Assembly: GCF_900142575.1 (NCBI RefSeq)
Contig: NZ_FRBI01000007.1
Location: 124,001 to 188,000 of the forward strand
Source: Actinacidiphila paucisporea
Lineage (GTDB): Bacteria > Actinomycetota > Actinomycetes > Streptomycetales > Streptomycetaceae
Direction: 5' to 3'
Length of the DNA: 64,000 nucleotides
The notes beneath the pieces are model-generated. The model did no database searches and was not told the DNA's origin. It worked only from the letters and a program-made list of their open reading frames with translations. The translations under genes and the position numbers were made by a program. Positions 1-64,000 of this stretch are shown here, piece by piece (the stretch's first letter is position 1; the number at the start of each line of letters is the position of its first letter).

Positions 1-171
1 GTGAAGACCACTGACCGCACGGGCGTGGAGATGGAGGCGCTGACCGCTGTCAGCGTGGCGGCCCTCACCGTCATCGACATGGTGAAAGCCGTGGACAAGG
101 CGGCGGTCATCACCGACGTGCGCGTCGAGGCCAAGACCGGTGGCAAGTCCGGCGACTGGCACCGGTCATGA
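1..171 (+). CDS. moaC: MoaC C-terminal part (cyclic pyranopterin monophosphate synthase), cut by window edge
   Basis: Only the last 56 codons are inside the window; the frame is open from base 1 and ends TGA at 169-171. The residues include [18 protein letters not shown] followed by [17 protein letters not shown] and a [10 protein letters not shown] tail, the highly conserved C-terminal region of MoaC. MoaC converts the 8-substituted GTP intermediate made by MoaA into cyclic pyranopterin monophosphate, an early step of molybdenum cofactor synthesis in the cytoplasm. The stop overlaps the ATG of the next cofactor gene by 4 bases (ATGA), so the two are translationally coupled. The true start lies upstream of the window. 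Confidence 0.93.
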
Positions 172-701
172 CGGGTGGTCCTGCCGTCATGCGGGCGCTC
201 GCCGTGACCGCGTCCAACCGCGCGGCCGCGGGTGTTTACGAGGACCGTGGCGGCCCGCTGATCGTCGCCGCGCTGGAAGCCCTCGGGTTCACTGTCGACG
301 GGCCGCAGATCGTCGAGGACGGCGAGCCGGTCGGTCGGGCGCTGCGTGCGGCGGCCGCCGCCGGTTACGACGTGGTGATCACCACCGGGGGTACCGGAAT
401 CTCACCGACCGACCGCACTCCCGAGGTGACCCGACAGGTGTTGGACTACGAAATCCCCGGCATCGCCGAGGCGATCCGCGCCGCAGGGCGGGAGAAGGTA
501 CCGACCGCGGTGCTCTCGCGTGGCATCGCAGGGGTGGCGGGCCGCACCTTGGTGGTGAACCTTCCCGGGTCGACCGGTGGGGTCAAGGACGGGCTGGCAG
601 CACTCACCCCTGTGCTGGCGCACGCAGTTGATCAGATTCGGGGCGGCGATCATCCGACTTCCGCACCGTCGGCGGCCTCAGTCCCCGGGAGACCGAGCTG
701 A
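168..701 (+). CDS. mogA: MogA/MoaB-family molybdopterin adenylyltransferase
   Basis: The protein is 177 aa, usual for the MogA/MoaB family. It shows the family core: [20 protein letters not shown] near the N-terminus, the glycine-rich [15 protein letters not shown] motif around residues 74-88 that binds the molybdopterin/nucleotide, and [12 protein letters not shown] near residues 131-142. The enzyme adenylylates molybdopterin before metal insertion. The ATG at 168 overlaps the moaC stop; a second ATG (MRALAV) 7 codons in would give a start closer to many homologues. A moaC-mogA-acetyltransferase-sepX order is typical of actinobacteria. Whether it acts as MogA or as MoaB cannot be told from sequence alone. 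Confidence 0.9.
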
Positions 702-724
702 ACGGGTCCTGGCCGACGGAACTG

Positions 725-1318
725 GTGGACGGTGACATCACCCTCCGCCCGATCAGGATGCGCGACCAGCGCGCATGGCGCGAGGTCAACCGGCGCAACC
801 GCGACTGGCTGCGCCCCTGGGAGGCGACCGTGCCGCCGGCGCCGCCCGGTCATATCGCACAGCGGCCGACATATCGACAAATGGTGCGTCATCTACGCAG
901 CGAGGCGAGCGCCGGCCGCATGCTGCCGTTTGTCATCGACTACCAGGGCAGGCTGGCCGGCCAGCTCACCGTCGCAGGCATCACCTGGGGCTCGATGTGC
1001 TCCGCGCACATCGGCTACTGGGTGGACGAGGCGGTGGCCGGCCGCGGGGTGATGCCGACGTCCGTCGCGCTCGCCGTCGATCATTGCTTCCGGCGTGTCG
1101 GACTGCACCGCGTCGAGGTGTGCATTCGACCCGAGAACGGGCCGAGCCGCCGGGTCGCTGAAAAGCTCGGCTTCCGGGAGGAAGGGTTGCGCCCCCGCTA
1201 TCTCCATATCGACGGGGGCTGGCGCGACCATCTGGTCTACGCGCTGACAGCGGAGGAAGTCCCCGAAGGGCTGCTGAACCGCTGGCGCCAGGCGAAGCCC
1301 GGCGCATCCCAGAAATAA
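725..1318 (+). CDS. rimJ: RimJ/RimL-type GNAT N-acetyltransferase
   Basis: The 197-aa protein starts DGDITLRPIRMRDQRAWREV and carries the GNAT fold, with acetyl-CoA-binding strand and loop around WVDEAVAGRGVMPTSVALAV and the C-terminal NGPSRRVAEKLGFREEG motif typical of RimJ/RimL-like enzymes that acetylate protein N-termini or small amines. The GTG start is 23 bases after mogA. Upstream in-frame codons stay open to the mogA stop, so the N-terminus could be a few residues longer, but no better start codon is visible. This gene sits between cofactor genes and sepX in many actinobacteria. The substrate is unknown. Confidence 0.85.
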   Translation: MDGDITLRPIRMRDQRAWREVNRRNRDWLRPWEATVPPAPPGHIAQRPTYRQMVRHLRSEASAGRMLPFVIDYQGRLAGQLTVAGITWGSMCSAHIGYWVDEAVAGRGVMPTSVALAVDHCFRRVGLHRVEVCIRPENGPSRRVAEKLGFREEGLRPRYLHIDGGWRDHLVYALTAEEVPEGLLNRWRQAKPGASQK

Positions 1319-1435
1319 GACAATTGTTCGAAAATGAAGCCTATCGCAAAAAAATCTCGGCTTATCAGCCAGATCGTGCGACACACCGTGCCAAATTACG
1401 TATGGCGTGTCTCGGTTCCCCCTACCGTGTAGCGC
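1319..1435 (+). promoter_or_regulatory. A/T-rich sepX promoter region, probable leaderless start
   Basis: The 117-base gap is strikingly A/T-rich for this genome (for example GCAAAAAAATC near 1346-1356). A good -10 hexamer TACCGT lies at 1423-1428, so transcription would begin about 7 bases later, at or next to the GTG at 1436. No Shine-Dalgarno sequence precedes that GTG. Together these suggest a leaderless mRNA for sepX. The -35 region is weak. Confidence 0.5.
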
Positions 1436-2437
1436 GTGAGCAGTAGTGGCCTCATCTACGCAGTCATCGTCGGGGCCTGGGCTGCCTATCTGGTGCCGAT
1501 GTGGCTCCGTAGGCAGGACGAGCTCAACGAAGCGCGTCCGACGGAACGCTTCAGCACCGCCATCCGGCTGCTGTCCGGGCGAGCGGCGATGGAGCGGCGC
1601 GTCGCCAAAGCGCGAGGTGAGAGCGTTGAGCCCGGTAGCGGCGATGTCGAGAACGACCTCGATCCCGCGGACGTCGTGGACGTCCGTGGCCTTGCCGTGC
1701 CCGCGACCGAGGTGCGCCCAGCCGCCGGCCGCGAGCGTACGGCGGCATCCGGCGCGCTGCGCCCGGACCCTCGTGCCCAGGTGCTGGCCCGGCGTCGTCG
1801 TACGACAACGCTGCTCTTCCTTGGTTTCACCGTCGGTGCGGGCGCCGCGGCAGTGGGCGGCGTCGCGCTGCTCTGGGCGCCCGCGATCCCGGCCGCGCTG
1901 CTGACGGTCTACATCGGCCAGATGCGCCGCCAGGAGCGCCGCCGCTACGAGGTGCGCCTCGACCAGCGTCACGCCGCCGAGGCGGCGCGGCGCCTTCGTG
2001 CGCGGCCTGACCGCGCCCGTCAGGAGCGCGCCAGGGCCGAACTGCCGGCTCCGGCCGCCTCGGAAGCAGCGCCCCCCGCTGCGGCGGCTTCCGCGCCTTC
2101 GCCTCGTACCGCCGACCGCCGCGCACTGGTCGAGCAGACGGACCACGCCGAATGGGTCGACCAGCAGCGTGCCCAGCAGTCGGCCGACGACGGCTGGGAC
2201 CCTGTGCCGGTGCCACTGCCCACCTACGTCACGGCCCCGGTCGCGCCGCGCACCACTGGCGGCATCGATCTGGGCGCGGCCGACACCTGGAGTTCGGCCC
2301 GCTCGGGCACGACGCCGACTCCTGAGCCCGCTGCACCGCCGGCGGCTCCCACCGGTCGTACGCGTCCGCGGACGACCCGCACGCCGCTGTTCGACCAGTA
2401 CGCCGACCCCGACCGCCCGCGCGCGGCGAACGAGTAG
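1436..2437 (+). CDS. sepX: Divisome membrane protein SepX/GlpR
   Basis: The 333-aa protein begins MSSSGLIYAVIVGAWAAYLV, a membrane segment at about residues 5-22 followed by PMWLRRQDELNEARPTERFS, which I recognise as the signature of the actinobacterial SepX/GlpR family. A hydrophobic region (about residues 123-160, TTTLLFLGFTVGAGAAAVGG then LLWAPAIPAALLTVYIGQ) gives the paired central membrane segments. The C-terminal third is a charged, Ala/Pro-rich cytoplasmic tail. SepX is needed for septation in Streptomyces; its corynebacterial relative GlpR is the membrane receptor of a gephyrin-like (MoeA-derived) protein, which fits the molybdenum cofactor neighbours. Function is inferred from family and context. 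Confidence 0.85.
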   Translation: MSSSGLIYAVIVGAWAAYLVPMWLRRQDELNEARPTERFSTAIRLLSGRAAMERRVAKARGESVEPGSGDVENDLDPADVVDVRGLAVPATEVRPAAGRERTAASGALRPDPRAQVLARRRRTTTLLFLGFTVGAGAAAVGGVALLWAPAIPAALLTVYIGQMRRQERRRYEVRLDQRHAAEAARRLRARPDRARQERARAELPAPAASEAAPPAAAASAPSPRTADRRALVEQTDHAEWVDQQRAQQSADDGWDPVPVPLPTYVTAPVAPRTTGGIDLGAADTWSSARSGTTPTPEPAAPPAAPTGRTRPRTTRTPLFDQYADPDRPRAANE

Positions 2438-2485
2438 CCCTCCCGCCAGCCGATATCGCGTTCACGACCACCCGCGGTGGGGTGC

Positions 2486-2491
2486 TAGAGT
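2486..2491 (+). promoter_or_regulatory. -10 element for tRNA-Ala
   Basis: TAGAGT 15 bases before the mature tRNA 5' end fits a -10 box. A possible -35 (TTCACG, 2461-2466) has a 19-base spacer and is weak. Confidence 0.4.
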
Positions 2492-2505
2492 TTCCTTCGT
2501 TGCAA

Positions 2506-2579
2506 GGGCCTGTGGCGCAGTCCGGTAGCGCACCTCGTTCGCATCGAGGGGGTCAGGGGTTCGAATCCCCTCAGGTCCA
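2506..2579 (+). tRNA. tRNA-Ala (anticodon CGC)
   Basis: A 74-base cloverleaf. The acceptor arm GGGCCTG pairs with CAGGTCC, with one G-T pair. The anticodon stem CCTCG/CGAGG closes the loop TTCGCAT, giving anticodon CGC (reads GCG, alanine). The T arm has GGTTCGAATCCCC. A discriminator A ends the molecule and CCA is not encoded. GCG is a common alanine codon in this genome. Confidence 0.95.
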
Positions 2580-2621
2580 CAACAAGTCCGTTCCAGAACG
2601 AGATTCCGGACGGTTCACGAG

Positions 2622-2655
2622 ATCCCGACTGATCATTGCGATCGGTCGGGATTTT
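2622..2655 (+). terminator. Rho-independent terminator after tRNA-Ala
   Basis: Arms ATCCCGACTGATC (2622-2634) and GATCGGTCGGGAT (2640-2652) pair over 13 bases with a single wobble, close a 5-base loop, and are followed by a short T run. Confidence 0.85.
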
Positions 2656-2770
2656 GTCGCTCCGGGGGTCCGGGCCGGCCCCGTTCGGCGTGGTGTATTG
2701 CAGCGCCGGAACAGGCGGCCGAGGGATTCTCCTTCGTCACCGGTGGGGAGCGGTGCGGCTCATCTGACGA

Positions 2771-3700
2771 TCAGGTCAGCAGGTAGGCGATCAGCGACAG
2801 TGACGCCATGGACAGCAGGGTCGACAGCAGCACGGTGTCACGTGGCAGGTCGGTGTCCAGGTCGTACTCCGAGGCGAAGATGAACGCGTTCTGCGCGGTC
2901 GGAAGTCCGGCGCACATGACCACGGCGAACAGGGCGTGCCCGGTGAGGCCGAAGCCGTAGCGCGCGAGTACGTAGGCCAGCAGCGGTTGCGCGACGACCT
3001 TCAGGGCGACCAGGACGTGGCGTTCCGTGCGACCTGCGGGGGAGGGGCGGGTGCGGGGGTTGAGGGACATGCCAAGGGCGAAGAGCGCCGTGGGCACGGC
3101 CGCTCCGCCGAGCATCTGCAGGGGCGACGTCAACGCGCCCGGCAGATGGTCACCCTTGCTGAGGGCGGTGACCACCAGGCCTGCCGCCGACGCGGCTATG
3201 ACGGGGTTGCGGAACGGCAGCTGCAGCATGCGCCGCCATAGGTCGCCGGTACCGCGATGGGTGTCGAGGTCGATCAGCACCAGGATCAGCGGGGTGATGA
3301 ACAGCATCTGGAAGAGGGCGGCCGCGATGATGAAGGACGTGTCGTGTAGGACGTGCACGGCGACCGGGATACCCAGATTCGCTGAGTTTACGTAGGCCGC
3401 GGACATCGCGCCGATCGCCTGGTCGGCCTGGCGGCGGTGGAACCCCCAGCGGCTGAGCGCCAGTCCTGCCGCGAAGACGACGACGAGACTCGCCGCGAAG
3501 ACGCCGACGCCGGCGGTGGCGAGGTCACCGACATGCGACTTGGCCATGGTGAGGAACAGCAGCGACGGCATGGCGAAGGTGAACGCGAATCTGCCCAGTA
3601 CGTGCTGCGCCCCGTCACCGAGCAGGCGGTAGCGGCCGCCGAGCCAGCCGAGAGCGGTGACGGCCCAGATGGGCAGGAAGCCGGTCAGTACCGATTGCAC
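2771..3700 (-). CDS. AEC-family (auxin efflux carrier-like) transporter
   Basis: The 309-aa polytopic membrane protein starts MQSVLTGFLPIWAVTALGWL and has about ten hydrophobic segments, five on each side of a short charged loop (LNPRTRPSPAGRTERH). This is the usual AEC/membrane transport protein layout of roughly 300-320 aa. The segment FAFTFAMPSLLFLTMAKSHV and the later LPTAQNAFIFASEYD are typical of the family, which moves organic acids or other small anions across the membrane. It is monocistronic and divergent from ribA. The substrate cannot be predicted. Confidence 0.88.
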   Translation of the reverse strand: MQSVLTGFLPIWAVTALGWLGGRYRLLGDGAQHVLGRFAFTFAMPSLLFLTMAKSHVGDLATAGVGVFAASLVVVFAAGLALSRWGFHRRQADQAIGAMSAAYVNSANLGIPVAVHVLHDTSFIIAAALFQMLFITPLILVLIDLDTHRGTGDLWRRMLQLPFRNPVIAASAAGLVVTALSKGDHLPGALTSPLQMLGGAAVPTALFALGMSLNPRTRPSPAGRTERHVLVALKVVAQPLLAYVLARYGFGLTGHALFAVVMCAGLPTAQNAFIFASEYDLDTDLPRDTVLLSTLLSMASLSLIAYLLT

Positions 3701-3939
3701 AGGCCTGCCTGGTCTGTGCCGTGGTCGGCCGACGTCCTCACCGCGTCAGCATGCCCGAGCTGCACAGGGCGCTTACCAGCGGGGTCGTATGAGCTCATGG
3801 TCGTACGGTCGTCGTTCGCTCGACCTCGGCTCGTCGGGCGGCGGTTGACCCGAACGTGTGACGTGCGCCACTGGTCGGCGCGGAAATATACCGGCGATCG
3901 TAAGAGCTTGAGTTTTCAAGATCCTACGAGGGAGTCGAT
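3701..3939. promoter_or_regulatory. Divergent promoter region of the AEC transporter and ribA
   Basis: The 239-base divergent spacer includes the inverted repeat CTTGA-gttt-TCAAG (3907-3920) close to the ribA start and a GAGGGAG ribosome-binding site at 3928-3934. No riboswitch-like FMN aptamer was recognised. The operator assignment is a guess. Confidence 0.3.
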
Positions 3940-4596
3940 ATGTCGGCAGACGCACATCCGGTGCCCGCAGTCGTGACCGCAGTGCCGCCAGTCGCGGGTG
4001 TCCGTACCAAGGTGCGCGTGCCGCTGAGGTTCGCCGACGGATGGGAAACCACCGTGGACGTCTACACCTTCACCGGTCTGGTGGACGGCAAGGAGCATCT
4101 GGCGCTCGGGATCGGCGATTACGAGAACGCCGCCGTGCCGCTGGTGCGGCTGCATTCGGAGTGCCTGACCGGTGACGTCTTCGGCTCCCAGCGCTGCGAC
4201 TGCGGCCCGCAGTTGCGGGAGGCCGTGGAACGTATCGGCGAGCACGGCGGCTACCTGCTCTACCTGCGCCAGGAAGGTCGCGGTATCGGTCTGTACGCGA
4301 AGCTCGACGCCTACGCGCTGCAGGACGACGGCCTGGACACGTACGAGGCGAATCTGGCGCTGGGCCGGGGCGAGGATGAGCGTGACTACACCGCCGCGGC
4401 GCAGATGCTGAACGCTCTCGGGGTCGGTGAGCTCCGGTTGCTGAGCAACAATCCGGACAAGGCCCGGCAGTTGGCGCGGCTCGGTACGAGGGTGGCCGAG
4501 CTGGTGCCGACCGGTGTGCACGTCTCCGACGCCAATGTCCGCTATCTGCGGGCCAAGATCGAACACACCGGGCACACCCTCGCCCTGCCGGCCTGA
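3940..4596 (+). CDS. ribA: GTP cyclohydrolase II (stand-alone RibA)
   Basis: The 218-aa single-domain enzyme opens GTP to give 2,5-diamino-6-ribosylamino-4(3H)-pyrimidinone 5'-phosphate, the first committed riboflavin precursor. The zinc ligands C75, C86 and C88 are present in RLHSECLTGDVFGSQRCDCG, followed by RQEGRGIGL (residues 110-118) and SNNPDKARQL near the C-terminus. The tyrosine equivalent to E. coli Tyr105 is kept (Y125, in KLDAYALQD); Streptomyces paralogues with Met there make a formamide product instead, so this copy should be a classical type II enzyme. It lacks the RibB half of bifunctional RibBA, and no other rib gene is adjacent, so it may serve a paralogue role. A GAGGGAG site precedes the ATG. 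Confidence 0.92.
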   Translation: MSADAHPVPAVVTAVPPVAGVRTKVRVPLRFADGWETTVDVYTFTGLVDGKEHLALGIGDYENAAVPLVRLHSECLTGDVFGSQRCDCGPQLREAVERIGEHGGYLLYLRQEGRGIGLYAKLDAYALQDDGLDTYEANLALGRGEDERDYTAAAQMLNALGVGELRLLSNNPDKARQLARLGTRVAELVPTGVHVSDANVRYLRAKIEHTGHTLALPA

Positions 4597-4716
4597 GGCG
4601 GCCGCCCCGCGGCCGCTGTGCCGCGGTAGCGGGTGACGGCCTTCCTTCGGCTGGGCAATGTGCCGCCCCGGGGGCCCGCTGGGCGCTCGGCGCGGTTGCG
4701 CGGGATGCGCGTGATG

Positions 4717-4756
4717 CGACCCACGATCGAAACGGTGGCGTTTCGATCGTGGGTCG
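4717..4756. promoter_or_regulatory. Perfect 18-bp-arm inverted repeat, candidate TetR operator
   Basis: The arm at 4717-4734 and its exact reverse complement at 4739-4756 flank a 4-base spacer (GTGG). The inner 9-mer CGTTTCGAT occurs again at 4780-4788, giving three copies in 72 bases, all upstream of the TetR gene at 4882. There is no T run after the second arm, which argues against a simple terminator. The assignment to the downstream regulator is inferred from position. Confidence 0.6.
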
Positions 4757-4881
4757 TTTACGCTCTAGGTGTACGACATCGTTTCGATGACAGAGTCGCG
4801 CGCCGTATCCGACGGTGTCGGCGACGCACAGAACGAGGCCGTACGCTGTGCCCGCCAACCAGTGGATTCGGAGGACAGGAC

Positions 4882-5478
4882 ATGACAGCTCAGGCATCCG
4901 CCGCGCGTCGTACCCGCCTGACCCCCGAGCGCGAGCGGGAACTGTACGAGGCGGTCGTCGAGCTCCTGCGGGAGGTCGGCTACGAAGCGCTGACCATGGA
5001 CGCGGTCGCCGCCCGTACACGGGCCAGCAAGGCCACCCTCTACCGCCAGTGGAAGGGCAAGCCGGAACTGGTCGCCACCGCGCTGCGGCACTCCAAGCCG
5101 GTGTCGCTCGCGGACATCGACACGGGGTCGATCGCCGGTGACCTGCACGAGCTGATCCGTTGCCACGACGAGAACGAAGCCAAGCGCGACCAGGAACTGA
5201 TGCGCGGCCTCGCGCATGCCGCCTTCCGGAACGAGGACCTTTTCCGCGCCCTGCGGGAATTGCTGATCGAGCCGGAGCTGGACAGTTTCCGCGTCCTGGT
5301 GCAGCGAGCCGTGGATCGCGGTGAGCTGGCTGCCGACAACCCGGCGAGGGACTTCATCCCGCACATGTTGTTCGGCGGCGCAATGGCGCGTCCCATTCTC
5401 GAGGGCATCGACGCCGATCCCGAATACAGCCACAGATACATCGACGCCGTCGTCGTCCCCGCCCTCGGTCTGGCGTAG
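4882..5478 (+). CDS. TetR/AcrR-family transcriptional regulator
   Basis: The 198-aa protein has an N-terminal helix-turn-helix: LYEAVVELLREVGYEALTMD then VAARTRASKATLYRQWKGK (about residues 20-58). The C-terminal ligand domain of the TetR_C type contains the characteristic LIRCHDENEAKRDQELMRGL. The ATG at 4882 was chosen because GGAGGACAGGA lies directly upstream at 4870-4880, although the frame is open much further 5'. The gene is followed, 190 bases on, by an MMPL exporter, a common regulator/pump arrangement. The long inverted repeat upstream would be its natural autoregulatory site. Confidence 0.88.
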   Translation: MTAQASAARRTRLTPERERELYEAVVELLREVGYEALTMDAVAARTRASKATLYRQWKGKPELVATALRHSKPVSLADIDTGSIAGDLHELIRCHDENEAKRDQELMRGLAHAAFRNEDLFRALRELLIEPELDSFRVLVQRAVDRGELAADNPARDFIPHMLFGGAMARPILEGIDADPEYSHRYIDAVVVPALGLA

Positions 5479-5669
5479 GCCTCACGCGCGAGCGGGGTCC
5501 CACAGGGCCGGTCAGTGCACGGCCATGCCCTGACGCCGGGCCGGCACGCCCCACGTTCTGCTCACCCATATGAATACCTCATGACCCGCCCCACCTGACA
5601 CGCCGCTCTCGTCGTCGGGCTGGTTCCACACGCCCATTTCCGACCCTTCCTGACGGAGCCCCTGCCTCC

Positions 5670-7874
5670 ATGGCCACATTCCTCTACAAACTGGGCCGGT
5701 TCGCCTTCCGGCGACGGCGATACGTCGTCCTCGTCTGGATCGCTCTGCTGGCCGCCGCCGGCGTCGGTGCCGCCACCGCGCCGTCCGCGCCGGCTGACAA
5801 CTTCACGGTGCCGGGCACGGAGGCGCAGAAGGCCTTCGACCTCCTGCATGAACGTTTCCCTGGGACGAATGCCGACGGCGCGAGCGCGCGCATGGTCTTC
5901 AAGGCCCCGAGCGGCCAGAAGGTCACCGCAGGGCCGAACAAGGCGGCGGTGGAGAAGGTTGTCGCCGAGCTGGGGAACAGCCCGCAGAAGGCCACTGCCG
6001 CCGATCCGTACACCGCCGACGCGGTGAGCAAGGACGCCACCACCGCCTACACGACGGTCACCTACCAGGCGAAGTCCGCCGAGATCACCGATGCCACGCA
6101 CACGGCGATCGAGAACGCCGCCCAGCACGGCAGGGACGCGGGGCTGACCGTCGAGGCGGGCGGTACCGCGCTGCAGGCGTCGCCGTCCACCGGCAACAGC
6201 GAGGTCATAGGCGTCGGTATTGCCGCGGTCGTCCTTCTGATCACGTTCAGTTCGCTGGTGGCGGCAGGGCTGCCGCTGCTGACCGCGATCATGGGTGTCG
6301 GCGTCGGTATCGCGTCGATCACTGCGCTGGCGACCACCTTCGGCCTGTCCAGTACGTCGTCGACGCTCGCGTCGATGATCGGACTGGCGGTCGGCATCGA
6401 CTACGCCCTGTTCATCGTCTCGCGCCACCGTCATGAGCTGATGGAGGGCCGCGAGGGCGAGGACGCGGCAGGGCGCGCGGTCGGTACAGCCGGGTCCGCG
6501 GTCGTCTTCGCGGGTCTCACCGTGCTCATCGCCCTGGCGGGCCTGTCGGTCGTCAACATCCCGATGCTCTCCAAGATGGGCCTCGCGGCGGCCGGCACCG
6601 TGGCGATCGCCGTGCTCGTCGCCCTGACCCTGATACCGGCGCTGCTCGGCTTCGCCGGCCCCAAGGTGCTCACCCGCAAGGTGCGCAAGGGCAGGGCGGT
6701 CGCCGACGGCAAGCCCAACGTGGGAACCCGCTGGGCGCGGCTGGTGGTGCGGCGGCGCGTGCCGTTCCTGCTGGCGGGGGTGGTCGCTCTCGGACTCGCG
6801 GCCGTCCCGATGAGCAGCATGCAGCTCGGCCTGCCGGACGACGGCTCGCAGCCGGTCAGCACCACTCAGCGCAAGGCGTACGACATGCTGTCCGACGGCT
6901 TCGGCGCGGGCTTCAACGGGCCGCTCATGGTCGTGGTCGACGGCTCGCACAGCGACAACCCGAAGGCGGCGGCGCAGCAGGTCAAGAAGACGATCTCCGG
7001 TTTCGCCGACGTCAAGACGGTGACCGAACCGGCGTTCAACCCCAAGGGTGATGCCGCGACGCTGAGCGTGGTGCCGGTGTCCAAGCCGAGCAGCGCGCAG
7101 ACCGAGGACCTGGTGCACGTCATCCGGGGCCATTCGGGTGAGTTCACGAAGACCACCGGAGCCGAGGTGCTGGTGACCGGTACCACCGCGATGAACATCG
7201 ACGTCTCGCAGCGCCTCAACGACGCTCTGGTGCCCTACCTGGCGCTCGTCGTCGGCCTGGCCTTCCTGCTGCTGATGATCGTGTTCCGTTCGGTGCTGGT
7301 GCCGCTCAAGGCCGCGCTCGGTTTCCTGCTGTCGGTGCTCGCGGCGCTCGGCGCCGTCGTGGCGGTCTTCCAGTGGGGCTGGCTGGCCGGCCTGATCGGG
7401 GTGGAGCAGACCGGGCCGATCATGAGCATGATGCCGATCTTCATGATCGGTGTGGTGTTCGGTCTCGCGATGGACTACGAGGTCTTCCTGGTCACCCGGA
7501 TGCGCGAGGCGTACGTCCACGGCGAGAGGCCGGGCCAGGCGGTCGTCACGGGGTTCACCCATGGCGCACGGGTGGTGTCAGCGGCCGCGGTCATCATGAT
7601 CAGCGTCTTCGCCGGATTCATCGGATCGTCTGAGTCGATGATCAAGATGATGGGATTCGGCTTGGCAATTGCGGTGGCGTTCGACGCATTCATCGTTCGT
7701 ATGACCATCGTGCCCGCAGTGCTCGCGCTGCTCGGACGGGCCGCATGGTGGCTGCCGCGGTGGCTGGACCGTCTGCTGCCCAACGTCGACGTGGAGGGCG
7801 AGCAACTGCGCAAGAACCTCGCCGTCGAGCCGCGGCCGGCTGCCGAGCAGGAACGGGAACCCGCCGTGATCTGA
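5670..7874 (+). CDS. MMPL/RND-superfamily exporter
   Basis: The 734-aa protein is built as two MMPL halves. It has an N-terminal membrane anchor (RYVVLVWIALLAAAGVGAAT), a large extracytoplasmic loop (about residues 40-175), five or six hydrophobic helices, and then a repeat of the same plan from RRRVPFLLAGVVALGLAAVP. Each half has the proton-relay Asp-Tyr pair: GLAVGIDYALFIVSRHRHEL in the first and FGLAMDYEVFLVTRMREAY in the second. These proton-driven pumps export lipids, antibiotics or siderophores. The TetR gene upstream is the likely regulator. A strong terminator follows. The substrate is unknown. Confidence 0.92.
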   Translation: MATFLYKLGRFAFRRRRYVVLVWIALLAAAGVGAATAPSAPADNFTVPGTEAQKAFDLLHERFPGTNADGASARMVFKAPSGQKVTAGPNKAAVEKVVAELGNSPQKATAADPYTADAVSKDATTAYTTVTYQAKSAEITDATHTAIENAAQHGRDAGLTVEAGGTALQASPSTGNSEVIGVGIAAVVLLITFSSLVAAGLPLLTAIMGVGVGIASITALATTFGLSSTSSTLASMIGLAVGIDYALFIVSRHRHELMEGREGEDAAGRAVGTAGSAVVFAGLTVLIALAGLSVVNIPMLSKMGLAAAGTVAIAVLVALTLIPALLGFAGPKVLTRKVRKGRAVADGKPNVGTRWARLVVRRRVPFLLAGVVALGLAAVPMSSMQLGLPDDGSQPVSTTQRKAYDMLSDGFGAGFNGPLMVVVDGSHSDNPKAAAQQVKKTISGFADVKTVTEPAFNPKGDAATLSVVPVSKPSSAQTEDLVHVIRGHSGEFTKTTGAEVLVTGTTAMNIDVSQRLNDALVPYLALVVGLAFLLLMIVFRSVLVPLKAALGFLLSVLAALGAVVAVFQWGWLAGLIGVEQTGPIMSMMPIFMIGVVFGLAMDYEVFLVTRMREAYVHGERPGQAVVTGFTHGARVVSAAAVIMISVFAGFIGSSESMIKMMGFGLAIAVAFDAFIVRMTIVPAVLALLGRAAWWLPRWLDRLLPNVDVEGEQLRKNLAVEPRPAAEQEREPAVI

Positions 7875-7899
7875 GCCGCACCTCACCCGTGCGGGTGAG

Positions 7900-7953
7900 C
7901 GCCCTGCCGGACGGTTCGCACACGATGTGCGAATCACCGGCAGGGCGTTCCTT
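7900..7953 (+). terminator. Terminator after the MMPL gene
   Basis: The outer arms CGCCCTGCCGG (7900-7910) and CCGGCAGGGCG (7937-7947) and inner arms TTCGCAC/GTGCGAA form a long two-part hairpin, followed by TTCCTT. A smaller hairpin (CTCACCC/GGGTGAG, 7882-7899) precedes it. Confidence 0.8.
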
Positions 7954-8064
7954 GTTCACCCGCTCGTCCGATGGCCGCCACCATTCCGATCGGCTTACGT
8001 GCTTACGATCTGGCGACACATCACCGGATCACCAAGAGCGTGCGCGCTGCGGGGGAATCAAGCG

Positions 8065-10707
8065 ATGGCAGTCCAGAAGATCTCCCCCGGCGCAATCGAC
8101 CGCTTGCGGGCGTCGCTGCTCGGCACCGTCTCCGCAATCGTGGCCTTCTGTGTCGGCGACGCGTTCGCCCACAGCTATCCCTTCGGGGAGCACACGCGCA
8201 GCGTCAACGACCTCGGCAACCAGTTCGTGCCGTACCACGCCCATCTGTGGGACCTGCTGCACGGCAAGGCCGACGGCGGGCTGCTGCTGAACTGGCAGTC
8301 CGGTTACGGCACCAGCTTCCTGCCGGACCTGGGCACGTACGTCTCCAGCCCGTTCGCCCTGCTCGTCGCGCTCTTCCCGCGGGATCGCATCGACCTCGCC
8401 GTCTACGTCATCACCGTGATGAAGATCGGTGCCGCGGCCGCGGCCATGGCCTGCCTGCTGCTGACGCTGCGGCCGGGGCGCTGGTGGGCCGCAGGACTGC
8501 TCGGCGCGTCGTACGCGATGTGCGGCTGGACGGTCGCCGCGGCGTCGTACAACACCATGTGGCTGGACGGCCTGATCGCCTTCCCGCTGTTCTGCATGGT
8601 CGTGGAATGGGCGCGGGCAGGGCGGCGGCCCTTCCTGTCCGTCGCGGTGGTCGCGCTCGGCTGGACGGCGAATTTCTACATCGCTTACATGGCCACGATC
8701 GGCTCCGCCCTGGTGCTGATCGCCCTGCTGCTGATGGAACCCGACGCCACCCGGCGGCACTGGATCACGACGATCGGTCGCGCGTCGCGGTCCATGGCGC
8801 TTGGTATCGGGCTGGCCGCGCCGCTGCTGCTGACGATCGTGAAGGGCACGAAGCTCGCGTATCCGGGCGCGGTCCAGGACTTCCACCCCGTGTCCTGGGC
8901 CGACATCGTCGGGCGGCTGCTGCCCGGCACGTACACCTTCGCGACGCCGGCGGTGTATCTCGACACCGCCGCGCTGCTGCTGGCCTTCGTGCTGCCCTTC
9001 CACCCCGGGGTGCCGCGGCGCACCCGTCTGGTGTGGACCGGTCTCGTGCTGGCGGTGACGGTGTCGATGCAACTGAAGCCGACGCACCTGGCGTGGCACG
9101 CGTTCGCCACTCCCAACGGCAGCTCCTACCGGCAGACCTTCGTACTCAGCGGTGTGATGATCATCGCGGCCTGGCTCGGGCTGGCGCACGGCCTGCCGAA
9201 GCTGCGGCAGATCGCCTGGGGCGCCGCGGTGATGGGCGTGGTGGCGCTGGCCGCCATCGGAGCCGACAACGGTGTGACAAGCCGCGGTACATACCCGCTG
9301 TTCGGCGTCGGCCTGGTGCTGGCGGTCGGTGCGCTGCTGCTGCTCAGGCGTGCCGAACTGGTACGCAGCAGGGCTCTGGTGGTGGCCGCGGTCATCGCGC
9401 TGCTTGTTGTGCAGATCGGACAGTCGGCCTTCACCAACGCCTGGTCCGATCGCAAGCGCATCGAACTGCTCGACGACTACGCCCCCTGGGGCAGCCGTCA
9501 GGACTCGCAAGCGGCGGCCATCGCGTCGGCCGACAGTTGGCCTCAGTACCGCACCGAACCCGGCCGTGAGCAGACCGTCGGCAACGACCCGATGATGGTC
9601 GGCGGGCAGGGCGCCGCTTACTACAGCAGCCTGACGCCGGACATCTGGACCTACACGCTGGCGTCGCTCGGCGGCGGCTGGACCTCGCACGGCCGGTCGC
9701 TGCAGAGTCTCGACAGCCCGGTCACCGATGTGATCTTCTCCGTCGGGGCGCGCTCCCACCAGCCGCTGGATCCGCACGAGCCGGCCAACCCGCAGGCCAG
9801 GACGCCGTCGACCATCACCCGGCAACAGGTGCCGCCGCTTGTCACCGTGCACCCCTCCAAGCCCGCGTCCGGCTATGGCGACTCGCCGTACAGCAACCAG
9901 GAACTGCTGCTCGGCCACAGCGTCTACGACACGCCGGGCCCGATCGTCCTGCACGACGGGGACGGCAACCAGGTGCTGCCGAAGAACGACCGCTTCCACG
10001 TGGTGGGCGGTTACGCCGATCCCAAGCGGAGCACGTACAAGCTCGAAGCGACGTGCCCGGCGGGTGACCAGGTCTATCTGTACACGCCGAGCGTCTTCAG
10101 CCATGTGCAGGTGCCCGGTGGCCCGAACATCCGCTTCACGGGGCGCCTGACGTCCCGGCGGGCCGCGGCCGAGCACGTCTGGGACGCGCCGGGAGACGGC
10201 CATGTGTCGCTGTCGATGCGCGTCATGGAGAACAGCACGTTCAAAACCGACGCCGTCGGCTGCCTGAACACGGGCAAGCTGGCCGCCGCCGAACAGCGGA
10301 TCAATGCGACCGCCGCGACCTCCGAGCACGTGACCGACGACGGCATCACCGCGCAATTGCCTCGGGGCTCGCGTGGGTTCGCGGTCGTCGCGGCGCCGGC
10401 CATCGCCGGGTGGCAGTGCTCGGCGGGCGACGGCGGTGCACGCGCCGGACGGTCCTACCTGGGTCTGCTGGCCGTGCCGCTGCCCGCCGACGGCAGCGCC
10501 ACGTCGGTGTCCTGCTCCTTCAGCCCGCCTGGGCTGCACCAGGGGGAGGGCGTCGCAGGACTGTCGCTGCTCGGGATCGTCGCGCTCGGCGGCTACGGCT
10601 GGTGGCGGCGGCGACGTTCCGGCGACACCGCGGGCGACGGCGGTGACGGTGGCAGCGACCTCGGCGCATCACCCGAAACGGTGAGCGCCGTCATGGCCGA
10701 GGGGTGA
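8065..10707 (+). CDS. YfhO-family polytopic membrane protein
   Basis: The 880-aa protein has roughly a dozen membrane helices in the first half, a large extracytoplasmic domain, and a last helix LSLLGIVALGGYGWW before an arginine-rich tail. The early segment SVNDLGNQFVPYHAHLWDLL and GGLLLNWQSGYGTSFLPDL match the YfhO family (GT-C-like fold), where the conserved acidic loop between the first helices is thought to be catalytic. The Bacillus subtilis member is implicated in glycosylating lipoteichoic acid; streptomycete members have no clear role. ATG 8065 is preceded by GGGGGAA with 7-base spacing; the open frame extends to 7927 but runs through the preceding terminator. Confidence 0.82.
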   Translation: MAVQKISPGAIDRLRASLLGTVSAIVAFCVGDAFAHSYPFGEHTRSVNDLGNQFVPYHAHLWDLLHGKADGGLLLNWQSGYGTSFLPDLGTYVSSPFALLVALFPRDRIDLAVYVITVMKIGAAAAAMACLLLTLRPGRWWAAGLLGASYAMCGWTVAAASYNTMWLDGLIAFPLFCMVVEWARAGRRPFLSVAVVALGWTANFYIAYMATIGSALVLIALLLMEPDATRRHWITTIGRASRSMALGIGLAAPLLLTIVKGTKLAYPGAVQDFHPVSWADIVGRLLPGTYTFATPAVYLDTAALLLAFVLPFHPGVPRRTRLVWTGLVLAVTVSMQLKPTHLAWHAFATPNGSSYRQTFVLSGVMIIAAWLGLAHGLPKLRQIAWGAAVMGVVALAAIGADNGVTSRGTYPLFGVGLVLAVGALLLLRRAELVRSRALVVAAVIALLVVQIGQSAFTNAWSDRKRIELLDDYAPWGSRQDSQAAAIASADSWPQYRTEPGREQTVGNDPMMVGGQGAAYYSSLTPDIWTYTLASLGGGWTSHGRSLQSLDSPVTDVIFSVGARSHQPLDPHEPANPQARTPSTITRQQVPPLVTVHPSKPASGYGDSPYSNQELLLGHSVYDTPGPIVLHDGDGNQVLPKNDRFHVVGGYADPKRSTYKLEATCPAGDQVYLYTPSVFSHVQVPGGPNIRFTGRLTSRRAAAEHVWDAPGDGHVSLSMRVMENSTFKTDAVGCLNTGKLAAAEQRINATAATSEHVTDDGITAQLPRGSRGFAVVAAPAIAGWQCSAGDGGARAGRSYLGLLAVPLPADGSATSVSCSFSPPGLHQGEGVAGLSLLGIVALGGYGWWRRRRSGDTAGDGGDGGSDLGASPETVSAVMAEG

Positions 10708-10710
10708 GTT

Positions 10711-10740
10711 GCGGGGCGTCGGGTTGACGCTCGGCCCCGC
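10711..10740. terminator. Bidirectional hairpin between convergent genes
   Basis: GCGGGGC (10711-10717) pairs with GCCCCGC (10734-10740), with an inner GCGTC/GACGC stem, in the 50-base gap between the YfhO-like gene and ogt, which face each other. Confidence 0.6.
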
Positions 10741-10757
10741 GGGTGTGCGTGCTGACG

Positions 10758-11303
10758 TCAGCCCAGGAGGGGCTGGTGGGCGCCCCTTTCGAAGCTCAGC
10801 AGCCAGCGCTTGCGCTCCAGCCCGCCGCCGTATCCGGTCATGCTGCCGTCGGCGCCGACCACCCGGTGGCAGGGGACGATGATGCTGATCGGGTTCTTGC
10901 CGTTGGCGAGGCCGACCGCGCGGGAGGCGGTGGGCTGGCCCAGAGCCGCGGCCAGTTCGCCGTAGGAGACGGTCTCGCCGTACGGGATGTCGAGCAGGGC
11001 CGCCCAGACCCGGCGCTGGAACGGGGTGCCCGATGTCGACAAGTCGATGTTGAAGGCGGCGGTGTCACCGGCGAAGTACGCGGTCAGCTGTTCGGCGGTA
11101 CGTGCCAGGACCGGGGAGTGGGCTGCGTCGACCCGCAGGCCGAAGGTCTCCTCGGGCGGCATGTGCCGATGCTGCGTCATGTACAGGCCCGCGAGGCCAC
11201 CCGCACGGGTGACCAGCGTGAGGGGGCCGATCGGACTGTCCATGATCGTATGAGCGGATGCGGTGAGTGTCGCGGCCGCGGTCGTGGAAGCCGTCGTCGT
11301 CAT
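10758..11303 (-). CDS. ogt: Methylated-DNA--[protein]-cysteine S-methyltransferase
   Basis: The 181-aa suicide enzyme removes O6-methyl from guanine by transferring it to its own cysteine. The acceptor motif PCHRVVGADG is present (in ISIIVPCHRVV), as are FQRRVWAALLDIPYGETVSY and the GLANGKNP segment before the active site. The N-terminal part TIMDSPIGPLTLVTRAGGLAG matches the Ogt/MGMT N-domain. Its ATG overlaps the stop of the upstream Ada-AlkA gene by 4 bases (ATGA), so the pair is a two-gene alkylation-repair operon on the minus strand. An N-terminal Thr/Ala-rich stretch of about 17 residues precedes the conserved core. Confidence 0.95.
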   Translation of the reverse strand: MTTTASTTAAATLTASAHTIMDSPIGPLTLVTRAGGLAGLYMTQHRHMPPEETFGLRVDAAHSPVLARTAEQLTAYFAGDTAAFNIDLSTSGTPFQRRVWAALLDIPYGETVSYGELAAALGQPTASRAVGLANGKNPISIIVPCHRVVGADGSMTGYGGGLERKRWLLSFERGAHQPLLG

Positions 11304-12823
11304 TGGGAAATGCCTTCCGGTAGGAGGTGATCGGTGGGCAGGACGTTGATCGGATGATCGCCCGTCGCCCACAGGTACTGCGTCGCGTAGGCCCGCCACG
11401 GCTGCCAGGCCGCGGCATGCCGGGTCAGCGCGGCCGGCGTGGCGGGCAGGCCGAGGTCGCGGGCGGCATAGCGGACGCCCAGGTCGGTCGGCAGGAAGGC
11501 GTCGGGGTCGCCGAGCGCCCGCATGGCGATCGTCTCGACCGTCCACGGCCCGAAGCCCGGCAGGGCCCCCAGCTGTGCCCGTGCGCGCTGCCAGTCGCTG
11601 CCGACGTCCAGGTCGAGGCCGCCGCCTTCCAGGGCCCCCAGTAGCGCCGCCAGGGTGTCCCTGCGGGTCTGGGGCATCGCCAGCTCAGCCGGGTCGTGGC
11701 CCGCGAGTGCGTCGGAGGACGGGAAGAGGTGGGTGAGGCCACCGGCGGGGTCGTTGACCGGGTCGCCGTAGGCCGCCACCAGACGCCCGGCGTGGGTGCG
11801 GGCCGCGGCCGTCGAGATCTGCTGCCCGAGCACCGCGCGAACCGCGAATTCTGCCCCGTCCGTGACCCGCGGCACCCGCCGGCCCGGCGACTTGGCCACC
11901 AGCGGCGCGAGCACCGGGTCGGTGGACAGGAGGGCGTCCACTGCCAAGGGGTCGGCGTCCAGGTCCAGCAGCCGGCGGCAGCGGCTGATCGCCTGCGCGA
12001 GGTCGCGCCAGTCGGTGAGCCACAGCCGGCAGCCGATGTGGTCGGCTTCCGGCCGCAGCGCGACGATGCCGGCGCCGTGCGGCAGGCTCATGGTGCGGCG
12101 GTACGCCCCCGCACACCATTCCTCGACGCCGGGGACCGCGGTCGCCGCGAGGTGGCCGAACAGGTTGTCCGGGGTGAGCGGGCGGCGGAAGGGCAGCCGT
12201 AGCGCGATGGAGCCGGCCGGGGCCGCCGGGCGGCCCTTGGCGACCCTGGCGCGCAGTTCGCCCGGCGCGAGGGCGAAGACTTCGCGGACCGTGTCGTTGA
12301 AGGTGCGGATGCTGGAGAAGCCGGCGGCGAAGGCGACCTCGCCCATCGGCAGGGTGGTGGTCTCGATGAGCAGCCGCGCGGTCTGGGCGCGCTGCGCGCG
12401 GGCCAGGGCGAGGGGGCCCGCGCCCAGCTCGGCGAGCAGCTGGCGCTCGACCTGGCGCGCGCTGTAGCCGAGCCGGGCGGCGAGTCCCGGTACGCCGTCG
12501 CGGTCCACCACGCCGTCGGCGATCAGCCGCATGGCGCGGGCGACCATGTCGGCGCGCTCGTTCCACCGAGGTGAGCCGGGGCTGGCGTCGGGGCGGCACC
12601 TCTTGCAGGCGCGGAAGCCGACCTGCTGCGCTGCGGCGGCGCTCGGGTAGAAGGTCATGTTCTCGACCTTGGGGGGTACGACCGGGCAGCTCGGCCGGCA
12701 GTAGATGCGGGTGGTCAGCACCGCAGTGAAGAACCACCCGTCGAATCGGGCGTCCTTCGACTGGACGGCGCGAACGCAGGCGTCGAAGTCCGTATGCACC
12801 CCTCCAGCATCGCCCCTCGTCAT
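11300..12823 (-). CDS. alkA: Bifunctional Ada-type regulator / AlkA DNA-3-methyladenine glycosylase
   Basis: The protein is about 507 aa with four parts. The Ada zinc domain has RFDGWFFTAVLTTRIYCRPS and later FRACKRCRPD, with four cysteines; in Ada one of these accepts methyl from phosphotriesters. An AraC-type helix-turn-helix follows (GLAARLGYSARQVERQL, then VAFAAGFSSIRTFNDTV). An AlkA_N domain and a HhH-GPD glycosylase domain (LPGFGPWTVETIAMRALGD) come last, with the catalytic aspartate in AFLPTDLGV. It should sense alkylation damage, activate repair genes and excise alkylated bases. The start is uncertain: ATG 12823 has a weak AGGA, while GTG 12799 (VHTDFDAC) resembles the N-terminus of homologues as I remember them. 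Confidence 0.93.
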   Translation of the reverse strand: MTRGDAGGVHTDFDACVRAVQSKDARFDGWFFTAVLTTRIYCRPSCPVVPPKVENMTFYPSAAAAQQVGFRACKRCRPDASPGSPRWNERADMVARAMRLIADGVVDRDGVPGLAARLGYSARQVERQLLAELGAGPLALARAQRAQTARLLIETTTLPMGEVAFAAGFSSIRTFNDTVREVFALAPGELRARVAKGRPAAPAGSIALRLPFRRPLTPDNLFGHLAATAVPGVEEWCAGAYRRTMSLPHGAGIVALRPEADHIGCRLWLTDWRDLAQAISRCRRLLDLDADPLAVDALLSTDPVLAPLVAKSPGRRVPRVTDGAEFAVRAVLGQQISTAAARTHAGRLVAAYGDPVNDPAGGLTHLFPSSDALAGHDPAELAMPQTRRDTLAALLGALEGGGLDLDVGSDWQRARAQLGALPGFGPWTVETIAMRALGDPDAFLPTDLGVRYAARDLGLPATPAALTRHAAAWQPWRAYATQYLWATGDHPINVLPTDHLLPEGISQ

Positions 12824-12903
12824 CGTCCTGGTCTGGCGGGAAAACGACATCGAGGTCGGGGGTGCGGCCGGTCGTTGTCAGGGCTCGGCCCTGGCTGCGG
12901 TGG

Positions 12904-13236
12904 TCAGTCGGAGACGCTGCTCTCCGGTACGAACTGCAGATCGTCGTATTCCGGGTGCCTGGCGAGCCACCCGGCAATGAACGGGCAGATCGCCAGTACC
13001 CGCAGTCCCTGGGCACGGGCGTCGTCCAGGCCGGTGCGGGCCAATGCCGAGCCGATCCCGCGGCCCTCGTAGGCGTCACCCACTTCCGTGTGGATGAAGG
13101 CGATCACCTCGGGGGTGCGGATGTACGCGGCCGTACCGGCCAGCTCGTCGCCGAGCCTGGCCTCGTAGCGGCGGGCCCGCGGGTCGTCGGTGACGCTCAG
13201 CGCCGCGCCGTCGCCTATTGCGCCGGGATTCGTCAC
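12904..13236 (-). CDS. Small GNAT-family N-acetyltransferase (YjdJ-like)
   Basis: The 110-aa protein is a minimal acetyltransferase: RRYEARLGDELAGTAAYIRT, then VIAFIHTEVGDAYEGRGIGS with the acetyl-CoA-binding GRGIG, and the C-terminal LRVLAICPFIAGWLARHPEY typical of YjdJ-like proteins. The GTG at 13236 overlaps the stop of the upstream DUF2630 gene by 4 bases (GTGA). The substrate is unknown; family members are thought to modify small molecules or proteins. Confidence 0.85.
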   Translation of the reverse strand: MTNPGAIGDGAALSVTDDPRARRYEARLGDELAGTAAYIRTPEVIAFIHTEVGDAYEGRGIGSALARTGLDDARAQGLRVLAICPFIAGWLARHPEYDDLQFVPESSVSD

Positions 13237-13499
13237 GACCGGTAACCCTCCACTGTCGAGGACGGGCGGACGCGGGCGGCGCCTGGGTCCTCGCCCGCCT
13301 CGGACAGGGCGCGGCGCTGCCGCAGCAGGTCCCAGCACTGGTCGAGCTCGTGTTCCAGGGCGGTCAGGCGCGCGCGTTCTTCGGCGCCTTCCGGTCCGGC
13401 GTCGGCGAGCAGGTCGCGTAGCACCTTCTCGTCGGCGACCATCTTGCTGATGCGGCCGAGTATGGCCTGCTCCGCACTGGCGTCGTGTGGCTGTTGCAC
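13233..13499 (-). CDS. DUF2630 family small protein
   Basis: The 88-aa acidic protein, HDASAEQAILGRISKMVADE then LRDLLADAGPEGAEERARLT, contains HELDQCWDLLRQRRALSEAG and ends RPSSTVEGYRS. This pattern matches the DUF2630 family, about 80-90 aa, which is widespread in actinobacteria with no known function. Helical heptads suggest a short coiled-coil. The GTG start has GGGAGGTG about 9 bases upstream. It is translationally coupled to the GNAT gene downstream. Confidence 0.8.
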   Translation of the reverse strand: MQQPHDASAEQAILGRISKMVADEKVLRDLLADAGPEGAEERARLTALEHELDQCWDLLRQRRALSEAGEDPGAARVRPSSTVEGYRS

Positions 13500-13573
13500 G
13501 GGGGGACACCTCCCAGGGGTCGCTGTTTTCCACTCTTGCAGGTCGCCGGGCGCGGCGCTCGCGGTACGGCGCT

Positions 13574-14452
13574 TCAGTCGTCCTCCGCCGGCCGCTGCGG
13601 GCCCCGCGACGCGGCCGACGGCTCGGGGTGTGCTGCGCCGGCCCCGGAACCCGTGGCGGCCGCCTGGCGGCGCAGCCACGCCTCGATCTCGATGCGCACC
13701 CGGCGCTCCATGGCCAGCGACATCTCGGCGTCGACGATGTCCTTGGCCAGCGGGCGGAGGCGCTGCATCGCGTCGGAGATGCGGTGGGCCTGCTCGGGGG
13801 GCACGTCGTCCAGCGGCCCGAGCACGTGCGTCTTGACGACCTGGGTGAACAGCTCGGCAATGGCGTCGACGTGACCGCGTACCTCCCGGCCGGCGGCAAG
13901 GACCGCGGCCAGCGGCACACCCTCGTGCACGAGGGCGGCCGACACGTCGAGCAGGCGGCGGCTGGTGTGCAGGGCGCTCTCGCCCGCCACGGAGATGTAG
14001 CCGATCTCCAGCGCCGCGGTCAGGTTCTCCGGGCTGGCGTCCTCGCCGAAGTAGTCGGCCAGTTCCTGCGGGGTCAGGACGACCGGGGTCTCGTCGGACC
14101 AGGGGGCGGCGAGGGTGCCGCCGAGGCCGAGCAGTTCGGCGACGCCGTTGAGGGTGCGGCCGTTCTCCCACGCGGTGATCAGCTCGGCGATGCCGCCGAG
14201 GGTGTGGCCGCGTTCCAGCAGCGCGGCGATCGTCTGCAGCCTGGCGAGGTGGCTCTCGGAATACCAGGCGATACGGCCGTCGCGGCGCGGCGGCGGAAGG
14301 AGGCGGCGCTCGCGGTAGAAGCGCAGTGTCCTGACAGGTATACCGGCGGCTTCCGCCAGCTCCTCCACTCGGTATTCGCGCGCGCTGGGTTGTCCGCCGG
14401 AGCGTGCGCCGGCGTCATCGGCTGAGCTCGTGTCGTCCACGCGGTCGTTCAC
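13574..14452 (-). CDS. MerR-family transcriptional regulator
   Basis: The 292-aa protein has an N-terminal MerR DNA-binding domain: YRVEELAEAAGIPVRTLRFY then RERRLLPPPRRDGRIAWYSE, with SHLARLQTIAALLERGHTLG following (about residues 27-90). A long all-helical C-terminal region (GYISVAGESALHTSRRLLDV and on) of about 180 residues follows, with no cysteine cluster for metal sensing, so a small-molecule or lipid ligand is more likely. It ends in a disordered Ala/Pro tail. It is divergent from the Baeyer-Villiger monooxygenase operon and is the obvious candidate to control it. Confidence 0.88.
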   Translation of the reverse strand: MNDRVDDTSSADDAGARSGGQPSAREYRVEELAEAAGIPVRTLRFYRERRLLPPPRRDGRIAWYSESHLARLQTIAALLERGHTLGGIAELITAWENGRTLNGVAELLGLGGTLAAPWSDETPVVLTPQELADYFGEDASPENLTAALEIGYISVAGESALHTSRRLLDVSAALVHEGVPLAAVLAAGREVRGHVDAIAELFTQVVKTHVLGPLDDVPPEQAHRISDAMQRLRPLAKDIVDAEMSLAMERRVRIEIEAWLRRQAAATGSGAGAAHPEPSAASRGPQRPAEDD

Positions 14453-14788
14453 CCGCCCAGCCTATGCGCTGGCGTAAGTGTCTCCGTCCTGGTGCGGCGC
14501 TCCTTACCCCTCATCAGGTCGGGTCTTTGCGGGCGGGCGGCGCACAGTGCCGGTCCGCGCGCCGTCCGTGCCGGACGCCCTCGCGGACGCCGGGCGTGCA
14601 TCGCCGGCTGGTGGGACCGGGCGCGGACCGGGCGCGGTTCTGCGGGCGATTTCCGCCCACCCCCTACCGCAGGTAACCTGCCGTGCCCTACAGTCCCAAC
14701 AATGCCAGTGATTAATGGCAAGGTGTTCTGCAGTTCGGTTGGACCGGTCGCGGTCCCCGGATGCGGACGGGGAAGGAAAGGCGGTGCC
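14453..14788. promoter_or_regulatory. Divergent control region between merR and the BVMO operon
   Basis: This 336-base spacer has no credible gene. Near the MerR start it holds TGCGC-TG-GCGTA (14465-14476), a near-palindrome of the kind bound by MerR proteins. Nearer the monooxygenase, TGCCA (14703-14707) and TGGCA (14716-14720) form an inverted repeat with an 8-base A/T-rich centre. A strong ribosome-binding site (GGGGAAGGAAAGG) lies just before 14789. Confidence 0.35.
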
Positions 14789-16321
14789 ATGGACGACGAC
14801 AACCGCGAACACGTGCGGGTAGCGGTGATCGGGTCCGGATTCGGCGGTCTGGGAGCAGGTGTACGGCTGCGGCGCGAAGGGATCACCGACTTCGTGATCC
14901 TGGAGCGGGCCGATGCCGTCGGCGGCACCTGGCGCGACAACAGCTACCCGGGATGCGCCTGCGACGTGCCCTCGCACCTCTACTCGTTCTCGTTCGCCCC
15001 CAACCCGGACTGGCCGCGCGCCTTCTCCGGGCAGCAGCACATCCGGGCGTACCTGGAGCGTGTCACGGACACCTTCGGGCTGCGTCCGCATGTGCGTTTC
15101 GGCGCGGAGGTGCAGCAGGCGCGCTGGGACGCCGCCGCGCGGCGCTGGGAGGTGACCACGGCAGCCGGGAAGTTGACCGCGGACGTCCTGGTGTCGGCGA
15201 CCGGCCCGCTGTCCGACCCGAAGACCCCCGACATCCCCGGTATCGCGGACTTCCCCGGGCCGGTCTTCCACTCCTCGCGCTGGGACCACGACTACGACCT
15301 CAGGGGCAAGCGCGTCGCCATGGTCGGCACCGGGGCGTCGGCGATCCAGATCGTGCCGTCAATCCAGCCCGAGGTCCGCAGCCTGACCGTCATACAGCGC
15401 ACCCCGCCGTGGGTGATGCCGCGTGTCGACCGCGCGGTCAGCGGCGCGGAGCGCTGGCTCCACGGCAATGTACCGAGCACCGCGAAGGCCAGGCGCGGAC
15501 TGCTGTGGCTGATCAGGGAATTCCAGGTCGGCGCCTTCGTCAAGCGGCCCCGGTTGATGAAAGCGGCGGAGCGCATCGCCCGCGCCCACCTGCGGCGGTC
15601 GGTCAAGGATCCGGCGCTGCGCGCCCGGCTCACCCCGGACTACACGATCGGCTGCAAGCGGATCCTGCTGTCCAACACCTACTATCCGGCGCTCGCGCAG
15701 CCCAACACCGAGGTCGTCACCGCCGCGCTCACCGAGGTGCGGGGCTCTTCGGTGGTCACCGCCGACGGAACCGAGCGCGAGGTCGACGCGATCATCTTCG
15801 GCACCGGCTTCCGCGTCACCGACATGCCGATCGGCGACCGCGTCATCGGCGCGGACGGGCGCACCTTGGGCGAGCACTGGAAGGAAGGGATGGCGGCGCT
15901 GCGTGGCTGCACGGTCGACGGCTTCCCGAACCTGCTGCTCATCATCGGCCCCAACACCGGCCTCGGTAACAGCTCGATGATCCTGATGATCGAATCATCG
16001 CTCAACTACGTCGCCGACTACATGCGCACCCTGGCGCGCACCGGCGCCGCGGCGCTGGACGCCAAACCCGCCGCAGTGGCCGCGTGGAACGCGGAGATGC
16101 AGAGCCGCGCCGCGCGCACGGTCTGGAACACCGGCGGGTGCAAGAGCTGGTATCTGGACGCGAACGGGCGCAACACCACGGCGTGGCCGGGCACCACCGC
16201 TGAATTCCGCCGTGCGACCGAGCAGTTGAAAATCTCCGAATACGATCTGATCGCACCCGCCGCGGGTGACGTCTCACCGGTGGGCGACGATCGTACGATC
16301 CCGGCGGAGGTCGCGTCATGA
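14789..16321 (+). CDS. Flavin-containing (type I Baeyer-Villiger) monooxygenase
   Basis: The 510-aa FAD/NADPH enzyme has an N-terminal FAD-binding GSGFGG (residues 15-20). The Baeyer-Villiger fingerprint FPGPVFHSSRWD (155-166) fits FxGxxxHxxxW(P/D). A second NADPH-binding GTGASA motif lies at about 180-185. GGTWRDNSYPGCACDVPSHL is the usual FAD-contact segment, and IIFGTGFRVTD the C-terminal ATG-like motif. It would insert oxygen next to a ketone or oxidise a heteroatom. ATG 14789 was chosen for the GGGGAAGGAAAGG site just upstream. Its stop overlaps the hydrolase ATG (ATGA). The next two genes could hydrolyse the ester product and reduce or oxidise the resulting alcohol. Confidence 0.92.
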   Translation: MDDDNREHVRVAVIGSGFGGLGAGVRLRREGITDFVILERADAVGGTWRDNSYPGCACDVPSHLYSFSFAPNPDWPRAFSGQQHIRAYLERVTDTFGLRPHVRFGAEVQQARWDAAARRWEVTTAAGKLTADVLVSATGPLSDPKTPDIPGIADFPGPVFHSSRWDHDYDLRGKRVAMVGTGASAIQIVPSIQPEVRSLTVIQRTPPWVMPRVDRAVSGAERWLHGNVPSTAKARRGLLWLIREFQVGAFVKRPRLMKAAERIARAHLRRSVKDPALRARLTPDYTIGCKRILLSNTYYPALAQPNTEVVTAALTEVRGSSVVTADGTEREVDAIIFGTGFRVTDMPIGDRVIGADGRTLGEHWKEGMAALRGCTVDGFPNLLLIIGPNTGLGNSSMILMIESSLNYVADYMRTLARTGAAALDAKPAAVAAWNAEMQSRAARTVWNTGGCKSWYLDANGRNTTAWPGTTAEFRRATEQLKISEYDLIAPAAGDVSPVGDDRTIPAEVAS

Positions 16322-17289
16322 CGCTCTCATACGAAGCGGTGACCGCGCGGCGCACGCTGCACGTGGTGTCGGCGGACGGAACCCGCGTCCATGTTGAGGA
16401 ATTCGGCCGCGCCGACGGGCCGGCCGTCGTCCTGGCACACGGCTGGACGTGCTCGACCCTCTTCTGGGCGCCGGTGATACGGCTGCTCTCGTCCGATTTC
16501 CGGGTGATCGCCTACGACCAGCGAGGTCACGGTCGCAGCGCGGCTCCGCTCACCCGCACGGGTTACGGCACCGCTGTGCTGGCCGATGATCTGGAAGCCG
16601 TACTGGAAGCGGTGCCCCCGGAGGGTGAACGGGCGGTGTTGGTCGGGCACTCCATGGGCGGTATGACGATCATGGCGGCGTTCGGGCGGGCGGCCGTCAC
16701 CAGCCGTACGGCCGCGGTGCTGCTGGCGAGCACCGGCAGCGGGCGGCTGCTCGGTTCGACCGAGGTGCTGCCGCCGCGGTTCTCGTCCCGGTGGCTGCGG
16801 CGGTTCTTTCACCGGCAGCTGCTGGTCTCGCGGCTGCCGCTCGGGCCGATCACCCCGATGTCGCGCAAGGCCTTCGCCTACGGCGTCCTGGGGGCCGCTG
16901 CGACCAGGGAGCAGGCGGCCTTCACCGCGCGGATCGTGCACGCCTGCAAAGCCAGGCAGCGGGCCGCGTGGGGGCGGGTGCTTGCCGTTCTCGACCTGGA
17001 CACCGAGATCGCCGCGCTGGACGTGCCCACCGCCGTGCTGGTGGGCACGCATGACAAGCTCACGCCGAAAGTGCACGCCCGCGAGATGGCGAAGGTGCTG
17101 CCGCGCTGCGTGGGCCTGACCGAACTGCCCGGGCTCGGCCATATGACGCCGATCGAGGACCCGGAGGCGGTGGCGTCCGTCATACGTGAGCTGGCCGCCG
17201 CCCACGCAGTGCCGTCCACCGAGGTTGACGCCGATGTCGACGCCGTCGCCGGACAGGGTGACGCCGTAGTCGAGGAGAAGAGCGCATGA
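16318..17289 (+). CDS. Alpha/beta-hydrolase
   Basis: The 323-aa hydrolase has HGWTCS (residues 41-46) forming the oxyanion hole, the nucleophile elbow GHSMGGM with Ser112, AYDQRGHGRS (65-74), a VGTHDKLTP aspartate and a C-terminal GLGHM histidine, completing a Ser-Asp-His triad. It is coupled by 4-base overlaps both to the monooxygenase before it and the SDR after it. In that position it is most simply an esterase or lactonase acting on the Baeyer-Villiger product. It ends with an unusual Asp/Val-rich tail (VDADVDAVAGQGDAVVEEKS). Confidence 0.9.
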   Translation: MTLSYEAVTARRTLHVVSADGTRVHVEEFGRADGPAVVLAHGWTCSTLFWAPVIRLLSSDFRVIAYDQRGHGRSAAPLTRTGYGTAVLADDLEAVLEAVPPEGERAVLVGHSMGGMTIMAAFGRAAVTSRTAAVLLASTGSGRLLGSTEVLPPRFSSRWLRRFFHRQLLVSRLPLGPITPMSRKAFAYGVLGAAATREQAAFTARIVHACKARQRAAWGRVLAVLDLDTEIAALDVPTAVLVGTHDKLTPKVHAREMAKVLPRCVGLTELPGLGHMTPIEDPEAVASVIRELAAAHAVPSTEVDADVDAVAGQGDAVVEEKSA

Positions 17290-18188
17290 GCCGGTCATCG
17301 GTACAGGGTCAGGTCGTGGTGGTGACAGGCGCCGCCCGCGGGGTGGGCGAGTTGCTGGCCCGCAAGCTCGCCGCGCGCGGCGCGCGGCTGGCCCTGGTCG
17401 GGCTGGAGCCGGACGAGCTCAAGCAGGTCACCGCGTCGCTGGGCGGCGACGCCGCCTGCTGGACCGCGGACGTCACCGACCGGGCCGCCATGGCCCGGGT
17501 CGCCGCCGAAGTGGTCACGCAATTCGGCCGGATCGACGTCGTCGTCGCCAACGCCGGTGTGGCGACGGGCGGTCCGTTCCTCGAGTCCGACCCCGACGCC
17601 TTCGACCGCGTCATCCAGGTCAACCTGCTGGGCAGTATCGCCACCGCCCGCGCCTTTCTGCCGGCGCTGCTCGAATCGCGCGGCTACCTGCTGCAGATCG
17701 CCTCGCTCGCTGCGATCACCCCCGCGCCGATGATGGCGGCCTACTGCGCGAGCAAGTCGGGCGTGGAGGCCTTCGCGCACAGCCTGCGCGCGGAAGTCGG
17801 CCACCACGGCGTGGCAGTGGGCGTCGGATATCTCAGCTGGACCGACACCGACATGGTGCGCGGCGCCGACGAGGACGACGTCCTGCGGGAGTTGCGCGCA
17901 CGGCTGCCGTGGCCGGCCAACCGCACCTATCCGCTGGAGCCGGCGGTGGAGCGCATCGCGGCGGGTATCGCGCGGCGTTCGCCGCACGTCTATGCCCAGT
18001 GGTGGCTGCGCGGCATGCAGTCGGTGCGGGGCGCGCTGCCGTCGGTCATCGGCGGGGCCCTCGGGCGGCGCGAAATGCGGCGGGCGGCGCCCGCGCTGGC
18101 CCGCAACGCGGGAATACACCGGGGTCTTGTCGGGCGGGGAGGTGCCGCCGACGAGTCGGCCCGCGCCGCCGGTCATCACGTTCTGTGA
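17286..18188 (+). CDS. Short-chain dehydrogenase/reductase
   Basis: The 300-aa SDR has the N-terminal cofactor motif TGAARGVG, NAGVATGGPF, a catalytic serine in LLQIASLAAITPAP and the YCASK Tyr-Lys pair. The C-terminal extension (LRGMQSVRGALPSVIGG and so on) is longer than in classical 250-aa SDRs and contains a basic, amphipathic stretch that could touch membrane lipid. It is the last gene of the monooxygenase-hydrolase-SDR operon. The order resembles the start of the mycobacterial mymA operon (monooxygenase, esterase, SDR), which acts on lipids, but this is an analogy only. Confidence 0.9.
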   Translation: MSRSSVQGQVVVVTGAARGVGELLARKLAARGARLALVGLEPDELKQVTASLGGDAACWTADVTDRAAMARVAAEVVTQFGRIDVVVANAGVATGGPFLESDPDAFDRVIQVNLLGSIATARAFLPALLESRGYLLQIASLAAITPAPMMAAYCASKSGVEAFAHSLRAEVGHHGVAVGVGYLSWTDTDMVRGADEDDVLRELRARLPWPANRTYPLEPAVERIAAGIARRSPHVYAQWWLRGMQSVRGALPSVIGGALGRREMRRAAPALARNAGIHRGLVGRGGAADESARAAGHHVL

Positions 18189-18305
18189 CGACAAAGTGCC
18201 GCTGACCTGGGGCGATTGGCAGTTGATTGCCCCAGGATGCGCTGGTTGTCACCCCATGTAAGTCTGGTCGAGGCCGCATCCCCACACACTCCAGGAGGAG
18301 TAATC

Positions 18306-18533
18306 ATGGGCGGTATGGACGACATCAGGAACAAGGCGAGCGAGTACGCCGACAAGGCCAAGACGGCCCGCCGTCAGGGCTCCGAGCAGGCCGACGAGGG
18401 CATGCAGCGCGCCGGGCAGGAAGCCCCGGAGCGCTCGGGCGGCCGTGTCGACGAGCCGGCTCAGCGAGGCCAGGAGCGGGCTCGCCGGATGGGCGAGGAC
18501 TCGAACGACGAGCCCCAGGACGACTGGAGCTGA
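18306..18533 (+). CDS. Small hydrophilic protein, MT0933-antitoxin-like
   Basis: The 75-aa, highly charged protein, MGGMDDIRNKASEYADKAKT then ARRQGSEQADEGMQRAGQEA, has no hydrophobic core and is rich in Lys, Glu, Gln and Gly. The DDIRNKA...GSEQADEG..RAG spacing recalls the MT0933/Rv0909-like 'antitoxin' family and CsbD-like stress proteins; neither match is certain. AGGAGGAGT lies 5 bases before the ATG, an unusually strong ribosome-binding site, which suggests abundant expression. No toxin gene is next to it. A strong terminator follows. Confidence 0.65.
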   Translation: MGGMDDIRNKASEYADKAKTARRQGSEQADEGMQRAGQEAPERSGGRVDEPAQRGQERARRMGEDSNDEPQDDWS

Positions 18534-18575
18534 CGTCGCGCCTCGAGATAGTCGCGCGAATACCGTGACACAGGG

Positions 18576-18605
18576 AAGGGGCGCCCCTCGGGGCGCCCCT
18601 TCTTC
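18576..18605. terminator. Strong GC hairpin terminator, probably bidirectional
   Basis: AAGGGGCGCCCC (18576-18587) is followed after a 2-base turn by its exact complement GGGGCGCCCCTT (18590-18601) and TCTTCG. It lies between the small-protein gene and the convergent endonuclease V gene. Confidence 0.8.
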
Positions 18606-18629
18606 GCTGTCCGGCTCGTGGCGCCCGGT

Positions 18630-19337
18630 CTAGAGCGTGATCGCGCGCAGGCGTTCGCGGCTGAGGTGGTCGGCCCTGCGGGTGGTCTCCGGAAGCCGGT
18701 ATCGGGGGGCGAGCCGGAGGGTATGGGCGCAGGCGTGGTCCAGGCTGATCGCGTGGCCCACCGAGACGAACACCGGTTTGACGCCCGGTTGTGTGCGCAG
18801 CACCCGGCCCACCACCTCGTCGTCGTCCGACGTCAACGCGGCGCCGTAGCCGCGCTCTTCGCCGACCTCCTGGTGGCCGAAGACGAACGGGGTCTTCGCG
18901 ACGCCGAAGCACGGAAGTCCGGTCAGCACGCCCAGCTGCACCGCCAGGCCTGCCCGGCGGGGATGTGCGACGCCGTAGCCGTCGCACACCAGAAGGTCCG
19001 GTCCGCACGTCAGCTTCTCCAGCGCCGCCATGACCGGGGGCAGTTCGCGGAATGCCAGCAGACCCGGTACGTACGGGAAGGTCACCGTCCCCTCGACCAG
19101 CGCGACCTCGACAGTCTCCAGCGTCGTCGCGTCCAGAACCACGGCCGCCGCCACGAGGGCGTCGCCTTGCCTGGCGTAGGAGACGTCCACGCCCGCAACC
19201 AGCCGTACATTGCCGGGCGCCGGGCCCGGCGAGGTCAGATCCGCCAGACCGCGCATCCGCTCCTGCTCGGCCAAGGCCTCGTCCACCGAACGCGGCCAGG
19301 CGGCCCGTGCCCTGCTGCCGCTGCCGTGAGTGTCCAT
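18630..19337 (-). CDS. nfi: Endonuclease V (deoxyinosine 3' endonuclease)
   Basis: The 235-aa protein contains the endonuclease V core: VAGVDVSYARQGD with the first metal-binding Asp, FPYVPGLLAFRELPPVMAAL (DNA/inosine pocket with Tyr and Glu), LLVCDGYGVAHPRRAGLAVQ with the second catalytic Asp, and GVAKTPFVFG. It nicks DNA one base 3' of deoxyinosine, repairing deaminated adenine. The ATG at 19337 gives an N-terminus about 10-15 residues longer than minimal family members. It is monocistronic, tail to tail with the small hydrophilic protein gene. Confidence 0.93.
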   Translation of the reverse strand: MDTHGSGSRARAAWPRSVDEALAEQERMRGLADLTSPGPAPGNVRLVAGVDVSYARQGDALVAAAVVLDATTLETVEVALVEGTVTFPYVPGLLAFRELPPVMAALEKLTCGPDLLVCDGYGVAHPRRAGLAVQLGVLTGLPCFGVAKTPFVFGHQEVGEERGYGAALTSDDDEVVGRVLRTQPGVKPVFVSVGHAISLDHACAHTLRLAPRYRLPETTRRADHLSRERLRAITL

Positions 19338-19394
19338 TGCGAGGAGGCTGCCACGTCCGCGGTGCGACCGGCAGGCCGGGGTGCGAGGACGGCC

Positions 19395-22300
19395 TCAGAG
19401 CGGCGTCGCGGGCGGGCGCGGGGGAAGTGGCGGCCGGGCGCGGTCGGGACGGGTGGAGAGGTCCGGAGGGGTGGCCGCGGGGTGCTGGGAGAGGAGGGTC
19501 AGGGCGGTGCGTACGGCGACGTCGAGTTGGCCGTGGCGGCCCTCAGCCCAGTCCAGCGGCGTACGCAGGCACTCGATGTCGGGTGCGACCCCGTGGTTCT
19601 CCACCGACCAGCCGTAGGCGTCGAACCAGGCGGCGTTCATCGGCACCGTGATCACGGTGCCGTCGCCCAGGCGGTGGCGGCCGGTCATGCCGACGACGCC
19701 GCCCCAGGTGCGCAGGCCCACCACGGGGCCGAGGCCGAGGAGTTTGAACGCCGCGGTGATCATGTCGCCGTCGGAGGAGGTGGCTTCGTCGGCAATGGCG
19801 ACGATCGGGCCCCGTGGTGCGTTGCTCGCGTACGAGACGGGTTGGGCGTTGCGGGTGAGGTCCCAGCCCAGGACCGTGCGAGTGAGCTTCTCGATGACCA
19901 GTTCGCTGATGTTGCCGCCCGCATTGCCGCGGACGTCCACCAGCAGGGCGTCGTAGGCGACCTCCTTGCGCAGGTCGCGGTTGAACTGCGCCCAGCCGGA
20001 GCCGCCCAGGTCCGGGATGTGCAGATAGCCGCACCGGCCGCCGCTGAGCCGGCGCACGACCTTGCGGCGTTTGGCGACCCAGTGCTGGTAGCGCAGCGGG
20101 CGGTCGTCGATGAGTGGGACGACGGCCACCCGGCGGGGTGCGCCGCGGCCGCCCGGCGGGCGGAAGGTCAGCTCCACGGTGGTGCCGCCGGCGCCCGCGA
20201 GCAGCGGGAAGGGGCCCGCGTGCGGGTCCACCGGGCGGCCGTCGACGTGGGTGAGGACGGCTCCTTCGCGGATGCCGGTGCCCGCCAGCGGGGAGCGGGC
20301 CTTGGAGTCCGACGACTCGCCCGGCAGAATGCGGACCACCGTCCAGGTGCCGTCCTTGTTGTGCTGGAAGTCGGCGCCGAGCAGGCCGATGGGGCGCTGG
20401 TAGTGCGGCGGCCCTTCGTTGCGGCGGGCGGCGGCGACATAGGCGTGGGACGTGCCCAGTTCGCCCAGCACTTCGCGGAGCAGGTCGGCGAACTCGTCCG
20501 GCGTGGCCACCCGGTCCACCAGCGGGCGGTACTGGTCAAGGACGGCCGGCCAGTCCACGCCGCACATGTCCGGCGCCCAGAAGTAGTCGCGGGTCAGGCG
20601 GCCCGCCTCGGCATAGGACTGCCGCCATTCGGCGCCGGGGTCGACCTCGTGCAGGATGCGGCGCATGTCGACATAGACGGTGGTGTCGTCGTCACCGCGT
20701 TCGTTGGCGGGCAGCACCGCCAGTTCGGCTTCGTCATATACCGCGAGCCGGCGGCCGTCACCGCTGACGGAATACCAGTCCATGTGGTGGACCAGCTCGG
20801 TCTTCTTGGACTTGCCGAGGTTGAAGAACTCCAGGCTCGGGCGGGAGGAGGGGTCGGTGGGATTGACGAACGTCTCGCCGAGGGCGCCGGAGATCGGCCA
20901 GCGCATCCAGACCAGGCCGCCCTGCACCGGTTCGAGTGACGAGTACTTCGACGCGGGCACGGGGAAGGGCGTCACCCGGCTGGGCAGGCCCTCCGCCTCG
21001 ACGACGACCGGGCCGTCACTGTCGCCGCCGCTCTCGCCCGGGTCGAGGCCGCTGCCGCTGGCGCTGCCGACCGGGCCGCCGTCGACGGGCAGGGCGAAGG
21101 GGGACGGCGTGGCCGAGTTGAGCGGCACGAGATACGGGCGGCAGCCGAGCGGGAACGACAGGTCGCCGGTATGGACGTCGTACACCGGGTCGAAACCGCG
21201 CCAGGACAGGAAGGCCAGATAGCGGCCGTCGCGGGTGAAGACCGGCTGCTCGTCCTCGAAGCGCCCGTTGGTGACGTCGATGATCGTGTGGTCGGACAAT
21301 CGGGCGATCTTGATGGAGCGCAGGGAGCGGCCGACGCCGGGATGGGACCAGGTCAGCCACGCCGAGTCGGGGGAGAAGGCGAGGTCGCGGACCGGCCCGT
21401 TGGTGGAGCGGATCAGCTCCTTCACCGTGCCGGGCGGGTTCTGCTCCTCAAAGGTGACGTCCGCGGTGCCGGGGTCCGTGTCGTCGTAGCGGGTCGCGCC
21501 GCCCCCGTCGGAATTCGCGTCGGTAGCCACGCCGGTGGTCACCAGCAGCAGGCCGCCGTCGTTCGACGCGACCGCCAGGGTGCCGCCGTCGGGTGACGAC
21601 ACCAGTTCCAGTACGCGGCCCAGGCGGCCCACCGCCAGACGGGTGACCGCGTCGGAACTGTCGCCGGGTGGCGGGCCGCTGTCTCCGCCGCCGGCGGCGG
21701 CGAGGGTGACGGCGCCGTCGACGTAGGCCACCCGGGTGGAACCGGTTCTGATCATGTGGTCATCGCCCGCCGGAATACGATGATCGCCCGCTTTCGTATG
21801 ATCATCGCCCGCCGGAATATGATCATCGCCCCCCGCCGTACGCGACCGCGCGCTGCCCACCGGAACCGCACCCGCCCCCGCACCCGCCCCCGCACCCGCC
21901 CCCGCACTCGCCCCCGCGCCCGCGTCCGCCGGGGCGCCGGACGGCTCGACGGAGTCCGGAGCAGCGTCCACGACGGCGGCCGCCGCGGCCGCCTCTGCGG
22001 CCGTCTCCGGGCCGCGGCTGAGGGCGCGGGAGGCGCGGCCCGGGAGGGGGGCAAGCTCGATGCCGTCCTCACCCTCGGCGTCGGTGACGTAGCCGACGAG
22101 GCCGGTGTCGCCCAGCATCGCGGGCAGCCGCACCCGGGCGCCCGCGTCGTCGGCGATGGTGCGGGCCGGCCCGTCGCGGTGGGTGAGCCAGTACAGGCTG
22201 CCGCGTACGCATACAGCGCTGGCGCGACCGGACGGGTCGATGGCCAGGCCGTCGAGGTTGGAGGCCGCCGGCACCTGATACCGGCGGCGGCCGCTGCGGG

Positions 22301-23147
22301 CGCCGCCCAGGCGCATGTCGAGGCGGCGCGGGACGGCGTCGGCCGAGGCCAGGTCCTCGACCAGCCACAGGTCGCCCGCGCACTGGTAGACGACACGCTC
22401 GCCGTCGGTGGCCGCATTGCGGGCGTAGAAGTCGGCGTGGTCGGTGTGGCGGCGCAGGTCGGTGCCGTCGGGGAGGCAGGAGTAGAGGTTGCCGATGCCC
22501 TCGTGGTCGGACAGGAAAGCGATCCGGCCGGCCACGAACATCGGCGACGCGAGGTGCCCGTCGATGTCCGGCACCAGGCGCTCACCGTGCAGCCACAGCC
22601 GTCCGGTCGCGCCGCCGCGGTAGCGCTTCCACGCGTGCGGTTCGTGCGGCGGCGTGCCCGTCAGCAGCAGGGTGCGGCGCTCGCCGCCGGCGTCGTCGTC
22701 GCGCACGGCGATGTCCGACACCGGCCCCCAGGGCAGCGGTCCGCCGGGGCCGCACTCGACCGGCACGCTGTGCGCCCAGGTGAAGTAGGAGAACGGCTGC
22801 CCGTGGGAGGAGACCGCCAGTACGTGGCCGTCGGGAGTCCATGAGCACACCCGTGTGTCGGCGCTGCCCCAGTACGTCAGCCGGCGTGCGGTGCCGCCGT
22901 CGGACGGCACCAGATACACCTCAGGGTCCAGGCTCCGCCAGGTCGTGAAGGCGATCGTCGCCCCATCGGGTGACAGCCGCGGCGGCCCGACCCGCGTACG
23001 GTCGGCCGTCACCCGCCACGCACGCCCGGGGGAGCCGCCCGGCGGCCCCAGCGGGGCCACCCAGAGGTCGTCCTCCGCGGCGAAGCAGAGCATGTCGCCG
23101 TGCAGGTGCGGAAACCGTAGGTACGCGCCGTCGCTCACTCCACCCAT
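19395..23147 (-). CDS. Tricorn-type protease (S41 family)
   Basis: The protein is about 1250 aa. The N-terminal two thirds are six- and seven-bladed beta-propeller repeats (YLRFPHLHGDMLCFAAEDDL, then TPDGHVLAVSSHG and DGRYLAFLSWRGFDPVYDV). A C1 domain, a PDZ domain (GIREGAVLTHVDGRPVDPHA) and an S41 peptidase domain follow. The catalytic serine sits in DEATSSDGDMI, followed by GLRTWGGVVGMTGRH and a C-terminal VENHGVAPDIE. Tricorn degrades oligopeptides downstream of the proteasome. An Ala-Gly and Gly-Asp-Asp-His repeat insert breaks the propeller region (see separate entry). Start: ATG 23147, or GTG 23138 (VSDGAYLRF), which resembles homologue N-termini. Confidence 0.88.
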   Translation of the reverse strand: MGGVSDGAYLRFPHLHGDMLCFAAEDDLWVAPLGPPGGSPGRAWRVTADRTRVGPPRLSPDGATIAFTTWRSLDPEVYLVPSDGGTARRLTYWGSADTRVCSWTPDGHVLAVSSHGQPFSYFTWAHSVPVECGPGGPLPWGPVSDIAVRDDDAGGERRTLLLTGTPPHEPHAWKRYRGGATGRLWLHGERLVPDIDGHLASPMFVAGRIAFLSDHEGIGNLYSCLPDGTDLRRHTDHADFYARNAATDGERVVYQCAGDLWLVEDLASADAVPRRLDMRLGGARSGRRRYQVPAASNLDGLAIDPSGRASAVCVRGSLYWLTHRDGPARTIADDAGARVRLPAMLGDTGLVGYVTDAEGEDGIELAPLPGRASRALSRGPETAAEAAAAAAVVDAAPDSVEPSGAPADAGAGASAGAGAGAGAGAGAVPVGSARSRTAGGDDHIPAGDDHTKAGDHRIPAGDDHMIRTGSTRVAYVDGAVTLAAAGGGDSGPPPGDSSDAVTRLAVGRLGRVLELVSSPDGGTLAVASNDGGLLLVTTGVATDANSDGGGATRYDDTDPGTADVTFEEQNPPGTVKELIRSTNGPVRDLAFSPDSAWLTWSHPGVGRSLRSIKIARLSDHTIIDVTNGRFEDEQPVFTRDGRYLAFLSWRGFDPVYDVHTGDLSFPLGCRPYLVPLNSATPSPFALPVDGGPVGSASGSGLDPGESGGDSDGPVVVEAEGLPSRVTPFPVPASKYSSLEPVQGGLVWMRWPISGALGETFVNPTDPSSRPSLEFFNLGKSKKTELVHHMDWYSVSGDGRRLAVYDEAELAVLPANERGDDDTTVYVDMRRILHEVDPGAEWRQSYAEAGRLTRDYFWAPDMCGVDWPAVLDQYRPLVDRVATPDEFADLLREVLGELGTSHAYVAAARRNEGPPHYQRPIGLLGADFQHNKDGTWTVVRILPGESSDSKARSPLAGTGIREGAVLTHVDGRPVDPHAGPFPLLAGAGGTTVELTFRPPGGRGAPRRVAVVPLIDDRPLRYQHWVAKRRKVVRRLSGGRCGYLHIPDLGGSGWAQFNRDLRKEVAYDALLVDVRGNAGGNISELVIEKLTRTVLGWDLTRNAQPVSYASNAPRGPIVAIADEATSSDGDMITAAFKLLGLGPVVGLRTWGGVVGMTGRHRLGDGTVITVPMNAAWFDAYGWSVENHGVAPDIECLRTPLDWAEGRHGQLDVAVRTALTLLSQHPAATPPDLSTRPDRARPPLPPRPPATPL
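21755..21920 (-). repeat. In-frame tandem repeats inside the tricorn gene
   Basis: Two adjacent repeat arrays keep the reading frame. Around 21755-21838 there are four units of 21 bases (core ATCATCGCCCGCCGG) that encode a 7-residue GDDHIPA-like repeat on the minus strand. Around 21860-21920 there are units of 12 bases (GCCCCCGCACCC) that encode an Ala-Gly run. Both lengths are multiples of three, as expected for tolerated slippage in a surface loop of the propeller domain. Confidence 0.8.
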
Positions 23148-23287
23148 GTTTCGGGGCGCCCGCACGGCCAGCAACTTTTCACTCCCGTGCGCCCCCGAAG
23201 TGCCTCGGCGCACCCGGGCGGCCGCCGGGGCGTACGGTCCCGGGGAGGTGCGGGTGATCGGCGGCGGGCCTGTGGCGGGGAGGCGGG

Positions 23288-23791
23288 GTGCGGGGAGTGG
23301 AAGCGGGGGTCATTGCGACGCGGCGGCTGACGCTGGTGCCGTTGGCGGCGCAATATGCCGAGGAAATGGCCGAGGTGCTGGGCGACCCGGACCTGCACGC
23401 CTTCATCGGCGGTGCGCCGCGGACCGCGCAGGAGTTGCGGGCGCGGTACGAGCGGTTGGCCGCCGGGTCGGGGGAGCCCGGGGTGTCGTGGTGCAACTGG
23501 GTGGTGCGGCTGAATTCCGCGGATCGTCTGACCGGGACGGTGCAGGCGACGGTCGCCGGTGGGCAGGCGGAGATCGCGTGGGTGGTGGGAAGGCCGTGGC
23601 AAGGCCGAGGGATCGCGACCGAGGCCGCGCGTGGGCTGGTCGGGTGGCTCGGCGAGCAGGGGGTGGCGGCGGTGGTCGCGCACGTTCACCCCGATCACCG
23701 GGCGTCCGCCGCGGTGGCCGCGGCGGCGGGGCTCACCGCCACGGACGAGTGGCACGACGGTGAGATGAGATGGCGGTTGATCATCCGATGA
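23288..23791 (+). CDS. GNAT-family N-acetyltransferase
   Basis: The 167-aa RimL-like acetyltransferase begins VIATRRLTLVPLAAQYAEEM and has the acetyl-CoA-binding motif WVVGRPWQGRGIATEAARGL, then VVAHVHPDHRASAAVAAAAG, where the conserved Asn of many GNATs is His. Two GTG starts (23288 and 23297) are possible; both follow a GGGG-rich stretch. It is divergent from the tricorn gene with a 140-base spacer. The substrate is unknown. Confidence 0.82.
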   Translation: MRGVEAGVIATRRLTLVPLAAQYAEEMAEVLGDPDLHAFIGGAPRTAQELRARYERLAAGSGEPGVSWCNWVVRLNSADRLTGTVQATVAGGQAEIAWVVGRPWQGRGIATEAARGLVGWLGEQGVAAVVAHVHPDHRASAAVAAAAGLTATDEWHDGEMRWRLIIR

Positions 23792-23925
23792 GCCGGGCGC
23801 CTGCGGGCGGTGGCAGCAGCCCGGGAGCGCGTGCAGGGGCACTGACCTGGCGGGGGTGGCTCGCGTAACGTGCATTACCACCGAGTAGGTCGTGGGTAAT
23901 GGGCGCGGGAGCAGGAGGCGGGCGG

Positions 23926-25617
23926 ATGGCACTGGACGCGGACGTCGTCGTGGTGGGTGCGGGTCTCGCGGGGCTGGTGGCCACCGCCGAGCTGGCGGAC
24001 GCCGGGCGGAAGGTGATCCTGGTCGACCAGGAGCCGGAGGCGTCGCTCGGGGGGCAGGCCTTCTGGTCGTTCGGCGGGCTCTTCTTCGTGGACTCGCCCG
24101 AGCAGCGCCGGATGCGGATCAGGGACAGTACGGAGTTGGCGCTCCAGGACTGGCTGGGAACAGCCGGTTTCGACCGGCCCGAGGACCACTGGCCGCGGCA
24201 ATGGGCGCAGGCCTACGTCGACTTCGCCGCCGGTGAGAAGCGGGCCTGGCTGCGTGCGCAGGGGCTGCGGCTCTTCCCGGTGGTCGGCTGGGCCGAGCGC
24301 GGCGGTTTCCTGGCGACCGGTCCCGGCAATTCGGTGCCGCGTTTCCACATCACCTGGGGTACGGGTCCCGGCGTGGTCGAGCCGTTCGAGCGGCGGGTGC
24401 GGGAGGCGGTCGCCCGGGGGCGCGTCGAACTGCGGTTCCGGCACCGGGTGACCGGGCTGAGTACGACCGGCGGCGCCGTCGACGGTGTCACCGGCGAGGT
24501 GCTGGCGGCCAGCGACGCGCAGCGGGGCACGGCCAGTTCACGGGAGGTCGCGGGCGAATTCGCCCTCAAGGCGCAGGCCGTCGTCATCACCAGCGGCGGA
24601 ATCGGCGGCAACCACGACCTGGTGCGCGCGGCATGGCCCGAGCGGCTCGGCACACCTCCGAAGAAACTGCTCTCCGGCGTTCCCGCGCATGTCGACGGGT
24701 TGATGCTCGGCGTCGCGGAATCGGCGGGCGCCTCCGGTATCAACGGCGACCGTATGTGGCACTACACCGAGGGCATCGAGAACTGGAACCCGATCTGGGC
24801 CAGGCACGGAATCCGCATTCTGCCCGGCCCCTCGTCGCTATGGCTCGACGCGACCGGAAAACGCCTGCCCGTGCCCTATTTTCCCGGCTTCGACACGCTT
24901 GGCACCCTCGAACACATCATGCGCACCGGGCACGAATACACATGGTTCGTCCTCACGCAGAAGATCATCGAGAAGGAGTTCGCCCTTTCGGGATCCGAGC
25001 AGAATCCCGACCTCACCGGGCGCAGTGTGCGGGAGGTTCTCAAACGCGCGCTGCCCGGGGCTCCCGGGCCCGTGGAGGCCTTCAAGCGCCACGGAGTCGA
25101 CTTCGTCGTGGAGAGCGAACTCGGCGCACTTGTGAGGGGCATGAACGCGCTTACGGGGGAGGACCTGGTGGACGAGCGGGCGCTGCGGCGTGAAATCGAG
25201 GCGAGGGACCGGGAGATCGCGAATACGTACACAAAGGATCTGCAGGTCACGGCGATTCGCGGGGCGCGGAACTATATCGGGGACAAGCTCATCCGTACGG
25301 CGTCCCCGCATCGGCTGCTCGATCCGAAGGCCGGCCCGCTCATCGCCGTGCGGCTGAACATTCTGACGCGGAAGTCATTGGGCGGGCTGGAGACGGACCT
25401 TGACGGGCGGGTGCTCGCGCCTCCGGCGGTCGGCACGGCGTCCGGCGCCGGCGGCGGGCGCGGAGAGCCGCTGGGCGGGCTGTACGCGGCCGGGGAAGCG
25501 GCCGGCTTCGGCGGGGGCGGCATGCACGGATACCGTTCGCTGGAGGGGACGTTCCTCGGCGGGTGCATATTCTCCGGGCGGCGGGCGGGCAGGGCCGCGG
25601 TGGCGGCCACCGTCTAG
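23926..25617 (+). CDS. FAD-binding dehydrogenase (fumarate reductase/KstD-like)
   Basis: The 563-aa flavoprotein has the N-terminal VVVVGAGLAGLVATAELADA dinucleotide fold, then ILVDQEPEASLGGQAFWSFG, a VITSGGIGGNHDLVR segment, and a C-terminal GLYAAGEAAGFGGGGMHGYR that closes the FAD site. The fold is that of the fumarate reductase flavoprotein / 3-ketosteroid dehydrogenase group, and the family is usually labelled only 'FAD-binding dehydrogenase'. ATG 23926 has AGGAGG with 7-base spacing. The TAG stop is the first three bases of the 27-bp inverted repeat that follows, so the element sits flush against the gene. Confidence 0.88.
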   Translation: MALDADVVVVGAGLAGLVATAELADAGRKVILVDQEPEASLGGQAFWSFGGLFFVDSPEQRRMRIRDSTELALQDWLGTAGFDRPEDHWPRQWAQAYVDFAAGEKRAWLRAQGLRLFPVVGWAERGGFLATGPGNSVPRFHITWGTGPGVVEPFERRVREAVARGRVELRFRHRVTGLSTTGGAVDGVTGEVLAASDAQRGTASSREVAGEFALKAQAVVITSGGIGGNHDLVRAAWPERLGTPPKKLLSGVPAHVDGLMLGVAESAGASGINGDRMWHYTEGIENWNPIWARHGIRILPGPSSLWLDATGKRLPVPYFPGFDTLGTLEHIMRTGHEYTWFVLTQKIIEKEFALSGSEQNPDLTGRSVREVLKRALPGAPGPVEAFKRHGVDFVVESELGALVRGMNALTGEDLVDERALRREIEARDREIANTYTKDLQVTAIRGARNYIGDKLIRTASPHRLLDPKAGPLIAVRLNILTRKSLGGLETDLDGRVLAPPAVGTASGAGGGRGEPLGGLYAAGEAAGFGGGGMHGYRSLEGTFLGGCIFSGRRAGRAAVAATV

Positions 25618-25781
25618 GGCCTGTCCGGCGGATCTTGGCGGGCCTGCGACGCCCGACACCGCACCTCGCTGCGTTGTCGAATCATCCTTGTACGACCCGG
25701 TACGAGGACGATTCTCCGCCTTGCGATGTACGGCACCGGACGCCGCAGGCTGATCCGCCAAGATCCGCCGGACAGGCCCTA
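25615..25781. mobile_element. 167-bp MITE/REP-like element with perfect 27-bp terminal inverted repeats
   Basis: The left end 25615-25641 (TAGGGCCTGTCCGGCGGATC and 7 more bases) is the exact reverse complement of the right end 25755-25781. Interior segments also pair: GCCTGCG at 25642-25648 with CGCAGGC at 25744-25750, and the centre forms a hairpin around GTAC...GTAC. The whole unit can fold into one long cruciform. It has no coding capacity. It resembles, from memory, a dispersed repeat found between genes in many Streptomyces genomes. It may also act as terminator for the FAD dehydrogenase. Confidence 0.8.
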
Positions 25782-26006
25782 GCGGCTCCCGCGTCTTCGC
25801 CCGCGGGCGGCGGTTGGACCGGTGCGGTTCCCGGCGCGCCTGCCGCCGCCCACTGCTTCGGGGCGCGAAGTCGGGGGCGGGGGCGGCGGGGTGAGGCGTC
25901 GGATGGGGCGGGGCGCGAGCCCGGCGGGGACGGGCGTGACCTGCGGGGACGGTGGGGGCAGGGGGTAACCGGGCCTGGAGCGGAGCGCCTTGTCGTGCTT
26001 CAAGCA

Positions 26007-26035
26007 TTGACAGGAGCAGGACGGCTCCGCACTAT
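26007..26035 (+). promoter_or_regulatory. Cellulase promoter (-35 TTGACA, -10 CACTAT)
   Basis: A consensus -35 TTGACA (26007-26012) and a -10-like CACTAT (26030-26035) are separated by exactly 17 bases. The CebR operator begins at the last base of the -10 box. Confidence 0.65.
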
Positions 26036-26048
26036 GGGAGCGCTCCCA
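26035..26048. promoter_or_regulatory. CebR operator
   Basis: TGGGAGCGCTCCCA is a perfect 14-bp palindrome identical to the CebR box. CebR is the LacI-family repressor that shuts off cellulose and cello-oligosaccharide genes in streptomycetes and is released by cellobiose or cellotriose. Here it overlaps the -10 region and start of transcription of the GH6 cellulase gene, so it should block initiation. No cebR gene is in the window. Confidence 0.92.
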
Positions 26049-26147
26049 CGTTAAGAGCGTGTAACCGAACAATGAATCACCGCACCACCTCCCATGACCT
26101 CTCGAAGCCCTTTCGAAGGCCCACCCCCCAATGGAGGTTGTTCGCAC

Positions 26148-27941
26148 ATGGCAGTCCCGATAGTCCGACGCAGAACCGCGGCACTGGCCGCAGGCCTGAT
26201 GGTCGTCGCGTCCGGCGGTGTGGCCGCTGCACTCAGCACCACGTCCGCCTCCGCGGCCACAGCCGGCTGCTCGGTCGCCTACAACGTGAGCCAGTGGGAC
26301 ACCGGCTTCACCACGCAGGTGACGATCACCAACACCGGCCCGGCGCTGACCAGCTGGAAACTCGGCTGGAGCTTCGCCGGCAACCAGCAGATCACCCAGT
26401 CGTGGAACGCCACCGTCACCCAGAGCGGCAAGGCCGTCACCGCGGCCAACCTGTCGTACAACGGTGCGGTGGCGACCGGCGGGACGGCGACCTTCGGCTT
26501 CAACGGGTCGTACAGCGGCACCAACACCTCGCCGACGGCGTTCACCCTGAACGGTGTCGCGTGCGGTGGCACCAGCACGACGCCGCCGACGACGCCTCCC
26601 ACGACGCCGCCGACCACCCCGCCGACGACGCCTCCCACGACGCCGCCGACCACCCCGCCCACCACCCCGCCGACCACCCCGCCTCCCGGGCAGAAGGTCG
26701 ACAACCCGTACGTGGGCGCCAAGGGCTACGTCAACCCTGAGTGGTCCGCGAAGGCCGCAGCCGACGGCGGTCAGAAGGTCGCCAACCAGTCCACCGCCGT
26801 GTGGCTGGACCGGATCGCCGCGATCAACGGCGTGAACGGCGGCATGGGCCTCAAGGCCCACCTGGACGCAGCCGTACAGCAGGCGGCCGGTCAGCCGCTG
26901 ACCATCGAACTGGTCATCTACGACCTGCCGGGACGCGACTGCGCCGCCCTCGCCTCCAACGGTGAGCTGGGCCCGACGGACATCGGCCGCTACCAGACCG
27001 AGTACATCGACCCGATCACCGCCCTTGAGGGCAACCCGGCGTACGCGGGGCTGCGCATCGTCAACATCATCGAGCCCGACTCGCTGCCCAACCTCACCAC
27101 CAACGCGGGCGGCACCGCCGGTTCCACCGACGCGTGCGCGACGATGAAGGCGAACGGCAACTACGAGAAGGGCGTCAGCTACGCACTCGCGAAGCTCGGC
27201 GGCCTCGGCAACACCTACAACTACATCGACGCCGGACACCACGCCTGGCTCGGCTGGGACACCAACCTCGGCCCGGCCGCGCAGGAGTTCTACAAGGTCG
27301 CCACGACCAACGGTGCCAGCGTCGCGGACGTCCAGGGCTTCATCGTCAACACCGCGAACTACGGTGCGACCGTCGAGCCTTACGTCAAGATCACGGACAA
27401 CGTCAACGGCACCACGGTGCGGCAGTCCAAGTGGGTCGACTGGAACTACTACGTGGACGAGCAGTCCTACGCGGTGGGCCTCCGGGACAAGCTGGTCTCG
27501 CTCGGCTTCAGCTCCAGCATCGGCATGCTGATCGACACCTCCCGCAACGGCTGGGGCGGCAGCGCCCGTCCCACCGGCCCGGGCGCGACGACCAGCGTCG
27601 ACACCTACGTGGACGGTGGCCGGATCGACCGCCGCATCCACGCGGGCAACTGGTGCAACCAGTCGGGTGCCGGTCTCGGCGCACGGCCGACCGCCGCTCC
27701 GGCGACGAGCATCGACGCCTACGTCTGGGTCAAGCCCCCGGGTGAGTCCGACGGTGCGAGCAAGGCCATCCCCAACGACCAGGGCAAGGGCTTCGACGGG
27801 ATGTGCGACCCGAACTACGCGGGCAACGCACGCAACGGCAACAACAAGACCGGCGCGCTGCCGGACTCGCCGCTCGCCGGTGACTGGTTCTCCGCACAGT
27901 TCCACCAGCTGGTGGCCAACGCATACCCGCCGCTGTCGTAA
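26148..27941 (+). CDS. Secreted CBM2-GH6 cellulase (cellobiohydrolase/endoglucanase)
   Basis: The 597-aa extracellular enzyme hydrolyses cellulose. It has a signal peptide (residues 1 to about 37: RRR, hydrophobic core, cleavage near SASAATA). A family 2 cellulose-binding module spans about 41-139, with its Cys41-Cys139 disulphide and surface tryptophans. A TTPP repeat linker covers roughly 140-180, followed by a GH6 catalytic domain. The domain carries both family signatures, VIYDLPGRDCAALASNGE and IIEPDSLPN, whose aspartates are the catalytic pair. The C-terminal loop insertions suggest an exo-acting type. ATG 26148 follows GGAGG by 10 bases; an upstream in-frame start would spoil the signal peptide. 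It is controlled by the CebR box. Confidence 0.95.
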   Translation: MAVPIVRRRTAALAAGLMVVASGGVAAALSTTSASAATAGCSVAYNVSQWDTGFTTQVTITNTGPALTSWKLGWSFAGNQQITQSWNATVTQSGKAVTAANLSYNGAVATGGTATFGFNGSYSGTNTSPTAFTLNGVACGGTSTTPPTTPPTTPPTTPPTTPPTTPPTTPPTTPPTTPPPGQKVDNPYVGAKGYVNPEWSAKAAADGGQKVANQSTAVWLDRIAAINGVNGGMGLKAHLDAAVQQAAGQPLTIELVIYDLPGRDCAALASNGELGPTDIGRYQTEYIDPITALEGNPAYAGLRIVNIIEPDSLPNLTTNAGGTAGSTDACATMKANGNYEKGVSYALAKLGGLGNTYNYIDAGHHAWLGWDTNLGPAAQEFYKVATTNGASVADVQGFIVNTANYGATVEPYVKITDNVNGTTVRQSKWVDWNYYVDEQSYAVGLRDKLVSLGFSSSIGMLIDTSRNGWGGSARPTGPGATTSVDTYVDGGRIDRRIHAGNWCNQSGAGLGARPTAAPATSIDAYVWVKPPGESDGASKAIPNDQGKGFDGMCDPNYAGNARNGNNKTGALPDSPLAGDWFSAQFHQLVANAYPPLS

Positions 27942-28140
27942 CACCTGACCAGCGGATCCCCCCACCGGGCCCGTACGGGGCCGCGCCTGGGTCACATCGA
28001 CCCGGACCGCGGTCCCGTCACGGGCCCGCCGCATGCCCGGGGCCGTGCTGGGCCCCGGCCTGCCCGGTTGTCGGACCCTTCGTGCACCATTGGGTGGAAA
28101 GGCCGCCGTGGCCGGGACGAGGGGAAGGGGGGGCGGGTTC
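27942..28140 (+). other. Gap after the cellulase gene
   Basis: This 199-base stretch has no gene. It is G/C-rich with several short self-complementary segments (for example GGGCCC near 27967), but no convincing terminator. A G-rich ribosome-binding site (GGGGAAGGGGGGG) ends it. Confidence 0.4.
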
Positions 28141-29316
28141 ATGGACGTCACCGAGGTGTACGGGTCGGTGGAGCCGGGGTACGAGCCGGTCCGCGCCGCC
28201 TTCGCGGGGAATTTCGCGCGCCGCGGGGACCGCGGCGCGGCGGTCGCGGTCTACCGGGACGGGCGGAAGGTCGTCGACCTGTGGGGCGGCACCGCGGCGC
28301 CGGACGGGGGCGCCCCCTGGCGGGAGGACACCGCGCAGACCGTGCGGTCCGCGACGAAGGGCGTGGCCGCGGCCTGCCTGCTGCTGCTCCACCAGCGCGG
28401 GCAGCTGGACCTGGACGCGCCGGTGGGGGCGTACTGGCCGGAGTTCAAGGCGCGCGGCAAGGAGCGGGTGACGGTTCGGGACGTGCTCGCGCACCGGGCC
28501 GGGGTGCCCGCGCTGGACATGCCGCTCACCCCCGGGCAGGCGCTGGACGGGACGTCGGGGCCGCGCGCGGTGGCCGCGCAGCAGCCGCTCTTCCCGCCGG
28601 GTGCCGAGCACGGCTATCACGCGCAGACCTTCAGTTGGCTGGCAGGCGAGCTGGTGCTGCGCGCCTCGGGGCGGTCGATCGGGCGCTTCGTGGCCGAGGA
28701 GATCACCCGGCCGCTCGGCCTCGACCTGTGGATAGGCCTGCCGGCCGACCGGACGGGCCAGGTCGGCAGGATCGCCGACATCGAGGTGCCCGAGCCCGCG
28801 GTGTCCGGCGGGCTGCGCACCCGGGCCAAGCAGTCCGTCCACGACGCCTACGCCGATCCCGACTCGCTCACCCGGCGGGCCTTCGCCGCGATCACCCCGC
28901 TGCCCGACGAGAACGACCCGGCGTATCGGGCCGGGGAGCTGGCGGCTTCCGGCGGTATCGCCACCGCCCGGTCACTCGCGCGCTTCTACGCGTCGCTGGT
29001 CGGCGAGGTGGCGGACGGGCCGCGGCTGTTCGCGCCCGCGACGGTGACCGCGGCCAGGACCCCGGAGTCGGACGGGCCGGACCGCGTGCTGGTGGTCAAC
29101 ACCCGTTTCGGGCTGGGCTACATGCTGCACGGTCCGGCGTCGCCGCTGCTGGCCCCCGGGTCGTTCGGGCACCCGGGCCGTGGTGGCAGCCTGGCCTTCG
29201 CCGACCCCGGTACGGCTGTCGGCTTCGGCTATGTCACCAACGGCATGCAGCGCAACGTCACGGCGGATCCGCGCGCCCAGGCCCTGGTCAGGGCGCTCAG
29301 GGAATGCATACGCTGA
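28141..29316 (+). CDS. Serine hydrolase of the beta-lactamase/EstB type
   Basis: The 391-aa protein belongs to the class C beta-lactamase / penicillin-binding protein fold. The nucleophile motif SATK (S-x-x-K) lies in VRSATKGVAAACLLLLHQRG, a Tyr motif in EHGYHAQTFSWLAGEL replaces the usual YxN (here Tyr-His-Ala), and HPGRGG near the C-terminus stands in for the KTG-type strand. No signal peptide is visible, so it is probably a cytoplasmic esterase like EstB. It lies 4 bases upstream of an SDR gene, suggesting joint function in ester or lipid catabolism. The substrate is unknown. Confidence 0.88.
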   Translation: MDVTEVYGSVEPGYEPVRAAFAGNFARRGDRGAAVAVYRDGRKVVDLWGGTAAPDGGAPWREDTAQTVRSATKGVAAACLLLLHQRGQLDLDAPVGAYWPEFKARGKERVTVRDVLAHRAGVPALDMPLTPGQALDGTSGPRAVAAQQPLFPPGAEHGYHAQTFSWLAGELVLRASGRSIGRFVAEEITRPLGLDLWIGLPADRTGQVGRIADIEVPEPAVSGGLRTRAKQSVHDAYADPDSLTRRAFAAITPLPDENDPAYRAGELAASGGIATARSLARFYASLVGEVADGPRLFAPATVTAARTPESDGPDRVLVVNTRFGLGYMLHGPASPLLAPGSFGHPGRGGSLAFADPGTAVGFGYVTNGMQRNVTADPRAQALVRALRECIR

Positions 29317-29320
29317 CCCG

Positions 29321-30118
29321 ATGCGAGGACGCTTCGGGGACTTCGGTGTGATCGTCACGGGCGGGGCACGCGGTATCGGTGAGGCCACCGCGCGGCGGTT
29401 CGCCGCCGAGGGCGCCGGGGTGCTGATCGCCGACATCGACCAGGAAGGGGCCGAGCGGACCGCCGAGTCGATCCGGGCGGCGGGCGGGCGGGCCGAGGCG
29501 GTCGGCTGCGACGTCGCCGACCGTACGTCGGTGGACGCGGCCGTGGCACGGGCGGTGGACGCCTTCGGGACGCTCGACGTGCTGGTCAACAACGCCTACC
29601 GGTGCGGCGAGCACCGCCCCGACTTCACCGACGAGGACGACGAGGAGTGGCGGCTCGACCTGGACGTCAGCCTGGTCGGCGCCATGCGCTGCACCCGGGC
29701 CGCGCTGCCGCACCTGGCCGCCGCGCCCGACCGGCGGGGCGCGGTGGTCAACATCGGTTCGGTCAACGGGATCTCCTACTTCGGCAACCACTCCTACAGC
29801 GCGGCCAAGGCGGGCCTGATGTCGCTGACCCGCACGCTGGCGGTGCATGCCGCGCCCAGCGGAGTCCGGGTGAACCTCGTCGCCCCGGGCACCATCCGCA
29901 CACCGGCCTGGACGGGCAAGGAGTCGGTCCTGACCGCGGCCGCGCCGCTCTATCCCCTCGGCCGGATCGGCGAGCCGGACGACATCGCGGCCGCCGTCAC
30001 CTTCCTCGCGTCCCGCGACGCCGCATGGATCACCGGCGTGACGCTGCCCGTCGACGGCGGCATCCTGCTCAGCAACCCCGGGTTCGCGGACGCGGTCGAG
30101 GCGGTCACCGAACAGTAG
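29321..30118 (+). CDS. Short-chain dehydrogenase/reductase
   Basis: The 265-aa classical SDR has IVTGGARGIGEATARRFAAE (cofactor), LVNNAY, VVNIGSVNGISYFGNHSYSA with the catalytic Ser and Tyr, then AKAGLMSLTR, and a C-terminal GVTLPVDGGI. The aspartate at the end of the second beta strand (LIADIDQEG) indicates NAD(H) preference. ATG 29321 is 4 bases after the esterase stop, so the two form an operon. The substrate cannot be read from sequence. Confidence 0.92.
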   Translation: MRGRFGDFGVIVTGGARGIGEATARRFAAEGAGVLIADIDQEGAERTAESIRAAGGRAEAVGCDVADRTSVDAAVARAVDAFGTLDVLVNNAYRCGEHRPDFTDEDDEEWRLDLDVSLVGAMRCTRAALPHLAAAPDRRGAVVNIGSVNGISYFGNHSYSAAKAGLMSLTRTLAVHAAPSGVRVNLVAPGTIRTPAWTGKESVLTAAAPLYPLGRIGEPDDIAAAVTFLASRDAAWITGVTLPVDGGILLSNPGFADAVEAVTEQ

Positions 30119-30954
30119 GCCTCGCGCCCGGTGCCCGTGCCGGTGGCCAGCCCCCGCGCCGGGAAGCGACGCCCGCGCCCGCCCCCCCCGCGCGCCCGTG
30201 CCGCTGCGCAATATCCCGAGGCCCGGCAATGGACCACGGCTTCCGGGCCCGGCCAGGACGAAGGCGCCCGGCAGTACGCCCGCGCCCGCCGGGCGGCGGG
30301 CTTCGGGGGCCGTTGTCAGACCCTCCGCCTACGGTGGTGGCACCGACGGGGGAGGCGGTCCCGCCGCCACGGGGGCGGCGGGGCCGGTCGCGTCGGACGG
30401 CGGGCACGTCACGGACGGCGCCCGCGCGCGCGCCCCGCCACCGCACGGGAACGCAGGCGCGGGCGAGGCGGTGGCACGACCCCGCACGGGCGGCCGGCGC
30501 CGGCGGCATCGGACGCGCGCGTGCCCGGTGGCGCAACAGCGCCGCGCCGCCGCACCACCGCGCCCCGGCCCCCGCCGGACGGCGTCCGCCCACCCGGGCG
30601 TCGTCACGCGCGGCGCACGGGCGCACGCATCCCGTGGCGTAATTGCGCCGAGCGGCGCATCAGCCCCGCGCGCCGGGGGAGGCGCGCTCGGGCAGGACAG
30701 ACCGCCACGTCAGGCACGGAGGCGCGGGAGACGACCCCGCTTTCGCATGACGAGCTGTCACAACTCCCTCACCAGACGGCCCTTGTTCCTCAGTCAGATG
30801 GCTAGGATGATCAGGCAATCCCTTCCCATGGCGGGTGCGCGCGTCGGGTTTTGACCACGCCGACCGCTGTGCGCATTCCGGCGCGCACGCGTGTGTGCCG
30901 GGATCCGATGGGCTGCCCCGGTCTGATCGGCCTCCCCGAGTTCCTGAGGATCTG
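30119..30954. other. 836-bp gene-free, extremely GC-rich region upstream of the conservon
   Basis: All six frames stay open because stop codons are rare at this base composition, but no frame has coding-like composition, a ribosome-binding site or a recognisable motif. From 30119 to about 30740 the sequence is mostly runs of CGCCCG/GGCGGG. The last 200 bases are more balanced and hold a possible -10, TAGGAT (30803-30808), and a TGAGGA ribosome-binding site just before 30955. It may carry the long leader of the cvn operon. Confidence 0.5.
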
Positions 30955-32373
30955 ATGACTAGTCACATATCGGGAGTGGTGTTCTGGCCTGTCGCCGCCG
31001 TCGCGCTCGTGGCCCTGGTGATGTGGGTCCGGCAGGCGGTCGCCGCGGCCCGGCTCCGCAGACGGCTCGCCGCCACCGAGCAGCAGGTGCGGGACCGCGA
31101 GGCGGACGTGCGGATCCGTGAGGCGGAGGTCGCGCACCTGGTCGACGTCCGGTTGCCGGCCGTGGAGTTGGGCGGGCGGCGGCCCCAGCAGGGGCTGCGG
31201 GACGGCCGGCTGGCCGGGACGGTCTACGCCGACCGGATGGACCAGGTCGTGAGCCGCTTCGTCGGCACCGTCGAGAAGGCCAGGGTGCGGGCCGACCAGT
31301 CCGCCAAGGCCACGCTCAAGGCGGCGATGCGCTCGGTCCAGGCGCTCGCCAACGAGCAGCAGCTGTCCATCTCCGACATGCAGGACCGGCACGACAGCCC
31401 GTACGTGCTCCAGGACCTGATGGAGATCGACCACGCCAACTCGCAGTTCGCCCGGCGCGCGCAGGCCATCGCGGTGCTCTGCGGGTCGTGGCCGGGGCGG
31501 CAGCGCGCGGCCTCGCCGCTGATCGACGTGCTGCGCGGCGCCAAGTCCCGTATCCGCGACTACCAGCGGGTTGAGATCGGCCAGGGCCCGGACGTCGACG
31601 TGATCAGCCGGGCCGTGGAGCCGGTCGTGCTCGCGGTCGCCGAGCTGCTGGACAACGCCACCCGCCACTCGCAGCCGAACACCAGCGTCGAGGTCTCCCT
31701 GCGGCCCGCCCACAACGGCACCACGATCGTCATCGACGACGCGGGTGTCGGCATGGACGAGTTGGAGGTCTCGGTCGCTGTCGAACGCCTCGGGGGTGGC
31801 GAGAACCTGGACATCAACCGGCTCGGCGACCCGCCGCAGTTCGGCTTCGCGGTGATCGGCGTGCTCGCCGCCCGCTACGGCTTCTCGGTGTCGGTGGACA
31901 CCAGGTCGCCCTACGGCGGGGTGCGGGCCGTGCTGTTCCTGCCCAAGGCGCTGCTGGTCGCCTCGGGAACCGCCGCGGCCCCGGTGGCCGCCCGCGCGGC
32001 GGCGCACCGGCGCGAGGCCGCACAGGCCGAGCTGCCGGTCCGCACGCCGGTACGCGGCCCCGCCGCCGTACCGGCCGCCGCCGGGCACGCGGCCGCCGCC
32101 GAACCCGTGCACGAGCGCGCGCCCGGTGACGACGACGTACCCGAGACCCCGATCACCGGAGCCACCGCGGGCGGTCTGCCCAAGCGGCGCAGGCGGGAGG
32201 TCAGCGAGCAGCAGTTCGCCGCCCGGCACGCACGCCCCGCGGAACCCGCGGGCGAGGACACCGGACCGATCCGCACCCCCTACGAGACCGCATCCCGTAT
32301 GGGTGCATTCGCCCGTGGCACGCGCTCCGGGCGCGCGGAATCCGCCGATGACGAAGGGACGACTCAGGAATGA
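30955..32373 (+). CDS. cvnA: CvnA: membrane-anchored histidine-kinase-like ATPase of a conservon
   Basis: The 472-aa protein has a single membrane helix (about residues 6-25), a coiled-coil (RRRLAATEQQVRDREADVRI), a helical dimerisation region, and a HATPase domain with N box ELLDNATRHS and G1 box DDAGVGM. A disordered Ala/Pro-rich tail of about 120 residues ends it. There is no clear phospho-accepting H box, as in other CvnA proteins. Cvn systems resemble eukaryotic receptor/G-protein relays: CvnA at the membrane works with the roadblock, DUF742 and GTPase partners encoded next. ATG 30955 follows TGAGGA. Its stop overlaps cvnB (ATGA). Confidence 0.92.
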   Translation: MTSHISGVVFWPVAAVALVALVMWVRQAVAAARLRRRLAATEQQVRDREADVRIREAEVAHLVDVRLPAVELGGRRPQQGLRDGRLAGTVYADRMDQVVSRFVGTVEKARVRADQSAKATLKAAMRSVQALANEQQLSISDMQDRHDSPYVLQDLMEIDHANSQFARRAQAIAVLCGSWPGRQRAASPLIDVLRGAKSRIRDYQRVEIGQGPDVDVISRAVEPVVLAVAELLDNATRHSQPNTSVEVSLRPAHNGTTIVIDDAGVGMDELEVSVAVERLGGGENLDINRLGDPPQFGFAVIGVLAARYGFSVSVDTRSPYGGVRAVLFLPKALLVASGTAAAPVAARAAAHRREAAQAELPVRTPVRGPAAVPAAAGHAAAAEPVHERAPGDDDVPETPITGATAGGLPKRRRREVSEQQFAARHARPAEPAGEDTGPIRTPYETASRMGAFARGTRSGRAESADDEGTTQE

Positions 32374-32804
32374 ACGACCATATGGCCAACGAACTGGGCT
32401 GGATGCTCGACGAGGTCCTGAAGGTCCCGGAGGCGCGGCACGCCATCCTGCTGTCCGCGGACGGCATGCTGCGGGCCCACTCCAAGGGCATCGGCAGGGA
32501 CGAGGCGGAACGGCAGGCCGCGGCCCTGTCGGGGCTCCAGTCCATCAGCCGCAGCACCGCGGAATTCTGCGGCAAGGACGGTTCGCCCTGGCAGCAGACG
32601 CTGGTGGAATTCGCCGGCGGCTACGTCTTCCTGGTCGCCGCGGGCGCCGGCGCGTATCTGGCGGTCTCCTCCACGCAGGACGTGGACATGGAGATGGTCA
32701 CCTACCGCATGCAGAAGCTCGTCGACCGGCTCGGCAAGGAGCTGACGAGCCCGCCCCGCCAGGACGCGGCGAACTTCCGGCCGGGCACCACCGTTCCGTC
32801 ATGA
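32370..32804 (+). CDS. cvnB: CvnB: roadblock/LC7 domain protein
   Basis: The 144-aa protein is one roadblock/LC7 domain: MANELGWMLDEVLKVPEARH, then AILLSADGMLRAHSKGIGRD, ending in VTYRMQKLVDRLGKELT. Roadblock proteins such as MglB modulate small GTPases; in a conservon CvnB is thought to act on CvnD. It overlaps cvnA and cvnC by 4 bases on each side, enforcing balanced synthesis. Confidence 0.93.
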   Translation: MNDHMANELGWMLDEVLKVPEARHAILLSADGMLRAHSKGIGRDEAERQAAALSGLQSISRSTAEFCGKDGSPWQQTLVEFAGGYVFLVAAGAGAYLAVSSTQDVDMEMVTYRMQKLVDRLGKELTSPPRQDAANFRPGTTVPS

Positions 32805-33160
32805 CCCCGCCGCGCAAGCGGGAGCAGGGGCTCGTGCGGGCCTACGTCGTCACCGACGGACGCGCCCACCCCACGCGCAACACCCTGGACATCGTCTCGC
32901 TGGTGAACGCCGTGCCCGGCCGCTCGCCGGCCGGGCTCACCCCCGAGCGGCGCGCGGTGATGGATCTGTGCCGGGGCGGCGCCCTGTCCGTCGCCGAGGT
33001 CGCCGGCTATCTGGCGCTGCCCATCAGCGTCACCAAGGTGCTGATCAGTGACCTCATCGACAGCGGCCACATCATCGCGCGGGCCGCCATCCCGAAGGCG
33101 CAACTCCCCGACGTCCAGCTTCTGCAGGAGGTGCTCGATGGGCTCCGCGCCCGCCTCTGA
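32801..33160 (+). CDS. cvnC: CvnC: DUF742 protein
   Basis: The 119-aa DUF742 protein, VRAYVVTDGRAHPTRNTLDI then LCRGGALSVAEVAGYLALPI, has a winged-helix-like region (SVAEVAGYLALPISVTKVLI) typical of the family. It links CvnA and CvnD in the cvn complex by an unknown mechanism. Its last 23 bases overlap the start of cvnD. Confidence 0.92.
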   Translation: MTPPRKREQGLVRAYVVTDGRAHPTRNTLDIVSLVNAVPGRSPAGLTPERRAVMDLCRGGALSVAEVAGYLALPISVTKVLISDLIDSGHIIARAAIPKAQLPDVQLLQEVLDGLRARL

Positions 33161-33770
33161 CCGCGCCCTCGTCCCCCCGGGCGGCACACCCTCCTATGTG
33201 GCCGACTCGGTCAGGACCGCGGCCAAGATCCTCGTCGTGGGGCACTTCGCGGTCGGTAAGACCACCTTCGTCGGGACCCTGTCCGAGATCAGGCCGCTGC
33301 GCACCGAGGAGCCGCTGTCGCAGGCCGGCGCGCACGTCGACGACCTGGCCGGCGTCCCCGACAAGACCGCGACGACCGTCGCCATGGACTTCGGCCGGCT
33401 CACCCTCAGCGACAGCCTGGTGCTCTACCTCTTCGGTGCGCCCGGCCAGAAGCGCTTCACGCGGCTGTGGACCGACATGCTCCAGGGCGCGCTCGGCGCC
33501 CTGGTGCTCGCCGACACCCGGCGGCTCCACCAGTCCTTCGACGTGATGGGGCTGCTGGAGGAGTTCGGGATGCCGTACGCGGTCGCGGTCAACCAGTTCG
33601 ACGGGGCGCCGCACTTCCCCGAGGAGGAGATACGCGAGGCGCTCGACCTGCTGCCGGACACGCCCCTGATCGGCTGCGACGCCCGCGACACCGCCTCCTC
33701 CACCAAGGCGCTGATCGCCCTGGTGGAACACCTCCAGACCCGCCCCGCCCTCGCACCCCAGGAGTCCTGA
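33138..33770 (+). CDS. cvnD: CvnD: conservon small GTPase
   Basis: The 210-aa Ras-like GTPase has the P-loop [10 protein letters not shown], a switch [11 protein letters not shown] (DxxG replaced by GAPGQ, as usual in the CvnD/MglA-like group) and a G4-like VNQFD in place of NKxD. ATG 33138 lies inside cvnC and has AGGAGGTG seven bases upstream. GTP-bound CvnD is expected to pass the signal on to the effector proteins encoded downstream, here two cytochromes P450. Confidence 0.92.
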
Positions 33771-33775
33771 CCAGG

Positions 33776-35263
33776 ATGACGTCCCCCACCGCGCCAGAGC
33801 CCGTACCGAACCCGGGCTACGCCTCGGCCGAGCCGCTCTCCCCGCCGCCCGGCTGCCCCGCCCACGCCGGCGGCGCCGCGCGCCTCTACGGACCGGAGCA
33901 CGCCGCCGACCCCAAGGCGACCTTCGCGGCGCTGCGCGCCCAGGGCTCCGTCGCGCCCGTGGAGATCGCCCCCGGCGTCGAGGCCACCCTCGTCCTGGGC
34001 TACCAGAGCGCGCTGGAAGTGCTGCGCAGCCCCGAGCGCTTCTCGAAGGACCCGCGCAACTGGCGGGCGCTGGCGGACGGCACGGTGCCGGCCGACAGCC
34101 CGGTGGTGCCGATGATGATGTACCGGCCCAACGCCCTGTGGTCCGACGGCGAGGCGCACGCCCGCTACCGCGGGGTGATCACCGACAGCCTCAGCCAGGT
34201 CGACCCGAACGCGCTGCGCGGCTACGTCGAGGAGAGCGCCGACGTCCTCATCGACCGCATCGGCGCCCGCGGCCATGCCGACCTGCTCGGCGAATACGGC
34301 GCGCTGCTGCCGCTGCTGGTCTTCAACCGCCTCTTCGGCTGTCCCGCCGACATCGGCGACAAGCTGGTCGTCGGCATGTCCGGCATCTTCGACGCCGACG
34401 CCGACTCGGAGAAGGCCAACCAGATCCTCGGCGAGGGCATGGCCGAACTCGTCGCGCTCAAGCGGCGCGAGCCCGGCGCCGACGTCACGTCGTGGATGAT
34501 GGCGCACCCGGCGGGCTTGACCGACGAGGAGATGCTGCACCAGCTCGTCCTGCTGGTGGGCGCGGGCACCGAGCCCGAGCAGAACCTGATCTGCAACTCG
34601 CTGCTCCTGCTGCTGTCCGACGACCGCTTCGCCGGCGACCTGGCGGGCGGCAGCATGCCGGTCGACGAGGCGCTCGACGAGGTGCTGTGGGCCGACCCGC
34701 CGCTGGCCAACTACGCGGTGCACTACGCGCTCCAGGAGACCGAGGTCGACGGCGTCGAACTGGCCCCCGGACGCCCGATCCTGGTCAGCTTCACCGCCGC
34801 CAACACCGACCCGGCGCTCAGCGGCGAGCGGCGCGGCGGCAACCGCGCCCACCTGTCGTGGAGCGCAGGACCGCACACCTGCCCCGCCAAGAGCCCGGCC
34901 CGGCTGATCGCGGCGGTCGCGGTGGAAAAACTGCTCGACCGGCTGCCGGACATCGAACTCGACTGCGAAACCGATCAGTTGGAGTGGCGGCAGGGTCCCT
35001 TCCACCGGGCCCTGGTCGCCCTGCCCGTCGTCTACCCGCCGATCACCGTCACCGCGCAGGCCGCCGCGGACGAGACCCCTGGAGCCACCGCATGGACAAC
35101 CGAGCCCACCCCGCCGACCCTCCCGCCACTGACGCAGCCGGCCTCGGCCCCCTCGTCATCGACCCCGCAGGGCGTGACATCCACGCCGAGGGAGCCAGGC
35201 TCCGCGAACGCGGCCCCGCGACGCTGGTGGAGCTTCCTGGTGGGGTCCAGGCGTGGGCGGTAA
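33776..35263 (+). CDS. Conservon-linked cytochrome P450 with degenerate catalytic motifs (CvnE-like)
   Basis: The 495-aa P450-fold protein keeps the heme-thiolate Cys369 in [10 protein letters not shown], but the usual F-x-x-G-x-x-x-C-x-G has Trp for Phe and Ala for the final Gly. The K-helix ExxR reads EVLW (Glu302, Trp305), so the arginine is missing. The I-helix reads AGTEPEQ instead of (A/G)Gx(D/E)T(T/S). It may bind heme without normal oxygen activation, or serve as a binding partner. The fold ends near VVYPP (residue 422). The remaining about 73 residues are a low-complexity Thr/Pro/Ser tail ending in [14 protein letters not shown], encoded in a region that overlaps the next P450 gene by 172 bases in another frame. 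Confidence 0.87.
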
Positions 35264-36357
35264 CCGACCAGGCGCTGCTCAAGGAGCTGCTGACCGACCC
35301 GCGGGTCTCCAAGGACCCGCGGCAGCACTGGACGGCCTGGGCCAACGGCGAGATCACCCCTGACTGGCCGCTGTTCACCTGGGTCGCGGTCACCAACATG
35401 TTCACCGCCTACGGGGGCGACCACCGGCGGCTGCGCAAGCTGGTGTCGATGGCCTTCACCGCCCGCCGCACCGAGGCGATGCGCCCCTGGATCGAGCAGC
35501 TGACCGCCGACCTGCTCGACGGCCTCGCCGGGACACCGGCCGGCGAGCCGGTCGACCTGCGGGAGGCGTACTGCTACCCGATCCCGATCCAGGTGATCAG
35601 CCGGCTCTTCGGCGTCGAGGACGAGGCGACCAGCAGGGAGCTGCGCCGGCTGGTCGACAACATCTTCAACACCGCCATCAGCGCCGAGGAGGCCGTCGCG
35701 ACCTTCGCCGGCATCCACCAGGTGCTCAGCGGCCTGGTCGCGCTCAAGCGGGAGACGCCGGGCGACGACCTGACCAGCGTGCTCATCTCCGCCCGCGAGG
35801 AGGACGGCTCCCGGCTGACCGAGGGCGAACTCGTCGACACCCTGATCCTGATGATCAGCGCGGGCCACGAGACCACCGTCAACCTGCTCGACAACGCTGT
35901 CCACGCCCTGCTCACCCACCCCGACCAGCTCGAACTGGTCAGGACCGGCAAGGCGAACTGGAGCGACGTGATCGAGGAGACGCTACGGGCCGAGGCGCCG
36001 GTCGCCAGCCTGCCGCTGCGCTACGCGGTCGACGACATCGAGGCCGGCGGGGTACGCATCAAGAAGGGCGAGGCGATCCTGGCCTCCTACTCCGCCGCCG
36101 GGCGCCACCCCGCCTACCACGGGCCGACCGCCGACCGCTTCGACGTCCTGCGGGTCAACAAGGAGCACTTGGCCTTCGGTTACGGCGTCCATCGCTGCCT
36201 GGGCGCGCCGCTGGCCCAGCTGGAGGCGGAGGTGGCGCTGCCCGCGCTCTTCGCCCGCTTCCCGGGCCTGGCGCTGGCGGCTCCCACCGAGGAGCTGGAG
36301 CCGGTCGAGTCGTTCATCTCGCACGGCCACCTGCGGCTGCCGGTGCTGCTGGGCTGA
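35092..36357 (+). CDS. Conservon-linked canonical cytochrome P450
   Basis: The 421-aa P450 has intact signatures: I-helix [11 protein letters not shown]-helix EETLR (ExxR), and heme-binding [17 protein letters not shown]. It looks like a soluble class I bacterial P450 needing ferredoxin partners, none of which is encoded nearby. The ATG at 35092 (GGAG 10 bases upstream) starts inside the tail of the preceding P450 gene; later starts would remove the conserved N-terminal [12 protein letters not shown] segment. It is last in the operon and is followed by a strong terminator. The substrate is unknown. Confidence 0.92.
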
Positions 36358-36368
36358 CCGCCCCAGAC

Positions 36369-36412
36369 GCCGGTGCCCCCGTCCGCGGTCGCCGCGGGGC
36401 GGGGGCACCGGC
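36369..36412 (+). terminator. Terminator of the cvn-P450 operon
   Basis: GCCGGTGCCCCCG (36369-36381) and CGGGGGCACCGGC (36400-36412) are perfect 13-base complements around a GC-rich loop. Confidence 0.75.
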
Positions 36413-36501
36413 ACGTCCGCCAGGTGACCGGTTGCGTCCACCGCCGTCCGGCGCGGCGGCCGGAGGGGGAGAAGCGAAGAAGCCGACGTGGCGCCGGGCG
36501 C

Positions 36502-36895
36502 TCAGACCCGGTCGAGCCAGATCACTATCCCGGTGAGGTCGTTGAGGACGGCCGCGACCCCCGCACGGATGGATGCCGAGCACCGCTCGGTGGTGAAGGA
36601 CGCGGGATCGTAAGTCGAGGACATGCCGAGTCCCTCGCCGCGGAAGGACGCGCCGGACCAGTCGACAGCGGTGACGTTCTGGGTGGGTTCGGCCAGCTCG
36701 GCCCCCACGACCAGGAACTGCTGCGAGAGATGGTTCGGGGTGACCGTCGCCAGCGGGTCGACCAGGTCGTTGCCCGCGCTGACGATGAGGTCGGGACGCA
36801 TGCCGAGGGCTCGGGTGATGCCGGGGGCGAGGTCGGCCGGTCCGCCTGCCGTCACCGTCCTGAGGTCGACGTCCTCCTCCCGCGACCACTCCCGG
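36502..36895 (-). pseudogene. 3' fragment of a gene resembling a periplasmic-binding (BMP-like) protein
   Basis: The open frame has coding-like composition only from about 36895 down to its stop at 36502. The readable protein, VDLRTVTAGGPADLAPGITR and PDLIVSAGNDLVDPLATVTP then FLVVGAELAEPTQNVTAVDW, looks like the C-terminal half of a basic-membrane-protein-type ligand-binding protein (a 'which day is it present in' pocket pattern LIVSAGNDL, FRGEGLGMSS). No N-terminal half or start with a ribosome-binding site exists. The 5' end abuts another truncated gene on the opposite strand. Family placement is tentative. Confidence 0.5.
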
Positions 36896-37494
36896 TCCGA
36901 CGACGCCGAGCAGATCAACGTGGACCGGCGACTCGGCATCCGGGTCAAGCTGCGGGTCAGCGGTGAACTGCGGCCGGCTCTGCGGGTCGAGAACCCTCAC
37001 CTCGACTACTCAGGCACGTCGAACCCCTTCGGCAAGGGCAGCGCGACGGTCACGTACACGATCCACAACACCGGCAACGCCATGCTCTCCGCCCGGCAGA
37101 AGGTGTCCGTCGCTGGACCCTTCGGACGGCTGCGCACCGACGCGGGCAAGGTCGCCGCATCGCCGGAACTTCTGCCGGGGGAACGCTGGAAGGTCACGGT
37201 GCCCGTCAGTGGCGTCGCCCCCGCCGGCCGGCTGACCGCGACTGTCACCCTCACGCCGCTGCTCACCGACGCCTCGGGCACCACCACCCCCCTCGACAGG
37301 TGCACGGCACCACCGGCGGCTGGGCGCTCCCGTGGGTGCTCGTGCTGCCGGCCGTCCTCCTGGTCGCGGCTGCCGTCGTGGCACTCCTCGTCACCCGCCG
37401 CAACCGCCGCCGCCGCAGGCAGGACGAGGACGACCGCGTGCAGGAAGCCGTCGAGAAGGCACTTGCGCGAGCGGGAGCCGCATCAGCACGTTGA
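36890..37494 (+). pseudogene. 3' remnant of a membrane-anchored DUF916-like protein, frameshifted
   Basis: From about 36890 the plus strand reads INVDRRLGIRVKLRVSGELR and NPFGKGSATVTYTIHNTGNA, an immunoglobulin-like region of DUF916/WxL-type cell-surface proteins, up to LLTDASGTTTPLD. At about 37298 the reading switches frame by one missing base. The other frame continues with VHGTTGGWALPWVLVLPAVL, a membrane helix and an RRNRRRRRQDEDD tail ending at 37494. Both the 5' truncation and the frameshift mark it as a pseudogene, unless the frameshift is a sequencing error. Confidence 0.7.
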
Positions 37495-37505
37495 TTGATG
37501 CGGTA

Positions 37506-39182
37506 TCAGGAGGCGCGCAGGACGTCCGCGACGATCGGGCCCGCGGACTTGTTGCCGTGGTCGCCCTGCACGACCATCGCCGCCGCCGCCACATGGCCGC
37601 TGTAGGCGGTGAACCAGCCGGTCGGGAGATCGTTCTTGTTTTCCTCCGCCGAGCCGGTCTTGGCACCGTAGGGGCTGTTCACGCCGGTCAGCAGGCCCGC
37701 GGCGGTGCCGTCGGTCGCCGTCAGCTGCATCATCGACATCAGGTTCTGCCGGACGGCGTGCGGCAGCGGGGTGGTGCCGAGGTGCTGCCGATTCTCGATG
37801 AGGTTGGTGTCCTGCAGGATCGACGGCTGGTGGAATTCGCCGTCCCGGACGGTGGCGGCGACCGACGCCATGTTCAGCGTGTTCATCAGCACCTTGCCCT
37901 GGCCGATCATCTCCGACGTCATCTCGTCGCCCGTGCCGCCGGGGATGCTGCCGTCGGTGGTGCCGGTGCCCGTGTACCAGGGGCGGGCGTCGCCGACGAG
38001 CCCGAAGTACTTCCTGCCGACGTCCGTCAGCGAGGTCGGGGTCAGATACTTCGAGAGCCGGATGAAGCCGGTGTTGCAGGACCGGGAGAAGTCCCAGCCC
38101 AGTGTGGCGTCCTGCTTGTCGGGCGTGACGTTGTGGTAGGGCTTGCCGCCGATCGGCGCGTACCCGTCGACGCACTGCGACCGGGTCTGGGGCGTGATGT
38201 GCTGCGGCGAGAGCATCAGCGCGGTCGCCGTCACGATCTTGAAGGTCGAGCCGGGCGGCTGGAGGGACAGCGCGTAGTTCGTGCCACCGGGCGGGTTGGC
38301 CGCCATGGCGAGGATCGAGCCGTCGCGGGTGTCCAGCGCGGTCACCCCCGACTGCCCGTACTTCCGGACCGCCTTCTCGGCCGCCGCCTGGATGCCGGCG
38401 TCCAGCGTCGTCTTGAGCTTGGCGTTCTTGCCCGGTGCGACCGTGTAGAGCGTCTTGACGAGGTTGCCGCCGTCGTCGGTCACGTAGGTCTCGATGCCGG
38501 CGGTGCCGCCGAGCTTCGCGTTCGCGTACCGCTTGCGCAGGTCGGTGAAGACGTCGGTCAGGCCCGGATACTGCGCGGCCGTCATCGTCTTGCCGTGCCG
38601 GTCGACCAGGTCCAGGTCCGGTGACGTGGCAAGGCCCGTGACCAGGGACAGCCCGTCCTTGAGGTCGGGCTCCAGGACGCTGGGCGCCCACTTGACGGCC
38701 GGATCGCCCACCGTGTTGCGGCCGACGGTCAGGGTCGAGCCGTACGTCCAGATCTTCGGTGCGAGCTGCTGGTAGGCGACGGTCGCCTGCACCGTGAACG
38801 AGACGGTGACACCGGTCGCGCCCGCGGTCGCGGTCGAGTCGGTCGCGCTGCCCGTCGGTGTGGCCGTCGCCGTGACCTTGGTGATGCTCGCCTTGTTCCG
38901 GTACTCGGTCAGCGCGGTCGTCGCCGTCCCGACCGAGTCCGTCAGCTTGGCGGCCTTCGCGTCGTCGCCGGCCGACCACGCGGCCAGGAAGTCCGTCGCG
39001 GTGTCGGTGACGTCCTTGCTGCTGAGCGGTTCGTCCCTGCTGGTCGTGGCGGCCGGCTTGGTGCCGGTGCTGCTGCCGTCCAGACCCGTGTAGATGTTGT
39101 ACGCGCCGTAACCCGCGACGCTCACCATGCAGACGAAGACCGCACTGATGACGCCGGTCTTGACCCCCCGTGCCATGGGCAC
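37506..39182 (-). CDS. Penicillin-binding protein with NTF2-like N-terminal domain
   Basis: The 558-aa protein has a single N-terminal membrane helix (VISAVFVCMVSVAGYGAYNI), an NTF2-like/MecA-N domain (about residues 52-160) and a transpeptidase domain. The transpeptidase has all three active-site motifs: S312-T-F-K, S368-C-N and K508-T-G. It should cross-link peptidoglycan on the outer face of the membrane; the architecture is shared with resistance-type PBPs such as MecA/PBP2a. GTG 39182 is favoured because GGAGGGGGG lies 5 bases upstream; ATG 39176 is the alternative. It lies downstream of, and on the same strand as, pmt. Confidence 0.93.
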   Translation of the reverse strand: MPMARGVKTGVISAVFVCMVSVAGYGAYNIYTGLDGSSTGTKPAATTSRDEPLSSKDVTDTATDFLAAWSAGDDAKAAKLTDSVGTATTALTEYRNKASITKVTATATPTGSATDSTATAGATGVTVSFTVQATVAYQQLAPKIWTYGSTLTVGRNTVGDPAVKWAPSVLEPDLKDGLSLVTGLATSPDLDLVDRHGKTMTAAQYPGLTDVFTDLRKRYANAKLGGTAGIETYVTDDGGNLVKTLYTVAPGKNAKLKTTLDAGIQAAAEKAVRKYGQSGVTALDTRDGSILAMAANPPGGTNYALSLQPPGSTFKIVTATALMLSPQHITPQTRSQCVDGYAPIGGKPYHNVTPDKQDATLGWDFSRSCNTGFIRLSKYLTPTSLTDVGRKYFGLVGDARPWYTGTGTTDGSIPGGTGDEMTSEMIGQGKVLMNTLNMASVAATVRDGEFHQPSILQDTNLIENRQHLGTTPLPHAVRQNLMSMMQLTATDGTAAGLLTGVNSPYGAKTGSAEENKNDLPTGWFTAYSGHVAAAAMVVQGDHGNKSAGPIVADVLRAS

Positions 39183-39206
39183 CGAGACCCCCCTCCACCC
39201 ACCCCC

Positions 39207-39231
39207 TGAACGCGTTCAAATGAGCGCGCTC
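39207..39231. promoter_or_regulatory. Two adjacent perfect palindromes in the PBP leader
   Basis: TGAACGCGTTCA (39207-39218) and GAGCGCGCTC (39222-39231) lie side by side between a possible minus-strand -10, TAGAGT (39245-39240), and the PBP start. The position just after the predicted transcription start suits repressor binding. The regulator is unknown. Confidence 0.45.
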
Positions 39232-39273
39232 CCACCGGCACTCTACCCGGGTCACCTGTGGGCCGTCGGGGGA

Positions 39274-40998
39274 TCACACCCAGGAGTCGAACCACATCCT
39301 GGCCTGCCAGCCGGTGTAAGGGATGGTCGTGCCGGTGTAGATGGGGAAGAAGTAGATGAAGTTCCAGATGATCAGCAGCACCAGGGTGCCCGCACCCACC
39401 GCGCCCCACATCCGGCGGCCCTCGCCGGAACCCGGCGGGCCGAGGAAGGCGCCCACCATCATCGCCACCGCCAGGCACAGGTACGGCACGAAGGCGACCG
39501 CGTAGAAGTAGAAGATCGTGCGGTCCTGGTAGTGGAACCACGGCAGCAGGCCCGCGCCCAGCGCGCCCAGGACGGCCCCCGCCCGCCAGTCGCGGCGCAT
39601 GATCCAGCGGTAGAGCAGGTAGAGCAGCGCGAAGCACGCCGACCACCACAGCAGCGGGGTGCCCAGCGCCAGGATCTCCTTGGAGCACCCTCCCGCGCTG
39701 TGGCAGCCGTCCTGGCCGAGCTTGGGCGACTCGAAGTAGTACGACACCGGGCGGCCGAGGACCAGCCAGCTCCACGGGTTGGACTGGTACGGGTGGGGAG
39801 TGTGCAGCGTCACATTGAACTGGTAGACCTCGTACTCGTAGTGCCACAGACTGCGCAGCGGCCCCGGGATCCACGACCAGGTGCCACTGCGGCCGTCGGC
39901 CCAGTGCCGGTTGTAGGCCTTGTCGGACATGAACCAGCCGGTCCACGTCGCCAGGTAGGTGAGCAGCGTGACCGGGATCATGGTCAGCACCGACCAGCCG
40001 AAGTCCTTGCGCAGCATCGCCAGCCACGGCCGCCGGGCGCCCGCGACGCGGCGCGCGCCGATGTCCCAGGCCAGCGTCATGACCACGAAGAAGGCCAGGA
40101 AGTAGAAGCCGTTCCACTTGCTCGCCGCAGCAAGGCCGAGGAAGACCGCCGCGGCAATACGCCACGGGCGCCAGCCCATGCCGACCCGTTCGCCCACCTG
40201 CCGGTCCGGCCCCGCCCAGCCCGACCCGTCCACCGGCAGCGCCCGCGCCAGCCGCGCTCTGGACCAGTCGCGGTCCACCAGCAGGCAGCCGAAGGCGGCC
40301 AGCGCGAAGAACATGATCACCAGGTCGAGCAGCGCGATCCGGCTCATCACGAATTCCAGGCCGTCCACCGACATCAGCACCCCGGCCAGGCAGCCCAGCG
40401 CGGTGGAGCGGAACAGCCGGCGCCCGATACGGCACAGCATCAGCACCGCGAGGGTGCCGAGCACGGCCATCATGAAGCGCCAGCCGAAGGGGTTCATGCC
40501 GAACATCCACTCGCCGAGCGCGATCACCCACTTGCCGGCCGGCGGGTGCACCACGTAGCCGGGCGCATCGGACAGCGGGATCGTCTGGGGGTGGCCCAGC
40601 AGGTCCGGGTTGGTGATCTTGGCGTCCGGCCAGGTGCCCTCGTAGCCGAACTGGAGCAGCGACCAGGCGTCCTTGGCGTAGTACGTCTCGTCGAAGACGA
40701 CCTCGCGGGGCGTGCCCAGGTGCCAGAAGCGCAGCGCGCCGGCGAAGACCGCCACCAGGATCGGGCCGAGCCAGCCCGAGATCCTGGCCAGCAGATACGA
40801 CAGCTCCTGGCTCGCGCCCAGCGACCGCCACATCCGCGTCCCCGGCTCGGGGAAGGGCGGAACCAGGCGCTCGCGGGTGTCGGTGCGCGGCCTCTCCGCA
40901 TAGCCGAACCTGCGCAGCCGCTGCGCCCAGGGGCTCGGATGCAGCTGTGCCAGAACAGCCTCGGCGGCCCGGTCCTGCGTCGCGGTCTCACTCGTCAC
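39274..40998 (-). CDS. pmt: Protein O-mannosyltransferase (dolichyl/polyprenyl-phosphate-mannose dependent)
   Basis: The 574-aa polytopic GT-C enzyme transfers mannose from polyprenyl phosphate mannose to Ser/Thr of secreted proteins. The first extracytoplasmic loop has the catalytic acidic pair in REVVFDETYYAKDAWSLLQ, followed by HPPAGKWVIALGEWMFGMNP, as in the PMT family. About eleven membrane helices and the C-terminal IYTGTTIPYTGWQARMWFDS are present. GTG 40998 (VTSETATQDRA) was chosen over 41067, which lies inside the divergent rsmI promoter region. Actinobacteria place pmt next to and divergent from rsmI, as here. Substrates include lipoproteins and phage receptor components in Streptomyces. 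Confidence 0.93.
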   Translation of the reverse strand: MTSETATQDRAAEAVLAQLHPSPWAQRLRRFGYAERPRTDTRERLVPPFPEPGTRMWRSLGASQELSYLLARISGWLGPILVAVFAGALRFWHLGTPREVVFDETYYAKDAWSLLQFGYEGTWPDAKITNPDLLGHPQTIPLSDAPGYVVHPPAGKWVIALGEWMFGMNPFGWRFMMAVLGTLAVLMLCRIGRRLFRSTALGCLAGVLMSVDGLEFVMSRIALLDLVIMFFALAAFGCLLVDRDWSRARLARALPVDGSGWAGPDRQVGERVGMGWRPWRIAAAVFLGLAAASKWNGFYFLAFFVVMTLAWDIGARRVAGARRPWLAMLRKDFGWSVLTMIPVTLLTYLATWTGWFMSDKAYNRHWADGRSGTWSWIPGPLRSLWHYEYEVYQFNVTLHTPHPYQSNPWSWLVLGRPVSYYFESPKLGQDGCHSAGGCSKEILALGTPLLWWSACFALLYLLYRWIMRRDWRAGAVLGALGAGLLPWFHYQDRTIFYFYAVAFVPYLCLAVAMMVGAFLGPPGSGEGRRMWGAVGAGTLVLLIIWNFIYFFPIYTGTTIPYTGWQARMWFDSWV

Positions 40999-41147
40999 CG
41001 GCCCATCGTAGGGAACGCCTCTGAAAATGTGATGAGGTCGGCGCCCGGCGCCCCTGTTTGTCCGCAAACCCGTGAGCCGGCTGTGCGGCCGGGCCGGGAC
41101 GCCGGCGGGGGAGACCGGGCGGTCGCCGCGAGTGGGAAGCTTGGCGG

Positions 41148-42011
41148 GTGACCACGCAAGCCGCAGGCGTCCTCGTACTGGCCGGAACCCCCATCGGCGA
41201 CCCCGCGGACGCCCCGCCGCGGCTCGGCACCGAGCTGACCGGCGCCGATGTCATCGCCGCCGAGGACACCCGGCGGCTGCGCCGGCTCACCCAGGCGCTC
41301 GGCATCGAGCCGACCGGGCGGATCGTGTCCTACTTCGAGGGCAACGAGACGGGCCGCACGCCCGAACTGGTCGAGGCGCTGGCCGGCGGCGCCCGCGTGG
41401 TCCTGGTCACCGACGCCGGGATGCCCTCCGTCTCCGACCCCGGCTACCGGCTGGTCGCCGCCGCCGTCGAGCGCGGCATCACCGTCACGGCGGTTCCCGG
41501 CCCCTCCGCCGTGCTGACCGCGCTGGCCGTCTCCGGGCTGCCGGTCGACCGCTTCTGCTTCGAGGGCTTCCTGCCCCGCAAGGCGGGCGAGCGGCTGGCA
41601 CGACTGCGCGAGGTCGCCGCGGACCGCAGGACGCTCGTCTACTTCGAGGCCACCCACCGCATCGACGACACGCTCGCCGCCATGGCCGAGGTCTTCGGCG
41701 CCGAGCGGCGCGGCGCGGTCTGCCGCGAGCTGACCAAGACCTACGAGGAGGTCAGGCGCGGCCCGCTGGCCGAACTGGCCCGCTGGGCGGCGCAGGACGG
41801 CGTACGGGGCGAGATCACCGTCGTGGTCGAGGGCGCGCCCGCGCCCGGGCCCGCCGACCTCGACCAGGCCGAGATCGTCCGCAGGGTCGCGGCGCGCGAG
41901 GCCGCGGGGGAGCGGCGCAAGGAGGCCATCGCCGCGGTCGCCGCGGACGCCGGGCTGCCCAAGCGCGAGGTCTTCGACGCGGTCGTGGCCGCCAAGCACG
42001 GCGCGGTGTGA
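41148..42011 (+). CDS. rsmI: 16S rRNA (cytidine(1402)-2'-O)-methyltransferase
   Basis: The 287-aa tetrapyrrole-methylase-fold enzyme has GVLVLAGTPIGDPADAPPR at the N-terminus, AEDTRRLRRL, VVLVTDAGMPSVSDPGYRLV (SAM pocket) and VPGPSAVLTALAVSGLP. It methylates the ribose of C1402 in the decoding centre of 16S rRNA. The GTG start is divergent from pmt with a 149-base spacer. The C-terminal helical region (AAREAAGERRKEAIAAVAAD) is normal. Confidence 0.94.
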   Translation: MTTQAAGVLVLAGTPIGDPADAPPRLGTELTGADVIAAEDTRRLRRLTQALGIEPTGRIVSYFEGNETGRTPELVEALAGGARVVLVTDAGMPSVSDPGYRLVAAAVERGITVTAVPGPSAVLTALAVSGLPVDRFCFEGFLPRKAGERLARLREVAADRRTLVYFEATHRIDDTLAAMAEVFGAERRGAVCRELTKTYEEVRRGPLAELARWAAQDGVRGEITVVVEGAPAPGPADLDQAEIVRRVAAREAAGERRKEAIAAVAADAGLPKREVFDAVVAAKHGAV

Positions 42012-42193
42012 GGATTCCCCCACCGGCCCACCGGCCCACCGGCGGGCCGCGCACGGCCTCCGTGAGCGATGCGGACCGGGTCACGCGCGCTGAGCGTGGA
42101 GCGTGGATCGCGCACGAGGCGCCGCGCCGCCGGACCCCCTGCGCCCCTGCAGCTCGGGCACGCGCACAAGGCCGGCGAGGGCGACATCACGGG

Positions 42194-42251
42194 GCGGTCG
42201 GCCTTGCCGCCGGTACATTGCCGGCGGTGGGCCTTGCCGCCGGTACATTGC
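42194..42251 (+). repeat. 30-bp tandem duplication upstream of tatD
   Basis: Two 28-base copies (42194-42221 and 42224-42251) differ at one base and share the 22-base core that starts GGCCTTGCCGCCGGTACATT; the period is 30. They lie 25-80 bases before the tatD start, in the expected promoter/leader region. A -10-like TAGGAT follows at 42263-42268. Confidence 0.85.
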
Positions 42252-42275
42252 GGGCGGGTCCCTAGGATCGGGGGC

Positions 42276-43136
42276 ATGCCAGACAGGGACAGCAAGAAGC
42301 CGACCGCACCGCCGCCGGCGCCCGAGCCGCTGCGGGTGGCGGTCGCCGACTCCCACACCCACCTCGACATGCAGTCGGGCAGCGTCGCCGACGCCGTTGC
42401 CCAGGCCGCGGCCGTCGGCGTCGACACGCTGGTCCAGGTGGGCTGCGACCTCGCGGGGTCGCGCTGGGCCGCCGAGACGGCCGCCACCTGGGACCGCATC
42501 TGGGCCACGGTGGCGCTGCACCCGAACGAGGCGCCGCGCGTGGCGGCCCGCACCTCCGGCGGAGGCAGGCCCGGACTCGACGCCGAGATCGACGCCATCG
42601 ACGCGCTCGCCGCCCTGCCGCAGGTCCTCGGGGTCGGGGAGACCGGCCTCGACTACTTCCGTACGGGACCCGAAGGGGTCGAGGACCAGCAGCACTCCTT
42701 CCGCCGGCACATCGCCATCGCCAAACGCCACGGGAAGGCGCTGGTCATCCACGACCGGGACGCCCACGCCGACGTGCTGCGCATCCTCGCCGAGGAGGGC
42801 GCGCCCTCCACGGTGGTCTTCCACTGCTACTCCGGCGACGCGGAGATGGCCAAGGTGTGCGCCGAGCGCGGCTACTACATGTCCTTCGCCGGGACCGTCA
42901 GCTACAAGTCCGCGCAGAATCTGCGGGACGCGGTCGCCGTCGCCCCGCGCGAACTGCTGCTGGTGGAGACCGACGCGCCCTTCCTGACCCCGGTGCCCCA
43001 TCGCGGGCGGCCGAACGCGCCCTACCTCATCCCGGTCACGCTGCGCGCGATGGCCGCCGCCAGAGGGGACGACGAGGACCTGCTCGCGGCCGCGATCGCC
43101 GCCAACACCGCACGGGCCTTCGGTTACGACACGTGA
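42276..43136 (+). CDS. tatD: TatD-family metal-dependent DNase
   Basis: The 286-aa amidohydrolase-fold nuclease has the metal ligands DSHTHLD (N-terminus), GETGLDYF (Glu), ALVIHDRDAH (His), FHCYSG (His) and VETDAPFL (Asp). TatD proteins are 3'-5' exonucleases for DNA quality control. ATG 42276 was chosen over the long upstream open frame because the family normally starts just before the DSHTHLD motif and GGGGG precedes the ATG. Gene order tatD-rpfB-rsmA-ispE is conserved across actinobacteria including Mycobacterium. Confidence 0.94.
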   Translation: MPDRDSKKPTAPPPAPEPLRVAVADSHTHLDMQSGSVADAVAQAAAVGVDTLVQVGCDLAGSRWAAETAATWDRIWATVALHPNEAPRVAARTSGGGRPGLDAEIDAIDALAALPQVLGVGETGLDYFRTGPEGVEDQQHSFRRHIAIAKRHGKALVIHDRDAHADVLRILAEEGAPSTVVFHCYSGDAEMAKVCAERGYYMSFAGTVSYKSAQNLRDAVAVAPRELLLVETDAPFLTPVPHRGRPNAPYLIPVTLRAMAAARGDDEDLLAAAIAANTARAFGYDT

Positions 43137-43182
43137 CGTAAATGCCGCATATCGCATTTTTTGTGCTTTAAGGTCCGACGTC

Positions 43183-44394
43183 GTGAGCATCCACCTCGCC
43201 GGACACGCGCGCAGGCTCGTACCGCAGACACTCGTCGTGGCGGTGCTCGCCGGCGGCGCCGGGGCGTATGTCGCGGCCGACAAGACCGTACGGCTCAGCG
43301 TCGACGGCCGGGAGCGGACCGTCCACACCTTCGCCGCGGACGTCGCCGGCGTCCTGCGCCGGCAGCACATCGCGGTCGGCGGGCACGACATCGTGGCGCC
43401 CGCGCCCGGACGGCCGCTGCACGACGGGGACACCGTCGCCGTGCGCTACGGCCGCCCGCTGACCCTCTCGCTCGACGGGCGCCGCCGCCGCGTCTGGACC
43501 ACGGCGACCACCGTCGCCGCGGCCCTGCGGCAGCTCGGCGTCCGCGCCGACGGCGCCTTCGTCGACGCCTCCCGCGGCGCCGCCATCGGGCGGCTCGGGC
43601 TCGCGCTGTCCGTCCGCACGCAGCGCCGCGTCACCGTCGTCGCCGACGGCCGCGCGCACATCGTGCGCACGCACGCGGTCACCGTCCGCGGGGCCGTCGC
43701 GGACGCCGGCCTCGTCCTCGGCGCCGAGGACACGCTGTCGCCCGCCGCGGGCAGTTTCCCGGCGGAAGGCCTCGCTGTGACCGTCGTACGCGTCAGGACC
43801 TCGCAGTCCACCCGCCGCGAGCCGGTGCCCTACGGCGTCGTACGCCGCCGGGACCCGTCTCTGCCCCGCGGGTCCACCGCGGTGTCCGTGGCAGGGCGTC
43901 CCGGGCTGCGCGAGGTCAGCTACGCCGTCCGCACGGTCGACGGCGTGACCGGCTCCACCCGCGTCCTGCGCGCCACCCTCGTCCTCGCGCCGGTCACCGA
44001 GGTCGTCCGCGTCGGCACGTCCGCGCCCTCACCCCGCCGGCACCGGCACGCCGCCCCCCGTCGGCACGGCAAAGACCAGCCCGGCGCCGACCGGTCCGGC
44101 GTCGACCCGCACGGCTCGGACCTGCCCGGAAACGACCTGCCCGGGACCGACCGGTCCGGCCTCGACTGGCACGGCCTCGCCCTGTGCGAATCCGGCGGCC
44201 GTCCGAACGCCGTCGACCCCAGTGGGCGCTACGGCGGCCTCTACCAGTTCGACGTCCGCACCTGGCGGAGCCTCGGCGGCCGCGGCCTGCCCCAGAACGC
44301 CGGCGCGGCGGAGCAGACCGCCCGCGCCCAGCGCCTCTACGCCACCCGGGGCGCCTCCCCCTGGCCGGTGTGCGGCCGCCACCTCTTCCGCTGA
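43183..44394 (+). CDS. rpfB: Resuscitation-promoting factor RpfB (DUF348-G5-transglycosylase)
   Basis: The 403-aa secreted or membrane-anchored muralytic enzyme has an N-terminal hydrophobic helix ([17 protein letters not shown]), three DUF348 repeats (for example [20 protein letters not shown]), a G5 domain, a His/Gly/Asp-rich linker with a [20 protein letters not shown]-type repeat, and a C-terminal lysozyme-like Rpf domain. That domain has the catalytic glutamate in [14 protein letters not shown] and [17 protein letters not shown], with a Cys pair. It cleaves peptidoglycan and helps spores or dormant cells resume growth. The 46-base upstream gap is A/T-rich and likely contains its promoter. 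Confidence 0.94.
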
Positions 44395-44484
44395 CCGCCC
44401 GCGGCGCAATGTCCGGACCGCGGGTGCCACCCGCCGGGAGGAGGCCCCGGGAATCGCCTGGCCGGGCAGGGCGGGAGAACCGAT

Positions 44485-44490
44485 TAGCCT
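44485..44490 (+). promoter_or_regulatory. -10 box of rsmA, near-leaderless start
   Basis: TAGCCT ends 8 bases before the rsmA GTG at 44498, so the mRNA would have little or no 5' leader. Only AGGGCG precedes the GTG. Confidence 0.4.
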
Positions 44491-44497
44491 AGGGCGC

Positions 44498-45367
44498 GTG
44501 AGTGGCACTGAGAGCGACGCCCTGCTGGGCCCCGCGGACGTCAGGGAGCTGGCCGCGGCGCTCGGCGTGCGGCCGACGAAGCAGCGCGGGCAGAATTTCG
44601 TGATCGACGCGAACACCGTACGGAAGATCGTGCGGACCGCGGGGGTCGGGCCCGACGACACGGTCGTCGAGGTGGGCCCCGGGCTGGGCTCGCTCACCCT
44701 GGCGCTGCTGGAGGCGGCCGCGCACGTGACGGCGATCGAGATCGACGACGTGCTGGCCGCGGCGCTGCCCGCCACGGTGGCGGCACGGCTGCCCGGCAGG
44801 GCGGACCACTTCGACCTGGTCCACAGCGACGCCATGGCGGTGACCGAGCTGCCGGGCCCGCCGCCCACCGCCCTGGTGGCGAACCTGCCGTACAACGTCG
44901 CCGTCCCCGTCCTGCTGCACATGCTCGCGACCTTCCCGGGCATCGAGCGCACGCTCGTGATGGTGCAGTCCGAGGTCGCCGACCGGCTCGCCGCCGGGCC
45001 GGGCAACAAGGTCTACGGCGTGCCGTCCGTGAAGGCGAACTGGTACGCCGACGTCAAGCGGGCCGGCGCCATCGGGCGCAGCGTCTTCTGGCCCGCGCCC
45101 AACGTCGACTCGGGGCTGGTCGCGCTGGTGCGGCGCGACCCGCCGCGTACGTCGGCGAGCCGCCAGGAGGTCTTCGCGGTGGTCGACGCCGCCTTCGCGC
45201 AGCGCCGCAAGACGCTGCGGGCCGCGCTGGCGGGGTGGGCCGGGTCCGCCGCGGCCGCGGAGTCCGCGCTGGTCGCCGCCGGGGTGTCCCCGCAGGCCCG
45301 CGGTGAGGCACTGACGGTCGAGGAATTCGCCGCCGTCGCAGAACACAAGCCGCAGCCGCAGTCGTAG
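44498..45367 (+). CDS. rsmA: 16S rRNA (adenine(1518)/(1519)-N6)-dimethyltransferase
   Basis: The 289-aa KsgA family enzyme has [18 protein letters not shown], a SAM-binding [15 protein letters not shown], and the adenine-N6 motif NLPYN in [14 protein letters not shown]. It dimethylates two adenines in 16S helix 45; loss gives kasugamycin resistance. GTG 44498 is the start used here, as further upstream codons run through the rpfB tail. The 3' end and the following spacer show short CCGTAG/CCGCAG repeats. Confidence 0.95.
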
Positions 45368-45412
45368 CCGTAGCCGTAGCGCAGTCGAAGACGCAGCCGT
45401 TGCCGTAGATGA
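45350..45412 (+). repeat. Imperfect 6-bp repeats across the rsmA stop codon
   Basis: Copies of GCCGCA, GCCGTA and close variants run from the last codons of rsmA (PQPQS) into the spacer. This is a slippage-type microsatellite that could lengthen or shorten the C-terminus. Confidence 0.6.
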
Positions 45413-45425
45413 GGAGCCCCCGCCC

Positions 45426-46328
45426 GTGAGCGCCGTCACCGTCCGCGTGCCCGCCAAGGTCAACGTCCAGCTCTCCGTCGGCGGCCGGCGCCCCGACGGC
45501 TTCCACGACCTGGCCACCGTCTTCCTCGCGGTCGGGCTCTACGACCACGTCACCGCCGCGCCCGCGGACGGGCTGCGCATCACCGCGGCCGGGCGGGACG
45601 TGGCCAGGGTCCCGCTCGACGCGACGAACCTCGCCGCCCGGGCCGCGGTCGCGCTCGCCAAGCGGTACGGCGTCGAGCCGGATGTGCACCTGCACATCGA
45701 CAAGGACATCCCGGTGGCCGGGGGGATGGCGGGCGGGTCCGCCGACGCGGCGGGCGCGCTGGTCGCGTGCGACGCGCTGTGGGGACTCGGGGCGCCCCGG
45801 GAGGAGCTGCTCGCGCTGTGCGCGGAGCTGGGGAGCGACGTGCCGTTCTCGCTGGTCGGGGGCGCCGCACTCGGGACGGGGCGCGGGGAGATCCTGACGC
45901 CGCTGGAGGTCGGCGGGGAATTCCGCTGGGTCTTCGCGGTCGCGGAAGGGGGGCTGTCGACGCCGGACGTCTACCGGGAGTGCGACCGCCTGCGGCGGGC
46001 CGGCGGGGGCAGCGACCTCGCCGCGGACCTTGCCGCGCCCGGCGCGGACCCGGCGCTCGTCGCCGCCCTGCGGGAGGGCTCGGCCCCGGCGCTGTCCGCG
46101 GCGCTGTCCAACGACCTCCAGGCCGCGTCCGTCTCGCTGCGGCCCGCTCTGGCCGGCACCCTCGCCGCCGGCCTCGCGGCCGGCGCCCTGGCCGCGCTCG
46201 TCTCCGGCTCCGGCCCGACCTGCGCCTTCCTCGCCCCCTCCGAGGCCGCGGCCACGGCCCTGGCCGCCGCCTTCCCCGCCGGGGCTTACCCGGCCCTGTC
46301 CCCGGCACCGGGCGCCACCCTCCTGTGA
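45426..46328 (+). CDS. ispE: 4-diphosphocytidyl-2-C-methyl-D-erythritol kinase
   Basis: The 300-aa GHMP kinase of the MEP isoprenoid pathway has VRVPAKVNVQLSVGGRRPDG (Lys/Asn active site), the ATP-binding IPVAGGMAGGSADAAG, and the C-terminal VSGSGPTCAFL glycine motif. It phosphorylates CDP-ME at the 2-hydroxyl. The GTG start has GAGGAG upstream (45410-45415). It follows rsmA and probably shares its transcript. Confidence 0.95.
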   Translation: MSAVTVRVPAKVNVQLSVGGRRPDGFHDLATVFLAVGLYDHVTAAPADGLRITAAGRDVARVPLDATNLAARAAVALAKRYGVEPDVHLHIDKDIPVAGGMAGGSADAAGALVACDALWGLGAPREELLALCAELGSDVPFSLVGGAALGTGRGEILTPLEVGGEFRWVFAVAEGGLSTPDVYRECDRLRRAGGGSDLAADLAAPGADPALVAALREGSAPALSAALSNDLQAASVSLRPALAGTLAAGLAAGALAALVSGSGPTCAFLAPSEAAATALAAAFPAGAYPALSPAPGATLL

Positions 46329-46430
46329 CCTCGGTCCCCACCGGGCGGGGGTCGCCGGTGGGAGGGGGCCCGGTCGCCGGGCGATTAGGGTGAGGGGGAG
46401 AGAGATTCCCTGCGCTTGGAGAGACGCGAA

Positions 46431-48227
46431 GTGGCCGTCAACCTGGTCAACGTCGAAGCCGTCGGCAAGACGTACGGCACGAGGGCGTTGCTGGACGCCG
46501 TGTCCCTGGGGGTGTCCGAGGGGGACAGGATCGGGGTCGTCGGGCGCAACGGGGACGGCAAGACGACCCTCGTGCGGCTGCTCGCGAAGCTGGAGGAGCC
46601 GGACGCGGGGCGCGTGACGCATCAGGGCGGGCTGCGGCTCGGGGTGCTGACGCAGCACGACAGCCTGGACCCGGCGGCGACCGTGCGGCACGAGGTCGTC
46701 GGGGACCGGGCGGACCACCAGTGGGCGGGGGACGCCCGGATCAGGGACGTGCTCACCGGGCTGTTCGGCGGCCTGGACCTGCCGGGCTTCCCGGCGGGGC
46801 TCGACACGGTGATCGGTCCGCTGTCGGGCGGCGAGCGGCGGCGTATCGCGCTGGCGAAGCTGCTGATCGACGAGCAGGACCTGATCGTGCTGGACGAGCC
46901 GACCAACCACCTGGACGTGGAGGGCATCGCCTGGCTCGCCGCCCACCTGCGGGCCCGCAGGTCCGCGCTGGTGGTCGTGACGCACGACCGCTGGTTCCTG
47001 GACCAGGTGTGCACCCGGATGTGGGACGTGCAGCGCGGCACCGTCTACGAGTACGAGGGCGGCTACAGCGACTACGTCTTCGCCCGCGCCGAGCGGGAGC
47101 GCATCGCGGCGACGGAGGAGACCAAGCGGCAGAACCTGGTCCGCAAGGAGCTGGCGTGGCTGCGCAGGGGCGCCCCGGCGCGCACGTCGAAGCCGCGGTT
47201 CAGGATCGAGGCGGCGAACGCCCTGATCGAGGACGTGCCGCCGCCGCGGGACACCGCGGAGCTGATGAAGTTCGCCAACTCGCGGCTGGGCAGGACCGTT
47301 TTCGAGCTGGAGGACGTATCGGTCACGGCCGGTCCGAAGCAGCTGCTGCGGCACATCACCTGGCAGCTCGGGCCGGGCGACCGGGTCGGCCTGGTGGGGG
47401 TGAACGGCGCGGGCAAGACCTCGCTGCTCAAGGCGCTGGCCGACGCGGCGGTGAGCGACGGCGACAAGCAGCCGGCCGCGGGCCGGGTCGTGGTCGGCAA
47501 GACGGTGCGGCTGGCCTACCTGTCGCAGGAGGTCGCGGAGCTCGACCCGACCTGGCGGGTGCTCCAGGCGGTGGAGGCGGTACGGCAGCGGGTCGACCTC
47601 GGCAAGGGCCGGGAGATGACCGCGGGTCAGCTGTGCGAGAAGTTCGGCTTCACCAAGGAGAAGCAGTGGACGCCGGTCGGCGACCTGTCCGGCGGTGAGC
47701 GGCGCCGGCTGCAGCTGCTGCGGTTGCTGATGGACGAGCCGAACGTGCTCTTCCTCGACGAGCCGACCAACGACCTGGACATCGAGACGCTGACCCAGCT
47801 GGAGGACCTGCTGGACGGCTGGCCGGGGTCGATGGCCGTGATCAGCCACGACCGGTATTTCCTGGAGCGCACCACGGACCGGACCTTCGCGCTGCTGGGC
47901 GACCAGGCGCTCCGGATGCTGCCGCGCGGGGTGGACGAGTATCTGGAGCGCCGTCGGGCGATCGCCGAGGCCGCCGTGCCGCCGGCGCCGCCGGCGAAGG
48001 ACAGGCCGACCGGCGACACCCGGGCGGCGAAGAAGGAGCTGCAGCGCATCGAGCGGCAGTTGGACAAGGTCGGCGACAAGGAGAAGGTGCTGCACACCCG
48101 GATCACCGAGCACGCGACCGACTTCGCGAAGGTCGCCGAGATCGACGCGGAGCTGCGGGCGTTGCGCGAGGAGCGTGAGGACCTGGAGATGCGGTGGCTC
48201 GAACTGGCCGACGACACAGGGCAGTAG
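46431..48227 (+). CDS. ABC-F family ATP-binding protein (Uup/EttA-like)
   Basis: The 598-aa soluble protein has two ABC domains. Domain 1: Walker A GRNGDGKTT (an atypical GDG in place of GxGKS), signature LSGGERRR and Walker B LIVLDEPTNHLD. Domain 2: GVNGAGKTS, LSGGERRRLQ and LFLDEPTNDLD. A linker between the domains contains the usual arm (RNLVRKELAWLRRG-like), and the charged C-terminal coiled-coil (AKKELQRIERQLDKVGDKEK) resembles Uup. ABC-F proteins act on the ribosome or in nucleic-acid transactions, not in transport. GTG 46431 has GGAGAG 7 bases upstream; the TTG at 46416 is less likely. Confidence 0.92.
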   Translation: MAVNLVNVEAVGKTYGTRALLDAVSLGVSEGDRIGVVGRNGDGKTTLVRLLAKLEEPDAGRVTHQGGLRLGVLTQHDSLDPAATVRHEVVGDRADHQWAGDARIRDVLTGLFGGLDLPGFPAGLDTVIGPLSGGERRRIALAKLLIDEQDLIVLDEPTNHLDVEGIAWLAAHLRARRSALVVVTHDRWFLDQVCTRMWDVQRGTVYEYEGGYSDYVFARAERERIAATEETKRQNLVRKELAWLRRGAPARTSKPRFRIEAANALIEDVPPPRDTAELMKFANSRLGRTVFELEDVSVTAGPKQLLRHITWQLGPGDRVGLVGVNGAGKTSLLKALADAAVSDGDKQPAAGRVVVGKTVRLAYLSQEVAELDPTWRVLQAVEAVRQRVDLGKGREMTAGQLCEKFGFTKEKQWTPVGDLSGGERRRLQLLRLLMDEPNVLFLDEPTNDLDIETLTQLEDLLDGWPGSMAVISHDRYFLERTTDRTFALLGDQALRMLPRGVDEYLERRRAIAEAAVPPAPPAKDRPTGDTRAAKKELQRIERQLDKVGDKEKVLHTRITEHATDFAKVAEIDAELRALREEREDLEMRWLELADDTGQ

Positions 48228-48365
48228 GCCGCGGCCTGACGGTGGGGGAGAACGTGTAGCAGGGCGGTAACGGAACAGCGGCGGCCAACAGGGGCAAGCG
48301 TGCCGGGGTGATAGAAAGATTTTTCGCCAACCCGACCCCGAAGCCCGTTCGAAGAGGTCCCGCTC

Positions 48366-50114
48366 ATGTCGCAACCGCCCCCGCCGCCAGGCAACCCGCC
48401 CGAGTTCGGGAAGTCGTCCGACGGAGCGGTACCGCCCCCGCCGGGACCCCCGCAGGCGCCGCAACCCCAACCGCAGCAGCAGCCGCAGAACCCGCCGCAG
48501 GGTTACGGCTACCCGCTGTCGCCCCCGGCCGGCGGCTACGGCTACCCGGCGGCGGGCCCGCCGCCCGCCGCCGGCAACCCGTACGCGCAGCCGGTGCCGC
48601 CGGCGCAGAACCCGTACGCGCAGGCGCCCGCCCAGGCGGCCTTCCCGCCGCAGGGCCCGCCGCCCCCGTACGCGGGCGCCCAGCCCCCGCCGCCCTTCCC
48701 GGGCCAGCCGCAGTACGGCCAGGTGCCGCCGCAGGGACCGTACGGCTACCCGGCCCCGCAGCCGTATCCGGGCGCTCCGGGCGGCGGGCGGTCGAACAGC
48801 AAGCTGCTGATCGTCGTCGCGGCCGTGGTGGCCGCGGTCCTGGTGATCGGCGGCGGTGTCTACCTCGCGACCAAGGGCAGCGGTGACTCCAAGCCGGGCC
48901 CGGGGCCGGTCGCGCAGAGCAGCAGCGCAGGCCCGACCGCCGCGCCGCACTCCACCCAGCTGCAGTTCGGCTGGGACAAGCCGGCCGACAAGGTCGCGGA
49001 GAAGGACAACCTCAAGACGGTCTTCGGCATCTGGTTCACCGACAGATACGTGGTCAAGCAGCAGATCGACAAGGTCGTCGCCTACGACCTCGGCACCGGC
49101 AACCCCGCCTGGACGCTGCCCGCCGCCTCCCGCGGTGACTGCGCGGCGGCCAAGGACACGTACAAGAACCTGGCGGCGATCCAGTACGGCCCCAGCTGCA
49201 ACCAGGTGATGGCCTTCGACCTGACGACCGGTGTGCAGAAGTGGTCGGCGAAGCTGCCGGGAGCCACCGGCAGCAAGACCGACTTCGACTACTCGCAGAT
49301 GGCGATCAGCGGTGACACGGTCGGCGTCGACTGGCTCAGCGGATCCATCGGCTACCGGCTGTCCACCCAGGCGGTGCTGTGGCAGGGCGGCAACGGCAAC
49401 TGCGAGGACGACGGCTACGCCGGCGGCAGCCAGTTCGTGGTGATCGTCAACTGCGACTTCAAGACCTACAAGGTGCAGGTCATCGACCCGGAAAACCACG
49501 GCAAGTCGAAGTGGTCGTGGGAGGCGCCGACCGGCACCGAGGTCAACGCGATCGTGTCCACCGACCCGGTCGTGGTGGTGCTCGGCACCGAGAACAGCAG
49601 GAGCACCGACGTCGTCACCCTCGTCGGCGGCCGTATGCAGTCCAGGATCTCGCTGGGTACCGACAAGTACGACATCTCGCTCGGCGACAACGGCGCCCAG
49701 GACGTGCACAACATCCTGGTCAGCAAGGACACCGTCTACCTGACGCTGCGCAGCCAGGGCGACAGCAAGGGCCAGGTGCTCAGCGGCATCGTCGCCTTCA
49801 ACACCAGCGACGGCAAGCAGAAGTGGGTCGCCAAGCCGGCCGACAAGGAGGACATCGTCGGGCTGGACTTCGTGGACGGCCAGGTGCTCGCCCTGGAGCC
49901 GCCGGACTACGACGTGCCCGGGCAGCTGGTCACCATCGACCCGGCGAACGGCGCGATGAAGAAGTACGCGGGCTTCGCCGACGGCGCCTCTGACCACGTC
50001 GACATCTCCGACCTGGAGAACTACCCGTACTGGCACGCCGGCCACTTCTTCGTGGCATGCCACACCGTCTACGAGGGCAACGACGACCAGAAGTACCTGG
50101 TCGAATACCACTGA
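48366..50114 (+). CDS. Membrane protein with PQQ-type beta-propeller and Pro-rich cytoplasmic tail
   Basis: The 582-aa protein begins with about 140 residues of Pro/Gln/Gly/Tyr-rich sequence (YGYP and NPYAQ repeats). A single membrane helix follows (KLLIVVAAVVAAVLVIGGGV, about 145-165), then an extracytoplasmic eight-blade-like WD/PQQ propeller (KVVAYDLGTGNPAWTLPAAS, AFDLTTGVQKWSAKLPGATG, IVAFNTSDGKQKWVAK). It is a common streptomycete surface protein of unknown role; the propeller could bind ligands or partner proteins. Start ATG 48366 has AAGAGG upstream. Confidence 0.82.
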   Translation: MSQPPPPPGNPPEFGKSSDGAVPPPPGPPQAPQPQPQQQPQNPPQGYGYPLSPPAGGYGYPAAGPPPAAGNPYAQPVPPAQNPYAQAPAQAAFPPQGPPPPYAGAQPPPPFPGQPQYGQVPPQGPYGYPAPQPYPGAPGGGRSNSKLLIVVAAVVAAVLVIGGGVYLATKGSGDSKPGPGPVAQSSSAGPTAAPHSTQLQFGWDKPADKVAEKDNLKTVFGIWFTDRYVVKQQIDKVVAYDLGTGNPAWTLPAASRGDCAAAKDTYKNLAAIQYGPSCNQVMAFDLTTGVQKWSAKLPGATGSKTDFDYSQMAISGDTVGVDWLSGSIGYRLSTQAVLWQGGNGNCEDDGYAGGSQFVVIVNCDFKTYKVQVIDPENHGKSKWSWEAPTGTEVNAIVSTDPVVVVLGTENSRSTDVVTLVGGRMQSRISLGTDKYDISLGDNGAQDVHNILVSKDTVYLTLRSQGDSKGQVLSGIVAFNTSDGKQKWVAKPADKEDIVGLDFVDGQVLALEPPDYDVPGQLVTIDPANGAMKKYAGFADGASDHVDISDLENYPYWHAGHFFVACHTVYEGNDDQKYLVEYH

Positions 50115-50344
50115 CCGTCCGGCGGGTCCCGGGGATCCGCAGTTGCACGACCCGCGCCCCCCACCGGCAGGCAGTCCGGACTTCCGGCAAGTTTCTGCCC
50201 GGTTGGGGGCGCGCGTTCATGGGGCAAGCGTGTAACTTCGCGGCCTGGGCTCATACCGTGCGGGGGCGCGGTTGGGACCGGCTCGGGCGCGGTATGCACA
50301 GGGAACGGGGGCGGCGGCGGAGCGGACCCCCGGGGGGATGGGGG

Positions 50345-51031
50345 ATGGCCGACATGGGCGTACGCCTCGTGGTGGTCGACGACCACCGGCTGCTCGCCGA
50401 GGCGCTGGCCTCGGCGCTGAAGCTGCGCGGGCACCGGGTGCTGGCCGCATCCGCGCCCGCGGGCGGTGCGGCGGAGCTGGTGCTGACCCGGTCGCCCGAG
50501 GTGTGCCTGTTCGGTACGGCGGCCCCCGCGGAGCCCGGCGCCTTCGACGCGGTCGCCAGGATCAGGCGGGAGCGGCCCGCCGTCGCGGTGGTCGTGCTGG
50601 GCCCCGTCCCCGACCCCCGCGGCATCGCGGCGGCCTTCGCGGCCGGCGCGTCGGGCTACGTGCGCCACGACGAGCGCATCGAGGGCGTGGAGCGCGCCAT
50701 GGCCAAGGCCCGGGCCGGCGAGGTCGCGGTGGCGCAGCCGCTGCTCCAGGGCGCCTTCGCCGAGCTGCTCAACCCCGCGCGGCAGCCGGACGACGAGGGC
50801 ATGCGGCTGCTGGAGATGCTGACCCCGCGCGAGGTCGAGGTGCTGGTGCGGGTCGCCGAGGGCGAGGACACCCGGCTGATCGCCGCCGGGATGCGGATAG
50901 CGCCGAGCACCGCGCGTACGCATGTGCAGCGGGTGCTGATGAAGCTGGGCGTCGGCTCCCGCCTGGAGGCGGCCGCGCTGGCCGCCCGTACGGGCCTGCT
51001 GGACCGCGCGGCGGCCCCGGGGCGGCGCTGA
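50345..51031 (+). CDS. LuxR-family response regulator lacking the phospho-acceptor Asp
   Basis: The 228-aa protein has a receiver-like N-terminus (VRLVVVDDHRLLAEALASAL) and a C-terminal LuxR helix-turn-helix: LTPREVEVLVRVAEGEDTRL then IAPSTARTHVQRVLMKLGVG. The position expected for phosphorylation (about residue 57, CLFGTAA) is Gly instead of Asp, and the switch lysine segment reads GYVRHDE rather than GYxxKD. It should therefore act independently of phosphorylation or bind another ligand. No sensor kinase is nearby. The start ATG 50345 has GGGGGGATGGGGG before it. Confidence 0.88.
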   Translation: MADMGVRLVVVDDHRLLAEALASALKLRGHRVLAASAPAGGAAELVLTRSPEVCLFGTAAPAEPGAFDAVARIRRERPAVAVVVLGPVPDPRGIAAAFAAGASGYVRHDERIEGVERAMAKARAGEVAVAQPLLQGAFAELLNPARQPDDEGMRLLEMLTPREVEVLVRVAEGEDTRLIAAGMRIAPSTARTHVQRVLMKLGVGSRLEAAALAARTGLLDRAAAPGRR

Positions 51032-51275
51032 GCCCGCCTGCCAGGACCCGGCCCGGACGCGCCGGCCCGGCGGCCTGAGCGCCGTCGGGACGGCGGGGCG
51101 GGCCGATCCGTTCAGTCATCTGTTCGGCTTTGTTTGGTTGTGCCCGAAACCGACACCGCGCGCCGTGCAGCTTATGAACTCAACTTCACCCGCCCCCGCG
51201 CATTGACTGCGCTGTTCTGTCATGATTCATTGTGTGCGGTTATGTTGGGTGATTGTGGTGTGAGGGGTCTGCAGG
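51032..51275 (+). promoter_or_regulatory. gal operon promoter region
   Basis: The 244-base gap becomes A/T-rich after 51115. TTGACT at 51203-51208 is a good -35; possible -10 elements are TTCATT (51226-51231) and, for another start, TATGTT (51241-51246). A TTTG-rich stretch (GCTTTGTTTGGTTGTG, 51127-51142) lies upstream and could be a regulator site. GAGGGG precedes the galT GTG. Galactose-inducible control is known for streptomycete gal operons; the exact operator here is not assigned. Confidence 0.45.
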
Positions 51276-52331
51276 GTGAAGAAGACGACGACCCGGCTCG
51301 CGGACGGCCGCGAACTGATCTACTACGACGCCGACGACACGGCCGACCCCGTCGTCCGCGACGCCGTCGACCGCCGTCCGCTGGAGCCCGTCGCCACCCA
51401 CTCGGAACTGCGCCACGACCCGCTGCTCGGCGACACCGTGGCCATCGCCTCGCACCGCCAGGGCCGCACCTACCACCCGCCGGCCGACCAGTGCCCGCTG
51501 TGCCCGTCGGACTCCGGGGGACGGCTCAGCGAGATACCCGACACCGACTACGAGGTCGTCGTCTTCGAGAACCGCTTCCCCTCGCTGGCCGGCGGCGCCG
51601 GGCGCTGCGAGGTGGTCTGCTTCACCTCCGACCACGACGCCTCCTTCGCCGACCTCACCGAGGCCCGCGCCCGCCTGGTGCTCGACGCCTGGGTCGACCG
51701 CACCAGGGAGCTGTCCCAACTGCCCGGCGTCGTGCAGGTCTTCCCGTTCGAGAACCGCGGCAAGGAGATCGGCGTCACCCTCGGCCACCCGCACGGCCAG
51801 ATCTACGCCTACCCCTTCGTCACCCCGCGCACCGCGCTGATGCTGCGCACGCTCGACGAGCACCGGGAGCGCACCGGCCGCAACCTCTTCGACGACGTCC
51901 TCGCCGACGAGGCCGCCGACGGCCGGCGGATCGTGCTGGCCGCCGAGCACTGGACCGCATTCGTCCCGCACGCCGCCCACTGGCCGTACGAGGTGCACCT
52001 CTTCCCGCGCCGCCGGGTGCCCGACCTGCTCGCCCTCGACGAGGACGCGCGCGCCGAATTCCCGCGCGTCTACCTGGAGCTGCTGCGCCGCTTCGACCGC
52101 ATCTTCGGCCCCGACCAGCCGCCCACCCCGTACATCTCCGGCTGGCACCAGGCGCCCTTCGACGCCCCCGGGCGGCGCGACTTCGGGCTGCATCTGGAGC
52201 TTTTCACGATTCGCCGCACGTCGGGCAAGCTGAAGTATCTTGCGGGGTCCGAATCGGGAATGGGCGCGTTCATCAACGACGTGCCCCCGGAGGTCGCCGC
52301 GCAGCGACTGCGAGAGGTAGCGAGCCAGTGA
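51276..52331 (+). CDS. galT: Galactose-1-phosphate uridylyltransferase
   Basis: The 351-aa Leloir enzyme exchanges UMP between UDP-glucose and galactose-1-phosphate. It has the zinc-binding QCPLCPS cysteines, the ENRFPSL segment, the active-site histidine triad in [14 protein letters not shown], and [20 protein letters not shown] at the second metal site. GTG 51276 opens the operon; the GTGA overlap couples it to galE. Confidence 0.95.
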
Positions 52332-53308
52332 AGAACAACCCCAGGAAGCTGCTGGTCACCGGTGGAGCCGGATACGTCGGCTCGGTGGTGGGCGCCCACC
52401 TGCTGGCGGCCGGGCACCAGGTGACCGTCCTCGACGACCTGTCCACGGGTTTTCGCGAGGGAGTGCCGGACGGCGCCGACTTCGTGGAGGGCCGGGTCCA
52501 GGACGCGGCCAAGGTGCTCGACGGCTCCTACGACGCCGTGCTGCACTTCGCCGCGTCCTCGCAGGTCGGCGAGTCGGTCGCCGACCCGGCCAAATACTGG
52601 CACAACAACGTCGGCGGCACCCTCGAACTGCTCGACGCCATGCGCGAGTCCGGGGTCGGCACGCTGGTCTTCTCCTCCACCGCGGCCACCTACGGCGAGC
52701 CCGCGTCCATCCCCATCACCGAGGACGCCGTCACCGCCCCCACCAACCCCTACGGCGCCACCAAGCTCGCCGTCGACCACATGATCAGCGGCGAGTGCGC
52801 CGCCCACGGCCTGGCCGCTGTGTCGCTGCGGTACTTCAACGTGGCCGGCGCGTACGGCGCCTACGGCGAGCGGCACCAGCCCGAGTCGCACCTGATCCCG
52901 CTGGTGCTCCAGGTCGCCCAGGGCCGGCGGGACGCCATCGCCGTCTTCGGCGACGACTACCCCACGCCCGACGGCACCTGCCTGCGCGACTACATCCACG
53001 TGGCCGACCTCGCCGAGGCGCACCTGCTCGCGCTCGACCGTGCCACCGCCGGCGAGCACCTGATCTGCAACCTCGGCAACGGCAGCGGATTCTCCGTCCG
53101 CGAGGTCATCGACACCGTCCGCCGGGTCACCGGGCACCCCATCCCCGAGACCGCGCGGCCGCGCAGGGCCGGCGACCCCGCCGCCCTGGTCGCCTCCGCG
53201 CAGCGCGCGCACGACCGGCTCGGCTGGCGGCCCACCCGCACCGACCTCACGGACATCGTCCGCGACGCCTGGACCTTCGCCCAATCCCTCGGGGAGGACG
53301 CACGATGA
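52328..53308 (+). CDS. galE: UDP-glucose 4-epimerase
   Basis: The 326-aa extended SDR has the NAD-binding [20 protein letters not shown], catalytic Ser-Ser-Thr in [12 protein letters not shown], and the YxxxK motif in [13 protein letters not shown]. It also has [10 protein letters not shown] and [19 protein letters not shown], typical of GalE. It interconverts UDP-galactose and UDP-glucose. GTG 52328 overlaps the galT stop; its own stop overlaps galK by 4 bases. Confidence 0.95.
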
Positions 53309-54435
53309 CGGACCTCGGCATAGCCTTCAAGGACGTCCACGGCCGGGCGCCGGAAGGCAGCTGGGCGGCCCCCGGCCGGGTGAACCTGATCGGCGAGCAC
53401 ACCGACTACAACGACGGCCACGTGCTGCCCTTCGCGATCCCGCAGACCACCAGGGCCGCGGTCGCCCGCCGCGACGACGGACTGCTGCGGGTGCACTCCG
53501 CCGACATGGACGGCGGCGTGGTCGAACTGCGGATCGACGACCTCGCCCCCGGCGCCGCCGCCGGCTGGGCCACCTACCCCGCCGCCGTGCTGTGGACGCT
53601 GCGCGAGGCGGGGCACCCCGTGGGCGGAGCCGACATCCACTACGACAGCACCGTGCCCGTCGGCGGCGGCCTGTCCTCCTCCGCGGCCCTCCAGGTCGTC
53701 ACCGCGCTCGCCCTGTGCGACCTGCACGGCGTGTCGATGAGCCGGCAGGAGCTCGCGCTGCTCTGCCAGCGCTCGGAGAACGTGTACGTGGGCGCGCCCG
53801 TCGGCGTCATGGACCAGACCGCGTCCGCGTGCTGCGCCGAGGGGCACGCCCTGCACCTGGACGTACGCGGCCTCGAACAGCGCCAGGTGCCGCTCGACCT
53901 GGCGGGCCAGGGCCTGACGTTGCTGGTCGCCGACACCCGCGTCAAGCACGCCCACGCGGACGGGGCCTACGCCTCACTGCGGGCCGGCTGCGAGGCCGCC
54001 GCCGCCGCGCTCGGCCTGGCCGCGCTGCGCGACGTGCCCTACGCCGGCCTGAGCGACGCGCTCGACGCCCTCCCCGACGAGCGCCTGCGGCGCCTGACCC
54101 GGCATGTGGTCACCGAGAACCGCCGCGTCGAGGACGTCATCGCCCTCCTGGACGCCGGGCGCATCCGCGACATCGGCCCCGTCCTCACCGCCGGCCACCT
54201 GTCCCTGCGGGACGACTTCCAGGTGTCCTGCCCCGAACTGGACCTCGTGGTCGACACCGCGCTCGCCTGCGGCGCGCTCGGCGCCCGGATGACCGGCGGC
54301 GGCTTCGGCGGCTCCGCGATCGCCCTGGTCGCCACCGCGGACGTCCCCGCGGTCACCGCCGCCATCCGCTCCGCCCTCCCGGCGGCCCGCCTCTTCCCCT
54401 CCACCCCTTCCGGCGGCGCCCACCGCCTGTCCTGA
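53305..54435 (+). CDS. galK: Galactokinase
   Basis: The 376-aa GHMP kinase has the galactose-binding signature [20 protein letters not shown], the ATP motif [14 protein letters not shown], and [16 protein letters not shown] at the C-terminus. It phosphorylates galactose at C1, the first step of the pathway completed by GalT and GalE. It is the last gene of a tightly overlapping three-gene operon. Confidence 0.96.
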
Positions 54436-54825
54436 CCCCGGTCAGCCGCTCGGGACGGCGGCCCCGCAGGGCCGGGGATGCCTCTGACGTGCGGCCGGCG
54501 CCGCACGGGCGCGCTCGGCCGGTGGCCGCGGCGGGTCGCGCGGTTCCCCGCTTCCCCGGGGGCGCCGCCTCCCGCAGGGGGCCGGCGTCCCGTGGCGGAG
54601 GGGTGCGAATCCTGCCCGGACGGGCAAGTTCCGTCAAGACGGCGCCAATGTGCGGGGAAACCCCTACGCTTTTCCCACAGCGCCGGTGGGGGCCGGCGTT
54701 CATCAGGGGGCGAGACGCACGGGATTCGGCACCCGTGCCCGGGGCGGCGGCCTCGACGCGGGTGCCGGATCCCAGGCGATGACGCCCCGCCACTGGGGGA
54801 GTGCCGTACAGCGGGAGTGGTGTCC
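54436..54825 (+). other. 390-bp spacer between galK and the second response regulator
   Basis: No gene is supported here; open frames are composition artefacts. The less GC-rich part around 54620-54680 contains GGGGAAACCCC (54655-54665) followed by TACGCT (54666-54671), a possible -10 box, so a promoter for the regulator at 54826 may lie there with a leader of about 150 bases. Confidence 0.35.
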
Positions 54826-55623
54826 GTGGGACGAATCCGCGTGCTCGTCGTCGATGACCATCGCATCTTCGCCGAGTCGCTCGCCGCCGCACTCGCGGCG
54901 GAATCCGACGTCGACGTGTCGGCAGCCGGCAGCGGGCCCGCCGCCCAGCGCTGCCTGGACCGGGCCGCCGTCGACGGACGGCGTTACGACGTACTGCTGG
55001 TCGACGCGGACCTGGGCACAGGTCCGCGGGACCGGCCGCAACTGGCCGCGGTACCACCGCTGTCGGAGCAGCGGCGGCCCGAGCCGCGCGACCCCGTCAT
55101 CGACGGCCTCGCGCTGGTCGAGCGGGTCCGCGCCGAGCACACGGGCACCCGCACGGTGGTGCTGGCCGAGCGCGACGACCCGCACCGCGCGGCCTGCGCG
55201 CTGCAGGCCGGGGCGTCCGGCTGGGTCGCCAAGGACTGCTCGCTGTCCCGGCTGCTCGCCGTGGTGCGCGGGGTGCTGCGGGACGAGACGCATCTGCCGC
55301 CCGCGCTGCTGACCGGCGTGCTGCGGGAGCTGACCGCGGCGCGCAGGCACCGCACCGAGAGCGAGCAGCTGGTCGAGTCGCTGACGCCGCGCGAGCAGGA
55401 GGTGCTGCGCTGCATGGTCGCGGGTCTGGGCCGCAAGGCGGTCGCGGAGCGGCTGTTCCTGTCCCCGCACACGGTCCGCACGCACATGCAGAACGTGCTG
55501 GGCAAGCTGGGCGTGCACTCGACGCTGGCGGCCGTGGCGCTGGCCCGGCGGGCCGGCGTGGGTCCGGTGGAACTGGTCCCCTCAGGTGGGGACGTTGTCG
55601 AAAGGCGCGGTCAGCTGTCGTAG
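54826..55623 (+). CDS. LuxR-family (NarL-type) response regulator with enlarged receiver
   Basis: The 265-aa protein has an intact acidic pocket (VLVVDDHRIFAESL) and phospho-acceptor D60 in YDVLLVDADLG. It keeps the GWVAKD lysine and has a C-terminal LuxR domain (LTPREQEVLRCMVAGLGRKA then LSPHTVRTHMQNVLGKLGVH). After D60 it carries an extra loop of about 30 residues (TGPRDRPQLAAVPPLSEQRR...) not seen in standard NarL receivers. Start: GTG 54826 has GGGAG 8 bases upstream; GTGs at 54817 and 54820 are alternatives. No kinase is nearby. Its last 42 bases overlap the 3' end of the convergent tamR gene. Confidence 0.87.
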   Translation: MGRIRVLVVDDHRIFAESLAAALAAESDVDVSAAGSGPAAQRCLDRAAVDGRRYDVLLVDADLGTGPRDRPQLAAVPPLSEQRRPEPRDPVIDGLALVERVRAEHTGTRTVVLAERDDPHRAACALQAGASGWVAKDCSLSRLLAVVRGVLRDETHLPPALLTGVLRELTAARRHRTESEQLVESLTPREQEVLRCMVAGLGRKAVAERLFLSPHTVRTHMQNVLGKLGVHSTLAAVALARRAGVGPVELVPSGGDVVERRGQLS

Positions 55624-56079
55624 CAGCGCCGCCAGCTCGGCCCGCTGGGCCCGGCTCAGCTCGCCCAGGATCGCGCGCTCCTGGGTGAGCAGGCCGGCCA
55701 GCGCGCGGTCGGCGCGGTCCTGGCCTGCCGGGGTGAGCCTGACCAGCACCCCGCGCCGGTCCGAGGGGTCGGGAAGCCGCTCGACCAGCCGCTTCTCGGC
55801 GAGCCTGTCGATCCGGTTGGTCATCGTGCCCGAGGTGACCAGCGTCTGGGTGAGCAGCTGTCCGGGCGAGAGCTGATACGGGGTGCCCGCGCGGCGCAGC
55901 GCGGTCAGCACGTCGAACTCCCACGGCTCCAGGTTGTGCTCCGCGAAGGCCAGCCGGCGGGCCCGGTCCAGGTGCCTGGCCAGCCTGCTGACCCGGCTGA
56001 GCACCTCGAGCGGTTCGACGTCGAGGTCGGGGCGCTCTCGGCGCCATGCAGCGACCAGCCGGTCGACCTCGTCCTCCAT
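55582..56079 (-). CDS. tamR: MarR-family regulator TamR
   Basis: The 165-aa winged-helix regulator reads HNLEPWEFDVLTALRRAG, QTLVTSGTMTNRIDRLAEKR, LVERLPDPSDRRGVLVRLTP. It is divergent from tam, the arrangement known in S. coelicolor, where TamR senses trans-aconitate, citrate and related acids and controls tam and aconitase. ATG 56079 has no Shine-Dalgarno sequence, but a TACACT -10 lies about 8 bases upstream, so a leaderless mRNA is likely. The palindrome at 56115-56128 is its expected operator. The identity rests on context plus family. Confidence 0.85.
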   Translation of the reverse strand: MEDEVDRLVAAWRRERPDLDVEPLEVLSRVSRLARHLDRARRLAFAEHNLEPWEFDVLTALRRAGTPYQLSPGQLLTQTLVTSGTMTNRIDRLAEKRLVERLPDPSDRRGVLVRLTPAGQDRADRALAGLLTQERAILGELSRAQRAELAALLRQLTAPFDNVPT

Positions 56080-56114
56080 GGAGATCAGTGTAATAGGTCT
56101 GTCGATATGAAGTC

Positions 56115-56128
56115 TCTTGACATCAAGA
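56115..56128. promoter_or_regulatory. TamR operator candidate
   Basis: TCTTGACATCAAGA is a 14-bp palindrome (6-base arms, centre CA) in the tamR-tam spacer, of the usual MarR-site form. It contains TTGACA (56117-56122), a consensus -35 hexamer on the tam strand. Confidence 0.7.
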
Positions 56129-56215
56129 TATTGGCGGGTGGAGCCTGGGATCTGAGGGCAGAACCTCCCCCTCCGTTTTCGGCAGCGGTTCCGTACCACC
56201 CAGGGAGTACGAACG

Positions 56216-57049
56216 ATGCACGCAGCACCGACGTGGGACCCACACCAGTATCTCCGGCACGCCACCCACCGCACCCGGCCGTTCCTCGATCTCCTCGCCC
56301 GCATCACCGCGCTGCCCGGCGGCGACGCCCCCCGTATCGCCGATGTCGGCTGCGGGCCAGGCAATGTCACCGCGCTGCTCGCCGACCGCTGGCCCGCCGC
56401 CCGTATCACCGGCCTCGACAGCTCCCAGGAGATGCTCGCCTCGGCTGCGCAATATGCCGGGCCGACGCCCGGCGGCGGCACCATGGACTTCCGCCGGGCG
56501 GACGCCGCCGAATGGACGCCGGACGAGCCCTACGACCTGATCGTCTCCAACGCCGCGCTCCAGTGGGTGCCCGGACACGCCGACCGCTTCGGCGACTGGC
56601 TCGACCGCGTCACCCCCGGCGGCACCCTCGCCTTCCAGGTCCCCGGCAATTTCACCGCGCCGAGCCACGCACTGCTCGCCGAGCTGTGCGACACCCCGCA
56701 GTGGCGCGGCCGGCTCGACGGGCACGGCCGCCGCTATGTGCACATCCTCAGCCCCGCCGACTACCTGGAGCGCCTCACCGTGCTCGGCTGCGCGGAGGTG
56801 GACGTCTGGGAGTCCACCTATGTGCAGCTGCTCCAGGGCGAGGACCCGGTCCTGGAGTGGACCAAGGGCACCGCCCTGCGCCCGGTGCTCACCGCGCTGG
56901 ACGGCGACCCGGGCGCGGCCCGGGAATTCGTCGGCCAGTACCGCGACCTGCTGCGCAAGGCGTATCCGCCGGGCGCCCACGGCACGGTCTTCCCCTTCCG
57001 CCGGATATTCGCCGTCGCCCGCACCGCCACACCGGTGGCCGCGCGGTGA
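56216..57049 (+). CDS. tam: Trans-aconitate 2-methyltransferase
   Basis: The 277-aa class I SAM methyltransferase has IADVGCGPGNVTALLADRWP (SAM motif I), GLDSSQEMLASA (acidic loop), FDLIVSNAALQW-like YDLIVSNAALQWVPGH, and the C-terminal AYPPGAHGTVFPFRRIFAVA, the typical Tam ending. It methylates trans-aconitate, removing an inhibitor of aconitase formed from cis-aconitate. GGGAG precedes the ATG by 7-8 bases. It is divergently controlled by tamR. Confidence 0.93.
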   Translation: MHAAPTWDPHQYLRHATHRTRPFLDLLARITALPGGDAPRIADVGCGPGNVTALLADRWPAARITGLDSSQEMLASAAQYAGPTPGGGTMDFRRADAAEWTPDEPYDLIVSNAALQWVPGHADRFGDWLDRVTPGGTLAFQVPGNFTAPSHALLAELCDTPQWRGRLDGHGRRYVHILSPADYLERLTVLGCAEVDVWESTYVQLLQGEDPVLEWTKGTALRPVLTALDGDPGAAREFVGQYRDLLRKAYPPGAHGTVFPFRRIFAVARTATPVAAR

Positions 57050-57097
57050 CCGCCGCCTCCGGTCCGCCGGCGACCTGACGGCGCCCAGCCCCGCCCC

Positions 57098-57137
57098 AGC
57101 CCCGTCCCCGCGCCCTCCAGGGCCCGGGGACGGGGCT
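57098..57137. terminator. Bidirectional terminator between tam and a convergent membrane-protein gene
   Basis: AGCCCCGTCCCCG (57098-57110) and CGGGGACGGGGCT (57125-57137) are perfect complements, with an inner GCCCT/AGGGC stem. The right arm reaches into the stop codon of the minus-strand gene. Confidence 0.8.
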
Positions 57138-57654
57138 ACAGGGTCAGGAAGGCACCGGTCAGCAGGGCCGCGCCCAGGCCCGCCAGGGCCCAGGCGGTGC
57201 GGCGCATGCGCAGGCCGCCGGCCAGCACCACGGCCGCCAGCAGCAGGGCGCCGCCGAAGGGCACCCACGCGAAGAGGACGCCGCCCCAGCCCGCCCTGAC
57301 CACCTTGTCGGTGCCGGGCTCGACGGCGACGGGTATCTTCGCGCCGGTGGTGTGCCGGATCGGCAGGCTGATGGTGACCCGGGCACGGGCGACGGCGGTG
57401 CCCTTGGGGGCGAAGGGTCCCGTGCAGAGGGAGTCGCCGCAGTCGACCAGGGTCATCGTGCCGCGCTCGCGGCCCTTGGTGAGCATCACGTGCTGCGCGG
57501 TCCGCCAGGAGTCCCAGACGCCGGACACCAGCAGCAGCGCCACCGCCGCGCCCACGCCGACCACCCGGGCCAGCAGCACCAGCCCCCACGCGCCTTCCGC
57601 CATCCGGCGGGAACGGCTCCGTTCGACCATGCGGGCGATCTTTGGCCATCGCAT
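57136..57654 (-). CDS. Hypothetical membrane protein with two helices
   Basis: The 172-aa (or shorter) protein has an N-terminal basic segment, a helix (LVLLARVVGVGAAVALLLVS), an extracytoplasmic portion with a Cys pair (VDCGDSLCTGPFAPKGTAVA), and two C-terminal hydrophobic segments (GWGGVLFAWVPFGGALLLAA and later AWALAGLGAALLTGAFLTL). I do not recognise the family; it resembles small DUF3592-like membrane proteins. Possible starts are ATG 57654, 57630 and 57603; none has a strong ribosome-binding site. Confidence 0.65.
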   Translation of the reverse strand: MRWPKIARMVERSRSRRMAEGAWGLVLLARVVGVGAAVALLLVSGVWDSWRTAQHVMLTKGRERGTMTLVDCGDSLCTGPFAPKGTAVARARVTISLPIRHTTGAKIPVAVEPGTDKVVRAGWGGVLFAWVPFGGALLLAAVVLAGGLRMRRTAWALAGLGAALLTGAFLTL

Positions 57655-57689
57655 GCCGTCCGGTCAAACCCGGCGGCCAGGACCGCCGG

Positions 57690-58283
57690 TCAGCTGTTGT
57701 ACGTGCTCTGCGCGCGTTCCAGGCCGTCCGCGACCAGCGCCTCGACGGCGTCGGCGGCCTGGTCCACGAACCAGTCCAGCTCCTTGCGCTCCGCCGCCGA
57801 GAAGTCCTTGAGCACGAAGGCGGCCACGTCCATCCGCCCGGGCGGCCGGCCGATGCCGGCCCGTACCCGCAGATAGTCCGCGCCCAGCGACTTGGTGATC
57901 GACTTCAGCCCGTTGTGGCCGTTGTCGCCGCCGCCGAGCTTGAGCCGCAGCGTGGCGTAGGGGATGTCCAGCTCGTCGTGCACGGCGATGATCTGCTCGG
58001 TCGGCACCTTGTAGAAGTCCTTGAGCGCGGTCACCGGGCCGCCGGACAGGTTCATGTAGGTCATCGGCTTGGCCAGCACCACCCGGCGGCTCCCGGGCCC
58101 CGGCGGACCGATCCGGCCCTCCACGACGTGCGCCTGCGCCTTGCCGGAACGCTTGAAGTGCCCGCCGATCCGCTCGGCGAGCAGGTCGGCGACCATGAAG
58201 CCGATGTTGTGCCGGTTCGCCGCGTACTCGGGCCCCGGATTGCCCAGGCCGGCCACCAGCCAGGGCGCTGTGCTGTCGCTCAT
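57690..58283 (-). CDS. pth: Peptidyl-tRNA hydrolase
   Basis: The 197-aa enzyme frees tRNA from dropped-off peptidyl-tRNA. It has [20 protein letters not shown] with the catalytic His, [35 protein letters not shown] with the Asp, and [14 protein letters not shown] 58283 (MSDSTAPWL) has GGAG 8 bases upstream, better than the ATG 10 codons further out. It follows rplY, as in most actinobacteria. Confidence 0.95.
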
Positions 58284-58330
58284 CCACGTCTCCAGGTCTC
58301 GGGGCTCACGCACTCACGGGGTGGACGTGC

Positions 58331-58366
58331 GGCCGCCGCCGCACCCCGAAGGGTACGGCGGCGGCC
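58331..58366 (-). terminator. Terminator between rplY and pth
   Basis: GGCCGCCGCCG (58331-58341) and CGGCGGCGGCC (58356-58366) are perfect 11-base complements around a 14-base loop. No T run is present, so partial termination is likely. Confidence 0.65.
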
Positions 58367-58392
58367 GGGAGTCGCCTGACGGCGACGCCGGA

Positions 58393-59013
58393 TCAGGCCT
58401 CCTCGGAGGCGGCTTCCTCGGCGGGAGCGGCCTCTTCGGCGCCCTCCTCTTCCTCGGTCTCCTCGGCGGCCTCGGCCTGCGCGGCCACGACCTGGATCAC
58501 GACGGCGTCCTCGTCGACGGCCAGCGTGGTGCCCTTGGGCAGCTCGATGTCCTTGGCGAGGATGGAGGCGCCGGCCTCCAGGCCCTCGACGCTGACCGTG
58601 ACGCCCTCGGGAATGTGGGTGGCCTCGGCCTCGACCGGCAGGGTGTTGAGCACGTGCTCCAGCAGGTTGCCGCCGGGGGCCAGCTCGCCCTCGGTGTTGA
58701 CCGGGATCTCGACGGTGACCTTCTCGCCGCGCTTGACCGACAGCAGGTCGACGTGCTCGAGGAAGCCACGCAGCGGGTCGCGCTGCACGGCCTTGGGGAT
58801 GACCAGCTCGGACTTGCCGTCGATGTCCAGCGCGATCAGGACGTTCGCGGTGCGCAGCGCGAGCAGCAGCTCGTGGCCGGGGACCGAGACGTGCTTGGGG
58901 TCGGCACCGTGGCCGTAGATGACGGCGGGGACCTGGTTGGCACGGCGGATACGGCGGGCGGCGCCCTTGCCGAACTCGGTGCGCAGCTGGGCGGCGATCT
59001 TGACCTCGGACAT
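58393..59013 (-). CDS. rplY: 50S ribosomal protein L25/general stress protein Ctc
   Basis: The 206-aa Ctc/TL5-type L25 binds 5S rRNA. The N-terminal L25 domain is KIAAQLRTEFGKGAARRIRR then VPAVIYGHGADPKHVSVPGH; the second TL5 domain follows (EIPVNTEGELAPGG, VSVEGLEAGASI). A low-complexity acidic tail (EAAEETEEEEGAEEAAPAEE) ends it. ATG 59013 has GGAGTGA upstream. Confidence 0.95.
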   Translation of the reverse strand: MSEVKIAAQLRTEFGKGAARRIRRANQVPAVIYGHGADPKHVSVPGHELLLALRTANVLIALDIDGKSELVIPKAVQRDPLRGFLEHVDLLSVKRGEKVTVEIPVNTEGELAPGGNLLEHVLNTLPVEAEATHIPEGVTVSVEGLEAGASILAKDIELPKGTTLAVDEDAVVIQVVAAQAEAAEETEEEEGAEEAAPAEEAASEEA

Positions 59014-59121
59014 GAGGTTCACTCCTCGTGATGGCAGACGGTACGGTCGCCCGGCCCCGACGGGCCGATCCACGGTTCACGAGGAGCGCGTCGATAACGG
59101 AGCCGGGTCCGGACCGACATG

Positions 59122-59182
59122 CGTCCGGGGCCTCCCTCGCCGAGCAACGCGCACAGCGTAACCGGCGGGGAGGCCCCGGACG
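59122..59182 (-). terminator. Hairpin between prs and rplY
   Basis: CGTCCGGGGCCTCC (59122-59135) and GGAGGCCCCGGACG (59169-59182) are perfect 14-base complements with a 33-base loop that itself contains CGCCG/CGGCG. Confidence 0.65.
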
Positions 59183-59232
59183 AAATCGATCTACGGTGCA
59201 GGACCGGTGACGTACCGATTCTGCGGCGGGCT

Positions 59233-60210
59233 CTAGTGCGAGTCCTCGAACAGGCTGGTCACCGAGCCGTCCTCGAAGACCTCGCGCACCGCGTTGGCGA
59301 TGGTCGGCGCCATCGACAGCACGGTGATCTTGTCGAGGTTCAGCTCGCCGGGAGTCGGCAGCGTGTCGGTCAGGATGAACTCGCTGACCTTCGAGTTCTT
59401 CAGCCGGTCGGCGGCGGGACCGGACAGCACACCGTGGGTGGCGGTGACGATGACGTCCTCGGCGCCGTTGGCGAACAGCGCGTCGGCGGCGGCGCAGATC
59501 GTGCCGCCGGTGTCGATCATGTCGTCGACCAGGACGCAGACCCGGCCCTTGACGTCGCCGACGACCTCGTGGACCTTCACCTGGTTGGCGACGTCCGGGT
59601 CGCGGCGCTTGTGCACGATGGCCAGCGGGGCGCCCAGCCGGTCGCACCAGCGGTCGGCGACCCTGACCCGGCCGGCGTCCGGCGAGACGACGGTCAGCTT
59701 GTTGCGGTCGACCTTCGCACCGACGTAGTCCGCCAGGATCGGCAGCGCGAACAGGTGGTCGACCGGGCCGTCGAAGAAGCCCTGGATCTGGTCGGTGTGC
59801 AGGTCGACGGTCAGGATGCGGTCGGCGCCCGCCGTTTTGAACAGGTCGGCCATCAGCCGGGCCGAGATCGGCTCGCGGCCGCGGTGCTTCTTGTCCTGCC
59901 GGGCGTAGCCGTAGAAGGGCACGATCACGGTGATGCTGCGCGCCGAAGCCCTCTTCAGGGCGTCCAGCATGATCAGCTGTTCCATGATCCACTGGTTGAT
60001 GGGACGGGTGTGGCTCTGGATCAAAAAGCAGTCGGCGCCGCGCGCCGACTCCTGGAACCGCACATAGATCTCGCCGTTGGCGAAGTCGAAAGCCTTGGTC
60101 GGCACCAGCTCGACGCCGAGTTCCCGTGCCACCGCCTCCGCCAGATCGGGGTGGGCGCGGCCGGAGAAGAGCATCAACTTCTTCTCACCGGTCGTCTTGA
60201 TCCCGGTCAC
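59233..60210 (-). CDS. prs: Ribose-phosphate pyrophosphokinase
   Basis: The 325-aa enzyme makes PRPP from ribose-5-phosphate and ATP. It has LFSGRAHPDLAEAVARELGV, FANGEIYVRF, VPFYGYARQDKKHRGREPIS (ATP loop), LTVDLHTDQIQGFFDGPVDH (the PRPP synthase signature) and VLVDDMIDTGGTICAAA (PRPP loop). GTG 60210 was chosen because AAGGAGA lies 7 bases upstream. The gene follows glmU on the same strand. Confidence 0.96.
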   Translation of the reverse strand: MTGIKTTGEKKLMLFSGRAHPDLAEAVARELGVELVPTKAFDFANGEIYVRFQESARGADCFLIQSHTRPINQWIMEQLIMLDALKRASARSITVIVPFYGYARQDKKHRGREPISARLMADLFKTAGADRILTVDLHTDQIQGFFDGPVDHLFALPILADYVGAKVDRNKLTVVSPDAGRVRVADRWCDRLGAPLAIVHKRRDPDVANQVKVHEVVGDVKGRVCVLVDDMIDTGGTICAAADALFANGAEDVIVTATHGVLSGPAADRLKNSKVSEFILTDTLPTPGELNLDKITVLSMAPTIANAVREVFEDGSVTSLFEDSH

Positions 60211-60354
60211 TGCACCGTCTCCTTGGTGTTCGACTGGTGTTCGACACAGCGTCGCCCAGAAGTGGGCGTGCTGGCGGAATTGTGTGCACCCCACACGGTA
60301 CGCCCCCTCCGGCGCATCCGTGCACCTCGGAGGGGCTGATGAGACGGCGCTCAC

Positions 60355-61818
60355 TCACCCGTTCGACGCGTCGCTCCCGGCCGACTCGGCACGCTCCGCG
60401 GCCTGCGCGGCAGCGCTGCCCGGCCGCTTGCGGGCGACCCAGCCCTCGATGTTGCGCTGCTGCCCGCGGGCCACCGCGAGCGAGCCGGCGGGCACGTCCT
60501 TGGTGATCACCGAGCCGGCCGCCGTGTAGGCGCCGTCGCCGACCACGACCGGGGCGACGAACATGTTGTCGGAGCCGGTCTTGCAGTAGCTGCCGATGGT
60601 CGTGTGGTGCTTGGCCTCGCCGTCGTAGTTGACGAAGACGCTGGCCGCGCCGATGTTGGTGTGCTCGCCGATGGTGGCGTCACCCACATAGCTCAGGTGC
60701 GGCACCTTGGTGCCGTCGCCGATCGAGGCGTTCTTCATCTCGACGTACGTCCCCGCCTTGGCGCCCCGGCCGAGCTTGGCGCCGGGCCGCAGATACGCGT
60801 ACGGTCCGACGTTCGCCTCCGGGCCGACCTCCGCCTCCTGGGCCACCGCGTTGGAGATCCGGGCGCCCGCGCCGACCGCGGTGTCGGTGAGCGTGCAGTT
60901 CGGGCCGACCTCGGCGCCGGTCGCCACCGTGGTGCGGCCGAGCAGCTGGGTGTTGGGGTGGATGACCGTGTCGGGCTCCAGCACCACGTCGGCGTCCAGC
61001 CAGGTGGACCCCGGGTCCACGATGGTGGCGCCGTCCAGCATGGCGCGGTGCAGCAGCCGGTCGTTGAGGACCCGGCGGGCCTCGGCGAGCTGCACCCGGT
61101 TGTTCACCCCGGCGATCTCCCGGTGGTCCGCCGCCGTGTACGCGCCCACCCGGTGGCCGGCCTCGCGCAGGATCGCCAGGGTGTCGGTCAGGTACTCCTC
61201 GGCCTGCGAGTTGTCCGTGGTGATCTTGGTCAGCGCCTCGGCGAGCAGTGCGGCGTCGTAGGCGTAGACGCCGGAGTTGATCTCGCTGATGGTCAGCTGG
61301 TCGGGCGAGGCGTCCTTCTGCTCGACGATCGCGGTGACCTGGCCGTCGGTCAGATCCCGCACGATCCGCCCGTAGCCGGTCGGGTCGGGGACCTTCGCGG
61401 TCAGCACCGTCACCGCGTTGCCGTCGGTCCGGTGCGCGGCCACCAGGGTGGCGAGCGTCCCCGCGGTCAGCAGCGGGGTGTCGCCGTAGGTCACCACGAC
61501 CGTGCCGTCCAGGACGGCGCCCTGCGCGGAGAGTTCGTCGAGGCCGACGCGGACCGCGTGCCCGGTGCCGTTCTGCTCCTGCTGCACGGCCGTCAGCGCG
61601 GCCGGGTCGGCCGCCGACAGGTGCTCGACGACCTGCTCGCGCCCGTGTCCGACGACCACGACCAGCTGCTCTGGGTCCAGCTCGCGCGACGCGGCGACCA
61701 CGTGGCCGAGCAGGGAGCGGCCGCAGATCGGGTGCAGGACCTTGGGGGTGGCCGACTTCATGCGAGTGCCCTCACCCGCGGCGAGGACGACGACGGCAGC
61801 CGGACGTGTGGCGCTCAC
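60355..61818 (-). CDS. glmU: Bifunctional GlmU (UDP-GlcNAc pyrophosphorylase/GlcN-1-P acetyltransferase)
   Basis: The 487-aa bifunctional enzyme supplies UDP-GlcNAc for peptidoglycan. Its N-terminal nucleotidyltransferase has VVVLAAGEGTRMKSATPKVL, QQEQNGTGHAV and VVTYGDTPLL. The C-terminal left-handed beta-helix acetyltransferase has hexapeptide repeats (IVDPGSTWLDADVVLEPDTV, then NYDGEAKHHTTIGSYCKTGS). A flexible Ala/Glu tail ends it. GTG 61818 has AGGAG 8 bases upstream; the longer open frame reads through the tRNA-Gln gene. Confidence 0.96.
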   Translation of the reverse strand: MSATRPAAVVVLAAGEGTRMKSATPKVLHPICGRSLLGHVVAASRELDPEQLVVVVGHGREQVVEHLSAADPAALTAVQQEQNGTGHAVRVGLDELSAQGAVLDGTVVVTYGDTPLLTAGTLATLVAAHRTDGNAVTVLTAKVPDPTGYGRIVRDLTDGQVTAIVEQKDASPDQLTISEINSGVYAYDAALLAEALTKITTDNSQAEEYLTDTLAILREAGHRVGAYTAADHREIAGVNNRVQLAEARRVLNDRLLHRAMLDGATIVDPGSTWLDADVVLEPDTVIHPNTQLLGRTTVATGAEVGPNCTLTDTAVGAGARISNAVAQEAEVGPEANVGPYAYLRPGAKLGRGAKAGTYVEMKNASIGDGTKVPHLSYVGDATIGEHTNIGAASVFVNYDGEAKHHTTIGSYCKTGSDNMFVAPVVVGDGAYTAAGSVITKDVPAGSLAVARGQQRNIEGWVARKRPGSAAAQAAERAESAGSDASNG

Positions 61819-61892
61819 GGGGGAGACTCCTGGGCTTCGAGTGCGGGACTCCCGCAGGATACCGAGGCCTTCCCGCATACGACCATGTGCTG

Positions 61893-61963
61893 CTCCGCCG
61901 CCAGGATTCGAACCCGGACTTAAGGCACCAAAAGCCCCAGTGCTGCCATTACACCACGGCGGA
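61893..61963 (-). tRNA. tRNA-Gln (anticodon TTG)
   Basis: A 71-base cloverleaf on the minus strand. The acceptor TCCGCCG pairs with CGGCGGA. The anticodon stem GGGGC/GCCTT closes the loop TTTTGGT, giving TTG (reads CAA). The T arm has GGGTTCGAATCC. A discriminator G follows the acceptor stem and CCA is not encoded. A tRNA-Gln gene upstream of glmU is a familiar actinobacterial arrangement. Confidence 0.94.
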
Positions 61964-62118
61964 TCAACTCGGCCTTCCCGATATCGCGTCGGGGAGACCG
62001 GGCCGGTCGGTCCCATCATGCCGTACCCGGCGGGGTGGACGCGACGGAGATCCGGGTAGGAGATCGTTCGGTGGACGACCCACACGGTCCTGTCCTCCGC
62101 CGTGCACCGCTGCAATAC

Positions 62119-62147
62119 TTACGGCGGCGTAGGTTACGGACGTAACC
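62119..62147. promoter_or_regulatory. Double palindrome upstream of the desaturase, candidate TetR operator
   Basis: GGTTACG-GA-CGTAACC (62132-62147) is a perfect 7-base-arm palindrome. Directly upstream, TTACG-GCGG-CGTA (62119-62131) is a second, imperfect copy of the TTACG...CGTA pattern. Both lie 43-71 bases before the desaturase ATG. The TetR gene immediately downstream of the desaturase is the natural candidate protein. Confidence 0.6.
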
Positions 62148-62189
62148 GCAGATAACAGCCCCCCACTTCCATATCCGCGAGGGACAGAC

Positions 62190-63185
62190 ATGACCACACA
62201 GACGGACGTGATCACCGAGTCCCGGGAACCGGATCCCGGGACGTCAGGACAGGAACCGCGGTCCAGCGCCACCCTAGGTGGCGAGAGCAAGCGCTCGATC
62301 GAGCAGATCGCACTGCTGATCTTCATCTGCATCCCCTTCGTGGCGCTGGCCGCCGCGGTGCCGCTGGCCTGGGGCCGCGGTATGAGCTGGCTCGACCTGG
62401 GCCTGATGGTGGGCATGTACTACCTGGGCTGCCACGGCATCACGATCGGCTTCCACCGGCACTTCACCCACGGCTCGTTCAAGGCCAAGCGGCCGCTGAA
62501 GATCGCGCTGGCCGTCGCGGGCTCCATGGCCGTCGAGGGCCCGATCGTGCGCTGGGTCGCCGACCACCGCAGGCACCACAGGTTCAGCGACGCCGAGGGC
62601 GACCCGCACAGCCCGTGGCGCTACGGCGAGACGCTGCCCGCGCTGATGAAGGGCCTGTGGTGGGCACACATGGGCTGGCTCTTCGACGAGGAGCAGACCC
62701 CGCAGAACAAATACGCCCCCGACCTGATCGCGGACCCCGCGATCCGCCGCATCTCCCGCGACTTCTGGATGTTCACCGCACTCTCGCTGCTGCTGCCGCC
62801 GCTGGTGGGCGGCCTGGTCACGATGTCCTGGTACGGGGCGTTCACGGCGTTCTTCTGGGGGTCGCTCGTTCGGGTGGCGTTGCTGCACCACGTGACCTGG
62901 TCGATCAACTCCATCTGCCACGCGGTCGGCAAGCGCCCGTTCAAGTCGCGCGACCGCTCGGGCAACGTGTGGTGGCTCGCGGTGCTCTCCTGCGGCGAGT
63001 CGTGGCACAACCTCCACCACGCCGACCCCACCTGTGCCAGGCACGGAGTGCTGCGCGGCCAGGTCGACTCCAGCGCCAGGATCATCCGCTGGTTCGAGAT
63101 GGCGGGCTGGGCGAGCGACGTCCGCTGGCCGACCCCGGAGCGGATTGCCGCCCGACGCCAGGAAGAGGTCAGCGAAGCGGCATGA
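62190..63185 (+). CDS. Acyl-CoA/fatty-acid delta-9-type desaturase
   Basis: The 331-aa integral membrane di-iron desaturase has the three histidine boxes: HRHFTH in ITIGFHRHFTHGSFKAKRPL, HRRHHRFSD and SWHNLHHADP. Four membrane helices occur as two hairpins (IALLIFICIPFVALAAAVPL and LSLLLPPLVGGLVTMSWYGA regions). It introduces a cis double bond into acyl-CoA, adjusting membrane fluidity. GAGGGAC precedes the ATG. The TetR gene begins 7 bases after its stop and is probably co-transcribed. Confidence 0.93.
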   Translation: MTTQTDVITESREPDPGTSGQEPRSSATLGGESKRSIEQIALLIFICIPFVALAAAVPLAWGRGMSWLDLGLMVGMYYLGCHGITIGFHRHFTHGSFKAKRPLKIALAVAGSMAVEGPIVRWVADHRRHHRFSDAEGDPHSPWRYGETLPALMKGLWWAHMGWLFDEEQTPQNKYAPDLIADPAIRRISRDFWMFTALSLLLPPLVGGLVTMSWYGAFTAFFWGSLVRVALLHHVTWSINSICHAVGKRPFKSRDRSGNVWWLAVLSCGESWHNLHHADPTCARHGVLRGQVDSSARIIRWFEMAGWASDVRWPTPERIAARRQEEVSEAA

Positions 63186-63192
63186 TTGGTCC

Positions 63193-63879
63193 GTGAGCGA
63201 CGGCAGAGACGACAGGGCGACGACGACCCCCAGGGTTCCCCCGGGAACCGCCGCGCGCCGCACGCGCCGGGTCCGTATGACCGGCAAGGAGCGCCGCGAG
63301 CAGCTGCTCGACATCGGTCGGACGCTGTTCGCGGAGCGCGGCTTCGAGGGCACGTCCGTCGAGGAGATCGCTCACAAGGCCGGCGTGTCCAAGCCGGTGG
63401 TCTACGAGCACTTCGGCGGCAAGGAGGGCCTCTACGCCGTCGTGGTCGACCGGGAGATGCGCCGGCTGCTCGACATGGTCACCAGCGCCCTCACCGGCGG
63501 CCACCCGCGCGAACTGCTCGAACAGGCCGCCTTCGCGCTGCTGGACTACATCCAGCAGTACACCGACGGCTTCCGCATCCTGGTCCGCGACTCGCCGGTC
63601 GCCCAGTCCACCGGCACCTTCGCCTCGCTCATCGGCGACATCGCCACCCAGGTCGAGGACATCCTCGGCCACGAGTTCAAGCAGCGCGGCTTCGACCCCA
63701 AGCTCGCCCCGATGTACGCCCAGGCCCTGGTCGGCATGGTGGCCCTGACCGGCCAGTGGTGGGTGGACACCCAGCACCCCGACAAGGCCGACGTCGTCGC
63801 CCACCTGGTGAACCTGTCGTGGAACGGACTGTCGGGCCTGGATCCCAAGCCCCGGCTGATCGGCCACCGCAAGAACTGA
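63193..63879 (+). CDS. TetR-family regulator linked to the desaturase
   Basis: The 228-aa protein has a flexible, basic N-terminus (TAARRTRRVRMTGKERREQL), a TetR helix-turn-helix (ERGFEGTSVEEIAHKAGVSK then PVVYEHFGGKEGLYAVVVD), and a helical ligand domain (LLDYIQQYTDGFRILVRDSP). GTG 63193 is 7 bases after the desaturase stop; the first ATG-like start (MTGKERR) is 33 codons in. A TetR gene next to glmU is also found in mycobacteria. Control of the desaturase through the palindromes at 62119-62147, possibly with an acyl-CoA ligand, is an inference. Confidence 0.9.
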   Translation: MSDGRDDRATTTPRVPPGTAARRTRRVRMTGKERREQLLDIGRTLFAERGFEGTSVEEIAHKAGVSKPVVYEHFGGKEGLYAVVVDREMRRLLDMVTSALTGGHPRELLEQAAFALLDYIQQYTDGFRILVRDSPVAQSTGTFASLIGDIATQVEDILGHEFKQRGFDPKLAPMYAQALVGMVALTGQWWVDTQHPDKADVVAHLVNLSWNGLSGLDPKPRLIGHRKN

Positions 63880-63900
63880 CCGGCGGGCGCCGCCGCCGCA

Positions 63901-63950
63901 GAGCACACCGCCGCCCCGGGCCTCGACAGGCTCGGGGCGGCGGCGTGCTC
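63901..63950. terminator. Long hairpin terminator after the TetR gene
   Basis: The sequence from 63901 to 63950 folds into one stem: arms of 23 bases starting GAGCAC and ending GTGCTC, two mismatches, and a CGAC loop. It probably serves both this operon and a convergent gene beyond. Confidence 0.8.
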
Positions 63951-63980
63951 ACGACCGGCGCCCGCCGGTGTCAGCCGGTG

Positions 63981-64000
63981 TCAGCCCGTGTTGCGCAGGC
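63981..64000 (-). CDS. Possible 3' end of a minus-strand gene running off the window
   Basis: The minus strand reads Leu-Arg-Asn-Thr-Gly-stop (TGA at 63983-63981), a plausible C-terminus next to the bidirectional terminator. Only six codons are visible, so this is weak. Confidence 0.3.

Follow-up and report, generated by a model that had tools for sequence, protein, structure and literature searches.

The mymA operon of Mycobacterium tuberculosis, which affects the cell envelope, starts with genes for a Baeyer-Villiger monooxygenase (BVMO), an esterase/acetylhydrolase and Rv3085, annotated as an acetoin dehydrogenase; with adhD, Rv3087, tgs4 and fadD13 it comprises seven genes and is regulated by VirS, whose gene lies across the promoter region from the operon. 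We take Rv3085 to be of the SDR type and VirS to belong to the AraC family. A BVMO, an esterase or lactonase and an alcohol dehydrogenase also make up the ketone catabolic modules acm, mek, chn and cpn, which turn a ketone into an ester or lactone and then into an alcohol and an acid; these are strain-specific catabolic clusters with other regulators and other gene orders. To our knowledge many actinobacterial BVMOs have no established native role, and the literature says the same for mycobacteria. At the locus described here a BVMO comes with two partner enzymes, a regulator and a promoter of rigid layout across most of the family's genomes, so that its role could be tested on a single operon in one laboratory Streptomyces.

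The window, a 64,000-nucleotide stretch of the Actinacidiphila paucisporea genome, contains a gene for a MerR-family regulator (13574-14452, minus strand; 292 amino acids, GTG start, no cysteine) that is divergent from three enzyme genes on the plus strand. These encode a type I BVMO (14789-16321; 510 amino acids, ATG start), an alpha/beta hydrolase (16318-17289; 323 amino acids, with a Ser112-Asp246-His275 triad) and a PRK05872-type SDR (17286-18188; 300 amino acids, with an Asn113-Ser140-Tyr153-Lys157 tetrad). The three-enzyme module with two ATGA overlaps recognised in an earlier sequence-only reading is borne out by the coordinates (16318-16321 between BVMO and hydrolase, 17286-17289 between hydrolase and SDR), and the MerR gene is now placed at 14452-13574 on the minus strand. 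Downstream of the SDR gene, a terminator-like hairpin read directly from the letters, CCTGGGGC...GCCCCAGG (18206-18236, no strand assigned), precedes a small gene and a tricorn protease gene and is probably the end of the operon. The parallel with mymA drawn in that reading stands for the order of BVMO, esterase and SDR-type enzyme, likened by enzyme type only, but not for the regulator, since a divergent MerR gene holds the place of virS and VirS is not a MerR protein, nor for the four further mymA genes, which are absent here, the hairpin, the small gene and the tricorn protease standing in their stead. We treat this likeness as an analogy only. With acm, mek, chn and cpn the operon shares the logic from ketone to ester or lactone to alcohol plus acid; it differs from these strain-specific clusters in being present in 60 of the 73 genomes of the family.

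On its motif pattern and its likeness to characterised BVMOs along the length, the first enzyme is a type I BVMO, the activity of which is predicted. The exact FxGxxxHxxxWD fingerprint claimed earlier is found as FPGPVFHSSRWD at residues 155-166; F155, G157, H161 and W165 are invariant in all 92 aligned BVMO sequences and the last position is an aspartate in 84 of them. Both GxGxxG motifs (G15, G17, G20 and G180, G182, A185) are present in 92/92, the second Rossmann motif having an alanine, A185, as its end residue. The match to the steroid monooxygenase 4ap3 (E 1.1e-71) runs over two aligned stretches, 11-216 and 265-459, and K290-R291 lines up with the Lys-Arg pair found both in 4ap3 and in the cyclohexanone monooxygenase 4rg3, the arginine being presumably catalytic. 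The second enzyme is predicted to be a serine alpha/beta hydrolase (esterase or lactonase) and not an epoxide hydrolase; a GHSMGG elbow is present, S112, D246 and H275 are invariant in 83/83 aligned sequences, and the best PDB matches are haloperoxidase-type enzymes, one esterase and arylesterases. The SDR scores 394 bits against NF004526 (cut-off 276), with catalytic residues invariant in 90 aligned sequences. The course from ketone to ester to alcohol plus acid suggested earlier is the chemistry to be expected of these three families, in which the SDR may act in either direction.

Linkage was counted in 80 named loci and in the 60 genomes, out of 120 searched, that carry an orthologue of the BVMO. 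At the 60 orthologous loci the MerR gene is divergent and linked in 54 (within 600 bases in 48), the SDR is linked in 59 and the hydrolase in 52, a count that includes 7 loci where the gap is exactly 0. At the named loci MerR lies divergently upstream in all 80, with the hydrolase in 75 and the SDR in 78; both loci without the SDR (L083 and L087), and two of the five without the hydrolase, are contig ends. The left-hand neighbours of the MerR gene (Ogt, AlkA, GNAT and a small gene) were found at 4, 7, 5 and 5 of these 80 loci, so that the linkage between MerR and the enzymes goes far beyond chance. Co-conservation of MerR with the operon, whose failure had been named as what would refute the proposed module, thus holds within the family in both samples. 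All 35 genomes of the genus have a BVMO orthologue, and 13 of the 73 genomes of the family have none at a level of at least 67%.

Promoter elements were counted in 110 intergenic regions. The near-palindrome CCAGCCTATGCGCTGG reported beside the MerR start is indeed present (14457-14472) but does not hold up as an operator, its arms recurring under a strict pattern in just 7 of the 110 regions. Inside it lies AGCCTATG (14459-14466; CATAGGCT on the minus strand, that of MerR) with the putative MerR -10 box TAGGCT, exact in 69 regions and with at most one mismatch in 92. Since AGCCTATG is conserved whereas the arms are not, we read the site as a promoter and not as a palindromic operator; given that 6 bases separate the TAGGCT box from the GTG, the MerR transcript is probably leaderless. 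On the operon side, the TACC-n3/4-GGTA site TACCGCAGGTA (14665-14675, plus strand) overlaps the -35 region of the presumed BVMO promoter and is a candidate MerR operator. Sites of the form TACC-n3/4-(G/A)GTA are present in 109 of the 110 regions, 11-13 bases 5' of the -10 box (99 by script and 10 more by eye), with one site in the window and two in 67 regions. The likely -10 box of the operon, TACAGT (14689-14694, plus strand), is followed near the presumed transcription start by an imperfect palindrome, GCCAGTGATTAATGGC (14704-14719, plus strand), a putative second regulatory element; a TANNNT box stands 7-9 bases 5' of it in 100 regions and about 8 bases further upstream in the other 10. This GCCAGTG...CTGGC palindrome occurs within 4 substitutions in 110/110 regions, in 17 sequence variants with a nearly invariant left arm, and GCCAGTGATTAATGGC is the genome's only site that fits the 18-base search pattern with no more than 2 mismatches. 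The TACC site remains with the BVMO where MerR sits 1.4-7 kb off (L042, L043, L148, L149 and L150). In five g3 genomes the enzymes lie behind a TetR gene and MerR is unlinked; the -10 box and the palindrome are kept there and no TACC site was found, either at these five loci or upstream of their unlinked MerR genes, nor was one found at G057, which is without MerR.

The MerR protein combines a winged helix-turn-helix at about residues 27-96 with a sensor-like C-terminal domain at about 112-265. Its N-terminal domain scores 73 bits against PF13411 (cut-off 21.6) and structure comparison gives a Z of 14.2 to 5gpe. As the sequence-only reading had it, metal-binding cysteines are absent: the window copy has no cysteine at all, and of the 121 related copies 109 likewise lack it, 11 have a single one and one has two. 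NCBIfam metal-sensor cut-offs are far from reached, and these scores together with the cysteine absence speak against a metal-sensing protein of the MerR, CadR, CueR or ZntR type.

Judged by profiles and a structural model, the C-terminal half resembles, as a distant relative would, the regulatory domain (Rv1264N) of Rv1264, a mycobacterial adenylyl cyclase described as pH-sensing; Rv1264 carries bound oleic acid, and its relative Rv2212 is activated by oleic acid. The five best structural matches of the C-terminal model are all Rv1264 (PDB 1y10, 1y11, 2ev1-2ev3), at Z 6.6-5.4, where any value below 8 may reflect a common arrangement; they span 149-164 of 171 residues with an rmsd of 4.2-4.7 and 12-13% identity. 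The hhalign match to Rv1264 is near full-length and collinear, scoring 29.2 (E 6.4e-4 for a single comparison, probability only 27.7%) against 12.5 for the reversed control, with 60 shuffles reaching no more than 16.1 and three unrelated families no more than 13.8; a narrower MerR alignment gave a probability of 1.1% and E 0.046. We regard it as possible, if short of probable, that this half binds no lipid and is instead, like that of the MerR protein Rv1828, a second winged helix of the MerR type together with a dimer coiled coil. The Rv1828 CTD comes first by E-value in Foldseek (0.057) and follows close behind Rv1264 by Z (4.9), the hhalign probability is low, Rv1264 was not recovered by a profile search of PDB sequences, and PF16701 (Ad_Cy_reg) did not appear in the family listings of 24 MerRs at E 10 and matched one place in the window's genome, which is not the MerR gene. 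Rv1828, however, aligns over 115-116 residues, whereas Rv1264 spans the whole domain, takes the top five places by Z and exceeds the hhalign controls well. Both readings are compatible if Rv1264N derives from such a winged-helix domain. Rv1264N governs an adenylyl cyclase, while its counterpart here is fused to a MerR DNA-binding domain; from this resemblance the signal would most likely be a fatty-acid-like lipid or pH, not a metal. It also lends indirect support to the earlier proposal that fatty-acid and acid signals be tested.

We propose that a MerR dimer binds TACC-n3/4-GGTA in the stretch between its own gene and the operon and controls how the three enzymes are transcribed, the C-terminal sensor perceiving a fatty-acid-like lipid or a pH change. 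With the promoter on, the BVMO would put an oxygen beside the carbonyl of a ketone, yielding an ester or lactone that the serine hydrolase would cleave to an alcohol and an acid, and the SDR would interconvert the alcohol, or a precursor of it, and a carbonyl. Of the readings considered we favour this one, an operon for ketone processing that is widespread in streptomycetes and governed by a MerR switch responding to lipid or pH, at about even odds. More doubtful is a wider proposal, a MerR class with an Rv1264-type lipid/pH-sensor relative that in streptomycetes turns on a ketone-to-ester lipid operon as fatty acids build up or the pH drops; a description of such a class was not found in the open-licence PMC papers searched, and if it is true one sensor module would serve both mycobacterial cAMP signalling and streptomycete transcription. 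The sensor relation, if right, would link the structurally known lipid/pH sensor Rv1264 to transcription control and predict what class of ligand is recognised by this MerR subfamily, members of which also lie near fatty-acid enzymes in some other genomes.

It seems unlikely to us that MerR is a mere conserved neighbour and that another factor, acting at the GCCAGTG...CTGGC palindrome, governs the operon. The palindrome does occur in all 110 regions and persists at the five g3 loci where no TACC site was found; the linkage may partly be general synteny, as the tricorn protease is kept downstream in 73 of the 80 loci; and at more distant loci (G080, G081, G083 and G043, with BVMOs 57-61% identical) the three enzymes have no MerR match nearby. 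Yet MerR is kept where the genes to its left are not, the TACC site tracks MerR linkage, and elsewhere BVMO, SDR and hydrolase-SDR genes again have MerR relatives close by. The g3 TetR is the one candidate found to act at the palindrome, and a search of the window's genome, in which 38 of 92 first-look candidates were scored, gave no match to it at 1e-25; the palindrome could also be bound by MerR itself. Doubtful is the idea that the operon acts on lipids of the cell itself (membrane or spore-wall), remodelling them in a mymA-like manner, and does not serve carbon-source breakdown: its spread through family and genus would suit a housekeeping function better than dispensable catabolism, and mymA, with the same three enzyme types, acts on the envelope, although under a different regulator and with four more genes. 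At L116 the operon lies two genes from the hopanoid gene hpnH, but this was confirmed at that one g3 locus only. Finally, the BVMO might chiefly oxidise sulfur or nitrogen groups of foreign compounds, the operon being one of detoxification, which we find quite improbable. Sulfoxidation is a side activity of BVMOs and the mycobacterial enzymes EthA and MymA activate thioamide prodrugs; the regular company of the hydrolase (52/60) and the SDR (59/60), however, fits ester chemistry better, and both partners recur beside distant BVMOs in other gene orders (L136, L137, L138 and L139).

In the window's own genome, contig C44 carries a MerR paralogue beside a PRK05855 hydrolase-SDR fusion (844.7 bits). 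As in the BVMO operon, a member of the same MerR subfamily stands beside a hydrolase and an SDR, but there the two form a fusion and are accompanied by a PF10118 metal hydrolase, and no BVMO match was found in the 12 kb stretch, nor a TACC site upstream of the MerR gene or the fusion. Other MerR relatives lie near an SDR and a BVMO (L186) or near thiolase, enoyl-CoA hydratase and SDR genes (L194, L189 and L204). Ten neighbours of diverged MerRs, scanned at 7 of 20 loci, comprised four lipid- or carbonyl-type enzymes, two of AurF and TerC type and four without a Pfam match. A frame like hpnH was seen at L118 and L120, and in G090 an SDR-BVMO pair precedes a hydrolase of the Abhydrolase_3 type, with only 31% (SDR) and 38% (BVMO) identity.

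The operon, which encodes a Baeyer-Villiger monooxygenase (BVMO), an alpha/beta hydrolase and an SDR on the + strand, is real and intact; most genomes of its family carry it, and its promoter plan is conserved. No paper describing it was found in the open-licence PMC literature searched. The four genes are those described by the sequence-only reading, with the BVMO start set at the ATG at 14789, the MerR gene divergent (13574-14452, - strand) and ATGA overlaps between BVMO and hydrolase (16318-16321) and between hydrolase and SDR (17286-17289). Pfam assigns the BVMO as FMO-like, the hydrolase to Abhydrolase_1 and Abhydrolase_6, the SDR to adh_short (PRK05872 by NCBIfam, 394 bits against a cut-off of 276) and the divergent regulator to MerR_1. 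Steroid and cyclohexanone monooxygenases are the solved BVMOs nearest by E-value, with phenylacetone monooxygenase lower, and the nearest named relatives belong to Actinacidiphila (93 and 90%) and also to Streptomyces. In filtered alignments the BVMO fingerprint reported earlier is invariant at F155, G157, H161 and W165 (92/92), as is the K290-R291 pair (92/92); Ser112, Asp246 and His275 of the hydrolase are unchanged in 83/83, and Asn113, Ser140, Tyr153 and Lys157 of the SDR in 90/90. Gly39 and Glu41 of the SDR, after the second strand in the region of cofactor preference, are also invariant but do not distinguish NAD from NADP. Because the catalytic residues are invariant, the three enzymes look intact by every criterion tested. 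The serine nucleophile of the hydrolase is consistent with an esterase or lactonase; epoxide hydrolases have an Asp in its place. The chemistry of the operon is of a known kind.

A set of 120 genomes, to which that of the window belongs, was searched four times, taking at least 67% identity as the mark of a BVMO orthologue. Such an orthologue is present in 60 genomes (35/35 of the genus and 60/73 of the family), followed by the SDR in 59 and by the hydrolase in 52 of them. The co-conservation of MerR with the operon, on which the earlier proposal of MerR control depended, is borne out, the gene being divergent and linked in 54 of the 60 orthologous loci, within 600 bases in 48 and at 0.9-7 kb in six. 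In five genomes, all from one genus (g3), MerR is unlinked, and in genome G057 it was sought and not found, the sole such case among the 60. At lower identity, three genomes with a BVMO at 59-61% (G080, G081, G083) and one at 57% (G043) hold the three enzymes in order, and no MerR match lies near them. G041 and G055, also below 67%, retain just hydrolase-SDR or SDR-MerR pairs. A set of 80 named loci was made up of the best BVMO matches. MerR stands divergent upstream in every one of them (78 within 600 bases), accompanied by the hydrolase in 75, the SDR in 78 and the tricorn-type protease (19395-23213, - strand) in 73. The left neighbours of MerR in the same named loci served as control: the Ogt and Ada/AlkA-type DNA repair genes (10758-12850, - strand) are linked in 4 and 7 of 80, the GNAT gene in 5 and a small gene in 5. 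From these retained and lost neighbours we therefore take the unit to be four genes, mostly beside the tricorn protease. One BVMO orthologue (G042:C1:3811689-3813168) is split over two frames, which may reflect decay of the gene or an error in sequencing.

More distant BVMOs have SDR and hydrolase partners in other arrangements, namely BVMO-SDR-hydrolase (L136, L137 and L138; 56-60% identity), hydrolase-BVMO-SDR (L139, 53%), a BVMO-SDR pair (L141 and L146, 52 and 50%) and a hydrolase-BVMO pair (L140, 44%); in six further loci (L142, L143, L145, L147, L151 and L152; 43-56%) no SDR or hydrolase partner was found at 1e-8. Since the enzyme types have been assembled repeatedly in differing orders, this suggests that the three activities serve one pathway. 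A BVMO relative is present in 210 plasmid records, the best 55% identical; the one annotated neighbourhood examined was a biosynthetic cluster different from the operon. In locus L127 a family 2B encapsulin shell gene (2751-4142) adjoins a MerR-less version of the operon, with a TetR-type gene upstream.

The promoter region was compared in 110 intergenic regions (the window, 29 other loci and the 80 named loci, sets that overlap in species). The pattern TACC-n3/4-(G/A)GTA, represented in the window by TACCGCAGGTA at 14665-14675, is found in 109/110 regions, L049 being the exception. From the end of this site 11-13 bases lead to a TANNNT box (14689-14694 in the window; 99 regions by script, ten more by eye), which in 100/110 regions lies 7-9 bases ahead of a palindrome, GCCAGTG...CTGGC (14704-14719), near the inferred transcription start of the operon; in the remaining ten the palindrome is about 8 bases farther and the TACC-TANNNT spacing is unchanged. 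The palindrome is present in 110/110 regions, in 17 variants. A longer BVMO start, at 14702, does keep the frame in the window but was dropped because the palindrome of L045 has no start codon and the frame is lost in L029 (both by eye); the palindrome is accordingly treated as a DNA element. Next to the MerR gene, AGCCTATG supplies the strand of that gene with a TAGGCT -10 box. An exact copy occurs in 69/110 regions and one with at most a single mismatch in 92/110; in the window 6 bases separate this element from the MerR GTG, a gap which suggests a leaderless MerR mRNA. The near-palindrome beside the MerR start (14457-14472), pointed out in the sequence-only reading, does not stand as an operator: its arms recur in only 7/110 regions under a strict pattern, and it encloses the MerR -10 box.

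The TACC site tracks a linked MerR and is thus the best candidate for the MerR operator. In loci with MerR at a distance of 1.4-7 kb (L042, L043, L148, L149 and L150) both the TACC site and the palindrome remain with the BVMO, and in the five g3 loci with unlinked MerR, as well as in G057, no TACC match occurs within 400 bases. Against this assignment count the lack of a TACC site upstream of the unlinked MerRs and of the MerR paralogue, and the degenerate TACC form, missed by the pattern, that is kept by eye in the g3 locus L118. Four of the five g3 loci keep the palindrome with 1 mismatch and the fifth keeps it with 3; G057 does not have it. The palindrome is a second element, separate from the candidate TACC operator. 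A TetR-like gene stands upstream of the BVMO in the five g3 genomes, and its product was considered as a general binder of the palindrome. Matches to it occur in 33/76 genomes, nine at 63% identity or more, but such a general role was rejected, since in the window's genome, with 38 of the 92 first-look candidates scored, nothing matched at 1e-25. A genome-wide regulon role for the palindrome was likewise discarded, as a stricter pattern with at most two mismatches retrieved the operon site only; at three mismatches it retrieved three other places, against one for a control pattern, and a looser early pattern was uninformative genome-wide.

In L042 and L043 a multi-pass membrane protein gene, which we take to be DUF2637-like, lies between MerR and the BVMO promoter, leaving the promoter elements undisturbed. 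The g3 operon is a BVMO-SDR version without the hydrolase, downstream of the TetR-like gene (L116, 3009-4752; L114, L118, L120 and L122); in L116 this gene is divergent from the hopanoid gene hpnH, which lies beyond it, and the g3 genomes carry their MerR gene at another site. One of the places that fit the palindrome pattern with three mismatches, in the genome of the window, is a perfectly symmetric GCCAGTGGTCACTGGC (L134 at about 5532; C75:13531-13548), where two reading frames tested gave no NCBIfam match.

What is unexpected is the regulator, since the sensing half of this MerR looks like the regulatory domain of the mycobacterial adenylyl cyclase Rv1264. In the full-length model (mean pLDDT 84.9) a MerR winged helix is followed by another unit of winged-helix type and by long helices. 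For this model Foldseek and VIA returned mostly MerR DNA-binding domains, with Rv1264 giving the highest query-length TM-score (0.38) among the 50 matches listed. When the C-terminal 171 residues were modelled separately from 44 sequences (mean pLDDT 90.8), the top five entries were all Rv1264 (2ev2, 2ev3, 2ev1, 1y11 and 1y10; Z of 6.6, 6.4, 6.2, 6.1 and 5.4, with 149-164 residues aligned), followed in Z by CbpM (5.1) and the C-terminal domain of the MerR protein Rv1828 (4.9). The leading Foldseek match for the C-terminal model was Rv1828, with Rv1264 in second and third place, none below E 0.001. In hhalign the 44-sequence C-terminal profile was compared with 30 Rv1264-type domains, collected by means of PF16701, the Pfam family of the domain, and scored 29.2 over 126 collinear columns (E 6.4e-4 for one comparison, probability 27.7%), against 12.5 for a reversed control, at most 16.1 for 60 shuffled ones and at most 13.8 for three unrelated ones; a narrower MerR alignment reached only E 0.046 and a badly trimmed one E 0.46. 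Direct sequence detection with MerR profiles failed: hmmsearch of PDB sequences did not find Rv1264, and PF16701 matched none of 24 MerRs. Because of these mixed and negative results we claim a likeness and a probable distant homology, drawn from models and profiles, and not membership of PF16701. No paper joining MerR with Rv1264 was found in open-licence PMC.

As to the signal, Rv1264 is called pH-sensing in a title cited by PMC12505454. We consider evenly balanced the combined model of a ketone-processing operon under a MerR switch with an Rv1264-like lipid/pH sensor half; its bolder form, in which a MerR class with an Rv1264-type sensor would turn the operon on upon fatty-acid build-up or a fall in pH, is doubtful. 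The parallel with the mycobacterial mymA operon drawn from the sequence holds for the first three enzyme types alone, whereas the regulator and the remaining genes differ, for which reason we do not class the operon as a mymA operon. In the published accounts, mymA comprises seven genes induced via VirS (MymA, the acetylhydrolase LipR and Rv3085, then adhD, Rv3087, tgs4 and fadD13), is induced by acidic pH and is important for the envelope. The possible parallel in acid or lipid signals between the two operons is no more than suggestive. When genome G090 was searched for a mymA orthologue, the sole result was an SDR-BVMO-Abhydrolase_3 set whose identity is low.

The neighbours of MerR relatives were scanned in a small sample, ten genes from 7 of 20 fetched loci, comprising four lipid-type enzymes, AurF (L190), TerC (L194) and four without a Pfam match. 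Some MerR relatives have lipid-type enzymes close by: an SDR and a BVMO in L186, an enoyl-CoA hydratase at a distance of two genes in L189, a divergent thiolase in L194 and an SDR in L204. The genome of the window has such a case too (L130; C44, 280000-292000), where a MerR paralogue at 41% identity shares its strand with a PRK05855 hydrolase-SDR fusion and a metal hydrolase of PF10118. Hydrolase and SDR matches were also seen near MerR in L198, L200 and L201.
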